Shown piece by piece: positions 1-64,000 of a DNA stretch of 64,000 nt. Source of the DNA: Chamaelirium japonicum. Lineage: Eukaryota > Streptophyta > Magnoliopsida > Liliales > Melanthiaceae. The stretch covers positions 32,501 through 96,500 of the forward strand of contig CANTAL010000145.1 of assembly GCA_947650365.1 (NCBI GenBank). Reading direction: 5' to 3'. Made by a program: the position numbers and the translations under genes. The notes under the pieces are model-generated. The model ran no database searches. It was not told where the DNA came from and saw only the letters and a list, made by a program, of their open reading frames with translations. Position 1 is the stretch's first letter, and every line of letters begins with the position of its first letter.

Positions 1-1850
1 GCTTGTGGGGGTTAAAGATAGCATGGAAAAAGGGACGCTTGATGAAGTGGTGGTGTGCAGAAATTTAATGGAAGGTGAGGAAAATAAAGTGATACATGAT
101 GCAAGGAGTCGTTGCCAGATAATCTCGTGGAGCAAGGTTGACGTCGTAGGGTATTGAATACTTCAATTTGCTAGCCAAAACACTTTCCTGAGACGAAGTC
201 GAGATAGAAGGAGGGCAACCACTGTCGTCGTCTTGAGAGTTCCCTTTTCAGAATATCAAATCTGAATTCTTTTCATGTTTCACCCATCTTTATATGATTA
301 GGGTTTCCCAATTAAAGGTGAGGATCACGAGGCATGAAGCAACCCAAGACCTAGATCGCTAAAACCTCACGCAAATCCACACACAAATCGATGAAACGGT
401 TTCGCAATCAAAACACACACAAAACCCTTTACACCTAGGGCTACAACTTGGGAGGGTTGGACCCGACCAAACCCAAATTTTGGGTGGGTTTGGGTTGATG
501 TATTGGAAAATTGGGTTGGGTTAGGGTTGAAAAAATACAACCCGAGTTGAATTTGGGTTGGGCTCGGGTTGAGGGGTCGGGCAACCCAACCCAACCCAAG
601 TACCCATGTATATCTATGAGTCTGTACACAATCACAACCATTCCGAGTACCCATAGCAATCATAGTCATCTGTTTCACCCAGGCCCATATTTTTATTTGA
701 TTCTTGCTTATCAAATAAAGACATTATCTAATGATCTAGTAAATTGCATGAATAGAAATGCAAAAAAAAATGTATGGTAGTGTTAGCAAGTATAAGTTCT
801 TTTTAGATTTTGATCTTCAAAGTGTAAAATTTTAAACAATAAGTATACCCGATCTTGCACAACCCGACCCATCCTAGCAACTTGGCTAACCCGAGCCCAA
901 CCCAAGCATAGAAATTTTTGCTTGGGTTGGGCTTGGGCTGGGCATCTCGGGTTGGAGGTTGGGTTGGGTTGGGGGTTTTAATAATTGGGTTGGGCTTGGG
1001 TTGACCCGCAACCCACCCGAGTTGCATCCCTACTTACACCCGTGGTACGAGCGTGAGCGGGTGTGCGAGCAAGGCAGCCTGATCTCAAGCTGATACTAAG
1101 TTGCATTACTGAACTGATATTGTGCTGCATTGTTGAACTGATATTGTGCTGCATTGTTGAAGTCTTCAATAGTTGTGAATGCGAACGTTGACCTAACTCA
1201 TAGGTTACACAAACCTCACCCAGTCGGTTTGCACTCACAAATTTCGCCAATAAAATAGACCTTCAGCATATGTTGTAACATTTATCATGCAAGGACAGTA
1301 CTAGAAGGGTTTCAGAAATACAAAATCTGCACCATATAGTCCTCTTCCTAGAGTGGACAAAATGCACAACGAAGGACACAATGCAATCGTATCAATAGAA
1401 TGCAAAGTCAAACATGGAATGAGACTCCAAATAAAATTCAACATGCAAATGATGAGGTGTCCGAACAGGCTCTTTCGAGCTTTGATACCAACTTGATGTA
1501 GGCACTACGGGGGTAACACTATGATCTTGGTTCCCTAAACGGTCAGATGATCAACTAAATTAGAATCCTTTCAGAATATCGAGTAGTAATCACGCTAAAA
1601 CATAAGCCAAACAATGATACATTACTCTGAAATTTATTAGATATGCATACTAATAACAAGTAATTGATATATCTAATAATAGAATTCATGATAAAGAGGC
1701 AAACATAAGACCAATGGACTTCAGACTAACCGAGGATTAACTCGATAATAACTTATGGGGGTGAAAGATAGCATGAAAGAGGGACAATTGATCAAGTGGT
1801 GGTGTGCAGAAAAATAATGAAAGGCGAGGGAAATAAGAATAATAAAGAAT
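1..1850 (-). mobile_element. decayed LTR retrotransposon remnant (minus orientation)
   Basis: The first ~95 bases and positions ~1751-1845 are diverged direct copies of one sequence (both contain a 'gatagcatg' block followed by 'aagtggtggtgtgcag'), as expected for two LTR copies. On the minus strand a primer binding site for initiator Met-tRNA is seen at 1479-1490, just outside an LTR edge that starts TGATG at 1494, so the right-hand copy is the 5' LTR. No coding capacity is recognisable between the copies. The left LTR probably starts before the window, and the right LTR stops about 40 bp from the exon at 1886. A hAT miniature element (436-1032) lies inside. The element type is inferred from the LTR/PBS layout, which resembles elements A and B further along. 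Confidence 0.5.
436..1032. mobile_element. non-autonomous hAT element (MITE), 597 bp
   Basis: Terminal inverted repeats are TAGGGCTACAACTTGGG on the left and the complement of ...CGAGTTGCATCCCTA on the right. The flanking 8-bp target duplications are TTTACACC (428-435) and CTTACACC (1033-1040), with one mismatch. The interior is AT-rich with GGGTTGGGTT-type subterminal repeats on both sides. The 8-bp duplication and TAGGG-type termini fit the hAT superfamily. There is no transposase. Confidence 0.8.
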
Positions 1851-1885
1851 GAGTTCCATCAAGCAAATCAGAAAATTAATAATAC

Positions 1886-2077
1886 CTTGATGATTTCATC
1901 TGAAACAACACCAGCAAATGAACTAGAGTCAGTTGTCCCGCCAGCTCCAAGCATGCCAAGGGACAGCCAATTTAACCATCCACGTACAGTACTTGATGAG
2001 CATTCATCATTTTGCTGCTTTTCTGACATCGCATCATCTATTCCTATGGTACGATATTTTGAGAACAATAGAAGCTC
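1886..2077 (-). CDS. single exon of a VPS13-like (SHRUBBY-type) protein
   Basis: On the minus strand a 192-bp stretch (64 codons, no stop) is bounded by a good acceptor (ATTTCAG at 2078-2084) and donor (GTATT at 1881-1885). The translation contains RGWLNWLSLGMLGAGG followed by a SSFAGVVSDEIIK stretch, which I recognise as the conserved N-terminal-half motif of plant VPS13-like lipid-transfer proteins such as SHRUBBY. These proteins act at membrane contact sites. Both exon edges fall on codon boundaries, so the exon is symmetric. No neighbouring exon was recognised; the expected next exon would lie beyond the retrotransposon at 1-1850, possibly outside the window. It may be part of a real gene with repeat-filled introns or an isolated gene fragment. 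The family assignment is from memory of the motif, not from a search. Confidence 0.55.
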
Positions 2078-2080
2078 CTG

Positions 2081-4984
2081 AAATATGTCAAAAACTTTTT
2101 AAGATTTAGTCGGCTCAAAAGGAACAAATAAATCTTCAATGAAAAGAAAAATGGATGGAGAAGACAAAAGAAACAATAGCCTTAACATAAATTTCAAACA
2201 ACTCAAGGATCATGCTCCTGTTAGTTAATATCCTGGAGGAAACAAAGCTTTATTCCTTTTCGATCTCCACCTACAATCGTTTTTTTTACATATGGAAAAT
2301 ATTTATCAATTCTAATGACATATCAAATATTTGAGACATTGAATCAGACATATAAAGAATATATTAGTATAGGCAACATAACATTTGACTCATTGATGCA
2401 GGAGGGAATGGGGTTTACCTATGTTGTCAAAAATTTATGCTACACTAGTTCAGGTCAATGAATAAAATGTCAAAAGTTGTGAACACTCGGCCAATATATG
2501 CTCAACATAAATATTGCTTTCAACTGCTTTCAATTAAATGAACCTTGCAGTGATCTCTTATTTTTTCACTACCAGAGAAGGATCGGTTGAAGTAACCTGG
2601 GAAGAAAGAATGGCTTCCGAGAAATATTTACTACTTCTCCCACTTTGTACGTAAGTGTATTATGTCTTTACAACGGAGCCTTTACTAGTAAATATACAAA
2701 TAATCCCAAAAACAATGAATTTCTACCTATATCTGCATGTGACGGGTGCATATGAATGTCAATCAATGGGAAGGTTGAAGATGGAAGGTACAATGAGCCT
2801 AGTTGTGTCCCTTGTGGGGTTTTCGCAAGTCACAGTGTCAATGATCACAGAGAGAGCCACGGCAGAAGGTGAGGACAGGAAATCAAAGACAGAGGGAAAG
2901 GGCAATGGCCTCCAACTATGGTGGAGTAGGGGGCTAGATTGCCAAAGAAGCAGGGTGGCCCGGAGACGGCTATGAGTGTTGTTGTAGATCTAGTAACGAA
3001 GACAGTGATGTTGCTCCCGATTAAGGATGGTGATCGGTGGCCAGGATCGGCCAAGAGATTGCAAGATGTTGCCTTTGATTTTGGTACGAGAACCAACGAT
3101 AGAAGAGAGGATAGGGAAGCTAAACGGATAACTGAGGTATCAAGCCCCTAGGGTGTTGGACCTTACTTGGCATCTCACCAAGTTTTCTCGAGCATCGCAC
3201 CGAAGCCAGGGGCGAACCTACATTGGGGCCAGGGGGCTCAAGCCCCCTTGACTTTCGAGAAAATAGTACAACCCCCCCCCCCCCTTCTGTTACTATCAGT
3301 TTCAGAAATCGAAAATACCATGGACCGCTAGACCTTTTTTTCACCATCTGCGTCGTAACCCCAAAAGGCTAAAACCCCAAACCCTAAACGGCTATGCGCT
3401 TGTGAGATTGAATCGGTGCGCGTGACCCCAAAAGATCAAACCCTGAAACCCTAAACGGTTGTGTGCTAGTGCGACCGAATCGGAGTCTGCGAGAGCGAGC
3501 GACGCCCCCAGCCCCCAGCCCGGCAGCCCCCTTTTGAATCTTGATACACTCGTCGCCCGTTGCTCGAAACCGCTCACAAACTGCCAAGTAGGCTCTTCTC
3601 CTTAGGAAATTACGTTTCTTAATATGAATCGAACACTCTACTCTTTTAAAAGAGCACCCAAAACTTTTTAATAAACTCTAATGTGTCATGAATGACCAAA
3701 AATAAAATTAGCATAAAAATAATATATTGCAGGTAAGACTTTGAGATTGGTGCCCATGAGTGTTCTTTCCAAGCATCAATAGACCTAAGAAAATTTAATT
3801 TGACTCCACGACATTCACTTTAGCTCCGCAAGAACTAGCCTCGAGTCCAACATAAATAAGTCATTCACTTCCAATTTTATAATTAGTGGTATCAACACCA
3901 TGGTACCAACTTGGAACGGGAACCTGGTGCTTAGTTGGGAAGAGGCAGCAGAGGATACAATACTGATATCATCACACAGGTCCTATATGTGCAGAACCAC
4001 CAAGTCATGATTTTTGATTGTTAATGAAGTAGAAGCAAATTGGAGAACCGAGTAGTTCATTTAGTCTCCCACCATAGCAGCTTTCAAGTTGGCTCAAGTA
4101 TAGATAGAAGAAAAAGTCACAGGACTATGAATATGCATGCCAGTAGATGCCCACAATTAGATCATGATGGCGAACATGCTCAAAGGAAACTACAAAAGGG
4201 ACATACTGATGGTATAGAAACATGCTCGGTGATGATAAATTTGATGGCTGGAAGAGTCGCATCTACAGAAACTAACAAGTTGGTAGAAACAATGGCCAGA
4301 TCTTACGTCTGGCTAATTTCCTCCTCAACATTTCGTCTAAACATATTGTCAATAACATAGGACGGTTGTAAACAATCTCCCCATGGTATCTCCATAGATA
4401 CACCTATGAATTTAGCTCTAGTTCTAGCTTCAATGATTAGGAAAGGCAAGAATCTCTAGATAGTAATCAACTTCCTCTAATTGAACTTCATGTCGAGGCT
4501 TTGCTGACGGCAAGAACTCCTCTGGAGACTTATGCTTGACACATGATTTAAATTGCTTCAGAATGTAGCATATTTCTATTGAACTTTGACAACTTTTTGA
4601 ATCAAGTGTTTTGGATCCTTCGAAGAAATATATCTTTATGTGACTCTTATTTATCTCAGTGGAAATAAATCTGCATAAGCCCTTCCTATGATAAGCAACT
4701 CTACTCCAAATAATACAGTTTCAATGATAAATAATACTATATAAAGATGTTGAATTTTCCCTATGAGTGTGGAGAAACCATTATCGCTTGAAGCGCAATT
4801 AAATGCTCTCTTATATATGTGAGAATGCCATAGAATTCCTACATTATTGTCTCAAGCAGTGGGCTTCTCTCCGACTCAAAAGGGTTCTTCTAGTTAGAAA
4901 GAATTGAAGACTTGAAGTGATACTCCGTTGGCTTCTCTCCAACTCAGAAGAGATACAAATGTTTCAAGCCTCTAGTCGGTGACA
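2081..4984. other. intergenic or intronic sequence without a recognised gene
   Basis: Open frames here are short and look random. Around 3186-3545 there is a C/G-rich patch with a poly-C run (3272-3283) and a 'CAGGGGCGAACC' block like the ends of some plant hAT elements, but no matching second end or target duplication was found. Confidence 0.4.
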
Positions 4985-6028
4985 TGGGACCACCTAAAAA
5001 ATGAGCTACTATGCAATGAGATGCAAAACAATAAAAAAAATGTGCAATCTGAAAATTGAACTGCAGCAAGCAAAAGAAGGCTAAACCAACTCTAGATGCA
5101 ATGATGCATATGTTGACATTATACCACAAATCTAACGTAAGGCTAACACAGGTAGATACAAGGAAACCATGCATAAGTTTGTTGAAATCGAAAATCAAAA
5201 GCAATTAAAACACAATATCTACCAGTAGATAATCATGCAAGACCATGAATACAAAGGCAAGCAAAGCATCTAAATAAGGTCCCTGATAGAGTCCTAAGGA
5301 ACTTGATTAGAGGACCAAGAACAACTTGTGGGCATGCATCAGACTATATCGGACATCGTGCCAAGCGATGTGGATCTCCAATGCAGTCAACTCGAAGATG
5401 AACTTGTTCTCAACTTTAGAGGCCTTCACAAGTCATTGGACATAAATTTTAGTGGTAACTAGCTTCAGATAAAGTGATGCAGTGCAAGTTTAAGGTTTAG
5501 TGCAGATCTAGGGTTTGGTTAAGGCGTAAAAAAGCTTGATTCATAAGGATCAGATCTGGAATATTCGAGGGCAGCAAGCTTCCCAATTTTCAAAGTTGGG
5601 GCGGCTGGTTGTACTGCCCAGACTTTAGACAGTAAGTAGCTCTGCAGATTGGAAGGGTTGGTGTTTTAGAGCTAGACTATTTAGGGTTTTAATAGGGAGG
5701 TGATTCAACAGATTAAGGAAAGGCTTTGATTAAGTTTGATGATGGTTTAGGTTCATGTTTGCAGATATCATGAAAGAAACAATAAAAAAAAAAGATGAAA
5801 CCTTGGAAGAAGATGGAGAAGTAAAGAAAACTCGGGTCTCACACCACCCCGACTCGCTCTTGGTATTGGATTTCAAAAAGAAACGATTGAACTCACTAGA
5901 AGAAGAGAAAAAAATTTCACTTTTATTAATATTAATAAATGAATCAGCAATCTATAAGATACCAAGAAGCAGGGGGATAAGCAAAGTACAGCAATTGGCT
6001 AGGAGAAGCCCTAATCCCCTTCTGTTTT
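4985..6028 (-). repeat. dispersed ~1-kb repeat, copy 1 (LTR-like)
   Basis: This segment aligns in the same orientation with 9960-10945. Shared blocks include 'caatgagatgcaaaa', 'aaaagaaggctaaac', 'ataatcatgcaagacca', 'cttgttctcaactttagag', 'gaactcactagaagaagag' and 'agaagccctaatcccc', in the same order but with many substitutions and indels. The minus strand carries AATAAA-like signals, so an old LTR is the likeliest identity. Copy 1 abuts a chromovirus integrase scrap. Confidence 0.6.
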
Positions 6029-6049
6029 CTTCCTAAGTTGCCATCAGTG

Positions 6050-6275
6050 CCAAAAAAAACCTCTGCAATGTAAAATCTGCTCAGCTTCGACAAGAACGAA
6101 GTCGTCCGGACCGGAAGGAAGTGGGCAGATTTGGTCAGTCTGTCCACATTCACCCACACCGAATCATGCTTGCCCCATGTCAGCGGTAACCCCGAGACGA
6201 AGTCCGTTGTGATGTGCTCCCACTTCTCTACTACAGGAAGGGAATGAAGGGGCCCCGCAGGCTTCTAGTGAAACA
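6050..6275 (-). pseudogene. fragment of chromovirus (Tekay/Del-type) integrase
   Basis: The minus strand encodes [17 protein letters not shown] and, upstream of it, a decayed MDF-type segment. Both match the integrase core of the complete element D in this window (about 56,640-56,870), including the block reading 'aaccccgagacgaagtcc' on the plus strand. Only ~220 bp survive, so it is a truncated relic of the same family as D. The catalytic D,D35E set is not complete here. Confidence 0.75.
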
Positions 6276-9172
6276 CAAGATTCCTTTAGTATTGAAACCC
6301 AATTAACCATTTTACCCAAAATCCCTCCAGTGAGCTCAAACTCTTTTTAAGAAAACCTTTCCACAATAACTTATGCCCCTGACATTTAAATACAGCATGT
6401 TCACTAGGGTTAACCCTACAATGTGGCCAGTTAGGCAATGATGACCATGGAACTAGGTTGATGGCATTTGTCTATCCTTCAACAGAGGTAACTTATCAAG
6501 AATAACATCAGAAAACTTGCCCGACTCTTGATCAACAAATGCATCAACAACTATGGATCCCTTGCTTTGTTTTACAAATTTTTTCTTGTTAAGTACACCA
6601 GTACATGTAAGGACTTGTTTATTGAGTAATGTGACTTAGATTCTTCAAACTTTTTACATTTTGAATCCACTTTAAGTTAAGAAGGATTTAAGACTGTAAT
6701 CATTCCTCTGTACTTGAATATGTAAGTATTAGGCCATCCATAGTGGGCCAGTCAAAATCATATAAATGTGTACCCCAAGGAAAATATATGCAATATTCAT
6801 AGTGAGAAAATTGCACCAAACTTGATCCTTTTATGTGGCAAACCGAATCGGGACCAAGCAGTGGTGGCTAACAGGCATGGTGGTTTGATCCACCCAAGCC
6901 ACCTTCTAGGACAAAGAATATGCTTCGGCTTTGTGTTTCATCTATTCCATAACACTCTTGGAGACTCCATTCCTACAACTTCTATCGTCAATGGTCATTT
7001 TTTTAACTGCACTTCTCATAAATATGAAAGATGGAAGTGCATCTCCAATCATCGTTACCCTTAAGTCTAGCCAACATGCATCATATGGCGCATCACCGTA
7101 CTACATCATTGGTGTCATCAAGCAAATCCTCATCACTTGCACCCTCTTCGGGCTAATTTGATATCCTCTCAATCCTCCTCATTTTCACATCAATATGGAT
7201 GTTTCTTTAAGTGCATTGATATGCAAAATGTCTCATATTATGGCACTTCAAACAACATGAATATTGTTTCCCTTGTTTAAAAGACGCTTGGTCTCTTTCC
7301 CTTTAGAGTCAGGAGTGGCACTAGGTTCAGTGTTAGTGGGTTTCGTGACCCTATCAATCCTGAACCCTCAAACTAAAAGTCTACCCGACTTGGGAACCAA
7401 ACCTCCTCCTGATAGGTTCCTTAAGAAATTGCTCATAATCATGAGTCAAATTGAGACCTTGCTCAATTGATTCGATCATGTGAGCATCACTCCTAGTCTT
7501 AGCTCTCAACCTTAAGTGGAACCTTACTAGTGCCCGCGAAATAAATCGCATCTGACCTTAAGTTCATAAACATGCTCATGCATTGAACTACACACATGTT
7601 ATTACCTTGACAAAAAGTACATAGAAGATCCAAGGGTTGACCTCTACAGGACACTGGAGGATATTTATCTTTTGAATTATCTTATATCTTTTGAAAATGC
7701 ACAGTCATGGCCAAACCTCTCTAGTTGATGTTCGATATTGATCAAGTACACTTTGACTTGCTCCACAAAGAAGTGTTTCCAGAGCTCTGTTCTCTGGCAA
7801 GTAATTAATCTGCAAACATCAACTCTCAAGGCATCATTGGAGGATGCACTACAGATTGAAGGCACACATTCTCATGCAGAATTCCAAGCAATCTGCAAAA
7901 CAAGATTTCTGATCTTCTGCATATTCTCTCTAGTTCTCAATCACTTCATGAATGAACTCATTTTGGCACCTCAATTCGTGATGCAAGTTCTTAGTTAACT
8001 CCCTCTATAAATTCCTCAAACAACACAATAATGACTAGCCAACTGTTAATTGTCTTTGGAAGTCTAAAGTTCCGATAAAGTGAGAACGTTCATGTTCCTT
8101 GCTATCCATGATGAAATTTTAACTAAGAAGAACGCATTTAAGAGATATTTCTTGGGTATCACAAGCACTAGTTGCTCCTTCTGCAACTCACACACGGAGT
8201 CACATCCTCCCACCTACTTATGGAGTGCAGCTATGTTAAGCCAATTTGAAAATCCTTCAATTCAATTTGCTCTATTAGAGGACACCCAGCTTCTCTACTA
8301 TCTTTATAGTCCCTGTGGAGGAAGAAGAGAGTACCAACGGGTAGAAGGAAACTGTGAAATATTATTGCCACGGGTATCTCCTGGAGTTTATGGTTAGAGA
8401 TAAATAAGAGGGTCTATAAGAAAGACTCCTCCCCGCACACTGAAGTTATCAAGAGGATCACGGATTTGCGGAAGCTGTGGGCCTCCCCACTCACGAGCCA
8501 TTTGAAGAACAATCTAATATGCAATAGCTTGAGCATAGCCTGGTCGAGCTCCTTTGTTTCTTTTTTCTCTATTAGCTTTCTTGTATTCTACTTTATAATA
8601 TATCAATATACCAGTTAAGGTCCAAGCCAAACCCTTGCTCAAGGGGATTTCCCAACAAAAAAATTGAATTGGCTTGCCTAGTGAGTTCATTCTGGCTAAT
8701 TGAAGCCTCGGTCTTCTGGCAAATCATACCAGTCAAAATAGATGCCCATGTCGACCAACCAGTCAGTAAATTCATTAGGTTCATTTTCCTATCAAGGCTT
8801 CTACCTTCACTTTCTTGATGATTTCATATTCTCGGTCTCAGCAATCTCGCCTGCCTTGCCCTAAGTGCTAAGGTTCATAGTCACGGCCATCCTAACTTTG
8901 TGCAAGCTAAACATAAAATGCATATGCATGTACTGGTGCAGGTGAATAGGGAGGTTCTTATGTCAAGGTTGCGCCTATTGATTCTAGGGGCCTCCAGGTG
9001 ATGTGGGTGATGCAGTGGTTCAAGCCTAATGGGGCTTGCTGGATCCCCTCGTAGAGAATTTTGATCTTTGGCATGCAGATCTTCCCCAACTCGTGAATAG
9101 GGTCAGCAGGAACTTATAACCTGTCATATGGGAGGTCAGGTTTAGTGGGGTCCTCTAACTTTACTAAAATAG
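6276..9172. other. degenerate sequence, no intact gene
   Basis: Mostly AT-rich with short frames. One patch on the minus strand (7213-7254) encodes a CX2CX4HX4C zinc knuckle (CLKCHNMRHFAYQC), typical of retrotransposon Gag, with a short lysine- and glutamine-containing lead-in. This suggests that part of the region is a heavily decayed Gag. No LTRs were recognised. Confidence 0.4.
7213..7254 (-). pseudogene. retroelement Gag zinc-knuckle relic
   Basis: Fourteen codons on the minus strand give a CX2CX4HX4C nucleic-acid-binding knuckle. Flanking frames contain stops. The motif spacing is right for Gag, but the short length makes chance a real alternative. Confidence 0.35.
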
Positions 9173-9880
9173 ACTTTTTTTTTAGGAATTCCTCTCCGAG
9201 GGGGAGAGGATAGGGTTAAGCCACACTCCAAGCATATTATTAACAAATAGGAAAAAATTACAAGTTACAGAGAAAATGGTTAGTCTTCTACAAGCGCTTA
9301 TTGAAGAAACCTGCAGACCAAAAGATAACTAAAGCTTTAAAACTGTACCACACGATTTCTATGGGGGATTCCTTGTTTGAGAAGACTCTCGAATTGCGTT
9401 CTTGCCAAATGCTCCAAAACAAACCAATGACGAGGAAGTCCCACGTTGTTCAAAGTTTTCTTTTGATACGACACGTTCTCCACAGGGTCCAGATATAGCG
9501 GATGGAACCCGGGTAACCTTTGATTATGAACCTGTGTTTCAACATGCTCCAAAGCTTATTCGAGTAGGGGCAGTGGAGAAAAAGGTGGTCTACGTCTTCT
9601 CTATGCGAGTGGCATAGGGGCCAGGATAAGTCTTAGGCATTCGGATTATTCCTTCTGCGCAGATTAACTCTGGTGAGAAGCCTTTCCCGAATAGCCAGCC
9701 ACATAAAAATCCTAGTCTTAAGGGGTGCAGTAGATTTCCAGAGATACTTTGCAATAGGGCAGACGATTCCTCCTGCGTTAAAAAACCGATAGAAGGACTT
9801 AGCATGGTAAAATCCTAGGTCGATTGTCTCAACACACTGGCTAAGTTCGTTCAAACAGTAAATTCCCATTCCTATTAGTC
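9173..9880 (-). pseudogene. 3' end of a LINE (non-LTR retrotransposon) with zf-RVT domain
   Basis: Minus-strand translation (several frames) shows the plant LINE zf-RVT region downstream of reverse transcriptase: WKSTAPLKTRIFMWLAIRER followed by a decayed Cys/His part. The region downstream on the minus strand (plus 9185-9300) looks like a 3' UTR. It ends in a poly-A run, seen as poly-T on the plus strand at about 9173-9182. This is a typical 5'-truncated LINE copy. At least two frameshifts break the reading frame. The reverse transcriptase and endonuclease are absent. No clear target duplication was identified. Confidence 0.75.
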
Positions 9881-9959
9881 AAATGTTCCCTAGAGGTCTC
9901 CCTGATCAAGTAGTCATGACTATAACTCATGCTCAGATCCAATAATTATATCGGTCAAC

Positions 9960-10945
9960 CTAAAAGAACTTAATAACCCAATGAGATGCAAAATAATGAA
10001 AAAATATGCAATCTAAAGTTTAACTGAAGAAATCAAAAGAAGGCTAAACGACCTAAACATATCTAGTTGCAATGATACATAGAAGTTAAACTTCACAATA
10101 TAACCTATGACAAATGGAACTAGATGTGAATCCAACATTGTAAGAGTCTGTCGAAATATGAAATTAGAAGCAATTACAACACAATATCTACTAGCATATA
10201 ATCATGCAAGACCAAAGAATCCAAAGGTAACAAAGGAGGTAAATAACTTCCCTCCTACACTCCTAAAGAACTTGATTAGATGGCTTATTAGAATTCTGAC
10301 TCCGCTAAATTTCGTGGCACGCAAAAGGAATCTTCAACAATGCAGTCAGCTCAAAGAAAAACTTGTTCTCAACTTTAGAGTCCTTCACAAGTTGATTTGT
10401 TGTAGATTTCAGCGGCTAATAGGGTCAAGATGAAGCGGATGCAAATGTTAAGGTTTAGGGAGAACTAAGGTTTGGTTAATGGTGTAGCAAAAAAATGAGG
10501 CTTAAGGTTCTGATCTGGGCAGCCGTTGTACTGTCGAGATATTGGATTGATTGTGTGTTGTTTTACAAGAAGCATACGCTAGTTTTGAGAGGACAAAGGG
10601 AAGGCAAACTAGGGTCTCAATAGACATTTGTTTTGACAAATTAGGGAAAGGTTTTGATGAGTTCTGATCATGGCCAAAGTTCAGATTTGCAGATTTTATG
10701 CATAAAAATAAAAAAGATGAAGATATGGCGGAAAAGCGAGACGTATATGAAACATGTGTTTAACACCCTCTGGACTCGCTCTGGGTCATTGGATCTCTCG
10801 AACGCTCGAACTCACTAGAAGAAGAGCAAAATCCTTCAACTTTTATTAATAAATTATCAATGCATAAGATACCAAGGGTAAGGGTTTCGTGGGTATTTAT
10901 AAGCCCAGTAAGGCTGGTGGCAAGTAGAAGCCCTAATCCCCATTC
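9960..10945 (-). repeat. dispersed ~1-kb repeat, copy 2 (LTR-like)
   Basis: Diverged partner of 4985-6028. On the minus strand it has a TATA-like TTATAAATACC (about 10,895-10,905) followed by an AATAAA-type signal near 10,845, in the order expected of an LTR promoter and poly-A site. It directly abuts the decayed copia gag at 10,946. Confidence 0.6.
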
Positions 10946-11650
10946 ACGCTTCATGTGACCGGGCTCCTTGCAATAATAACATAATACAGGCTCGTCGGAG
11001 AAGCTGGCCTGCCAGGGCACTGTCGAATCCATAGATAGGTGGAGGAGGACGAGGACGCTGAGTCTGAAAACGAGTCTCCTCATCGACCAAGGCGAGTAGA
11101 GCATCCTCTAGCCAAGGGAGTGACTTACGGTGCAGCAGCTGAGCAACGATAAGAGCAAAGTTTGGCTGAAGCGCCGTCAAGAACTGGTGCAGGTGGCCCT
11201 CGTCAAGGTATCGCTGGAAATTCCTGTAGCAGGGGAAAGTACACCGCTCGAGGATCATAGAGTCCAGCTCATGTGAGTAGCCACTTATCAAGCTGAAGAA
11301 ATCTTGAATCGTGCGCTCCCCCTGACGTGCGTACAGTGAGTCACAGATTAGCTGATGCCGGTGTGAGTCGCCGCATGGGAGAAACAGGTCTCGGAGATAC
11401 TCCCACATCGCGCACGCTGTAGAAAGGCGATCGATGGGAGCAAGGAGCGAACGAGCAACGGAGTTCAGGAGATAGGCTCGGATGGCCTGGTCGTGGCGAC
11501 GCCACGTGAGGGCGGCCGAGGCAGCAGCCATGGCGGCAATAGTAGCAGTAGACGACACGGCGCTAGCAGCAGCGTTACTAGTGACCGAGGAGGAACTAGA
11601 AGAGTCATCAGGAGGTGGGTTGCCGCCGGTAATGTGACCCCAAAGATCGT
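10946..11650 (-). pseudogene. copia-type Gag, broken
   Basis: The minus strand encodes a Gag of the UBN2/Retrotran_gag type. A serine-run lead-in precedes the helical core (TWRRHDQAIRAYLLNSV, then ...MWEYLRDLF, ...HELDSMILERCTF). In a second frame lies the zinc knuckle CYYCKEPGHMKREW, where the last knuckle cysteine is replaced by Trp. A stop precedes the Gag core near 11,690 and a frameshift separates core and knuckle. Protease, integrase and RT are missing; after the knuckle the sequence passes into the dispersed repeat. The primer site and LTR upstream (12,299-12,507) show it was the 5' end of a minus-strand copia element. Confidence 0.75.
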
Positions 11651-11789
11651 GACTAGAGAGCGCGGCCTCAACGGTGAGCGACTAATCAGGTCAGTCGCTA
11701 GACGAGGACAACTGAAAGATGACCGCTTTGAGCTGTTGGGAGATCGCGACGATGAACGGCACGGTAGGAGACGTCATGAAGACGACGAA

Positions 11790-12290
11790 TCAGGTGAAGA
11801 TCGGGGAGGGGAGGGAGGGGGTTGCGGGAAGCAAAGGAGGAGTGCTGGGGATGGGGGGCTCGGGAGGCTGCGGGTGCGTCTGCAGGGTGAGGAGGGAGGT
11901 AGAGGAGGGGCACGGGAGGCAGAGAAGGGCACGGGGGTAGGGGGCAGGAGGCAAAGGAGGGTGCGAGGGATGCTGCGGGTCCGGAGGAGAGCGTGGGGGT
12001 TGCAACGGGACCAGAGGGGGGATGCTGCAGAGCCGGAGGAGGGTGCGAGGGGTGTTACGGGGCCGGAGAAGGGAGGGAAGGGGAGATTGGGGCCGGAGGA
12101 GGGGTGCTGTGTGGCCGGAGAAGTGAGGGAAGGGGAGATTGAGGCCAGAGGGGGGGGTGCTGCAGGGCCGGAGGGAGGGAAGAGGAGATTGGGGCCGGAG
12201 GGGACTGCTTGAGGAAGATTAGGGCTAGAGGGAGATCGGAGCCGGGAGGTGCAACCGTCGTCGTCGTCGTCACCGTCAGCGCACGATAGA
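11790..12290 (-). other. leader of the copia relic, strongly strand-biased
   Basis: The plus strand is almost entirely purine with many GGGG and GGAGG runs. The minus strand, which is the transcribed strand of the element, is C-rich and reads as proline/serine-rich peptides. Imperfect ~30-40-bp units built on 'ggggccggaggaggg' recur. It lies between the primer site and gag. Confidence 0.5.
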
Positions 12291-12298
12291 ACCCTAGA

Positions 12299-12310
12299 GC
12301 TTTGATACCA
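12299..12310 (-). other. primer binding site (initiator Met-tRNA)
   Basis: On the minus strand TGGTATCAAAGC directly follows the LTR end CTAACA. One base differs from the standard plant iMet site TGGTATCAGAGC. Confidence 0.8.
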
Positions 12311-12507
12311 TGTTAGGAGATGATGGCTAGGGTTTGGAGAGAATGGAATGAAACTCTATTGAGGGAGTAAAGCCCAATATATATTTACATCAATATACAA
12401 GCAATCCGACCCGACTATATATAGAACCCGACCCGATATATGTACATCAGTATACAAGCAACCCGACCTGACTGTACATAGAATCCGACCCGATATATAC
12501 ATTAACA
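12311..12507 (-). mobile_element. short copia LTR (197 bp)
   Basis: On the minus strand the segment begins TGTTAATG and ends CTAACA next to the primer site. It contains repeated 'atatacaagcaa(t/c)ccgacc' units on the plus strand (12,390-12,490). No partner LTR was found, so the element is truncated. The outer flank is GAGAA (12,508-12,512). Confidence 0.7.
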
Positions 12508-14274
12508 GAGAAATTGCAAAATAAATTGTCTTCCAAAGCCTTAAATGAATCGGTCTACAAAAAATTGTTTTAAACGTAAGTGTATATGTTCTTTTGTGCT
12601 TAATTAAAATAGAAAAGATGGCACTCCGATTAGAGAGAGGTGCAATTACTTGCTACCCTAAAAACGGACTCGCCCCTTACGTGCAAGTGTTCACAGCAAG
12701 AACACGTTCCTACGGTCCAACGCCTTTCGTCCGTTCGGATCTCCTAGCATGATCACAATAAGAGGTGTACTAGATTAATGTATGTAAAACACCAAGGATG
12801 CCGGAAAAATAATTCGGAAACACTAAAACAATAAAGGCATTTTGTTCTCTATGTTTGCACTTGATCCTCAAAGAATGGGGGATCCTCTGCCATTGGAGTT
12901 CTGTTCTTTAAATACACCTCCAATTGGTAAGGTCTTATCTTGGAATGGTAGGCTAAGCACCCATCACTGGTAACATCACTGTTTTGGCCCGAACGTCCAG
13001 AACGATCCAAAAGGCAATGGTCAAAAAGATTAAAAATAATCTATAAATTTAATATAATAGGCCTAGTCAATCCCATGTGCACGACATACTGCCGCCACTC
13101 TGCCCAACCCGGTATGGTTGGTCAACTCAACAAGGTGAGCAACCACATGTGTATATGGCCCAAGGTCCACTCTCCTCGAAGTCCACTATGGCAGAGACTA
13201 TGGGAAGATATATATGCATGATTCCCTCTCTTTCCCCAAACAATGCGGGACTTTGAGAAAAAGCAACAAGCATATGAGAAATGATTTTGAACCCTTTCCT
13301 CATTTGTTGATTTACTGCACTAACCAGACTTCCAAACACCAAATTTTTTAAAAATAATTGCAATAAAATTCTCAAAAAAATACATTAAATCAGCAAAAAT
13401 TCTAACAGGTCCACGGCACAATTCCAGCATCACTAGTCTTTAGGTTTCTTTTCGTCAAAAATTCTTCCATCCTTTTATAGTAGCAATATGTCCATTTGAG
13501 GAGGGGTTAATGAACACCTCCACCCATCTCAAAGGTCCTACAGAAACAAGCAAAGGGGCGGGGCTATATCTACCTTTTTGCCACGTTGGAAACTATATCA
13601 TCAACCCCCCAACCTTAAGTCATAACCTTAACCAGGGAAAAGGAAATCACCTTATCCAAAGATACAAACATTCTAACCTAATATAATCTATGGCAATAAA
13701 GAACATGAACAGGAGAATCGATCATCGTTATCTACAAACACTCTTCGAACATTTTTGCCTATTAAGAACATATGAAACACATTCCAAATAAGACCTATCA
13801 TCCATTGACATCATGAATTCATGAGCTTTAAGTTAAGACAGTGATTGGCTTAAAATGGTTCACAAGGGATTCCATCATAGGAACAATTATTTAAATAGTT
13901 CAAACAACATATTTATCGGCATCCAATTTGCAATGCCTAGATTTATAGTCCTATTTTTCCCGGTTTAACAAAAATGTTGACAAGAAACATATACTTAGTA
14001 GAAAGTATAGCATATAAGATCATTAGAAGCTCCTCATTAATACATAAAAAAGAAATAATATGAGCTCAAAATGAAATGTACGAATTTACATAAAAAACTG
14101 ATGTTATATTAGAGCCTTTACAATGAGTACCCAGATCACATGCGCTTGTTTATTGTCAAGAGGCATATATATTTTTTATCTTTTTCAACTGAACAAGTGT
14201 TTGGTTTCAAAACATTGATTTATAAAAGAAAACAATTTGACTTAAGAAAAAAAAACAGAATGACAAAGCTATAC
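12508..14274. other. AT-rich sequence without a recognised gene
   Basis: No coding or repeat structure could be supported. It lies downstream (in minus orientation) of the NPC1-like exons, but the next expected NPC1 exon was not found here. Confidence 0.4.
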
Positions 14275-15134
14275 CTGTTCTATTCTATAAAAAGGTGCAA
14301 GGTGGCTGTCAAAATACTGTTTTTCCACTGCAACCTTACTCCCAGGACCTACCCATAGGCCATAGCTACACAGGAGATACAGAATAAATGAAACGAGGAG
14401 ATCGAAAGTGCAAACAGAGAATAATATAAAGAGAAGATTTGTCTAGAGTTTCTTCAAGAATTACAAACATTGAATTATGACACAGACAAAAATATATGAA
14501 ATCATCATCTCAGATACAATTCAAAATGTGAATATTTACACATTCCAAAATTTTACTTCCTGGAACAGAAAGGAACCCGATATACCATGCATTGCAACAT
14601 TGCAAAAGATTAGTTGTTACATAAGAAGGTACTAGATAGATCACACATGAAAAGGTTATTTGAAAAATAGAGGTTACACCGAATACAACCTAAACCAAAA
14701 AGGTAAGATATTTTTATTAAACAATGAACATCAGCATGAGGATTCAAGGTAATAATTCTTTGGTCATAAAATCCATATTGTTTCCCAAAATGTTCTCCAT
14801 ATAAATTTTGACGGACAAGATTAAAGAAGTTCATTATTAAATACCTTTTCGGGTTGTGTCTCCACCTTGAAATGAACTAGACCTATGCACAATAGAATAG
14901 GAATAGACAGCAATAACAACGGAACAAGAATTGGATTTCTAGAAACAAATGTCTCATACTTCCTGGACAAACATGAGAAATTTGATGTATGATAAAATTT
15001 GTCCAGCCTGGAGAAAAAACAATTCACCAACGTGTAGAGTCAACAACCTGAAGAAATTTGAAATATAACCTTGAACAATAGAAGGTTGTCCACAGATATC
15101 ATACATTGAACAATACCCTTCAGCATATATTTTT
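14275..15134 (-). pseudogene. NPC1: Niemann-Pick C1 (NPC1)-like pseudogene, three exons
   Basis: Three minus-strand exons with GT-AG borders are seen at 15,048-15,134, 14,845-14,962 and 14,275-14,365. Exon 1 reads YAEGYCSMYDICG (the start of the luminal sterol-binding domain) and runs directly into VQGYISNFFR (the segment before transmembrane helix 2). About 300 residues that normally lie between are missing. Exon 2 gives KYETFVSRNPILV, a hydrophobic helix and GLVHFKVETQPEK; the split Arg codon between exons 1 and 2 is preserved. Exon 3 gives LWVGPGSKVAVEKQYFD and HLAPFYRIEQ, but its start carries a 7-bp duplication (CTATGGC/CTATGGG), which shifts the frame. NPC1 is a large endosomal/vacuolar sterol transporter. 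Later exons (the sterol-sensing domain) are absent from the window. The internal deletion plus the frameshift indicates a pseudogene or gene fragment. Confidence 0.8.
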
Positions 15135-15688
15135 CTGGGAATAACAAAATGACAAAGTTAAGAATGAAAAGAAGGAAGTCATATATCCTGAAAGAATACA
15201 ACAGATAGCCAACCCATCAAGAATCTTATTAAGGGTGAATTAGACTTTTTCCTCAGATGCATAGCATTGGCGGTTCTTTTGCTGATTTAATAAAGAAGCT
15301 TCTAGTGAGATGCCAGGCAATGCAATATTTGCCACATCGAACCAATAAAAGAACGTAACAGGGTCAGTGTATGTATAATGAGTGTGTTTAGGTGTAATGC
15401 TTATTGAAAGTTGTCCTAGAATGCACTGTTAGTGCGTGTACATCTATGGGTATGGTGACCAATGGCGAAGAATACCAGATAGCAATGTAAAAGAGAATAC
15501 ATCTGACTAAATATACATATAGTGAGTGTACATCTTAGTGCCTTACATGAGGACACTATAAATATTGGCCCATTGGGCCCTAATGAGAGGACGATTCATT
15601 CTCTCCCAAAACCCTAGCTTCCATCTCTCCCTCTCTCTCTCTCTCTCTCCTAGTATTATTTGTGACACTCTAGATCACCTCAATCATC
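15135..15688. promoter_or_regulatory. possible promoter/leader of the LPD-like gene fragment
   Basis: A TATA-like TATAAATA lies at 15,557-15,564, followed by a CT-rich leader with a (CT)n run (15,630-15,652) and the motif 'aaaccctagcttcc' often seen in plant 5' UTRs. It precedes the plastid-enzyme-like sequence at 15,689. An LTR origin cannot be excluded. Confidence 0.35.
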
Positions 15689-15852
15689 ACACTGAGGCTT
15701 TCGGCCCTTCGGTTTTGGAGCCTCCGACGTAAGACGTTGTGGCTCCGCTCAATAAAATCGCTAGACTACAGTTGGATCCGACTGTCTCCCACACGGAAGG
15801 CTCTCCATAATGACGATGGTCACCATCTCGAACAATGGCAGCCCAGCGAAGG
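15689..15852 (+). pseudogene. fragment of a plastid lipoamide-dehydrogenase-like gene (part 1)
   Basis: One frame reads TLRLSALRFWSLRRK, similar to the basic LRFxxLRR part of plastid dihydrolipoyl dehydrogenase transit peptides. A shifted frame continues as TISNNGSPAK. Removing the retrotransposon at 15,853-28,644 and one GAAGG target copy joins this to GFDYDLIIIG at 28,645. That recreates the start of the FAD-binding fold as in plastid LPD (E3 of the plastid pyruvate dehydrogenase complex). No start codon is in frame with the transit-like part, and the two parts are in different frames, so it is a fossil. The family call rests on short motifs only. Confidence 0.45.
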
Positions 15853-17235
15853 TGATGCAGCATGATCAGCATCATCAGATCATCGCCGCATCTTCATATC
15901 ATCGCCAGATATCTTATTTACTGTCGTTTTTATTTTTATGCTTGGATGACATTAGCCATATGGACTTGTCAGCAGTCTGTTTCAGTTTTTGGCCATTTTT
16001 CCATGTTTTTGGTCTTATTTCAGCACTTAGGTTTATTTATGTTCTTGCCCAATTCATGGGGGATGTCCATGATCTCATCCGAGGGCTTTTCAGATTGAAT
16101 CCGGGTCTTCTCGGGTGAGTTTCTGTATTATATTAATAAAATTATGGGTGCGTGTGTTTGCGGGGTACCGACGGACGAGATTATATCTCGAAACCGACGG
16201 TTAGATGACAAAATAACTCAAATTAGATGACGTGGCACATATGGGCTTCAATTAGGGCTTAAGTGGGCTTATCTTAAGCCCAATAGGGCTTCAATTGAGA
16301 TCACCGCCCCCCCCTTCTCTTTTCCCGTGAAACCGACCGACCGACCCCCTACCCGCGCGGATCCCGAGGCCACCCCGACCACCTCCCGTTCTCTCTCTTC
16401 TTTCTCTCTTCTTTTCCTTGTTTTCCTCACTTTTCCTTGCCTTTCTTAGCCCTTGCATCACCACCATCCAAACCCTATTATCCTTTGATCTTGGCCATCA
16501 AAACAAAAACCCTAGCTCTACAAAAAGATGAACGAAAAAGAAGAATTGAGTTCTGATCATTGCTGAAATTTGGTGCCTCTTCGTGAGTGCTTCCGGGCGA
16601 GACTCGTGTCCCCGACCCTCGCCGCTTCCACGACTTCGCCTCGTGAAGGCCTCGGTGTTGATTTTCCGAAGGTTCCGGCTTCTCCCGACGTCCGGCCTTG
16701 CTCCGTGTGCGGGATCATCGGCGCATCCTCGCAATCGACCCACGGCGGGAAACCCCAGGCAGTATCTTTTCTTTTGTTTATTTTCCCCTCGCATCCGCAA
16801 CGTTTCCATTTGTTTCATTGCCTCCACTCCGCATCGCAGCCATCATCATCCTTTTTTTCATCGCTAGTTGAAGCCCTAAAATATGCCTAATCATCTGATT
16901 TGTTATCTTTAGTCTGTCGGTCACCTTTGCAAGCATCCGTAGCCTTTTTTCTTTTATAAAATCTGATGCAAATCTGCCTTTAACTTTCAATATTTACTGC
17001 TGCGATTTAATCTTTTATATGCTGAATTCTATTGTTGTGATAACATTACACCTTATTGTTAGATCTGAAATCTGCTTTATGTTGAATATATAGCCTTTAA
17101 TTCTGCGTGAGATAATTCCTGCTTGCTGTCTTTTTGAGTTATACAACGCTATATTGAGCACTAAACCTTAGCTATTGACCAAAGAGAACCCTAAACGATT
17201 TAGGATTGTAGTGTGCCTTATTGGTGCCTGCATCA
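15853..17235 (+). repeat. element A 5' LTR (1,383 bp)
   Basis: It starts TGATGCAGCATG and ends GCATCA. Positions 15,853-16,001 match 22,437-22,585, and 16,062-17,235 match 27,474-28,644 with modest divergence. About 60 bp (16,002-16,061) have no counterpart in the 3' LTR. Confidence 0.9.
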
Positions 17236-17238
17236 AGT

Positions 17239-17250
17239 TGGTATCAGAGC
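17239..17250 (+). other. element A primer binding site (initiator Met-tRNA)
   Basis: Exact TGGTATCAGAGC three bases after the LTR end. The same AAGT/TGGTATC context occurs in element B and in the relic at 1,479-1,490. Confidence 0.9.
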
Positions 17251-17422
17251 TCGAAAGAACCTGTTCGGGTTTCTTTTGAGTGCTGAAATTCAGCAAACCC
17301 TAATCTTTTCTTTGCTGATTTTGCATAGGGCATAATCTTGCGTGCTTGAATTTGCATCTAGTGTTAGGTTTACATCTAGCGTTAGGATTGCATCGTGTGA
17401 ACATCTGCATATCTCATAACCC

Positions 17423-18717
17423 ATGGCTGATCGTACCCATCTGCACCGGGATGCCCAGAATCGAGGCCGTTTTCCTCGCGGACCACAACCTCGTGGTGCG
17501 TGGCAAGAGGCAACCCAAAATACGTTGGATCGACATGCAACCTTGTTGCAAGAGATCACCGATAGGCTGGGATTACTGTTACAAGATAGAGGCGTCGACC
17601 CTAATACCCGACCGGTCGAAGAGGACCTGGAAGGGGCAGAGGCCAATCCATGTGCTGAGGGTCATAGGGTCGAAGGGCAAGAACGGGACCAGAGCGTAAA
17701 TCAAAATCCGATTCCAAACCCACCTCGGAACCAGAACCAAGCCCTACCTCAGAATCACAACCGATACCAGCCGCACGAGCGAAATCGAGCTGACTATCTC
17801 GAGTCGCCCCCTGAGTCTGAAGCTGAGTTGGACGAGTCCGACGTGGACTTTGAACGAGAGTACGTTCAGTTCGGTCGTCCCAGAAACCCTAGAGAGCAGC
17901 ATACGCGTGATCAGCACGGCATAGAGGAGCGTCTTGTGCGAGCCCTTGAGAGATCCCAAGGATACGAAGTCCGAGTTGACATCGATGACTTTAGAGGAAG
18001 CCATGGTGCTGACGCATTCCTTGACTGGATAGATAGCGTCGAGCACTTCTTTGATTGGAGAGATCTCCCCGACGATCGAAAAGTCAAACTCGTGGCAACG
18101 AAACTGAAAGGAGCCGCTTTAGTTTGGTGGCGAGAGTTGCAAACAAGTCGCCTTAGGAAAGGGAAACCAAAGGTCGCAACGTGGGCCAAGATGCGTGATA
18201 AGATGCGACTGAAGTACCTTCCTCCTGACTACCGTACCTCTCTGTACCAGAGGTTGCTTAGCCTAAAACAAGGCAATCGAAGCGTACAGGAGTACACTGA
18301 AGAGTTTGACATCCTGACCACTCGTAATGTCATCCCGAAAGACGATGAACAGAAAGCTGCACGCTACGTCTCGGGGTTGCGCTACCAAATTCAGGATGCG
18401 CTAGCAATGCAGACCATCCTCACTGTGACGGAAGCATATAGGCAAGCTCTCAAGGCTGAGAAGATTCAACAACGGGCCTTTAGGAGAGAAGTTGCCCCTC
18501 GAGTACCCCCAGGTGCCCCTCAGCAGGAAGAGGAGTACCTCCTACTAGAGTCACCCCACCTGTTCCCACTCCGACTACCATTCCATCAAGAACCAATCAA
18601 CCCCCTGGTCGGGTTGAACCATCAAGTCGTGAGCGAGGTACGACAGGAAGTCGACCACCCGGAGCGACTTACAAATGCTTCGAGTGCGGAGAAGTAGGAC
18701 ACCTCATCGCCCAATGC
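17423..18717 (+). pseudogene. element A Gag
   Basis: The frame opens at 17,423 (MADRTHLHRDAQN...), with an acidic, Arg/Gln-rich N-terminus. The Retrotrans_gag core spans about residues 190-350: DAFLDWIDSVEHFFDW, LVWWRELQ, then ...RSVQEYTEEFDILTTRN. The core folds into the capsid that packages element RNA. The zinc knuckle CFECGEVGHLIAQC (18,676-18,717) is in another frame, so a frameshift occurred between about 18,500 and 18,670 and the original frame ends at 18,697. Its core is homologous to the Gag of element B. Confidence 0.85.
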
Positions 18718-21700
18718 CCAAAAAGGAGACCTCAGACCTATCTGACCGAAAGTGGAGAGCCAACTAAGGAAACCCTGAACAACATGGCTGAAGAAGGGCA
18801 TGATGATGATCCTAGAGATATCGAATATCAGGAGGATGATGAGACACATGACGTCATCGCTGAAGCTGACGAGGCAACGCATGCACTAGTCATGCACCGT
18901 GTTTTATCGACACCCAAAGCTTCTGAACCAGATCGATGACTTAGAATGAACATCTTCCACACCACTTGTACCTCAAAGGGGAGGCATTGCGTTCTCATCA
19001 TAGACAGTGGTAGTACCGAGAACTTGGTCGCCCAGATCATGGTTGACAAGTTAGGACTCAAGACAGAGAAGCTGGTCAAGCCATACAACTTGTCTTGGTT
19101 TAAGAAAGGATCAGATGTCGCTATCAAAGAGTGATGCCTAGTCGAATACACCATTGGCAAGATGTATAAGGAAGTTGTGTGGTGTGACGTGGCGCCCTTG
19201 GGCATTTGTCACATTCTGTTGGGCCGCCCATGGCAGTACGACAGAAAGACAACACATGATGGGGAGAAGAACACCTATTCCTTCTGTAAGGATGACTACA
19301 ATATCACCTTAGTGCCTCAGAGGGAGCCCCTGAAACCAATTTCTAGTGAGCCGACACCCCCACCCATCACCCCAAAATTGCCAAAAGAAAAACCGAAAGC
19401 CCTACCAACATTGCTGACACAAGCTTGCTTCGAGGACGAGCTTAGAGAATCTCGCTCCATCTTTTTCCTCGTAGCAAAAGGAGCCATAGAGGGTCCTAGT
19501 ATTCCTCATGAGGTTCGAGTCCTACTTGAAGACTTCAATGATCTCATCCCAGAGGAACTACCTAAAGGACTTCCACCTCTTCGGGATATTCAACATTGTG
19601 TTGACCTAGTCCCAGGAGCGACGCCACCTCACCTTCCTCACTACCGAATGAGCCCGTCTGAATATGAGGAGATGCGTCGACAGGTTACCGAGTTACTGCA
19701 AAAGGGACTAATCCAAGAGAGCATGAGTCCATGCGTAGTACCGGCACTCCTAACTCCCAAGAAGGATGGGACGTGGAGAATGTGCATAGATTGTCATGCC
19801 ATCAATCGAATAACTGTCAAGTATAGATTTCCGATTCCTCGATTGGATGATATGCTTGATATGCTATATGGCGCGAAAATCTTTTCAAAGATTGATCTTC
19901 GTAGCGGTTATCATCAGATCCGCGTACGACCCGGTGACGAATAGAAGACTGCATTTAAAACCCGGGAAGGACTGTATGAATGGCTAGTAATGCCATTTGG
20001 TCTATCGAATGCACCAAGTACCTTTATGAGGTTTATGAATCAGGTGCTCAGACCATTCATAGGAAAGTTCGTTGTCGTATACTTTGATGACATTCTTATC
20101 TATAGTACGACACCTGAACAGCATGTCGAGCACTTGCGAGAGGTTCTGAAAACGCTAAGGAAAGATAAGCTGTACATCCATCTGAAGAAGTGCACCTTTC
20201 TGACAGACAGTTTGACCTTTCTATGCTACATTGTGTGCTCCGAAGGAATACGGGTCGATCTAGAGAAGGTCGAAGCCATCAAATCATGGCCCGTTCCCCA
20301 GAACGTTAGTGATGTGCGACAGTTCCATGGTCTGGCGTCCTTTTATCGCAGATTCATTAGGAACTTCAGTTCCGTCATTGCACCTCTCACGAACTGTATG
20401 AAGAAGGGTGGTTTCCTTTGGACCCCCGAAGTTGAAGCGAGTTTCGATCTCATCAAGACCAAGATGATGAGTGCTCCAGTTTTGGCACTCCCGAACTTTG
20501 AAAAGGTCTTTGAGATTGACTGTGATGCCTCTCACGTCGGGATAGGAGCAGTCCTTAGTCAAGAGGGGCATCCCGTCGCATTCTTCAGCGAGAAGTTGAA
20601 CGCCGCGCGTTTGAATTACTCGACATACGACATTGAGTTTTACGCGGTTGTTCAAGCCCTCAAGCATTGGAGGCATTACTTGATCCAGTGAGAATTTGTG
20701 CTCAATTCTGACCATGAAGCGCTTCGCTATCTGAAGTCTCAGCGTAGCTTGAACCAACGTCATGCTAAGTGGTCAAATTTCTTGCAAGAGTACACGTTCA
20801 ACCTCAGATATAAGGCTGGAGTCCTGAATAGAGCTGCTGACGCTTTGAGTCGATGAGGCCTGATGCTAGTCACTTTACAGCCCGTCGTTGTTTCTTTTGA
20901 TGCTCTGAAATCAATGTACGCAACTGATCCGTACTTTGGTCCCATCTGGGGATCCTGTCAGGAAACGGGCACTGATCCCACGGCATCCTATATTATCCAA
21001 GAGGGATTCTTGTTCCGTGGAACCCGCCTGTGCATCCCTGAGTGTTCCCTTCGTGAGAGTCTTGTTTAGAACACCCATAAAGGGACCGTCTCTGAGGAAG
21101 GTCCAAATGAATCTTTTCGAGATACGTTAATCCACGACTTGCACGGAAGTAATTTGGGAGGTCATTTTGGCCAAACCAAAACAATTGAGTCAGTGGAGCG
21201 ACGCTACTTTTGGCCTCACTTAAGGAAAGATGTCGTCAAGTTTGTACAACGATGTCGAACCTGTCAAATGTTCAAGGGCAGAAAGCAGAACACAGGTTTG
21301 TACATTCCTCTACCGATCCCTGCTCGTCCTTGGGAGGATATCACCATGGATTTCATTATAGGTCTACCCCGAACACTTCGGCGCGTCGATTCAATCTTTG
21401 TGGTTGTAAACCGATTTTCTAAAATGGCACATTTCATACCATGTAGGAAAACTTCTGATGCATCTCATGTAGCTGAGTTATTCTTTATGGAAGTTGTTCG
21501 TCTGCATGGCATTCCAAGGTCATTCACATCTGATAGGGACACTAGATTCTTGAGCCACTTTTGGCGTACTCTTTGGTCAAAGCTAGGAACTAAACTTCAA
21601 TACAGTAGCGTGTATCACCCTCAAACTGATGGACAAACGGAAGTTGTCAACCGTAGCCTAGGGGATATGCTTCGATGTCTAGCTGGTGAAAAACCGAAAC

Positions 21701-22425
21701 AGTGGGATGTAGTTTTACCACAAGCTGAATTCGCATATAATAGTTCAATTAATCGCTCAGTAGGTAAAACCCCTTTTGAAATCGTCTATGGCCATGTTAT
21801 TCCCCATTTCTTGGATAGAACTGCCCTACCGCCTACAGGTCCTGCGAGTGCTGATGCTGATGAATTCCTTGAACACATCAAGACTGTACAGCGGGAGTCG
21901 CTTGAGAAACTAAGGGAAAGCAATGCCAGGTATAAGGCAAGCGCAGATTTACACAGGCGCGAGAGCACTTTCCAGCCAGGAGACTGGGTCCTCGTCTACT
22001 TTCGCAGAGAGCGGTTTTCCACAGGTTCTTATGGGAAGCTGAGTCAGAGGAAGTTTGGGCCCTTCTGCGTTCTCCGAAAGTTGGGACCCAATGCTTACCT
22101 GCTGGATTTACCAGATGATATGTCGACATCGCCGATCTTCAACATCTCTGAGTTGTTCCCTTTTTACGGAGACCGGCCGGATACGCCTTCAGCGCCACAG
22201 ATTCCTTTTTCAGATGCACAGCGAGACGAGACATAGCAGATACAGGAGATCGTTGATGTCAGAGAGCTTGCTACCCACCGCGGTGTCTTCCGACGGTTCC
22301 TTGTTCGGTGGGTAGGCAGGCCACTTTCAGACTGTACCTGGGTGGAGGAGCGATAGTTGCGAGCACAGCGGCCCGACCTCGTACAGCAGCTGGATGTCCA
22401 CTCGACGGAGTCGAGTTCTGTCTAG
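18718..22425 (+). pseudogene. element A Pol: protease, RT, RNase H, integrase, chromodomain-like tail
   Basis: One continuous frame runs from the Gag knuckle to the stop at 22,423-22,425. It is interrupted by in-frame stops at 18,937, 19,132, 19,942, 20,689, 20,854, 21,067, 22,234 and 22,354 but by no frameshift. Domains in order: aspartic protease (IIDSGSTENL, ~18,990); RT with [16 protein letters not shown] and the catalytic [11 protein letters not shown]; RNase H ([15 protein letters not shown]); the integrase zinc-binding region (~21,140-21,290) and D,D35E core ([30 protein letters not shown]); and a C-terminal chromodomain-like segment (RRFLVRWVGRP...WVEE). Most stops can be explained by C-to-T changes (CGA to TGA, CAG to TAG) or by a change at a TGG codon. 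The element is inactive. Confidence 0.9.
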
Positions 22426-22436
22426 TCCGGGGGAGT
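22426..22436 (+). other. element A polypurine tract
   Basis: TCCGGGGGAGT directly precedes the 3' LTR at 22,437. The equivalent tract of element B on the minus strand (GTCTGGGGGACT) is nearly the same. Confidence 0.75.
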
Positions 22437-22585
22437 TGATGCAGCATGATCAGCATCATCAGATCATCGCCGCATCTTCATATCATCGCCAGAGATCTTA
22501 TTTACTGTCATTTTTATTTTTATGCTTGGATGACATTAGCCGTATGGACTTGTCAGCAGTCTGTTTCAGTTTTTGGCCATTTTTC
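22437..22585 (+). repeat. element A 3' LTR, left piece
   Basis: Matches 15,853-16,001 with a few substitutions, then stops abruptly at the truncated edge of element B. Confidence 0.9.
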
Positions 22586-23616
22586 GAGACTTAATTTCAG
22601 ATTATTGTAACTGAATTCCAGCAATAATGAATAACACAGTCTCAAATAATAAGCCAAAGTTTCATAGAACAATCAAAGATCTAATGGTAAACCCTAATGG
22701 ATGAGATTCTCGGGAAAACAAAATATTAGGAATCCTAAGATGAAATCAGCAATAAGGCCGGTTACGAGAAGGGAAAATATCACATGAAAAGATCAGAGGA
22801 TAATCCAAACCGTGCTTTGGTCAATGCCGGCGGCTATCCGATGCTCCGTTGTTGCAGATGAAAGGCGCGGAAGGGGAGGCGTGGTCCAGAAGACGGGGTG
22901 AAGAAGCCGAGACGATGGATCTTTGAAGACGAAGAAACTCCACGTCGATCTTCCGTGAAGCCGTAGACGAATAACGAGGCGACGGGGTAGAAGCATGCGA
23001 AGGAAGAAAAGGATCAGAAGCAAGGAAGATTTGTCAGAAGAGATACAACGAGCAAGCGCACACGCTTCTCCGTTTAGGGTTTCAATTTCATATTCTTCTC
23101 CCCTTTAAATTAGGGTTTTTAAAACTTATAGGAGATGAAAGCACCAAGGCACAAAAGGAAAGAAAGAGAGAGAGGGCCGGTCGGGTAGAGAGAGAGAGAG
23201 GGACGCGCGGGTGAGAGGGGCGCGGGCATTCGCGGGAGAGAGAGAGAGGGCCGGTCGGGTGGGAGGATGGGCTAGGGTTTTGGGTTTTTGGTTTCCCTTG
23301 AAATCTCATCCATTGAGATTTAATCTCACTTAAGATCCTACGGCTAAGACTCTAACATAGAAACGAGTCAGTTCGGCATCTGTGGCTCGAACCGGATACA
23401 AACATGGCTCGCACCTACCCAAACCAGAAATAAAAACAGAAATAACTAAAGATCCGTTAGTCGGATCGAAATAAAATAAAAACCAAAGTTGTAGGGCTTC
23501 GATTAAGCTTTCCACTGATGCAGACGGATTGACGATCGGCTTCCTGGATCTCCGGCGCGGACGAAAATACGCCATCAGCTGTAGCAAATCTGCACGTAGT
23601 AGGCTCGTCTGCATCA
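22586..23616 (-). repeat. element B 3' LTR (truncated)
   Basis: Matches 26,471-27,473, and carries about 26 bp of extra sequence near 23,380-23,405 that the other copy lacks. It ends GCATCA and is followed by the element's polypurine tract (23,618-23,630 on the plus strand). Confidence 0.85.
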
Positions 23617-25160
23617 AGTCCCCCAGACTCAAAAGAACTCGACTCCTGTCGAGCAAGGTCCTGGATCCGGCGGGGGCTCTCCTGGTAGTAACTGTAATCG
23701 CTGAAGCTGCTCTGACTGCTCTCCCGGGTCCGGTGGCCAAGTAATCCGCCTCAAGTACGCAGCAACTCCATCTTGTATCCCCTGCCCCTCGATGCCAAGC
23801 GAAGACCTGAAAGCAAAAACCAACATCCTCCGCGGCACGATAAGATCTTCAAAATACTCAGATAATTTCATGTGATAATAGGAGTTTGGGTTGACATGAA
23901 ATTCAAATGACATATAAAAAGAAAGGCCGTGGGAGCATAATGAGCTGCGGGTCATCGGCTTGCGCGATAGGCAATGGGGTATTTGAAAGGTCATGGGTTG
24001 CGGGTGCATTATGTGTTGCTCAAATTGGCCTGCGCACGGTGCAAAACAAGTGGATTCTAGAAGACGACGAAGATATGTGATGCAATCATTGTCTGGATGC
24101 AGTGAATAAGATAAGAAATTAAAGAATTCATCATGCCACTTGTTATGACTTCGAAAAATTAAAGATGATGGGTTGTTGGAAAGCTGAAAACATGATTCAT
24201 AAGTATTCTGCATCGAAAAATGATCAGACATGCCGAAATCGTCTTTAAGGTTAAATTCAACACTTGGATGATATGGATGCACATATGGTTGGTCTATGAT
24301 TGTAGAGATGTCAGGCAAATGATGAATGCAAGTGTCATGAATGCCTACGGACTCTAAATGCGATGTGCATGCAATGGAATGCAAAATATTGTCTAATCCA
24401 TTATCAATTCTTAGTAAATAAGATGAACACCCAACTAAACTTTCAGCGAATGGTGGCACGGATGGACTCTGACTCAGAAGGGCTTGAGGTGCGTGGGATC
24501 GGTGCCTCCTAAAACATGTAGGCCATAGGGTGACATTGATGCCGTCCTTAAGGAAGGTATAGGTGTTGGCTCTTCTGTGATGCTGGACATCTCGGTCGAA
24601 CTGCCATGGACGCCCTAAGATAACATCAGCAACCTCTAACGGAAGGACATCGCACCCGATCTCATCTTGATATTGCAGCCCAATGGACAACTTTGCCAAA
24701 CAACAATGAATGACCAGCTTGCTCGTGGTGTTGTCGAGCCAGGATGTCCTGTAAGGGTGAGCCAATGGTTTAACTTTCCATTTCTTGCTCCTAACTACCG
24801 CTTCATTGATCAGATTGGTGGTACACCCTCCATCTATCAAGACACAAAGGTCCATCCCGTTGACAGTGCAGACTGTTCGGAACAGCTCGAACCTCTGGTT
24901 CTTACAGTGTGGCTTAGGAGGTCCCCCACAGAGCTCGTGGGGTAACAACGCTTTGGGTGCTTGGGGTGATGGCGACTGGTGAATAACCAACAGGGGTGCC
25001 GTCACATCATCTCCCTCCAAGACTAAGTCATTGAAGTGTTCATTCTCAGACTCATGACTATCCTCGTCATTATCCGCAAGATTTGTCTGTGGATGGAATT
25101 GACGACGAGGACAATCGGCTGACTTGTGACCCAGCCGGTTGCATTTGAAACACTTAATTT
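23617..25160 (-). pseudogene. element B zinc knuckle, protease and unassigned spacer
   Basis: On the minus strand the Gag knuckle CFKCNRLGHKSADC (about 25,110-25,155) is followed by an aspartic-protease-like domain (VLIDGGCTTNLINEAV, then DVILGRPWQFDRDV). The catalytic triplet is DGG rather than the common DSG/DTG. The remaining frame, open to 23,629, has no recognisable RT, RNase H or integrase motif. It contains His/Ser/Pro-rich sequence that may be a decayed or replaced pol region. Confidence 0.7.
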
Positions 25161-25220
25161 AGCTCGGGTTGGGTCCTAAGACTCCTTTACACTTCTCAGT
25201 GGGTGCAGGAACGGTGCCAG

Positions 25221-26087
25221 CTACAGGTGGAAGTCCAGGGAGTGGTCTACTAAAAGATTCGGATGGTGCCCTAGTGTTGTCATAACGCCGGGACGCAGAT
25301 CGGGAGTGGTGAGACTCGACTTTTTTAGCCCGACGGTGTGCTCACTGACCTGATACAAGTCGTGAAGGGACACCACCTCTTGAATTGACGGTTTGAGACC
25401 ATTGACGTACCTAGCGACGCTCTGCTCTTCATCTTCGTGCAGATCATTACAAGCTTGGAGCTTGTAGAATTCATTAGTGTAATCATCTACAGATTTGTGC
25501 TCCTGTCGCAGGTTCTGGAATTTCTGGAACACATTCTGCTTGAAATCAGAAGGGAGGAACTTCTGTTGCATTTTTCCTCGCATATGTGTCCACGTGGAAA
25601 TTTTCTCTTTTCCTTTTCTACCCCTAGTGGTCTGCAACTGTTTCCACCAAACCAGTGCATGACCTTTCAGTTTAAGGCTGACAAACTTGACTTGTTTGTC
25701 GCGGGGGATTTCCTTCCACTCAAAGTATTGGTCGATTCGCTCGGCCCACTCTAGAAACTCTTCAGGATCCATCCTACCCTCGAACTCAGGAATTTCTATT
25801 TTAATGCCCTGATCCCAGCCCCAATGGGATTTCGATCTCCTATGAGTCCGTCTACTTCGCCTATCAGTCCCGTCAGAGGAACTGACGCTGTCACCTCCGA
25901 ACTCTAGGTCTAACTCACTATGCCCTGGTGACGCTCTAGTCCTGTGTTCGCGACGAGGTCGCGGTGGATTTTGGGAATTATCGAAGGCTAAGGCCAAGGC
26001 TTCTATCTGGGTCTGAAGCCTATCCATGTGCTCTTGTTGCCTCATGAAGGCATCCTGCCAAGTACGGGGTGGAGAAGATCCAGCCAT
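25221..26087 (-). pseudogene. element B Gag
   Basis: The frame opens at 26,087 (MAGSSPPRTWQDAFMRQ) with an Arg/Ser-rich region, then a Retrotrans_gag core: EEFLEWAERIDQYFEWKEIP, ALVWWKQLQTTRGRKG, KSVDDYTNEFYKL. Alignment by eye to element A Gag is collinear across the core. A frameshift near residue 260 separates it from the basic tail and zinc knuckle. If functional before decay, it could form mixed or separate capsids using element A enzymes. Confidence 0.8.
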
Positions 26088-26293
26088 CCTAGATTCTCTA
26101 GAAGATGCTATCGAGTCACTCAGAGAGAAGGGGTGAACCTAATATTGATGCGCTCACGCGATGCTAGTTACTAATTAATGCAAGACACTAACTAAAATGA
26201 AAGAAGGAAAATAAAAAAAAAATTCAGCAAACACGCGATGATGCGAATGATGCGAGAGGACCGGCCGTTGTGTAAGAACGCGACGACTAGCGC

Positions 26294-26305
26294 GCTCTGA
26301 TACCA
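26294..26305 (-). other. element B primer binding site (initiator Met-tRNA)
   Basis: On the minus strand exact TGGTATCAGAGC, in the same spacing to the LTR end (CATCA-AGT) as in element A. Confidence 0.9.
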
Positions 26306-26308
26306 ACT

Positions 26309-27473
26309 TGATGGGAAGCGTATGCTTAAATAAGTCCAAGTGCAGAATTTAAAACATAAAAGTCAGATTTCAGCATATAAAAATCAGATTTCAGCAAGTT
26401 TACAATCACGATTCAACATCCATTCATTCCCATTCAGATTTAATTCCACGAAATAATAAAACTGACAAATGAGACTTAATTTCAGATTATTGTAACTGAA
26501 TTCCAGCAATAATGAATAACACAGTCTCAAATAATAAGCCAAAGTTTCATAGAACAATCAAAGATCTAACGGTAAACCCTAATGGATGAGATTCTCGGGA
26601 AAACAAAATATTAGGAATCCTAAGATGAAATCAGCAATAAGGCCAGTTGCGAGAAGGGAAAATATCACATGAAAAGATCAGAGGATAATCCAAACCGTGC
26701 TTTGGTCAATGCCGGCGGCTATCCGATGCTCCGTTGTTGCAGATGAAAGGCGCGGAAGGGGAGGCGTGGTCCAGAAGACGGGGTGAAGAAGCCGAGACGA
26801 TGGATCTTTGAAGACGAAGAAACTCCACGTCGATCTTCCGTGAAGCCGTAGACGAATAACGAGGCGACGGGGTAGAAGCGTGCAAAGGAAGAAAAGGATC
26901 AGAAGCAAGGAAGATTTGTCGGAAGAGATACAACGAGCAAGCGCACACGCTTCTCCGTTTAGGGTTTCAATTTCATATTCTTCTCCCCCTTAAATTAGGG
27001 TTTTTAGAACTTATAGGAGATGAAAGCACCAAGGCACAAAAGGAAAGAAAGAGAGAGAGGGCCGGTCGGGTAGTGAGAGAGAGGGACGCGCGGGTGAGAG
27101 GGGCGCGGGCGTTCGCGGGAGAGAGAGAGAGGGCCGATCGGGTGGGAGGATGGGCTAGGGTTTTGGGTTTTTGGTTTCCCTTGAAATCTCATCCATTGAG
27201 ATTTAATCTCACTTAAGATCCTAAGGCTAAGACTCTAACATAGAAACGAGTCAGTTCGGCATCTGTGGCACCTACCCAAACTAGAAATAAAAACAGAAAT
27301 AACTAAAGATCCGTTAGTCGGATCGAAATAAAATAAAAACCAAAGTTGTAGGGCTTCGATTAAGCTTTCCACTGATGCAGACGGATCGACGATCGGCTTC
27401 CTGGATCTCCGGCGCGGACGAAAATATGTTATTAGCTGTAGCAAATCTGCACGTAGTAGGCTCGTCTGCATCA
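26309..27473 (-). repeat. element B 5' LTR (1,165 bp)
   Basis: On the plus strand it runs TGATGGGAAGCG...GTCTGCATCA. It contains repeated GA/GAGAGAG tracts near 27,050-27,130. It is the same LTR family as the solo LTR at 29,948-31,155 (shared 'aaaccgtgctttgg', 'gccgagatga/gccgagacga' and 'tcagttcggcatctgtgg' blocks). Confidence 0.85.
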
Positions 27474-28644
27474 GATGTCCATGATCTCATCCGAGGGCTT
27501 TTCGGATTGAATCCGGATCTTCTCGAGTGAGTTTCTGCATGATATTAATAAAATTATGGGTGCGTGTGTTTGCGGGGTACCGACGGACGAGATTATATCT
27601 CGAAACCGATGGTCAGATGACAAAATAACTCAAATTAGATGACGTGGCACATATGGGCTTCAATTAGGGCTTAAGTGGGCTTATCTTAAGCCCAATAGGG
27701 CTTCTATTGAGATCACCACCCCCCCTTCTCTTTTCCCATGAAACCGACCGACCGGCCCCCTACCCGTGCGGATCCCGAGGCCACCCCGACCCCCTCCCGT
27801 TCTCTCTCTTCTCTCTCTCTTCTTTCCCTTGTTTTCCTCACTTTTCCTTGCCTTTCTTAGCCCTTGCATCGCCACCATCCAAACCCTATTATCCTTTGAT
27901 CTTGGCCATCAAAACAAAAACCCTAGCTCTACAAAAAGATGAACGAAAAAGAAGAATTGAGTTCTGATCATTGCTGAAATTTGGTGCCTCTTCGTGAGTG
28001 CTTCCGGGCAAGACTCGTGTCCCCGACCCTCGCCGCTTCCACGACTTCGCCTCGTGAAGGCCTCAGTGTTGATTTTCCGAAGGTTCCGGCTTCTCCCGAC
28101 GTCCGGCCTTGCTCCGTGTGCGGGATCATCGGCGCATCCTCGCAATCGACCCACGGCGGGAAACCCTAGACAGTATCTTTTCTTTCTTTATTTTCCCCCG
28201 CATCCGCAATGTTTCCATTTGTTTCATTGCCTCTGCTCCGCATCGCAGCCATCATCATCCTTTTTTTCATCGCTAGTTGAAGCCCTAAAATATGCCTAAT
28301 CATCTGATTTGTTATCTTTAGTCTGTCGGTCACCTTTGCAAGCATCCGTAGCCCTTTTTCTTTTATAAAATCTGATGCAAATCTGCCTTTAACTTTCAAT
28401 ATTTACTACTGCGATTTAATCTTTTATATGCTGAATTCTATTGTTGTGATAACATTGCACCTTAATGTTAGATCTGAAATCTGCTTTATGTTGAATATAT
28501 AGCCTTTAATTCTGCGTGAGATAATTCCTGCTTGCTGTCTTTTTGAGTTATACAACGCTATATTGAGCACTAAACCTTAGCTATTGACCAAAGAGAACCC
28601 TAAACGGTTTAGGATTGTAGTGTGCCTTATTGGTGCCTGTATCA
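27474..28644 (+). repeat. element A 3' LTR, right piece
   Basis: Resumes at 'gatgtccatgatctc', matching 16,062-17,235, and ends GTATCA followed by GAAGG. The terminal GC of the 5' LTR end (GCATCA) is GT here. Confidence 0.9.
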
Positions 28645-28687
28645 GAAGGGATTCGACTACGATCTCATCATCATTGGAACCTCATAA
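28645..28687 (+). pseudogene. fragment of the plastid lipoamide-dehydrogenase-like gene (part 2)
   Basis: It continues 15,689-15,852 after the element A insertion. It reads GFDYDLIIIG, the beta-strand leading to the dinucleotide-binding glycines, then Thr-Ser-stop where AGVGG would be expected. The GAAGG target duplication occurs at 15,848-15,852 and 28,645-28,649. Confidence 0.45.
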
Positions 28688-28688
28688 T

Positions 28689-28916
28689 CTAATTCGCCTG
28701 CTTACTCATCCTCGAGCTCATCTGTGTTGATTCCAGCGGCATCAAAGTCTGCAATGTGCTACGAGGATCTGCGGTTCTACTGAAGAGAGAGCAGGCCTTT
28801 GTGCTTGGGGTCTTGAGTCGGAAGCAACACTTAAAGAAATCATGAATGGTGTCAAATTCCTCCTCTTTCTCCTCAAATAATTCCTCTTCTTGGCCCTCGT
28901 CCTCTTCATCTAGCAA
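28689..28916 (-). other. unassigned minus-strand frame
   Basis: An acidic N-terminus (EEDEGQEEELFEEKEEEFD) is followed by a Cys/Phe-rich stretch (DFFKCCFRLK). It looks protein-like in composition, but I do not recognise it and see no promoter or partner exon. It may be another gene scrap next to the LPD-like fragment. Confidence 0.25.
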
Positions 28917-29199
28917 TTTGAGTTCCTACTCTTCATTCAGTGTGCGGTCAAACCTGGTCTACTGGCACCGAGACCCGCTAACTCGAGCATCAAGCTAACC
29001 TGGAGGTCAAGTCCACCTTTGAATTTCCATCAGATCCGTTATCAACCATGGATGAGGTTGATTCCACAACCAAGTCTGTGCCGCCCCTTCCTTCCATGGA
29101 CCAGCAAAAGGAACGACCATTGAGGAATCTTCATATGGGAAGGACCCTGATGAAGACAAGATCCGCACTATAAGCTTAATAATGCTGAAACAACTTATT

Positions 29200-29490
29200 T
29201 TTATTACTATTCGCTGTGCTTAGGCCTTTTTATGATGTTTTGGGCCATTTTTAGACTTTATGAATGATGTAGATTGCTCCGTAAATCGTGGGGGTTGTCT
29301 GCAACCTCATTCGAGAGCTTTTCGGATGATTTCGGCCTCTTTCGGATGTGATTTCTGTTTATTATTAATAAAAACAGCAAACAGATATCAGTGGGGCACC
29401 GATGGTCGAGATTAAAACCTCGAACTAATGGCCAGATGATCGTGGCAACCTTCTGGCACCCCCTTAAATGACATGGCAGCCAATTGACAC
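29200..29490 (+). repeat. diverged fragment of an element A-type LTR
   Basis: It shares with 16,000-16,210 an ordered set of blocks: 'ttcgagagcttttcgg', 'tttctgt.tat.attaataaaa', 'ggggcaccgatggtcgagatt'. It is much more diverged than the A LTRs from each other, so it is an older family member. It truncates the copia element F. Confidence 0.6.
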
Positions 29491-29519
29491 CCGAGACCCC
29501 TCCCAATCCTAGCCGCAGC

Positions 29520-29947
29520 ACTTGAACGGTGAATTTGCAACGCATCGAGTCCAAAGTACCAAAAGAGATCGAATTCTTCCGCAACTCTAGAATGTGCCTA
29601 ACATCAATCAAAATCTTCACAATGTCATCATGCATACGGATCCTGACTTCTCCTTTTTTCAATTGCAAGCACATCGTTTACCATCAAGACTCTACCATCA
29701 TTCACCACCTGATATGAAGTGAACCAATCCCGATTGGGATACAATGATAGAAGGAACAAGAATCTAGGATCCACTTCTGACACAGATCCCAACAATTGTT
29801 CTGACAAAACTATATCATCTGACAGATCCTTCGCTACGTGAGCTGTGTCAAACGAGACTCCAAACTGAGCACCCTCTCCAGACATATTGTTCTTTGTCGT
29901 TAGTTTAGGACAATCACTCTTTATGTGAGTCTTCTTATGACAATAAC
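29520..29947 (-). pseudogene. element F zinc knuckle, protease and GAG-pre-integrase remnant
   Basis: The minus strand reads CHKKTHIKSDCPKL (knuckle), MSGEGAQFGVS, then a protease/linker part with YPNRDWFTSYQVV and NDGRVLMVNDVL. In a second frame it reads GEVRIRMHDDIVKILIDVRH and ISFGTLDS of the GAG-pre-integrase domain. The order is typical of plant Tork/TNT1-type copia polyproteins. Frameshifts and a lost Asp-Ser-Gly active site make it inactive. Confidence 0.75.
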
Positions 29948-31155
29948 TGATGCATGCGGGGTTCGTTTAAGAATGCAAGTGCTGAATTTAAACTATTAAA
30001 GATAAATTTCTGCACGTATTCATTCAAATTTCAGCAAGGATAAAGAGTACTAATCATCATCCAATCATGCCGAAACAAGTTTACTTTAGCGAAGTGATTA
30101 AACTAGCATGTGAATAATTAATTCCAGATTTAATAATAAAATTCCAGCAATACGTTAAATGACAATATCTCAAACATAAGGTCAAAGTCTCAACAAAACA
30201 CAAATCTAAGCGATAGATAATCTAATTGATGAGATCTTTTAGAAGCCAAGTAATTTAAAAACCCAAAATAAAATCAACAAAGGGCCGGATTAAGATGATG
30301 TTTATCACACGAAAATATCGAGGGATGATTTAAACCGTGCTTTGGACAATGCTGGCCGCGATCAAGGACTCCGTTGTTGTAGATGAATAGGCAGAAGAGG
30401 ACGTGTGGTTCGGAAAATAGGGATGAAGAAGCCGAGATGAATTGATCTTGGGGAAGAAATGATCTTCGCGTCGATCTTCCGCGAAGTCGTAGACGAGAGC
30501 ATGGCGATGAGGAAGAAACTTGCGGAGAGAAGAAGACTAGAAGCAAGATGATTCTTCGTATGAGACTCTGAACAAGCAAACCCGCTTCTCCATTCTAGGG
30601 TTTCAATTCATCTTCAATTTATCACGGCTATTAGGGTTTTGGGGAGTCTTATATAGGAGGGAAATAAAAAAAATGAAGGGAGAGAGAGAGAGGGCATCCG
30701 TAGGACGAGAAAGGAGAGAGGGGATCGCGGCATCCCGACAGCAAGCCGCGCGTGGGCATGGGTCACGCGAAGAGAGAGACGAGTAAGGGGCGGCGGCTTA
30801 GGGGTTTTCCAACCCTTTTAGGGTTTGTTTTGGCTTCCTTCGAATCTCATCCATCGAGATTATATCTCGACTTAAGATCCTATGTCTACTATAGAACTTA
30901 TTAATGAGTTAGTTCGGCATCTGTGGCTCAAACCGGATGCAAAAATAGCTCGCATCTACCCAAACTAGAAATAAAAACATAAATAACTTAAGATCCATCA
31001 GCCGAATCGACAAAAAGTAAAAACTAAAGTCGTAGATTAATGAAATAGCTTTCTAATGATGTAGACGGATCGGCGATCGACTTTCTGGATCTCCACATGG
31101 AATAAAAATATACCATCAGCTGTAGAAATCTGCACATCGGAGCTCATCTGTATCA
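29948..31155 (-). mobile_element. gypsy solo LTR (B family), 1,208 bp, TSD ATAAC
   Basis: The plus strand starts TGATGC and ends TATCA. It is flanked by perfect 5-bp duplications ATAAC (29,943-29,947 and 31,156-31,160). The body is collinear with the element B LTR, including the GA-rich tract and the 'gttcggcatctgtggctc' block. No internal region is present, so it is a product of LTR-LTR recombination. It sits precisely in the Gag knuckle codons of element F. Confidence 0.9.
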
Positions 31156-31160
31156 ATAAC

Positions 31161-31900
31161 ATTTCACATCTTTTCTGACCCTAGACTTGGATCTAGATCT
31201 TTCCTTCGACGACCCTTTCTTCGACAATCCCTTATTTTATGTCCTACTTTCCACAAAGCTAGAAATTTATGCTTGAGAATCTAAACCCAGAGTCGTCTTT
31301 CTGAACTCATTAGATAGATGAGCTACAATAGTTTCTTCTAATTTTAGAGTATCCTTCGTATAGATCAAGGAAGTAACTAAGTACTCAAAAGTTAAAACGA
31401 TCAAGTAAAAAGGGCAGAAGAATAAGTGCTTTGTTTCATCTTTAATTTTTACTTATATATTTAACAACTCTGAATTAATTTGATTAAATTCATTAAGATA
31501 CTGGTGGATAAACGTATCTTCCTTCATGCGAAATGTATAAAGTTGTTGTTTCAGGCACAATCGGTTTGTCAGACTTCATCGTGTATCAACTTCAAGCTTT
31601 GAAAAAATCATCACTCTCGATTTTTTATATATGACGGTATATTAGATCTTCTTCATCGAGCATGATCGGATTATATTGTATGCCTAGAGGCTAGAAGTCA
31701 TACCCTTCCCAATCCATATCCGACATGTCTGCAAGTTTACCCTTCAGACTATGCAAAGCTTTGTGTAGACCTTGTTGAATCAACAGATCTCCTATGCTTA
31801 CTTGCCATAAGCCAAAATTGGATTTCCCATCAAACTTCTTCACATCGAGCTTGAGGTTCGACACCTATGAGAGATTGGGTGTCATTGTAATATGATCAAG
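31161..31900 (-). pseudogene. element F Gag (decayed)
   Basis: The minus strand reads NLKLDVKKFDGKSNFGLWQV, IGDLLIQQGLHKALHSLKGK and ADMSDMDWEGYDF near 31,660-31,870, the N-terminal Gag of plant copia elements. A basic Ser/Arg/Lys-rich lead-in to the zinc knuckle lies at about 31,165-31,230. The intervening part is AT-rich and broken. Confidence 0.7.
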
Positions 31901-31913
31901 AATGAAAACCCTA

Positions 31914-31925
31914 GCTCTGATATTA
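31914..31925 (-). other. element F primer binding site (degenerate)
   Basis: The minus strand TAATATCAGAGC differs at two bases from the iMet site; it lies three bases from the LTR edge. Confidence 0.6.
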
Positions 31926-32201
31926 GTTTGTTGGCGCTAGGTGTTCGTAAGCAGACCCTTACAATGATATATCAAATTGAAAATCAATCATTTGACCGAT
32001 CAATCGCCAAACACAACCACAGTCTCTAGCAATTGAAGTAACGAATCACAAAGCAAGGAAAATCAAAACACAAACACAAAGCACACAGAGAAGCGACAAA
32101 GATTTTACATGGGAACCCATGCGAGAGCAAATCACGGGCGATGACGATCAGACGATCCACTATAATGGAGAAACCAAGAAGTTATATGCAACACTCAACT
32201 T

Positions 32202-32858
32202 TAGAGGTGGCAACGGGTCGGGTTTGGGACTGGTCGGCCCATCCCGAACCCGTCCCTAGTAAGGAATATCATATACCAAACCCGTGTCAGGTTTGAATGA
32301 TCAATCCCTAACCCGTCCCACTCACACTAGTAAAACCCAAACTTGTCCCATCCCATCGCAATTATGTTTATGCAGGAGAAGTTCAAGCTAGTTGTTTATA
32401 ATTTGAACTAAATTTATTTTTGTTAAGAGAAGTAATGAACATATTGAGATCTAAATTCATTATAACATAAAACAACCATTCCTATGTTTTTGTTAAATAT
32501 ATATATATATATATTGAATTAATTAAACATATGTACTACAATGAAAATGTATAACTAGTTAAACACATATACATATTGTTAATTACATCAAATATGTTCT
32601 AGAAATTTTATAAACAAAAGGCATGAGTTGTATTATCTCCTTAAATATAGTATTAGTACAACATAAAATAGGATACTAAACTATATACGAGTGAATTATC
32701 AAACATCAAAATAAATAACATGTATATAATCGGGTTGGGTCGAGTTAAGGTAGCCAAATTCCAACTCCATCCCAAACCCGATCAGGTTTATTAATAAATC
32801 TCAAACCCAACTCAATAAGGTTGGGTTTCCCAGTTAGCCCGTCCTGTTGCCATCCCTA
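32202..32858. mobile_element. non-autonomous hAT element, 657 bp, TSD CTCAACTT
   Basis: Termini TAGAGGTGGCAACGGGTCGGG and the complement of ...TGTTGCCATCCCTA. The flanking 8-bp duplications CTCAACTT (32,194-32,201 and 32,859-32,866) are perfect. The interior is AT-rich with an (AT)n run and GGGTTGGG-type subterminal blocks. It belongs to a family related to 436-1032. Confidence 0.9.
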
Positions 32859-32974
32859 CTCAACTTCAACGAGAAGACCCTGATCACCCTAGGTTTTCTC
32901 TTCCTCTCAATAATCATACCAAGTCTCTCTCAAATTTGTCCTTTGCCATGCTGAGTATGGTCTCTCAGCATCGG

Positions 32975-33717
32975 TGAAGTAGGGGTACTTCGAAAGGATT
33001 ACCATACGAATATCGGGTATGCACCGAGTACGGGTACGGGTACGTCAATTCTCTTGCTCAATGCGGCGTTTTGATTCGGGTACCGGTACCCCGGTTTGGG
33101 TACGGCATCGATACGGGTATCCCGATTTGGGTACGGCGCTAGTACGACATGGGTACGGGTACGAATGTAGAAAATTAACAAACAATTAGCAAAAATCTAG
33201 AAATTTAGAAAAAAATCCAAAAAAATATAAATAAAAATAAGAAACAAATAATTTTCAATTTTTTGTTACTTTTTAATTCTACTAAATTATAAAAAAAAGG
33301 GTTATTTTGACTTTGCCCCCCAAGTTTTGCCTTGAATTAGACTTTACCCCCCATATTTTCATTAATTAGACTTTACCCCCCAAAACTAATTGTTCCATCA
33401 GCTCACCATCTAAGAGAAAGGGTGAGCTGACGGAAAAGAAATAAGTTTTGGGGGGTGAGCTGACGAACAATTAGTTTTGGGGAGTAAAGTCTAATTAATG
33501 AAAATATGGGGGGTAAAATCTAATTCAAGGCAAAACTTGGGGGGCAAAGTCAAAATAACCCTAAAAAAATCATTAATATTATACCAAAATTATAAAAAAA
33601 AATTATATAGGTACCCTATCGTACTCGTACGGTCGTACCATACTTTTTTAAGGTTTTGCCGTATCGGCGTACCCTTATTGTACCAGTACCGGTATCTGTA
33701 CCCATACCCGTGCTTCA
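32975..33717. mobile_element. TACGGGTACG-rich inverted-repeat element
   Basis: The ends are TGAAGTAGGGGTAC on the left and the complement of TACCCATACCCGTGCTTCA on the right. The first and last ~180 bp are dense in GGGTACGGGTACG/GTACCCGTACC motifs in opposite orientation. No matching target duplication was recognised. It carries the MITE at 33,298-33,562. Confidence 0.55.
33298..33562. mobile_element. hairpin MITE, 265 bp with ~100-bp inverted repeats
   Basis: The left arm AGGGTTATTTTGACTTTGCC... is repeated in inverted orientation at the right end with only a few mismatches over about 100 bp; the loop is about 60 bp. It is flanked by A-runs, so the target duplication cannot be delimited. 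Long TIRs fit Mutator-type foldback MITEs. Confidence 0.8.
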
Positions 33718-34089
33718 TAGCTCAACACCCTTTATATAGAATAGGGTTTACATCACATACAAGACCCAAATCGCAAAATGAATGGATTCCTGAAGCAGAC
33801 AAACTGACCGATTGGCCATTAGGACCGATCGGTTGGTTTGGTCCCGATCTAGGAAAACAACATCACGAGTAAATCCAGTAGGTCTATAAAAGAACCGAGC
33901 AGTCTTCCATCACATACGTTTCATGTATAACAAAAGCGATTTGGTCGGTTTAGACACACATACCAGTCGGACAATAAGCTACCTAGATTTCATAATTGAG
34001 CCACAACTCAACAACTACAAGAACGAAGCATTGTCCCCTTGAACCGGCACATAACTCAACAACTACTCTGGGCTTGCTACATGATAATA

Positions 34090-34410
34090 TCGTCCTAACG
34101 TCATCCAAGCGGGCTTCTATCTCCTCGAGGTGAGCTACTACCTTTTTGGGGCGAGCTACCTGGTGACGTCATCGTAACGTCATCCAAGCGGGTTCCACTT
34201 CATCAGGTCGAGCTACTACTTATTTGGGGTGAGCTTCATGGTGACGTCATCATAACATCATCCAGGCTGGTTCCACTTCCTCGGGTCAAGCTATTACGTC
34301 TTTGGGGTGAGCTACCTGGTGACGTCATCGTAACGTCATCCAGGCGGGTTCCACTCCTTGGGTCGAGCTACTACCTCTTTGGGGTGATCTACCCGGTGAC
34401 ATCATCATGA
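34090..34410 (-). repeat. 78-bp tandem array with TGACGTCA motifs in U3 of the element F LTR
   Basis: Four copies with a 78-79-bp period; the 'taacgtcatcca' core recurs at 34,097, 34,176, 34,254 and 34,332. The bZIP/CRE-type palindrome TGACGTCA is exact at 34,164-34,171, 34,242-34,249 and 34,320-34,327, and degenerate in the outer units. The array is upstream of the minus-strand TATA box. Confidence 0.8.
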
Positions 34411-34734
34411 AGTCCTACCACCTCCTCCTTCTTGCCTCAGGCCTTCTTCGACATCCTCCCCGTCTTGCCACATGGGGGGCCTTCAGGTGGCCACGAAGGC
34501 AATCAAGCCGGTGACTTTTATCGGGCACCAACAGCAACTAGTAAGAATGCGTAACAAAACTAATACGATGGCCCCACACCGTATCTGACTATTTCACCAA
34601 ATAATCTTTTTAATCAATCCACTACGCCCATGGAGCTGACTTGATCTCCAAAGATGTGGACACCAAACCATCAGAAAATGACACTACAAAAATGAAATCA
34701 AAATCTGAGTGGAATCAACATCAGTAACTACGCA

Positions 34735-35860
34735 ATCACACACAGAATCCAGAGACTTTCAGCTCTACAACTGAAATCCGTCAACAAGAAATTTGTGCAG
34801 GACGTGAATGCTTGGGTAAAAAAAAAAACTGGAATGAGATCTCCTTGATTCGTCCCAAAACTTAGTTATCCGAGACGAATAAACGAGAAAAATCAGAGAA
34901 AAAAACGATCAACAGCGCAAGAATCAAATCCAGAAACTTTCAGCTCTACAACTGAAATCTGTCGACAAGAAATTCCTGCAGGACGTGAATGCTTGGGAAA
35001 AAAACTAGAATGAGATCGCCGCAATTTGTCCCAAAACTTAATTATCCGAGCCGAATAATCGAGAAAAATTAGAGAAAAAAACGATCAACAGAGCAAGAAT
35101 CAAATCCAGAAACTTTCAGCTCTCCAACTGAAATCCGTCGACAAGAAATTCGTGCAGGACGTGAATGCTTGGGAAAAAAAACCTGGAATGATATCTCCGC
35201 GATTCGTCCTAAAACTTAGTTATCCGAGCGGAATAAACGAGAAAAATCAGAGAAAAGAACGATCAACAGAGCAAGAATCCATGGAGAGAGGGAGGGGAGG
35301 GGAGGGGAGGGGGGAGAGAAGGAAACCCTAGATTTCGTGCCTGGAATCTTGATTCGTCCCAAAACTTAGTTATCCGAGACGAATAAACGAGAAAAATCAG
35401 AGAAAAAAACGATCAACAGCGCAAGAATCAAATCCAGAAACTTTCAGCTCTACAACTGAAATCTGTCGACAAGAAATTCCTGCAGGACGTGAATGCTTGG
35501 CAAAAAAACTAGAATGAGATCTCCGCAATTTGTCCCAAAACTTAATTATCCGAGCCGAATAATCGAGAAAAATTAGAGAAAAAAACGATCAACAGAGCAA
35601 GAATCAAATCCAGAAACTTTCAGCTCTCCAACTGAAATCCGTCGACAAGAAATTCGTGCAGGACGTGAATGCTTGGGAAAAAAAACCTGGAATGATATCT
35701 CCGCGATTCGTCCTAAAACTTAGTTATCCGAGCCGAATAAACGAGAAAAATCAGAGAAAAGAACGATCAACAGAGCAAGAATCCATGGAGAGAGGGAGGG
35801 GAGGGGAGGGGGGAGAGAAGGAAACCCTAGATTTCGTGCCTGGAGGTAGGAGGAGATCGT
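34735..35860. repeat. tandem repeats (~176-182 bp) with a 504-bp higher-order duplication
   Basis: The 'actttcagctct' block recurs at 34,754, 34,936, 35,112, 35,440 and 35,616. The pair of units plus a GGGGA-rich tract (35,281 and 35,785) repeats with an exact 504-bp offset. Each unit also holds 'caggacgtgaatgcttgg' and 'ttagttatccgag'. Confidence 0.85.
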
Positions 35861-36160
35861 CAGGAGAACGCACAGCCACCGGAGAAGCCGTGGCATTCCG
35901 AGCGGAAGCTCCATCGTCACCCAAAGCAGCGCTGGAAGCGTGAAGCCAAATGCGAGCAGGGGGAGCGGTGGTGTCGAGTCATGACTCATCTCCAACGGGC
36001 TCCGAGCGGAGCTCTGTTGGGCGACGTGGCACGCGGAACGCATACCGCTGCTCCAACGGGCTCCGAGCGGAGATCTAAAGTCCGCGTGCCACGTTGACCA
36101 CGTGCCGGCCGGGCCTCCGAAGCCCTCCACATACAACAGAGGTTCTTCGGAGCCTCCCAA
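35720..36160 (-). other. unassigned minus-strand frame with signal-peptide-like segment
   Basis: A 146-residue frame contains ELPLGMPRLLRWLCVLLTIS, resembling a secretory signal. The upstream part overlaps the terminal repeat of the Harbinger element and the downstream part lies in the tandem repeats, so it may not be a gene. Confidence 0.2.
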
Positions 36161-36319
36161 CGAATAAAAAATTGGAAAATTTTATTCATACCCCAAAAAT
36201 CTGTAATTAGCCCCCGTATCCCTAGCGTTTCTCAATAACTTACTCAACAATCCTTTAATACCAACAATGCCCATTTTTTTGTACCCCAAACCTCAAAGCC
36301 CCTGCCCAGCGTCGTTTGT

Positions 36320-37012
36320 ACCCCCAACCCAACCCAATGTTTGTTTAAACTTAGCCCAAGCCGAACCCGTCGGGTTGACCGGGTTGTGCGGGGTGGGTTC
36401 GGGTTGGCCCGCCCAAGTTGCAGCTAGGGGTGGCAATGAGTCGTGTCGTGTCGGGTTCGTGTCGTGTCTAGTTTCGTGTTGTGTTCAAAACCCCTAGACC
36501 CGGACCCGACCCGTTTAACTAATCGTGTCTAGATCCTAAACCCGTACCCGACTCGCTAATAAACAGGTAGACACGATAAGATCCGGTAAGACCCGTTTAC
36601 CACCCGGATCTATTCAGTTGACCCGATCCGACCCAATCCGACTTGACCCGACCTGACCCGAAAGACCCACTGGTATTATATATTATAGTATCGGATTGCT
36701 GGTAGACCCAACCCGACCCGACCCGACACGACCCGTTGAATACTAAACGGGTCTTCCTGGGTCTACCGTGTCCAGACCCCAAACCCAGACCCGACCCGTT
36801 TTTTAAACGGGTCTATTGTGTCGACCCGTTTACGACCCGAACCGTTTAGCCTTGACCCAAACCCGCTAACTTCGTGTCGGGTCCTGTCGAGTCGAGGCGA
36901 AATAATTCGGGTTGGGCTCGGATTAGCCCGCCCAAATTCGGGTTGGGTTCGGGTTGGACTCGGGTTGGGTTCAGGTTGGGCCGTCCCAAGTTGCAGCTCT
37001 ACTTGTGCCTTC
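36320..37012. mobile_element. hAT-like fragments inside the Mutator-type element
   Basis: TAGGGGTGGCAATGAGTCG at 36,425 resembles hAT ends seen elsewhere in the window, and 'cccaagttgcagct' occurs both just before it and at 36,985-36,999. A complete pair of ends with target duplications could not be established. This looks like one hAT-type element inserted into, or recombined with, another. Confidence 0.45.
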
Positions 37013-37025
37013 AAGTATCAGCCAA

Positions 37026-37085
37026 TTGGAAGTGGGCCATTGCTCGAAAGGTTTCGGGACACCCGCCGATCTCAAAAAAAAAAAA
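37026..37085 (+). mobile_element. tiny retroposed insert with A-tail and 13-bp target duplication
   Basis: About 48 bp of sequence followed by a run of about 12 A is flanked by perfect copies of AAGTATCAGCCAA (37,013-37,025 and 37,086-37,098). The A-tail and the long direct repeats are hallmarks of LINE-driven retroposition. It could be a 5'-truncated SINE. Confidence 0.75.
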
Positions 37086-37402
37086 AAGTATCAGCCAACT
37101 GCATAAGGTTTATTTAAGAGTGGGGTGTATTCAAGAGTGTATATAATTGGGGTATATTTAAGGGGGTATGTGTTTGATTGGGGTATAATCAAGTTGGGGC
37201 GGGCCATTTAACTGGGGTGTATTGAAGGTGGGTTGTAAGGGGGAAAGGTATTTTTGGGATAGGAATGGGGTATGAAAAAAAAAATGGGGTGTATTCAAAT
37301 TTGTTGGAAATGCGGGCTAATTACAGATTTATGGGGTATGAATAAAATTTTCCTAAAAAATTATGTATTTTTTTTAAAAAACCTCCCGGATCTTTTATAA
37401 AT

Positions 37403-37447
<45 letters not shown>

Positions 37448-37702
37448 TTTTCAACGGCTACTTTTTATCCGATTGAGGGGCAACGGCTACATTTTGGACC
37501 GTTGCCCCCAATTTAGATGTTTGTGATTGTTTTAAAATAAAAAAGAATAGGTTAAAAAATTCTAAAAATTATAATTTTTTTTTTGAAAATCTATAAATAC
37601 CCCCTTCTACCCATCTACCCATCATTCTTCATCCTCCCACCATTCTTCATTCTCCCACCCAATTTCAAAATAAATTGACTTCTTCCACCTACCTACTAGT
37701 AT

Positions 37703-38843
37703 ATGGATCCGTATCAAAAAAAATTTTACTCTCAATTCCTCACTGGTGATGAATCGGCCTTCAACGCATACATGAGTAGCGGTCGAGTCGATGGGAACCC
37801 GATGCTCTCAATTCCGGAGAAGAAGCCAACGACGCAACGAGAGGCATCGTCCGAACAAGCATCGATCGTGGAGAAAAAGAAGTCTTACAAGCGGGGAGGA
37901 AACTGGACCATCCCCGAGGATAGATTGCTTGTGTCCGCATGGCCAACACGAGCCAAGATGCAATCCAAGGTACCGGTCAACCACGACTTCATTTTTGGGC
38001 AAGAATTTTTGAATATTATAGCAAGTACAATACCCACTGTACGATCGAATGGACCCAAAGCCAAATGATGTATCGATGGTCGGTCATTCAAATATCGGTC
38101 AACAAATTTTGCGGGTGCGTTAGCCAAATCGAAGGATGACCAAGATCTGGTACCGAACTCGTTGACCAGGTAAATACTAATTAGCGAGTGATTTTATTTA
38201 AATAGTTATATCATCTATGGTTTTAATTTATTTTAAATTATTTATGCAGCTAGCAGATACAAAACTTCTTTACAATGATCTCTACCACGAGTCATTCAAA
38301 TTCGAGCATTGCTAAGTGGAGCTACGATATCAGTAGAAATATATACAGCAAATACAATCCTTTCATCAAGTAAGGACAGAGCCGAGGAGAGAGAGGGAGT
38401 CTGATTCCTCACCAAACAACTCCTCTCCAATAACCCCAAATGTTATGAGCCTCGGGGATGAAAATGACGAGCCTACCGAGATGCAAAGGCCGAAGGGGAA
38501 GAAAGCAGCAAAATTGGCAAGGAAGTATAAAGGTCAGGTGTTAATCGACGGAGGAAGCAGCGAATCCGCCTACATACTGTTCAGGGAAGCATTCACATAG
38601 ATAAAGATAGATAAGGAATAATCCAGGAAAGAGAGAAAAGAGAGAAGGGATAAGAATACCGAAAATGCAACTATGGTTGAAGTCGCAAAATTACAAGCAC
38701 AAACCGAGTCTCAAAAGGAAGCATGAAAGCAACAGAAATTGGATGATGCGATCATGATGAAGGATCTCACGGGGCTCTCACAGGCAGAGCGAGAATATTT
38801 CGAACTGTGCAAGGCTGAGATTCGAGCTCGGAAAGGGTTATGA
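37703..38843 (+). pseudogene. PIF/Harbinger ORF1 (Myb/SANT-like) protein, broken
   Basis: It has a TATA-like CTATAAATACC (about 37,582), a pyrimidine-rich leader and a start at 37,703. The protein shows KRGGNWTIPEDRLLVSAW (the Myb/SANT-like DNA-binding start) and, after a frameshift near 37,945, FWARIFEYYSKYNTH, MMYRWSVIQ and NKFCGCVSQIE. An intron with GT-AG borders spans 38,170-38,249. It is followed by ADTKLLYNDLYHESFKFEHC and a Lys/Glu-rich NAM-associated-type C-terminus ending REYFELCKAEIRARKGL. ORF1 proteins bind element ends and help the transposase enter the nucleus. Stops at 38,138 and after FEHC, plus the frameshift, show it is dead. Confidence 0.85.
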
Positions 38844-39099
38844 TTTCTTTGAGTTGTAATATATAGTAGCTTTAATTAGAGATGTGACTTCCTTGAATTA
38901 TTTGAATTATATAATTTTTAGTAGATTGTATTAGGTGTTGAACTCTTTTGGCATTCAATAAAAGTGCATTTATTATTGAAATTGAAAGCGCGTACAAGAA
39001 CTCGAATAAGTTCGAGACAATTACATTAAAATAAAAAATATAATCTTAAAATTGAGATCCCTTGAGTTGGCACAAATGCTCGATCAAATCATTTTAAAG

Positions 39100-40341
39100 T
39101 TAGTCGTGGCTTTTCCTACTCCTTATCCGATGATGGTTCTGGATAAACTCCATCAGATGCACCATATACTCGTGAGAAGCTTCTACAGTTGGCGTTACAT
39201 CGGGGATATCAAAGTCGAGATCGTGGTGAAGATCTCGTTCATCTTCAACAATCATATTATGCATTATAATGCAGGCTGTCATGATGTCTATAAGCATATT
39301 CGGCTACCAAAAATGTGCCAGTCCTCTTAGTATCGCAAATCGGGCTTGCAACACTCCAAAAGCTTGCTCAACATCCTTCCTTGCCCCCTCTTACTGTTGA
39401 GCAAAATACTTATTCTTGTTTCCTCAAGATGCTGGGATGGTCTTCTCTAATATTGACCATGAGGGGTAAATTCCATCGGCGAGATAGTATCTCATATTAT
39501 AGTCATAGTCGTTGATTGTAAAATTACATGGGGCAGCTCTTCCCTCTGCAAGTTGCCTGAAGACCGGTGAACGATCGAGGAAGTTGATATCATTGTGCGA
39601 CCCTGGCAGCCCAAAGAAGGAGTGCCAGATCTATAGATCTTTGCTAGCTACAGCCTCTAAAATAATTGTTGGCTCATGAATATGGCCAGTGTATATACCT
39701 TGCCAGGCTGTTGGGCAGTTCTTCCACTTCCAGTGCATGCAATCAATGCTTCCGAGCATGCCTGGAACCCCTCGTTGTTCACCTTTTACGAGGAGTCGTG
39801 TAACATCTTCGTTATTGGGTGAACGAAGATACTCCTCCCCAAAGACGTTGATGATCGCTCGAACAAATCTCTGCAAGTTCTCGATCGAAGTACTTTCTCT
39901 GATCCGAACGTAGTCATCCACAGAATCGGCGGATGCTCCATACGCGAGCATCCGTATAGCGACGGTAATCTTTTGAAGACTGGATAGTTTTAATTTTTCA
40001 GCATTGTCCTTCTTTTGGACGAAGTAGTTGTCGTGGTCCATGATTACGTCATGGATCCACAGGAAGAGAGGACAACTCATCCTGAATCTCCATCAGAACT
40101 AGTAAGGAAGGTAAGTTGACTGATCGGCCAAGTAATCCTGAAATAGCTGATTATGGCCTTCTAGTCTACTACGATCAAGCATGGCGTGGCCTAGTACAGA
40201 GCCACGTCTTCTACGTCAACGTGAACTTTCAGCTTGCTGCTCTTCCTCGCACGCGATGGCTCCAATAAAAAATAACATTCTATGGGTGGAGCTATCATCG
40301 CTGCTGCTCGACGTGTTATCGGTGGGGCTCAAACTGGACAT
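39100..40341 (-). pseudogene. PIF/Harbinger DDE transposase, broken
   Basis: The minus strand begins MSSLSPTDNTSS at 40,341, downstream of a TATA box (TATATAAAG at 40,411-40,418). The N-terminal part has stops (CGT-TGA, TAG, TGA). A 149-residue open stretch follows with the helical region and GSIDCMHWKWKNCPTAW, containing the first catalytic Asp. Further fragments show GSHNDIN (second Asp), YYLADGIYPSW, and VEQAFGVLQARFA (catalytic Glu). The end is TVEASHEYMVHLMEFIQNHH. It normally cuts element ends. All three DDE residues remain but the frame is broken at several points. Confidence 0.85.
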
Positions 40342-40430
40342 GGTGTCTGGAGAGTGGATGATATGGACAAAGTTTGAATTTGTGATGGTGTGATAAGAGA
40401 AGCCTCATCTTTATATAGAAAAAATTTCAA

Positions 40431-40745
40431 TGGATAGATATCTATCCATTGGTGGTGGCAATGCGTGCCACCTCGCATGTCATGCCCAACGGATAGAAAT
40501 ATATCAGTTTGGCTCTTGAAATGCAAGCCACCTCTCATATCGTACCCAACGGATAGAAATTTATAAGTTTGTCCCTTAAAATGCATGTCATCTCGCAGAT
40601 CGTGTCCAACAGATAGAAATTTATCTGTTTGGCTTTTGGAATGTGTGTCGATTCGTAGATCATTCCCGACAGATAGAAATGAACTATTTATGGTGGATAT
40701 GTGAGCTACGTCGCGGATCATACCCAATGAAAATAAATATAACCG
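40431..40745 (-). repeat. 60-bp tandem repeats upstream of the Harbinger transposase
   Basis: Four to five copies with an exact 60-bp period; the 'aacggatagaaat' core recurs at 40,488, 40,548, 40,608 and 40,668 with some substitutions. They lie between the transposase TATA box and the right end of the element. Confidence 0.85.
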
Positions 40746-41045
40746 TTAAAAGTATTATATAATTTTTAATAAGTTATTCATAATTTTTTTACAATTTTAT
40801 ATATTTTTTAACATTTAAATTGATGCGTGGAAAAAAAATTAAGGTGGGAGGGGTTTGGAGTAAATTGGAGAGTTTGGATAACTTGGAAATGGATAGGGTG
40901 TTTGGTGCAAAATGGCTCGGATATCCGGTTCGGAGGCCGTTGGAGTTGAACCGCTCCACTAGGAGGTTTTCAATGAGGTGGCAGCAAAACCCGAGCCCCA
41001 CTTGCTTCGGAGGTGCTCCTTGTTCGGAGCCCATTGGAGATGCTC

Positions 41046-43239
41046 TAAGTAGCCGTAATTTTGGGGGATTTTTTTAAAAATATTATTAAAAAAATAAAAT
41101 AATTAGTTAAATAGCAGTTGACCAAAAGTATTTGTCGGACTAGCGCTGACAGCCACATGGCATGTCAGCCCCGAAAAGCTCTTGCCACGTCGTATGTCAT
41201 TTTTTTTTCCTGGGTTCAGGTAAACCTAGCATCTGTATTGCTGGGTTCACTAATCAGTGTCCCCGCTAATCCCACTTCCGCAATAAACTTAACCCTTCTT
41301 AAAACCGGTGCTCACAATGCTGGTTTTAAAACCGGTATTCTCATAGCCGGGTTCAAACCTCAGTATAAACCCGGTATTTGCACCACCGGGTTTAACCTGC
41401 TGTCTGTCCTACTTTTCCCTCAGTCTGCTCTCTGTCAAACTTCCCTCGATCGAGCCCTAGTCCCTCAGTCGATACCCGGTGTTGTCATCACCAGGTTTAA
41501 GCTTATCCCTCTAAAAAAAATTACCCGGTCTTTCCCCTCAGTCTGTGACCCCTCAGTCTGCTCTCTGTCAAACTTCCCTCAGTCGTCCCTCAGTCGATAC
41601 TCGGTGTTGTCATCACTAGGTTTAAGCTCAGCCCTTAAAAAAATTACAATGGAGCCTCCCTCTATTAACATAACAGACACTCACTCTCACTCTCTCTGTC
41701 TCTGTCTCTCCCACTCCCGCCCTCACTCCATCCGCTCTCTCTCACTCTCTCTGTCTCTGTCTCTCCCGCTCCCACCCTCACTCCATCTGCTCTTTCACTC
41801 TCTCTGTCTCTCTCTCTCTCTCCCCCTCTCGCCCTCACTCTATCTGCTCTCTCGATCAAATTGGTCTCCTCTGTGCCATTCTCCACTCGCCCCTCCTCTC
41901 TACCACTCTCTACCTCACGCACGATCCCCTCCTCCCTACCACTCGACCTCGATCTTTCCCCTCCTCCCTGCCACTCTCCATCTTGCCTCCAGGTCGCGGT
42001 CAAGGACGAGAATGTCATACGAGGCTGCCTCCTAACACCATCCTTTGAGGTACTCTCTCTCTCTTTCTCTCTCTCTCTGAGTCTCTCTGAGTAGCTGCAT
42101 TTGCAGGCTGTCCGATCTTACAAGCTCCGCATCCACTTGGATTCACTATTCAACGTGAAGAGGTATTGATTAATTCCTTCTCATCCAACCAGTTTTAAAT
42201 GAAAGAGTGTTTTTCAAACGAATGGGTGTTTCTGAACAAACAAGTGTCATTTCAGTAGTGTCTTTTGAGTTCTTTGAAATAATGTCCCCGTTTTGGTTCT
42301 CGGTATTTTTTTAGTGTTTTATGTCTATTTCGAGGTCTCTTGTTCTCGGGATAACATTGTTCATAAGAGAGTTGAGTTCACAAGGCGAATTATTAGCAAT
42401 GCACGTTTTAATCCTGTGGTGAACGGATTATCTGTAAACCCGGTGCATATAAAGTGGTAATATCTTTTCTAAAATCAATGACAACATGCCTAGCATTAAA
42501 CCGATTCCTTCGAGTCATGCTCTTCTTCCTTCGTTCTTCTTATTCAAAACTTGGATTTTAGATTTTGAACCTACTTGGGAAAATGAATGTTTCCAACACC
42601 ATGCATAGGTTGCACTCAATGCGGCTATCTTTAGTCGATGGGTAATGTTTTTTTTATCTGTGAGTAGAGTAGGAACATATTTAATAGTTATATCATTTGC
42701 AATCGTCTGAATCTTAAGATGTTCTTCAAACAAATCATATACTTTAGTCAGATTAGGTAACCCAAGGAAGGAGAATTAGATCAAGAATTTTTATTTTAAT
42801 AATTAAAAGTTTTAAAGAATCCTCTCTCTTTCTCTCTCTGTCTCCCTCTCTCTCTCTTTATCTGAGTAGCTGCATTTGTAGGCTGTCCAATCTCGCAAGC
42901 TCGCATCCACTTGGATTCGCCATTCAACGTGAAGATGTATTGATTAGTTCCGTTCCCAATTTGATCCTATAATATGTTTTCTTAATTTGACATCACGCAT
43001 TCATTTTGTAATTTGCTCTCTTAATTTCTAACTTTATCGTGTTAACCAAGGAAATGACATTCGGTTCACGAGTTCCCGAACTACTTTCTTGGGGGGGTAG
43101 GATCATTATGGATGGTGAGTCCCCCGAGTTTCAGGAATGTCGAAGATGATTGGTGTTTGTCAGTCCTACTATATAGTATATAGATTTCCTTGAGTTGTTA
43201 CATGGGGTGACGGGGTATTCATCCGACCAATTTATTCTC
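41046..43239. other. low-complexity and repeat-rich sequence
   Basis: 41,290-41,640 holds several short palindromes of the form (A)CCCGGTATT...ACCGGGTTT and a ~130-bp block present twice (about 41,411-41,523 and 41,545-41,648). 41,660-42,090 is a long (TC)n-type tract. A ~125-bp segment is present twice (42,045-42,175 and 42,830-42,950, sharing 'gagtagctgcatttg.aggctgtcc'). The palindromes resemble subterminal repeats of CACTA elements, but no CACTA ends were found. Confidence 0.5.
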
Positions 43240-46187
43240 AGACTAACATGTTGATGGCCTATGGGCTATAAAACATATCGAGCAGTCGAGATTTTTGATG
43301 ATGCAACTTTGAGCATCATGCTGAGTTTGTACGACAAGAGATACACTACTGAGCTTTTAGTCGAGAGGGATTGTCGCCCATATGTTTCACAGCTGCCAGG
43401 AAGAGTTGGAGAATTTTCACAGATGGTTGATTTGAATGAAGACTATACCCCTTTCGGTCATACCCCATGTGTAGTTAAGGAAGCGACATCATCAGAGGGG
43501 TTGTGTCCAATTGATAATCCCTAATCCTCATCGTAAGAATAATTTTAGATTATATATATTTACTTGAGTTAATAAAGCATCTATTAAGTCATAATAAAGC
43601 TTGTTGTGTAGGCCTCCATCACCATAATTTTTTAAACAATGTGTGCCATTGGATATGAACATCACATATATTTTTGGTGGAGGAGATGCCCTTTCCACAA
43701 CTTTGGATCTTCCAGATCTGTATGGATACGACCATACTTGGTAAATACAAATTAATCTCTAAAGATAATTATCGTTGTTTTTTATCATCATAGTCAATGA
43801 AAATGAAACTTTATACATGTAATTCTTATAGGTATTCTCAGGACCAAACTGTTGATCGTGTCGGTACATCTAGAGCAACCAATCAGTACGCAGCGAGCCC
43901 CTCTAGAGTTGTGGATCCTTATCTGCATGACCCTTCTAGAGTTGAGGATCTCAGTGTGAGAGGCACTTATGTGGAACATGATCTGACAGTTGATACTCGG
44001 GCCGTATTAGAAGATGATTTAGATGATGGTGATGTTAATGTGGATGATGCATACATGCATCAAACAAACATTGGTTTTGGGGGTAATGATGGATTGCAGA
44101 ATGTCACTGTGGTTATCGTTGATGAAGATGATCAACTGATCCACGATGCCGCTGCAAACAACGAATTTGTAAAGCTTAATGAAGAGGTAGATCCACTAAC
44201 AAAGCAATGTCCAGTGGGTGAATTTGTTATACCGGACATTTATGAGAATGAAAATTGGATCAATCAAACTACAATGGAGGATGTGCACGGTCATGCAGTA
44301 GATGAGTCCGGAATGCTTGGTTGGGTAGACCGTATATTTGATAACAAGGATTCTCTATATAGAGCTTTGGCAGAGTGGTCTATTAAAAATAGTGTTCAAT
44401 TTACTGTAGATCATTCTTCAAGAACAATATACACGGTAAAGTGCATGCATCATATATGCCATTGGCGGGTACACGCATCAGTCCCTAAAGTTAGATCATA
44501 TTTCCAAGTCAAGAGTTACAGTGGTGACCACTTATGCAGTAATCCTACTTTGCTATCGGATCATCGACAGGTCAGCTCAAGGTGCATATGTAGCTTGATT
44601 TTACCCACATTGAGGACAAAGATAAGTATTTCTCCTGCAGAAATACAAGCGAGAATTTTAGGCGAGTTAAAAGTTAATATTGCCTATACAAAGGCTTTGA
44701 AAGCTCGGGACATGGCGTTAAAGGCAATCTACGGAGGGTGAGAGCAATCATATGCAGATCTACAAAGATTCTTGAATGCTCTAGTGGGGTTGAACCATGG
44801 ATCTGGTTTCGTCTTTGATGTAGAGTGGCCTAGAGGTGGAGTACAGCGATTTCGCCATGTATTTTGGTCATTCAGCCCTTGTATAGAGGGATTTAAATTT
44901 TGTCGACCAGTGGTTAGCATTGATGGTACATATCTCTACAGGAAGTACATGGGAGTCTTGCTTGTAGCGACCAGTATTGATGCAAATAGTGGTTTGTTCC
45001 AAATTGGGTTTGCATTAGTGGAAGCGAGAATGCTAATAGCTGGACATGGTTTCTGGGTCTTCTAGAGGAGAATGTTACACGTGGGAGGCAAGGGTTGTGT
45101 ATCATCTCAGATCGAGAGAAGGGTTTAATTGATGGAGTTTGGAATGTTTTCCGACCTCAGTATGGACATGTTCATCGGTATTGTTTGAGGCACATTTGGG
45201 CCAATGCAAGTAAAAAAGATTTACTGACCATATGATTACTGAAGGACAAGTTTTATGCATTAAGGTCCCAAACTAATATTTTTGAGTTTGACAGGTTACT
45301 GAAGGAGATCACAGATATTGTTCCTTCGATGGCGCAATGGATAGATGCGATTGGACCTCGTGAACTCTAGGCACATGCATATGATAGTGGTAGGCATTTT
45401 GGAATAATGACAACCAATCTATCAGAGAGTTTCAATTCTATATTATTGGGTTGTCGGTCGTTGCCTGTTATTGGACCTCGTGAACTCTAGGCACATGCAT
45501 ATGATAGTGGTAGGCATTTTGGAATAATGACAACCAATCTATCAGAGAGTTTCAATTCTATATTATTGGGTTGTCGGTCGTTGCCTTTTATTGCATTGGT
45601 CGCCACTACATTCAACCATTTGAACAAGTTTTTTGTCGCACGACGAAAGCTTGGTTAGAGATGCAACAACCTTTGACACCCAGTAAGGAAAAAGAAATCC
45701 GAGGGATGATGCGCATAGCCAGGGGTCAGAGGGTCTAACAATTTTCCCCAAATGAATTTGAGGTGATAGCTTTCAATGGAAACCAGTATACGGTTACTTT
45801 AGATGGGACACGAACCAAGTGCTCTTGTAACTGGATTCAGTTGAAAGGGATTACGTGCTCGCACGCAATTGCGACTTGCAGTAAAGTGAATCTAGATCAC
45901 TATACTCTATGCTCTGTGTGGTATCATACTGAAAACTACAGAAGTGCATATTCATTCTTTTGTTATCCGATTCCTGATAGACGGTTCTTTCCAGAGCATA
46001 TTGGTCCACCAATGATACCTCCCAATACAAGGAAGCCAATGGGTCGGCCTAAATCTAGAAGGATTCGCATGGATATGGATGTTAGGGAAGGACAAAGGTC
46101 AATAAAGTGTAGTAGGTGTAAACAGACAGGGCACAACCGGATAATATGTAGACAACCACCTCCAGTGGTACATCCACAAAACCAATA
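43240..46187 (+). pseudogene. MuDR-type MULE transposase (mudrA-like), broken
   Basis: An N-terminal frame (43,261-43,524) is followed by a long frame (43,797-44,741) with an acidic region and the MuDR DNA-binding domain (IFDNKDSLYRALAEWSIKN, then HICHWRVHAS). The MULE transposase domain follows (about 44,760-45,350): HVFWSFSPCIEGFKFCRPVV, then SIDGTYLYRKYMGVLLVAT. A 120-bp duplication lies at 45,351-45,590. The C-terminus has a SWIM zinc finger (CSCNWIQLKGITCSHAIATC) and a CX2CX4HX4C knuckle (CSRCKQTGHNRIIC), ending at 46,187. Frame breaks at 44,741 and 45,065, stops (for example TAG after GPRE-L), and missing terminal repeats show that it is dead. Confidence 0.85.
45351..45590 (+). repeat. 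120-bp in-frame tandem duplication in the MULE transposase
   Basis: 45,351-45,470 and 45,471-45,590 are nearly identical (for instance both contain 'gcacatgcatatgatagtgg' and 'ttgtcggtcgttgcct'). The unit is 40 codons, so the frame is kept. The same TAG stop is in both copies, so the gene was already dead when it duplicated. Confidence 0.9.
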
Positions 46188-48938
46188 GGTAAAGTTTTCA
46201 TTTAATATCAGAGTAAACTATTGGGGACTTCTCTGTTCTTTATTTTTACTAATTTATACTTCTGGGTGGATAAATATAAGAATTGGGTGGTCATACATAA
46301 ACAAGTTAGATGCCCCATAATTCGATCTGTTCAAGGATGGTATACATTTTCAATTGAAAAATAAGCAATGTGGGTAGTAGATTAGAAATAATCAAGAGGG
46401 GCTAGTATATCTGAGAAGAGATAAAAGAATGGTAGGTGTTGGGTTGTAGTACATATCCCAAAGATTTAGACTTTGATAATCACCTTGTGAAATAATTGTA
46501 CCGACCGACGTGTAATCGATGAAGTTGAAGAATAGAGAGTCCCTAGCTCCTAATTAATCTAATAGGATGAGATGTTTTGGCAAAGGTTTCCTTGTATAGC
46601 ATGACAAGCGTGTCTGGACAATGTCCAATTCAAAAACCCTAGCCTGTTAGGAAGTTTTATCAAAGAATGAAGCAAACTAAGTGATGCATTTGTACTTCCT
46701 ATTCACTATTTTTCATTAAATAAGCTTTTTTGCTTTTAGTCCATAATTATTCATTATGAGACAACTTTATCCTCTCTTCCAATTATCTATGCATTTTATA
46801 GGCAATATGTTTCCATTGCTATTACAATACTCGTTATTTCCCTTACACAAAGGAAGGCGCTTTGTCTTAAATGCAACCTAATGTAACAAGGGAAGTAGTC
46901 AAACATCGATCTTTTAACTCTATTGTAATTTCTTGGATATGCTATTAAAAGAATGACATTTATGTTTTTGTCCACTTATATTTCCTAATTTTCTTCAAAT
47001 ACTGATAAAACATGCATGGAAGAGGCGATGGCCCAGTCAATGTTACAAACGTTTTAGGTTAGGAATTCGTGAAGTGTGATTTTCTGCGCGCACATTTGGA
47101 ATTGGAATCTTTTCTTCTAAAGAGAGTATATTTCCCGCTATCTGCGTCCCTCGTTATGTGTGCAAAAGATATGTCCAAAGTGTTAGTAGAAAACAAGTAG
47201 CTTATTGATGTTCCTTCGAGATAACCATATTTTGGACCGACTGGACTTTTCTAAGTCATATATGAGCCCTCTGCCAATTTGAATCAATCATTGGAAAGTA
47301 CCACATTTCCTCTCAAATTGCTACAAGAACTAACTGTTGATTGGAAACTAATGGCGGAGAACGCTATAGTTTTCAATCGATCATTGAATAATAAGTGGAA
47401 CTATGAATAAGTCATTTATGCACTGATCAAAAGTGAAAAATTATTTGATTTTGCTTTATATCTGCCATACTCCTGTTACACATCATGGTAGTTGAGTTGA
47501 ACTTTGTTCGTTCATCATGGGTGGTGTATTACACCATTCATTTAGTAGCATGTTCTTCTAGACTATGTTGATATTTGATACTTTGATCCAATTTGTAGTA
47601 GCATGTAGCATATTATAAATTCCTAGTTTCTAGTAGTCTTGTTTTATCACTTCTATCAAATTCACTTCCATGAGCACTAAAAATGTGTAGCTTTCCCACC
47701 GTCTAGCACAATTTGTAGTAGCATGTAGCATATTTAATTAAGAAGCCAATCGCCATCTACTTTGACAACAACAAATGTGGCTTAATAAAGGACAGTACCG
47801 TGATACATTGCTTTGTCAAACAATTTTCTCGAAATCATTCACCAAGTCATTGACTGTGATTCTTTAGTATTCATGCAGTCTCTGAGCCTTAAATTCGTAC
47901 CTAACTGACTTTGTGCTGAAGGAATAGCCAAGTGGTCAGTTTCTGTACAGTGGTAATAGAAAGGAGTGGCTTTGCATCTACCTGAAAAGGTTCTACACCT
48001 AGTTTTTTGGAAAGGTAGGTACTACAACTATAACCAAGGCTGGGGGGGTGGGAGGCTGATTGGCTATGGCTTAGGGGTTGGGATATATGCAGGACGTATG
48101 TATACATACATACTTACTAATATCCTCTTGCTGTATTGTTCTGTTTTGATGGCGTGGCAAGTAGTTGAACAGTCTGCTACTCTGCAGGCAATCAACCATT
48201 GCAACCATCTTTGCTAGATATGCAGAGAGATACATGAACTATGTCAAGGAGGTTCCTCTATATCAGTGTGGAGCCAAATGTTGTTTGATAGAAGGGTAGA
48301 TCTGAGCCTACGACTCTTCTCCTCTAATAATAATACATGTGTTTATTTATTTACTTTGAAGGGTAGATCTGGGCCCTGCCAGCAGGGCATGGGACTGGTT
48401 TGTCGTCCAAATGGTTTGGCTCAGCCATACCAATAAAAATCGGATGATCACGATCACGATGATGATGATTTTGAGAGAACAAATACCATGTTAGACCCCA
48501 ATGAAGATAACCAAATTCTATTGTGGCAGGATCAACAATAATACATTTTTTGCTATTTTCACTATATTTTAGAGGGCTGATAGTATCATGGTTCCTTCTT
48601 ATTTAGCAATGATAGTATCATACTACTTTTTTTTTTGGCAGTTTGTGCACATATAGACTTGATCTGGTATTTGTCCGAAATTCAAAATTTAATTCCTTGG
48701 TTGTGACACAACCGAACCCTACTCTTTGAATCACGGTTATTAACTACGTTCACCGGATATGACATTGCATGGAATCTTACAATATGCCATGAGAAATTTG
48801 ATTTGCTTGAATATGCCCATGCTGTTATTATTTTTATTTGCAAGGCTACTATTTTGTTGCTAACTCAGAAACCTGGTGTTAAATAATGAGATATCAAGCT
48901 ACTTTGTTCTCTAATGAGTATGATACTATTTTGTTTAG
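46188..48938. other. AT-rich sequence without a recognised gene
   Basis: No coding signal could be supported. A 25-bp repeat (caatttgtagtagcatgtag...) occurs near 47,588 and 47,709. Confidence 0.4.
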
Positions 48939-50485
48939 ATGGATCTAGCAGGGCCGATTGATCCGTTAGTTCTGATAGAGCAGGATAAGCACCGATCATC
49001 TCAGATTGCCCTTGGACAGGTGAGTTATTTATTTGTTTATGACTATGACTTGCTTATTATGTTAAGATATATACTGATATCATGTTACACATGTAATTTG
49101 TTGTTTGCAAGGTCGTGCGGTGAAGATAGTTGAGCATCGCCGTCTCACACGGCCATGGACGGTGACCAACAGGGTGTACATGACTTAGTGAGTCAAGCTG
49201 GGTTTTACGAGTACTCCCGGCTCGGGTACGTTGTCCTCGATAGAGTGCTTCTAAATCTGCTTATCGAGAGATGGAGGAGGGAAACATCCACCTTCCACCT
49301 CAGGCACAGGGAGATGACAGTCACACTACACGACGTAGCAGTACTCACCGGTCTCCGAGTGGATGGCTTACCAATGATAGGGCCCACTCAGTACGCTTGG
49401 GAGGACTTGTGCATGGAGTTGGTTGGGGTAGCTCCTACCCATGACAGGATAGAAGGAGGGTTTGTCAGCCTGCTTTGGTTGCGCGGGCTATTCTCTGGGA
49501 TTTTCGAGGACACTGTTGGGGTAGTAGTGGAGAGGAGTACTCGTGCATATATCCTCCACGAGATAGGGAGCAGTCTTCTTCTCGATAGTAGTGGGAATAT
49601 GGTGCACCTACGGTACCTCTTTCTCCTCCGCGATTTTGATAGGTGTAGAGAGACAACGTGGGGTGCAGCGGCACTTGCACATTTATATCGGGAGTTAGGG
49701 AAGGCCTCCCGCAGTGGAAAGGCCGATTGTTGTGCTTTCATGACACTACTACAGGTAAAAACAATTTAAATTCAGAATTATACTTCTTCAATATTTATCT
49801 TGAATATTTACTTGAATATTTGATAGATTTGGTCATGGGAGCATCTTCATATCGGACGACCCGACGGAGGGCCCGGGCCGATCCTACCAGACGGGCCACT
49901 TGGATCCCAGTATTGTTATGCATTTACTATTACTCAGTGTTATATTTTAATTACTTATATAATGGCTGATGAAACTTTATATTATTTCAGGTGGTGGGTT
50001 AGTCACAGTAATGTGACTAACCCTAAGGGTACACTTGAGTTCTATGGGAATGAGCTCGATCACCAACTACAGTCGCAGGTACTAATTTATACTTCTAGGT
50101 GGTTAAATATCAAAATAAGCCCGATCATCATGTATATACTAATGCCTATTATACATGATGCAGGTGACCTGGGATCCATATCCAAATGTGACCCTTGGTG
50201 CCTTGCCTCAGATCAGCACTGAGGGTCAGGACATATGGCGTTCGAGGACACCACAGATTTGCTTCCAGATAGTTGAGATGCATGTCCCGGATTATGTTCT
50301 GAGGTAGTTTGGTTTCAGGAGACATCACATCCCAAACCCGGTAGAGGGTGTGGATCGGGTAGATGCATGAGGTCGGTCGACCCAGGATTGGTCTGTTTAC
50401 CACGCACGGTACATCACTGCTTGGGAGGTGAGGCGAGTCAAAATACATCACGAGCACGAGGGCGTGGACCCAGACCCATCACGAG
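48939..50485 (+). pseudogene. plant mobile domain (PMD, MAIN-like) gene, truncated
   Basis: Exon 1 (48,939-49,019) encodes MDLAGPIDPLVLIEQDKHRS and ends at a GT donor. Exon 2 (49,112-49,753) encodes KIVEHRRLTRPWTV, then YEYSRLGYVVLDRVLLNLLI, FHLRHREMTVTLHDVAVLTG, PTQYAWEDL and GAAALAHLYREL, the typical PMD order. Later exons give WSWEHLHIGRP, RWWVSHSNVTNPKGTLEFYG and WDPYPNVTL. PMD proteins occur in plant gene regulators (MAIN) and in transposons. A one-base shift after 49,112 and a TA insertion near 49,171 break the frame. The protein ends at the (TA)n tract at 50,486. The nearby MULE suggests a transposon-carried copy (inference). Confidence 0.8.

Positions 50486-50576
<91 letters not shown>
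50486..50576. repeat. (TA)n microsatellite
   Basis: About 45 uninterrupted TA units directly to the left of the first hairpin element. Confidence 0.95.
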
Positions 50577-50579
<3 letters not shown>

Positions 50580-51297
50580 GACGGGGAGCCTGGACCTCAG
50601 GTGCAGCCTCAACGCTGCACTAGGGCTCGGCATGGAAGCCACGTGTCCGCTCATCCGATTTCCCGTGCATTAATCCCGCCCAAACTGTCAGCAATAGCCT
50701 CAGCCGCCCGATCTTGTCCGCTGATCCGATTTCCGATGCACCATATCCCGCCCAAATTAGTTCAGCCGCCCGATCTGGTCGATCCAACGGATCGGATTCC
50801 ACCGGACCGGATCGGGCAGCTGTTACTGTGGCGGCCACAGTAACAGCACCTTTTTTGGTCCGGACGAATCCGGTCCGTTGGATCTGATGAATCGGGCGGC
50901 TGAAATCAATTTCGCGGTTACTGTAGCCGCTACAGTAACCGCGATAATGATTTCAGCCGTCCGATCGCCAGGATCGGACGGCTGAAAGCATTATCGCGGT
51001 TACTGTAGCGGCTACAGTAACCGCGAAATTGGTTTCAGCCGCCCGATTCATCAGATCCAACGGGCCGGATTCGTCCGGACCAAAAAAGGCGCTGTTACTG
51101 TGGCCGCCACAGTAACAGCTGCCCCGATCCGGTCTGGTGGAATCCGATCCGTTGGATCGACAAGATCGGACGGCTGAGGCTATTGCTGACAGTTTGGGCG
51201 GGATTAATGCACGGGAAATCGGATGAGCGGACACGTGGCTTCCATGCCGAGCCCCGGTGCAGCGTTGAGGCTGCACCTGAGGTCCAGGCTCCCCGTC

Positions 51298-51299
<2 letters not shown>
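50577..51299. mobile_element. large foldback (hairpin) element in (TA)n
   Basis: The left arm starting GGGGACGGGGAGCCTGG is matched in inverted orientation by the right arm ending CCAGGCTCCCCGTCCC. Near-perfect complementarity continues inward to a centre near 50,973 (gtccgatcgccaggatcggac). The left arm has about 65 bp not found in the right arm (near 50,718-50,782). Each arm contains smaller palindromes such as TTACTGTGGCGGCCACAGTAA and GCGGTTACTGTAGCCGC. There is no coding capacity. It is flanked on both sides by TA repeats, as described for the rice Micron family that targets TA microsatellites. Confidence 0.85.

Positions 51300-51335
<36 letters not shown>
51300..51335. repeat. (TA)n microsatellite between two hairpin elements
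   Basis: About 17 TA units. Confidence 0.95.
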
Positions 51336-51338
<3 letters not shown>

Positions 51339-51478
51339 GCTTGAATGCGGCATGCGGTGCGTGCGGCATCGCACCTCAGCCGTGTGATGCACGCGCTTCG
51401 TGCATGCGATGCACGCAGCAGTACATCACACGGCTGCGGTGCGATGCCGCATGCACCGCATGCCGCAGCATAGCATGT

Positions 51479-51480
<2 letters not shown>
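51336..51480. mobile_element. second, smaller foldback element in (TA)n
   Basis: The arms of about 60 bp (GCGGCATGCGGTGCGTGCGG... and its complement) are imperfectly complementary around a ~25-bp loop. It is rich in GCATGC/TGCATG/CGTGCG. It is flanked by TA repeats at 51,300-51,335 and 51,482-51,509. It is not similar to the first hairpin. Confidence 0.75.

Positions 51481-51481
<1 letters not shown>

Positions 51482-51541
<60 letters not shown>
51482..51541. repeat. compound (TA)n-(GA)n microsatellite
   Basis: TA units to 51,509, then GA units to 51,541. Confidence 0.95.
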
Positions 51542-51544
<3 letters not shown>

Positions 51545-51972
51545 CGGGGTATGAGCTGACAGCCCATTTTCTGATTTGGGCTGTCAGCTAACAGCCCTCC
51601 GATGATGATCACGGGCCGTCCATTTATAAAAAAAAAAAAATACACCCAACCACAACTCTCTCTCTCTCCCTATCTCTCGAGCGATCGGCACTCGGCAGCC
51701 CCCTCCCCGACGACGACCACTCCACCTCCAGCTCCCCCCTCCGGCACCGATCCCCTCTTCCTCTCTCTCGCGCGCGGTAGCGGCAGCCCTGCCCCCTCCG
51801 GTACCGGCACCGGATCCGGCCGGGGGACGGCGCGCCGCCGGGGTCGGAGGCGGGCGCAGCGCCGGAGGGAACCGGGGTCGGAGGCGGGCACAACGACGGA
51901 GATCGGTGCCGGAGGGGGGTGCTCGCGATCGGTGGTCGGAGGGGCTGCTCGCGATCGGCAGGGAGAGAGACA
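51542..51972. other. GC-rich segment with a short hairpin
   Basis: A perfect 12-bp inverted repeat AGCTGACAGCCC/GGGCTGTCAGCT (about 51,552-51,589) is followed by an A-run and a CT-rich then GC-rich part with imperfect 'gccggaggcgggc' repeats. Frames in all directions are low-complexity. No gene is supported. Confidence 0.4.
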
Positions 51973-51977
51973 GACAT

Positions 51978-54900
51978 TGTCACGCCCCGGATCCGACTAC
52001 ACGGGTAAACCCGTCAAACCCGGGGGTGATGGGGTTATAAGGGTAAGTCAATGTTGTAAGGTTGCGAGGTTGATTTTATTATTTAGTTATTTATTACTAA
52101 TTTATCATTAACTATTTACTAGTTAATAGGGGATGGCTTTGAGGAGAAGCCTACCAATAGCTTAGCCTTGAGGAAAGGCCTACCGGGCATGAAGCTTGAG
52201 GAGAAGCTTACCAGGGGAAATATCACTGATTCTGGCATTATTCAGAGCATCTAAAACATAGTTCCATAATTATTACATAACCAACTAGAAATAATAAAAA
52301 CTAGCTAATAGCTCTAGTGTCCTCTCTCGATAGCTATTTAGGATCCTCTAGGAAGCGTCAGAGAAGGATCTACGGTACCTGAAAAGAGTGTGCAATAACG
52401 GGGTGAGTTTACTAGGTAAACTCAGTGAACAGTTAACCCTAAAATAGCTAGGGTAAACCATAGTCATACTCTGCCCTTCTAGAAGTCTACGAGGGCGACA
52501 ACATACACATACATATATTGCAAATAAGCTAGTTTAGCTAGCTAATATGACAGTTCTACTATGGTACAACTACAACTAGTAAATGTAAGACAAATAATCA
52601 TCCAGATTAAAAGTATGCAACTAATCACCGAAGGTTAGTTCTACCTACTCCTAAAGTGAACCGACAGTTTTCTAACTGAGTCTGCCAACAGAACCTGGGT
52701 CCAAGTATCCTTGAAGAGCCAGAAATACCCATATGGCCATAAGGGGGCTTGGTCTTTCACCATGGGGCACTCCCGCCCAACTTGCTTCTTCGGGGTCATT
52801 ACCCAGGGGTGGACTACTAGGCCACTAGGGTCTTTACCGCCTGCCCAACCCTGTGACCCTACCTACTTGATTCGGATTATGCACAGGCGGTGGTTCACCT
52901 CCCATCCTGTGCACTCGGGTCCCCTACCCATGCTCGTGAGTAGTGAGTCTTCCCTCTGGGAAGAGAACCTCAACTGAGGAAGTACAATCACCAGTCTCTC
53001 CATTGAGACCACTGGTCTCTTTACCGAGACCATCAGTCTTCGTTGCTCAATAGCAACTGGACTGCACCATGCGACCCATGGTCACCAAACACCGTCATTC
53101 AACAGAATATTGATAAATAATCAGTACAAGTATCTATTTGTTTGCATGCATCCTAGTGTGAATCTAGGTTGAGTTAATCACCGTTACAGCTATCAAAATA
53201 TTACATGCATGACTATTCAGAGGTAAGGGATAGTATGCCCACCTCCCACATGCAGTACCGGTTTCCCGCCTGCATGCATTGGACATACTATGCCACATAC
53301 GGTTTTATTTATTATTTTACAGATACAACTACAATCTACTCTAACTAGAATAGAATTAATCATGTTCACCTGGAGAATAGCTCGGTAGTCCACGCTCCTC
53401 ACACCTATCGGTCCGGTGTACCGTCGAAGACGAAACTGACCATCATGGTTTAAAATATATAAGTTGTTACATCCATAATTTAGTCAAACTAGGGTTCTAA
53501 AAAGGTTGGTTTAGGTATGAGGGACCCATGGGATCCGGTCTCGCTCGAATCCGACTTCGGTCGGAGGTTTTAGGGTCGAACCGGTGAAAACCGGTCTATG
53601 ATCGGTTCAATAGGTTAAATTGCTTTCCAGGATACCAAACTAGGTTCAATACATCGGCATCGATGATCTGAGCACGATGCCACTGGTTTCGTCCAATTCC
53701 AAGATCGGACGGAGAATTGGCGGTCAAACCAAGGTGCACCAATTAGTTCAGGTTCATGAATAAAATGGGATACTAAATAATATAATTACTGTACTAAACT
53801 ATGGCCAAAATGTATAATTTTCCAAGCCGATCGTAATGCCACTGGTTTCGTTCGATTCCGAGATCGGACGAAGAAATGGCAGCTGAACCAATTCCTGGTC
53901 GGTTTAAGGGTCTGGTTCAGGTGAACCAGACCGGTTCACTGCTGGGTCGGGTCTGTGTTATCAGGTTGGGTCTGCGGGTCGGGTCTGGTCTGCTGTTCGG
54001 ATCGGGTCTACTGTGTACTTAAGGTGGGTCGGGTTGCTGTGTAGTCGGGTCGGGTCTGGATTCAGGGTTGAGTTATTAATGGGTTAATAACAATTCAAGA
54101 AATGACACCCTTGTCCTCTTCTTCTTCAACAAAAGAAAACAGAGGAATGGGTTCACTGTGAACCCATCACCTCGGCACCCTTTTCCCGACCTCTCCGCAT
54201 CGCCCGGTCATGTGGTTGTGGTCTCCTAGACACCCCGACACCGTCGGATTCGTTTGAGTCCGCTAGTGACCATTATGGGATCCCCACCCGACTCGTGGAA
54301 GAGGAAGAGAAGCCATGCATGGCCACGGGGTGCTCGGCTCCGGTGGCTTGGGGCGGCGCCGGTGGTGCCCGGCCGTTCTCCCCTGCGGGGAATACACGGG
54401 AGAAGGTAACATGCGTTCCATCGAAGCCCGAGAAGGCTTTGGCCGGAGGGGTCCGCGGGTTTTGGGTTTGGGTTTGGTTTTGCTCCGGCGATCGCCGGTC
54501 GAGCCTGGGGATTGGTCCTCCCGACGAGGACCGGAGGTGGGGTCGCGGTGGCGTTCACCCGAGTGGGCCGCGGCTAAGGTAGGAGAGGACCGTGCAGATG
54601 GGTTTGCGTCGCGGAGTACCGATGGGTCGCCGGTGGTTACAGCAAAGAAGAGAAAGGAGGAGGAGGGGAGGATTACCTGATGGGTTCGGGTTCGGTTTCG
54701 GAGTGGCTCGCCGCTGCGTGGATCGTCGGGCCGCTGCAACTCCTTCCCCTTCTCTTTTATCTCTCTCTCTCTCTCTTCTCTCTCTATATAACTCTCTCTC
54801 TCTCTTGGTTCTACCGTTCTCTTTCTCTCTCTAGATTCTTCATAAAGAGGGAAATGGCTGTTATGGTGGTCAAGAGGGTTGGGGGATCAGATTGTTAAGG

Positions 54901-55700
54901 CTACATGTTGTAATGGTTGTTAATTCCTAATAAACAGTAGGGAATGAATGAAGAAAAGATCCGGTTTTTCTCATAATTATTCCCTTTACTCCCCATCCGA
55001 TGTTAAAGTTTTAAATATCGGGGAGAGAGATCTAAGAGGTCTAAATCTAGCTACAATGTTAGGAAACCGGTCCTAGGTAAAGTCGGCTATGTTCCGGGCC
55101 CTGAACTGGACTCGGATGGAACCCAAATACGATTCGTTTACCTACCGGGCTAAAAAGAATAATTGGCCCTAACTCACAAACCGGAGGTCAGAATAGGGCC
55201 CGAAAGGGTTCGTTGGAAAGGTCTCGTCGACGTAAACACGTCGGCACTTGGTATATATTTTTCTGACTTTTAGATCTCCCAAAAAAAAAAAATACTCTAA
55301 AATTTAAAATAATAATAACTCATCATCCGGGTGTCGGATCGACCCTAGCTCAGGCTCGTTGAAAAGCTCTCTCAGAGCCTCACCCAACGTATCCAGCCTT
55401 GTTGTGATCCAATTAACCAAACTTCCGTGGTAAATAAAACAATGTCAAATATCAGCTAATTTATTGATATTCTAGGGTATAACTACCAAACAGCCGAAAC
55501 TAGCTGCGCATACACCCGATTACTGCACGGGACGCGCCATTGCGACCTGTTCGATGCCATAGCAAATGTGAATGTAAAATATTTTATGGGTTTACGGCTT
55601 ATTCTTCCAGAACAAGTCCAAAGAAAAGTCTGACTAAAAATGACAAAAATACCCAAGGCGAACTTTTATTATTCCCAAATTTAACACCACAGGTGTTACA
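51978..55700 (-). repeat. element D 3' LTR (3,723 bp)
   Basis: The plus strand starts TGTCACGCCCCGG and ends GGTGTTACA. The left flank is GACAT. It includes long stretches of open frame and a (TC)n tract at 54,762-54,835 that have no known protein similarity. 51,978-54,099 corresponds to 60,562-62,683. Confidence 0.9.
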
Positions 55701-55753
55701 ACCTACACACCTTAAAGAAATTTTCGTCCTCGAAAATTAGTTAGACTCAGAAA

Positions 55754-56935
55754 TCATACATCAAAGAGATCAGGGTACAATCGCAACATATCGGACTCCA
55801 CTTCCCAAGTGGTCTCATCCTCACCTCGATGACTCCACAAAATCTTGACCATCTTGATGGTCTTGGTGCGAAGTACCCTATCTTCGGAAGCTAAAACACG
55901 GATCGGCCGCTCCTCAAAAGTGGCATCGGCATTTAGCTCCAAGTCTTGCCAATCTAGTACATGTGTCGGGTCTGGCATGTACCTCCGGAGCATCGACACG
56001 TGGAACACTGGGTGCATTGCTGAGAGCCGAGGTGGCAACGCCAGACGATACGCCACCTCTCCGACTCGATCTAGAATCTCGAACGGTCCCGTAAATCTCG
56101 GTGCTAGTTTTCCCTTCTTTCCGAACCGAAAGACGCCACGCTTAGGGGAAACCCGCAGAAAGACATGGTCACCGACCTCAAACTCAAGGGGCCGTCTACG
56201 AATATCCGCATAACTCTTCTGTCTGCTTTGAGCTGTGCGGAGCCTTTCTCTGATAACCTGTATCTTCTCTGTAGTCTCCTGCACTAAGTCTGGTCCCAGA
56301 AGACTACGCTCTCCGACCTCTGCCCAACAGATGGGGGATCGACAAGGCCTCCCATACAGAGCCTCATAGGGAGCCATGCCAATGCTCGCTTGATAGCTAT
56401 TGTTGTACGAGAACTCCACCAAGGGCAAGTGCTCATCCCAGCTACCTCCGAAATCTATAGAACACGCCCGAAGCATGTCTTCCAATATCTGGATGGTCCG
56501 CTCTGATTGACCGTCTGTCTGGGGATGGAAGGCTGTGCTAAAACTGAGCTGTGTCCCCAACGCGGTCTGCAAACTCTTCCAGAACCCTGAGACAAACCTG
56601 GGATCTCGATCAGAGACAATGGTCACTGGAATCCCATGCAATCTGACTATCTCTGCAATGTAGAGTCTGCTCAGCTCCGATAAAGAGGAAGTCGTTCGGA
56701 CTAGAAGGAAGTGGGCAGACTTGGTCAGTCTATCCACAATCACCCATACTGAATCATGCTTGCTCCTGGTTAGTGGCAACCCCGAGACGAAGTCCATCGT
56801 GATGTGTTCCCACTTCCACTCTGCGACAGGAAGGGGATGAAGGGGTCCCGCAGGCTTCTGGTGTTCTGCCTTAACCTGCTGACAGGTCAGACACTTCGCC
56901 ACGAACTCAGCTACATCTCTCTTCATGCCATTTCA
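55754..56935 (-). pseudogene. element D integrase with chromodomain-like tail
   Basis: Continues the Pol frame after a TGA at 56,933-56,935 where Trp is expected (QFW[15 protein letters not shown]). It has the end of the zinc-binding region ([16 protein letters not shown]), the catalytic core with [24 protein letters not shown] and [13 protein letters not shown], a GPF/Y-type region ([12 protein letters not shown]) and a C-terminal segment with [16 protein letters not shown]. The last resembles the chromodomain of Tekay-type chromoviruses, which guides integration into heterochromatin. The D,D35E residues are present. The downstream stop at 55,754 lies 54 bp from the 3' LTR. Confidence 0.9.
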
Positions 56936-59115
56936 CCAGAATTGGCTCTTCAAGTCTCGGTACATTTTGGTACTGCCAGGGTGTACCATGTATCGAGAGC
57001 GATGCGCCGCTGTCAGAACCTCCTCTCGAATCTCCAAGTCCTTCGGTAGACATAGCCTCCTTTTATACCTCAGTCCGCCATCAGAATCAAGCGACCAATC
57101 CTCTACTGCCTCTCCCCTTATCAGTCGAGAACGCATCTCCTCCAACTCCTCATCATCTGCCTGGGAGGATATCACTTGTTTGACCAACGTAGGCTGCACC
57201 CGCACACTGAATAATCGAGTACTAGCGGGATCCTCTCGCACCAACAGGTCATACCCTTCAACTGCTACAATAAAGCTCTGTCTATCTGCAATCAGTCGAG
57301 ACATCTTGCTCTTGAACTTCCTGCTGAGCGCATCTGCCACTACATTAGCCTTCCCAGGGTGATAAAAGAAGTTGTCGTTGAAGTCCTTCAAGACCTCAAT
57401 CCACCTCCTCTGTCGGAGATTCAGGTCCTTCTGGGTACAGATATACCTCAAACTCTTATGATCACAATACATCTCGAAGTCTTCTCCATACAGGTAGTGC
57501 CACCAAATCTTGAGCACAAACACCACCGCTGCAAGCTCCAGATCATGGGTCGGGTAGTTCTGCTCATGAGGCTTCAACTGTCTCGATGCATAGGCTACCA
57601 CTTTTCCATCTTGCATCAACACACCTCCAAGTCCAGACTGAGACGCATCTGTATAGACCACGTATCCCTTCCCACCAATTGGTACTGTAAGAACAGGGGC
57701 AGTGGTGATTCGTCGCTTCAGCTCCTGGAAGGACTGCTCGCAAGCATCTGACCACTCAAACTTCACCCCCTTCTTTGTTAACCGAGTCAGAGGCAATGCC
57801 AGTCTCGAGAAACCCTCTACGAACCTCCGGTAGTATCCCGCTAGACCCAGGAAACTCCGGATCTCAAAAACATTCCTCGGTGACTCCCAACTCAGTACTG
57901 CCTCGATTTTTGCTGGGTCCACCGAGATGCCTCCTTCTGAAACCACATGCCCTAAGAACTTTACTTCTCTCATCCAAAACTCACACTTGCTGAGTTTGGC
58001 ATAGAGTTGGTGATCTCGCAATGTCTGTAGGGCAATCCTCAGATGCTCTGCATGCTCCTCTTTTAACTTCGAGAAGATCAATACGTCATCAACAAAGACC
58101 ACGACGAACCGATCAAGGTAAGGCCTAAAGACTCGATTCATCAAGTCCATAAAAACTGCTGGGGCATTCGTGAGACCGAACGGCATCACTAGAAACTCGT
58201 AGTGCCCGTATCGCGTCCGAAATGCTGTCTTCTGGATATCATCATCCTTCACTCTGAGCTGATGGTACCCAGTCCTCAAATCAATCTTAGAGAAGAACTG
58301 AGCACCCTTCAGCTGATCAAATAGATCCTCGATCCTTGGAAGAGGATATCGGTTCTTCACAGTAACTGCATTAAGTTTTCTATAATCGATGCAGAGCCGC
58401 TTTGAACCGTCCTTCTTCTGGGCAAACAAAACAGGGGCACCCCATGGAGAGACACTGGGGTGAATATACCCGAGACTCCGCAATTCTTCTAGCTGAGTAC
58501 TTAACTCCCGTAGCTCCGCTGGTGCCATCCGATACGGGGCCACTGAGATCGGTGCCGTCCCCGAAACTAGCTTGATGCTGAACTCTACCTCTCGAATAGG
58601 AGGAAGGCCTGGGAGCTGGTCAGAAAATACATCAGGAAAGTCTCGAACGATTGGGGAGTGCTCCAATGGATTCTCACCCTCAATCTCATTGGCCAACTGT
58701 GCTAGGAGGCTAAGATAGGACCCTTGCCGGGGCGTCGGATATAAAATAGCCAGCTTAGCTCCCGCAAAGAAGAACTCTGTATTGCCAGGTGGACGGAAGG
58801 TGATCTTCTTGGAGTAGCAGTCTAGTGAAGCATGGTATGCCGCCATCCAGTCCATCCCCAATAAGACATCCAACCCTTCTAAGTCGAGGATAATTAAGTC
58901 GGCCACAAGTTCATTGCCTCCAATGGAAAGCACACATCTCTTACATACACGGTCCACATCAATGCTAGTCCCAAGTGGTGAGACGACCGATAGGACATAA
59001 CCAAGGGGTTCCGACTGTAACCCCAAGGTAGCCATAAATTTAGGGACTATGTAAGAGTGCGTCGATCCAGTGTCGAACAAGACTCGTGCAAGGGTAGTGA
59101 ACACAGGTACAACAC
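56936..59115 (-). CDS. element D protease, reverse transcriptase and RNase H
   Basis: The open frame contains the aspartic protease ([17 protein letters not shown]), the RT ([53 protein letters not shown], and the catalytic [12 protein letters not shown]) and the RNase H ([32 protein letters not shown]). The start of the integrase HHCC region ([19 protein letters not shown]) closes the segment. RT/RNase H copy the element RNA into DNA and the protease matures the polyprotein. The frame is fully open from 59,115; the sequence joins Gag in frame only if the 115-bp intron at 59,116-59,230 is removed. Confidence 0.9.
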
Positions 59116-59230
59116 CTAAGGCAATAATAAGTAGTTATAAATGTGTTTATCCTAGCTATGTGATGTACTAGAGCACAACTACAGAACTGATTATGGAAAA
59201 GCTACTCTACGAGAAAGGATTTAGGGCTAC
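59116..59230 (-). other. candidate spliceosomal intron between gag and pol of element D
   Basis: Minus strand donor GAAG|GTAGCC and acceptor TTGCCTTAG|GTG. The 115-bp segment is AT-rich and has a CTAAC-like branch site (TATAACTAC) near its 3' end. Gag ends in stop codons just inside it. Removing it joins GSGIEG to [16 protein letters not shown], which is the expected linker and protease start, with the frames matching exactly. Confidence 0.6.
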
Positions 59231-60464
59231 CTTCAATGCCAGATCCAGAAGCTCCAATATCCTGACCAACGAGTGCATAAGCTCGACCGTGAGTCTGTTG
59301 GCCACTACCACCCTGGCGGACTGGAGGTCTTTGCTGAAGTGGCTGTGGTTGAGGAGGACGGTAGGGCCGGGCACCCTGCTGATTCTGAGGTGCCCTCTGC
59401 TGAAGTGGTTGGGGATGGTAAGTCAATGCTGGACGAGGGTGATATGGTAGGGGAGGTAGGGCTGGTTGCTGCTGCTGCTGTGAAGGACGCCGAGTGCAGT
59501 CACGCCTGACATGGCCATACGTGCCACATCTAAAGCACTTGGGACCCTGTGAAGCTGGGGGTCCCTGGGAGTGGTGCTGCTGTTGACGAAAAGGAGCCTC
59601 CTGAGACCTAAGCCTCTTGGAATGAAACCCGTGATCACTCCTTCCGTTGCCACCACTTCCTCGCTTCTCCTGAATCTTCTTGGCATCCTCTTGGCCTCGC
59701 TCTGCCACCAGAGCTCGATCCACCACCTCGCTGTAGATCTTCAGCCGCAGTACCTCGATCTTATTTTTTATTCCAAGCCTCAAACCTTGCTCGAACCTCT
59801 TTGCCTTACGCTCTTCCGTAGCTACCAGGAATGGATCATAGCGTGACAGCTCATCGAACTTGGCCTCATACTCGGCCACAGATAGTGTGCCTTGGTACAA
59901 GTCCAAGAACTTCTTCTCCATTTCATCTCGGACGCTCTCCGGAAAGTACTTTTCTCGGAAAACCTTCTCGAACTCCTCCCATGTCATAGGTGCCTGGCCT
60001 TCTCCTCGGGACCTCTGGATCCGATCCCACCAAAAGTCTGCCTCTGCCTCCAGCTGGTAGGAGGCCAGAGTGACTCTTCTCTCACCTACTACTTCCAAGG
60101 CATCCAATGCCTTGCCGACTTGCTTCAACCATCTGTCGGCCTCCACTGGGTTTGGATGACCTTTGAAGGTTGGCGGCCTCAGTACCTGAAAGTCCTTTAG
60201 GAGCTTCCCCATCCTATATGTATCCACTCTTTGCTCCTCTTGAGCAGCCTGCTGGGCCTGAGCTTGAGCCAAAGCAGCCTGGGCTGCTGCTATCTGCTCC
60301 TGGGCAGCTGCCTGTTGCTGGGCTACCATTGTTTGTTGTTGTTGCATCATGACTTGCTGCTGCTGCATCATTTCAGTCATGGTGCGGAACATCTCCATGG
60401 GGTCTGGGACAGCTGCAGCACTAGACGACCCAGGAGAGGAAGTTTGACCTCTGGTAATAGCCAT
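59231..60464 (-). CDS. element D Gag
   Basis: Starts MAITRGQTSSPGSSSAAAV at 60,464; a slightly longer upstream frame exists from 60,491, but this start suits the family better. The N-terminus has a long Gln/Ala-rich coiled-coil-like stretch (residues ~35-90). The Retrotrans_gag core spans about residues 110-270 (PVEADRWLKQVGKALDAL, DFWWDRIQRSRGEGQAPMTW, LSVAEYEAKFDELSRYDPF). The zinc knuckle is CFRCGTYGHVRRDC, followed by a Pro/Gln-rich tail ending GRAYALVGQ...GSGIEG. Gag packages element RNA in virus-like particles. The frame has no stop in the core. Without splicing it would end at 59,202. Confidence 0.9.
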
Positions 60465-60548
60465 CTGTAAAAATGCAGGCCTATAAGACACTTATTCGAG
60501 ATAAGAAGACTAACCTACAACTAAATCCCTTAGGATCCTATCCCTAAG

Positions 60549-60560
60549 CTTTGATACCAG
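60549..60560 (-). other. element D primer binding site (initiator Met-tRNA)
   Basis: The minus strand TGGTATCAAAGC lies one to two bases from the LTR end GTGACA. Confidence 0.85.
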
Positions 60561-60561
60561 C

Positions 60562-62683
60562 TGTCACGCCCCGGATCCGACTACACGGGTAAACCCGTCA
60601 AACCCGGGGGTGATGGGGTTATAAGGGTAAGTCAATGTTGTAAGGTTGCGAGGTTGATTTTATTATTTAGTTATTTATTACTAATTTATCATTAACTATT
60701 TACTAGTTAATAGGGGATGGCTTTGAGGAGAAGCCTACCAATAGCTTAGCCTTGAGGAAAGGCCTACCGGGCATGAAGCTTGAGGAGAAGCTTACCAGGG
60801 GAAATATCACTGATTCTGGCATTATTCAGAGCATCTAAAACATAGTTCCATAATTATTACATAACCAACTAGAAATAATAAAAACTAGCTAATAGCTCTA
60901 GTGTCCTCTCTCGATAGCTATTTAAGATCCTCTAGGAAGCGTCAGAGAAGGATCTACGGTACCTGAAAAGAGTGTGCAACAACGGGGTGAGTTTACTAGG
61001 TAAACTCAGTGAACAGTTAACCCTAAAATAGCTAGGGTAAACCATAGTCATACCCTGCCCTTCTAGAAGTCTACGAGGGCGACAACATACACATACATAT
61101 ATTGCAAATAAGATAGTTTAGCTAGCTAATATGGCAGTTCTACTATGGTACAACTACAACTAGTAAATGTAAGACAAATAATCATCCAGATTAAAAGTAT
61201 GCAACTAATCACCGAAGGTTAGTTCTACCTACTCCTAAAGTGAACCGACAGTTTTCTAACTGAGTCTGCCAACAGAACCTGGGTCCAAGTATCCTTGGAG
61301 AGCCAGAAATACCCATATGGCCATAAGGGGGCTTGGTCTTTCACCATGGGGCACTCCCGCCCAACTTGCTTCTTCGGGGTCATTACCCAGGGGTGGACTA
61401 CTAGGCCACTAGGGGCTTTACCGCCTGCCTAACCCTGTGACCCTACCTACTTGATTCGGATTATGCACAGGCGGTGGTTCACCTCCCATCCTGTGCACTC
61501 GGGTCCCCTACCCATGCTCGTGAGTAGTGAGTCTTCCCTCTGGGAAGAGAACCTTAACTGAGGAAGTACAATCACCAGTCTCTCCATTGAGACCACCGGT
61601 CTCTTTACCGAGACCATCAGTCTTCGTTGCTCAATAGCAACTGGACTGCACCATGCGACCCATGGTCACCAAACACCGTCATTCAATAGAATATTGATAA
61701 ATAATCAGTACAAGTATCTATTTGTTTGCATGCATCCTAGTGTGAATCTAGGTTGAGTTAATCATCGTTACAGCTATCAAAATATTACATGCATGACTAT
61801 TCAGAGGTAAGGGATAGTATGCCCACCTCCCACATGCAGTACCGGTTTCCCGCCTGCATGCATTGGACATACTATGTCACATACGGTTTTATTTATTATT
61901 TTACAGATACAACTACAATCTACTCTAACTAGAATAGAATTAATCATGTTCACCTGGAGAATAGCTCGGTAGTCCACGCTACTCACGCCTATCGGTCCGG
62001 TGTACCGTCGAAGAAGAAACTGACCATCATGGTTTAAAATATATAAATTGTTACATCCATAATTTAGTCAAACTAGGGTTCTAAAAAGGTTGGTTTAGGT
62101 ATGAGGGACCCATGGGATCCGGTCTCGCTCGAATCCGACTTCGGTCGGAGGTTTTAGGGTCGAACCGGTAAAAACCGGTCTATGATCGGTTCAATAGGTT
62201 AAAATGCTCTCCAGGATACCAAACTAGGTTCAATACATCGGCATCGATGATCTGAGCACGATGCCACTGGTTTCGTCCAATTCCAAGATCGGACGGAGAA
62301 TTGGCGGTCAAACCAAGGTGCACCAATTAGTTCAGGTTCATGAATAAAATGGGATACTAAATAATATAATTACTGTACTAAACTATGGCCAACATGTATA
62401 ATTTTCCAAGCCGATCGTAATGCCGCTGGTTTCGTTCGATTCCGAGATCGGATGAAGAAATGGCAGCTGAACCAATTCCTGGTCGGTTTAAGGGTCTGGT
62501 TCAGGTGAACCAGACCGGTTCACTGCTGGGTCGGGTCTGTGTTATCAGGTTGGGTCTGCGGGTCGGGTCTGGTCTGCTGTTCGGATCGGGTCTACTGTGT
62601 ACTTAAGGTGGGTCGGGTTGCTGTGCAGTCGGGTCGGGTCTGGATTCAGGGTTGAGTTATTAATGGGTTAATAACAATTCAAG
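60562..62683 (-). repeat. element D 5' LTR, interrupted
   Basis: Matches 51,978-54,099 base for base apart from about two dozen substitutions. It stops at '...aacaattcaag' where copia element G begins. Confidence 0.9.
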
Positions 62684-64000
62684 TGTTGCGAAAAGCATCA
62701 TATTATTAACACAAGACCCCTATATATAGGCATAATCGGAGGTTGGGATAGAGACGGGGTAAATCTCTAAATCCCAATAATCCAGGGGTCTTTATCCGGT
62801 GGGCATCCATATCCGATGCAACCACCGTTTCATAACACTCCCCCTTGGATGACCACCATTTATCATTGATTGCCTCATTAAAACCTTTGATGGAAAAACC
62901 CAGTGGAAAAAATCCTATCAAAGGAAAAAGAGTACAATCTTAGTTCTTCAGGAACAAGTTCTTCAGGAACTATGGTGGGTGCGCATAATGCTGCCTCGTT
63001 AAAACCTTTGATGGGAAAACCCTGTGGGAAAAACCCTACCAAAAGAAAAAGAGTACAGCACGCATAAATTTGCATCTTCAGGATGCCCTCCGCCTAACTA
63101 TTACATTACCACTATTACATCTCTCCCCCTGATTATATCTCCTCCTTATTACATTATTACATCTCTCCCCCTGATTATATTACATCAATTTGTTTGGTGA
63201 TTGAGCCTTCGCAGTCCGATGCCGTACACCATCTTCTGGAAAGTAGACTTGGGCAAAGCTTTGGTGAAAAGATCCGCAAGATTGTCGCTTGACCGTACTT
63301 GCTTGACTTCAATCTCCCTTTTCTTCTGAAATTCGTGGGTGTAGAAAAACTTTGGTGAGATGTGCTTTGTTCGATCTCCCTTGATGAAGCCAGCTTGAAT
63401 TTGAGCAATACATGCGGCATTATCTTCGTGGATAACTGTCGGCTCTTTGGTAACTGATGCCAACTGGCAACTGCTTCTGATGTGATGCACAAGTGACCTC
63501 AACCATACGCATTCTCTACTTGCTTCATGCAGGGCTAATATTTCAGCATGGTTCGACGATGTAGCCACAAGTGTTTGTTTGGTCGATCTCCAAGAAATAG
63601 CTGCATTGTTATTCAAAAATACATACCCTGTTTGGGATCGACCCTTATGGGGGTCAGAGAGAAAACCTGAATCTGCATAACCAATCAAGTGAGGAGTACC
63701 ACAAGAATAAAACAATCCCATATCAGTGGTTCCTCGCAAATATCTAAATATTTGCTTTATTCCATTCCAATGCCTAAGAGTTGGTTCTGAACTGTATCTA
63801 GCCAATAGATTAACAGAAAAACATATATCTGGTCTAGTACATTGAGCTAAATACAATAAAGCACCAATAGCACTTAAATACGGTTTTTCAGAACCAAGAA
63901 TAGTTTCATGTTCCTCTTTAGGTCTAAATGGATCTTTATGAATATCAAGAGGTCTAACAACCATGGGAGTGCTTAGTGGGTGACATTTATCCATATTAAA
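62684..64000 (-). mobile_element. copia element G (3' part; continues past the window)
   Basis: Its 3' LTR (62,684 to about 63,161) starts TGTTGCG on the plus strand and has a minus-strand TATA-like TATATATA (62,721-62,728). It holds two ~123-bp-spaced copies of 'cattaaaacctttgatgg'. The polypurine tract CAGGGGGAGAGA is present twice (63,119 and 63,162 edges), so the exact LTR end is ambiguous. It is inserted in the 5' LTR of element D. Confidence 0.8.
63185..64000 (-). CDS. copia element G: C-terminal RT region and RNase H (partial)
   Basis: Open to the edge of the window. It reads TPMVVRPLDIHKDPFRP, YLSAIGALLYLAQCTRPDIC and HWNGIKQIFRYLRGTTDMGL, typical of the copia RT-RNase H linker. The RNase H has YADSGFLSDPHKGRSQTGYV, SSNHAEILALHEASRE, VIHEDNAACIAQIQ and HISPKFFYTHEF. 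It ends LADLFTKALPKSTFQKMVYG before the stop near 63,185. Catalytic acidic residues are present. No stop or frameshift is seen, so the copy looks young; the 5' half lies outside the window. Confidence 0.9.
   Translation of the reverse strand, partial: FNMDKCHPLSTPMVVRPLDIHKDPFRPKEEHETILGSEKPYLSAIGALLYLAQCTRPDICFSVNLLARYSSEPTLRHWNGIKQIFRYLRGTTDMGLFYSCGTPHLIGYADSGFLSDPHKGRSQTGYVFLNNNAAISWRSTKQTLVATSSNHAEILALHEASRECVWLRSLVHHIRSSCQLASVTKEPTVIHEDNAACIAQIQAGFIKGDRTKHISPKFFYTHEFQKKREIEVKQVRSSDNLADLFTKALPKSTFQKMVYGIGLRRLNHQTN

Follow-up and report, generated by a model that had tools for sequence, protein, structure and literature searches.

A candidate spliceosomal intron between gag and protease in a Tekay/Del-like chromovirus of Chamaelirium japonicum

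Introduction

How does an LTR retrotransposon join Gag to Pol when the two genes lie in different frames, on either side of a short segment that begins with GT and ends with AG? The question is raised by a Ty3/gypsy element in a 64,000-nucleotide stretch of contig CANTAL010000145.1 (positions 32,501-96,500) from Chamaelirium japonicum, here called the window. An earlier note, made from the letters of the window, proposed that the segment is a spliceosomal intron. It is not well understood how single-ORF plant Ty3/gypsy elements produce Gag in excess of Pol. Intron-bearing and intronless relatives are found here in one genome, and this makes the role of splicing in the Gag/Pol ratio directly testable. 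The same pair of relatives makes it testable why an intron persists in an element that is copied through RNA. If the intron is overlooked in annotation, young copies would be labelled "frameshifted" and dead.

We suggest that the segment is very probably a phase-1 spliceosomal intron that separates gag from protease, with the spliced fraction of the RNA giving Gag-Pol and the unspliced fraction giving Gag and the genome.

Results and discussion

The element in the window

The element is an LTR retrotransposon near the right end of the window. It lies on the minus strand. Its features are, in the order of transcription:

60562..62683, minus strand: 5' LTR, lacking its outermost 8 bp (matches the other LTR over 2122 bp)
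60548..60561, minus strand: primer binding site GCTGGTATCAAAGC (sequence directly after the LTR end)
59202..60491, minus strand: gag ORF, unspliced (Retrotrans_gag 2.3e-18, zinc knuckle 4.4e-5)
59231..60464, minus strand: putative exon 1, gag through ...GIE plus base 1 of the following Gly codon (phase 1)
59116..59230, minus strand: candidate intron, 115 nt (donor GAAG|GTAGCC, acceptor TTAG|GT)
59131..59139, minus strand: branch-site-like TATAACTAC (loose YTNAY match)
58766..59115, minus strand: putative exon 2, aspartic protease (RVP_2 2.1e-32, model positions 24-131)
56933..58765, minus strand: RT, RNase H and start of integrase (RVT_1 4.4e-38, RT_RNaseH 1.1e-30)
55754..56932, minus strand: integrase, SH3-like domain and weak C-terminal chromodomain (SH3_Tf2-1 7.4e-28, Chromo 0.0043)
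54108..54127, minus strand: polypurine tract (sequence before the 3' LTR)
51978..54107, minus strand: 3' LTR, TGTCA...TGACA (LTR comparison)

The LTR pair aligns over 2122 bp with 24 mismatches (98.87% identity). The primer binding site resembles the initiator-Met type. The window copy is not intact, as pol carries an in-frame stop at 56933-56935 and the 5' LTR lacks its first 8 bp. No target-site duplication was seen at this copy.

Pfam matches give the Ty3/gypsy domain order gag-PR-RT-RH-IN. The Chromo match after the integrase reaches 17.4 bits (E 0.0043) against a cut-off of 25.1. The 3' LTR end, CCGGGGCGTGACA, matches GGGCGTGACA, the LTR end described for Retrosat2 (PMC3485330), which is a shared feature and not a formal definition. 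Retrosat-2 is placed under Tekay (PMC6317226). The window element thus looks like a Tekay/Del chromovirus, a label taken from such features, the RT trees holding only rows from its own genome. Retrosat2 has a single gag-pol ORF (ORF1) and an ORF0, and the word "intron" occurs 0 times in that text (PMC3485330), whereas gag and pol of the window element are split by the segment.

The segment between gag and protease

Read on the minus strand, the segment runs from 59230 to 59116, starts with GT and ends with AG. As 115 mod 3 is 1, the gag and pol ORFs are in different frames. The gag frame continues past ...GSGIEG for eight residues encoded by the segment and then meets a stop that ends the ORF at 59202 (59202-59204, inside the putative intron); its first ATG is at about 60464. 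A candidate branch A in TATAACTAC lies 21 nt before the acceptor AG, with no AG in between, and was judged by the YTNAY motif and the plant rules for branch sites and donors. The first residue of exon 2 aligns with position 24 of the RVP_2 model, which places the start of the protease directly after the acceptor. The domain model itself therefore begins inside the would-be exon 1, even though the gag tail by itself has no Pfam match.

Most of what the earlier note read from the letters was confirmed by this re-reading, including the GT and AG ends of the segment, its start right after GSGIEG, the different frames, the branch-like sequence, the end of unspliced Gag and the protease start after removal of the segment. 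Its title, which called the intron "in-frame", does not hold, since 115 is not a multiple of 3 and the segment shifts the frame.

Copies across the genome

The genome searched has 1,518,659,071 bases. The best 40 of 354 candidates from a DNA search and the best 150 of 1567 from a protease search were used, and 140 copies drawn from both were read. In viral contigs the window protease gave one distant match (35%) and alignment A1 gave none; the search of genome contigs for cross-species relatives gave one bacterial match, which was uninformative. With no useful relatives from other species, all comparisons are within one genome.

The segment is present in all of the best 40 DNA matches of the 354. 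Both GT and AG are intact in 50 of 55 copies of the window's own family (A), in 30 of 31 copies of family B (protease about 84% identical) and in all five copies of family D (protease 68-69%). The five A copies without the splice letters are at the low end of the family, with protease identities of 85-91%, and the one such B copy (L095) is at 81%. Among decayed relatives, both letter pairs are intact in 16 of 29 and lost in 13. One of the 140 copies (L198) fits none of the classes.

A second protease search used a D query, and the best 150 of 1769 candidates were kept. All 150 are at least 91% identical to it. Pol frames of 1135, 1139 and 1141 aa recur among these best 150 of 1769, and none of 1459-1533 aa is found there. 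Twenty further D copies read from the 150 all have the donor GAAG|GTAACC and an AG acceptor. One copy from this search has a frame of 4151 aa, possibly through masked bases, and carries the intron.

The segment thus sits at one codon position in A, B and D and is nearly always GT-AG. Being the same in many copies and in several diverged families, its placement is more than chance.

Eleven decayed copies (L107, L170-L173, L175, L180, L185, L189, L190 and L194) share a donor with AT instead of GT. Such a change would not be surprising in copies that no longer need gag. In seven others, L098-L104, the gag and intron region is decayed, while the protease is 94-97% identical to family A from residue 8 or 9 on; in L098 and L099 the pol frame measures 1126 and 1125 aa, respectively. 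These copies look like a mosaic that is spreading, with its breakpoint some 20-25 bp past the acceptor.

Length, frame and selection

Copies with pol frames of 1126-1141 aa have segments of 112, 113, 115, 121, 127, 129, 130 and 131 nt. The length is 115 nt in A, 113 or 112 nt in B, and 127, 121, 129, 130 or 131 nt in D. Among the long-pol copies the range of 112-131 bp therefore covers all residues modulo 3. Even within one D subfamily, of which 11 copies were chosen for their 1135-aa pol frame, six have 129 nt, four 130 nt and one 131 nt. The earlier note had asked whether other copies keep donor, acceptor and frame. In A, B and D the donor and acceptor are mostly kept; the frame is not, as the lengths vary modulo 3. 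Removal at GT-AG would be the only way to arrive at the same junction in every copy.

Donor-acceptor pairs were recognised by regular expression in 67 of the 100 copies tried, and in all 67 the gag frame stops inside the segment. In A and B it stops before the pol frame opens, which happens 6 (A) and 10 (B) codons before the acceptor. The 127-nt D form differs, its gag and pol frames overlapping by about 31 nt, and those of L123 by more. In the 129-nt form (L204) gag and pol share a frame, with three stops between them. A loose YTNAY match places an A 19-22 nt before the acceptor, with no AG between, in up to three copies per length class.

Both flanking exons are under purifying selection. 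Between A and B, dS is 0.78 and dN 0.096 for the exon-1 tail (79 codons), and 0.79 and 0.090 for the protease (115 codons), giving a dN/dS of about 0.12 at a dS of about 0.8. Low dN/dS on both exons indicates constraint at the protein level on either side of a segment that remained in place. In a gapped alignment the introns of A and B are 74% identical.

Intronless families

Three further families, C1, C2 and C3, have proteases 68-72% identical to that of the window element and came from the first protease search only (best 150 of 1567). Because the RVP_2 model starts inside exon 1, relatives without the segment were predicted to run from ...IE straight into G. This is what C1-C3 do: all 17 copies have a zero gap at the segment's codon, and in the 16 copies displayed the gag tail is followed directly by GGT. 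Seven of the 17 are open in one frame over 1459-1533 aa. Since intronless families have such long open frames, the intron is not indispensable. The earlier note held that relatives with one continuous gag-pol frame would point to a random insertion. Such relatives exist, but what they do is fix the exon junction; they do not point to a random insertion.

A copy that lacks exactly the segment

Two family A sequences among the 140 copies read, L009 and L010 (contig C2, protease at 47,865,054 and 47,908,619), lack the segment, exactly 115 nt being absent. Compared with the intron-bearing copy L011, L009 differs at 1 of 1329 sites upstream of the junction and at 4 of 729 downstream (99.9% and 99.5% identical). 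L009 and L010 are 43,565 bp apart, the same spacing as between the neighbouring copies at 47,856,938 and 47,900,503, and are identical over 2836 readable bases. From this spacing and identity we regard L010 as a duplicate of L009 and count the two as one event. The region around L009 is a cluster of family A copies with this repeated 43,565-bp spacing. A search by exact pattern for another empty site in family A gave none; its pattern letters differed from the variant of L009.

The L009 fragment (47,863,554-47,866,904) is a truncated piece that extends from the primer binding site as far as RT, with filler on either side. It lies inverted between the LTR and primer binding site and the 3' UTR and LTR of an element on the opposite strand. 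On this structure, L009/L010 is best read as putative cDNA copied from a spliced RNA and trapped in the course of repair or integration.

Alternative explanations

Programmed recoding by frameshift or readthrough could join Gag to Pol across the segment. Two-ORF gag/pol layouts are known to use recoding in other retroelements. The overlapping frames of the 127-nt D form and L123 are what such a mechanism would use, and for the 127-nt form taken by itself a frameshift is conceivable. A recoding signal requires a fixed frame relation, however, and the passage of the segment length through all residues modulo 3 argues against one: 112 and 113 nt coexist in B, and 129, 130 and 131 nt in D. Moreover, readthrough of the 129-nt form would face its three in-frame stops, and in A and B there is no overlap in which to shift. 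We consider recoding highly improbable. Translation of Pol alone from an internal start, by reinitiation or an IRES with the segment as a spacer, needs no fixed frame and so is untouched by the variation in length. It is equally hard to credit for other reasons. The pol frame of A opens without an ATG and has its first Met after the catalytic DTG; in B the first Met comes just before FDTG, and the D stretch displayed has none before the active site. An internal start would also leave the conservation of GT-AG and the exact empty site unexplained.

The damage to the window copy, in pol and in the 5' LTR, and the existence of relatives without the segment would suit a random, functionless insertion in a dead family. 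Such an insertion would hardly occupy the same codon in A, B and D, when A and B are about 0.8 apart at synonymous sites with a dN/dS of about 0.12, nor be found in many near-identical copies with long pol frames, and we give this explanation very little weight. A less remote but still unlikely alternative accepts the intron and holds that L009/L010 arose by microhomology deletion, so that it is no evidence for splicing. AGGT stands at both ends of the intron, a deletion between these 4-bp repeats would give the identical product, and the DNA is rearranged with filler at both junctions. On the other hand, the stretch in question holds 3141 pairs of microhomologies of at least 4 bp, 30-500 bp apart. 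It seems unlikely that chance would choose exactly the AGGT pair among these 3141, and the missing piece is exactly, to the base, the one that the predicted splice would remove.

The intron reading is thus supported by GT-AG at one codon in three families, varying length, zero-gap relatives, selection on both exons and a recent copy without exactly the segment.

A proposed Gag/Gag-Pol switch

Under the preferred reading of a spliced intron, splicing probably decides which protein is made. Full-length unspliced RNA would serve as the genome, be packaged, and be translated to a Gag that ends within the intron. The spliced fraction would join gag and pro-pol in one frame and yield Gag-Pol, so that the splicing efficiency of the host would set the Gag : Gag-Pol ratio. 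Spliced RNA that is reverse-transcribed would give intronless copies. The donors are GTAGCC in A, GTAACC in D and GTAAGC in B. Those of A and D, where +5 is not G, depart from the plant donor consensus at that position, and such modest donors would suit partial splicing.

The closest known system is Ogre, a Tat element of Ty3/gypsy with an intron between GAG-PROT and RT that is spliced from only part of the transcripts (PMC6317226). The likeness lies in a non-coding intron between two polyprotein ORFs and in partial splicing, which is proposed here. Ogre is not a chromovirus, and its intron lies between protease and RT, whereas that of the window element precedes the protease. Bianca (Ty1/copia) likewise has two ORFs and a spacer, with a mean of 172 bp and possible special regulation (PMC6317226); it belongs to another superfamily and splicing is not stated there. 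In EVADE and in BARE1 shGAG, also Ty1/copia, alternative splicing sets Gag against Gag-Pol (PMC12786077). There the unspliced RNA gives Gag-Pol and the spliced RNA a short Gag, so the logic proposed for the window element is reversed. This 2025 review describes plant LTR elements as generally free of introns, with Ogre and EVADE as notable exceptions (PMC12786077). A search of an open-access collection, which omits most subscription papers, showed no gag-pol intron in Tekay or any other chromovirus. An intron between gag and pol is thus known from Ogre; its placement before the protease in a chromovirus appears to be new, as far as this literature goes.

History of the intron

The RT protein tree unites C1, C2, A and B in one group (81/98), to which D and C3 do not belong. 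An AU test on protease and RT did not reject a common clade of the intron families (p-AU 0.216), and a DNA tree groups them together (83/91). The RT trees contain rows from this genome only; because of frame breaks, L146, L148 and L157 are absent from the first, and the second also lacks L144, L145 and L147.

Homology of the intron between A and B is clear, with 0 of 1000 and then 0 of 2000 shuffles reaching the score. Between D and A or B it is weak or absent (521 and 71 of 1000 shuffles; in a repeat test 169, 139, 49 and 6 of 2000). From these comparisons, one gain followed by losses and two gains at one AG|GT site are both possible histories.

We tentatively speculate, at slightly less than an even chance, that a chromovirus clade evolved a Gag/Gag-Pol intron switch independently of Ogre and in a different place. 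It would have kept the switch for long, even though a single event of reverse transcription on the clade's own spliced RNA can remove it exactly. C1-C3 would then represent erasure that became fixed, and L009/L010 a recent cDNA.

Other elements in the window

A second, distant Ty3/gypsy element lies at 18026-22380 on the plus strand, with RT 50%, integrase 37% and gag 31% identical to the element described here. It was used as the outgroup, and its RT piece has one stop. At 63185-64000 on the minus strand, adjoining the 5' LTR, is an ORF that by eye resembles the end of a Ty1/copia polyprotein. A short integrase fragment at 6058-6270 is 82% (protein) to 85% (DNA) identical to the integrase of the element.
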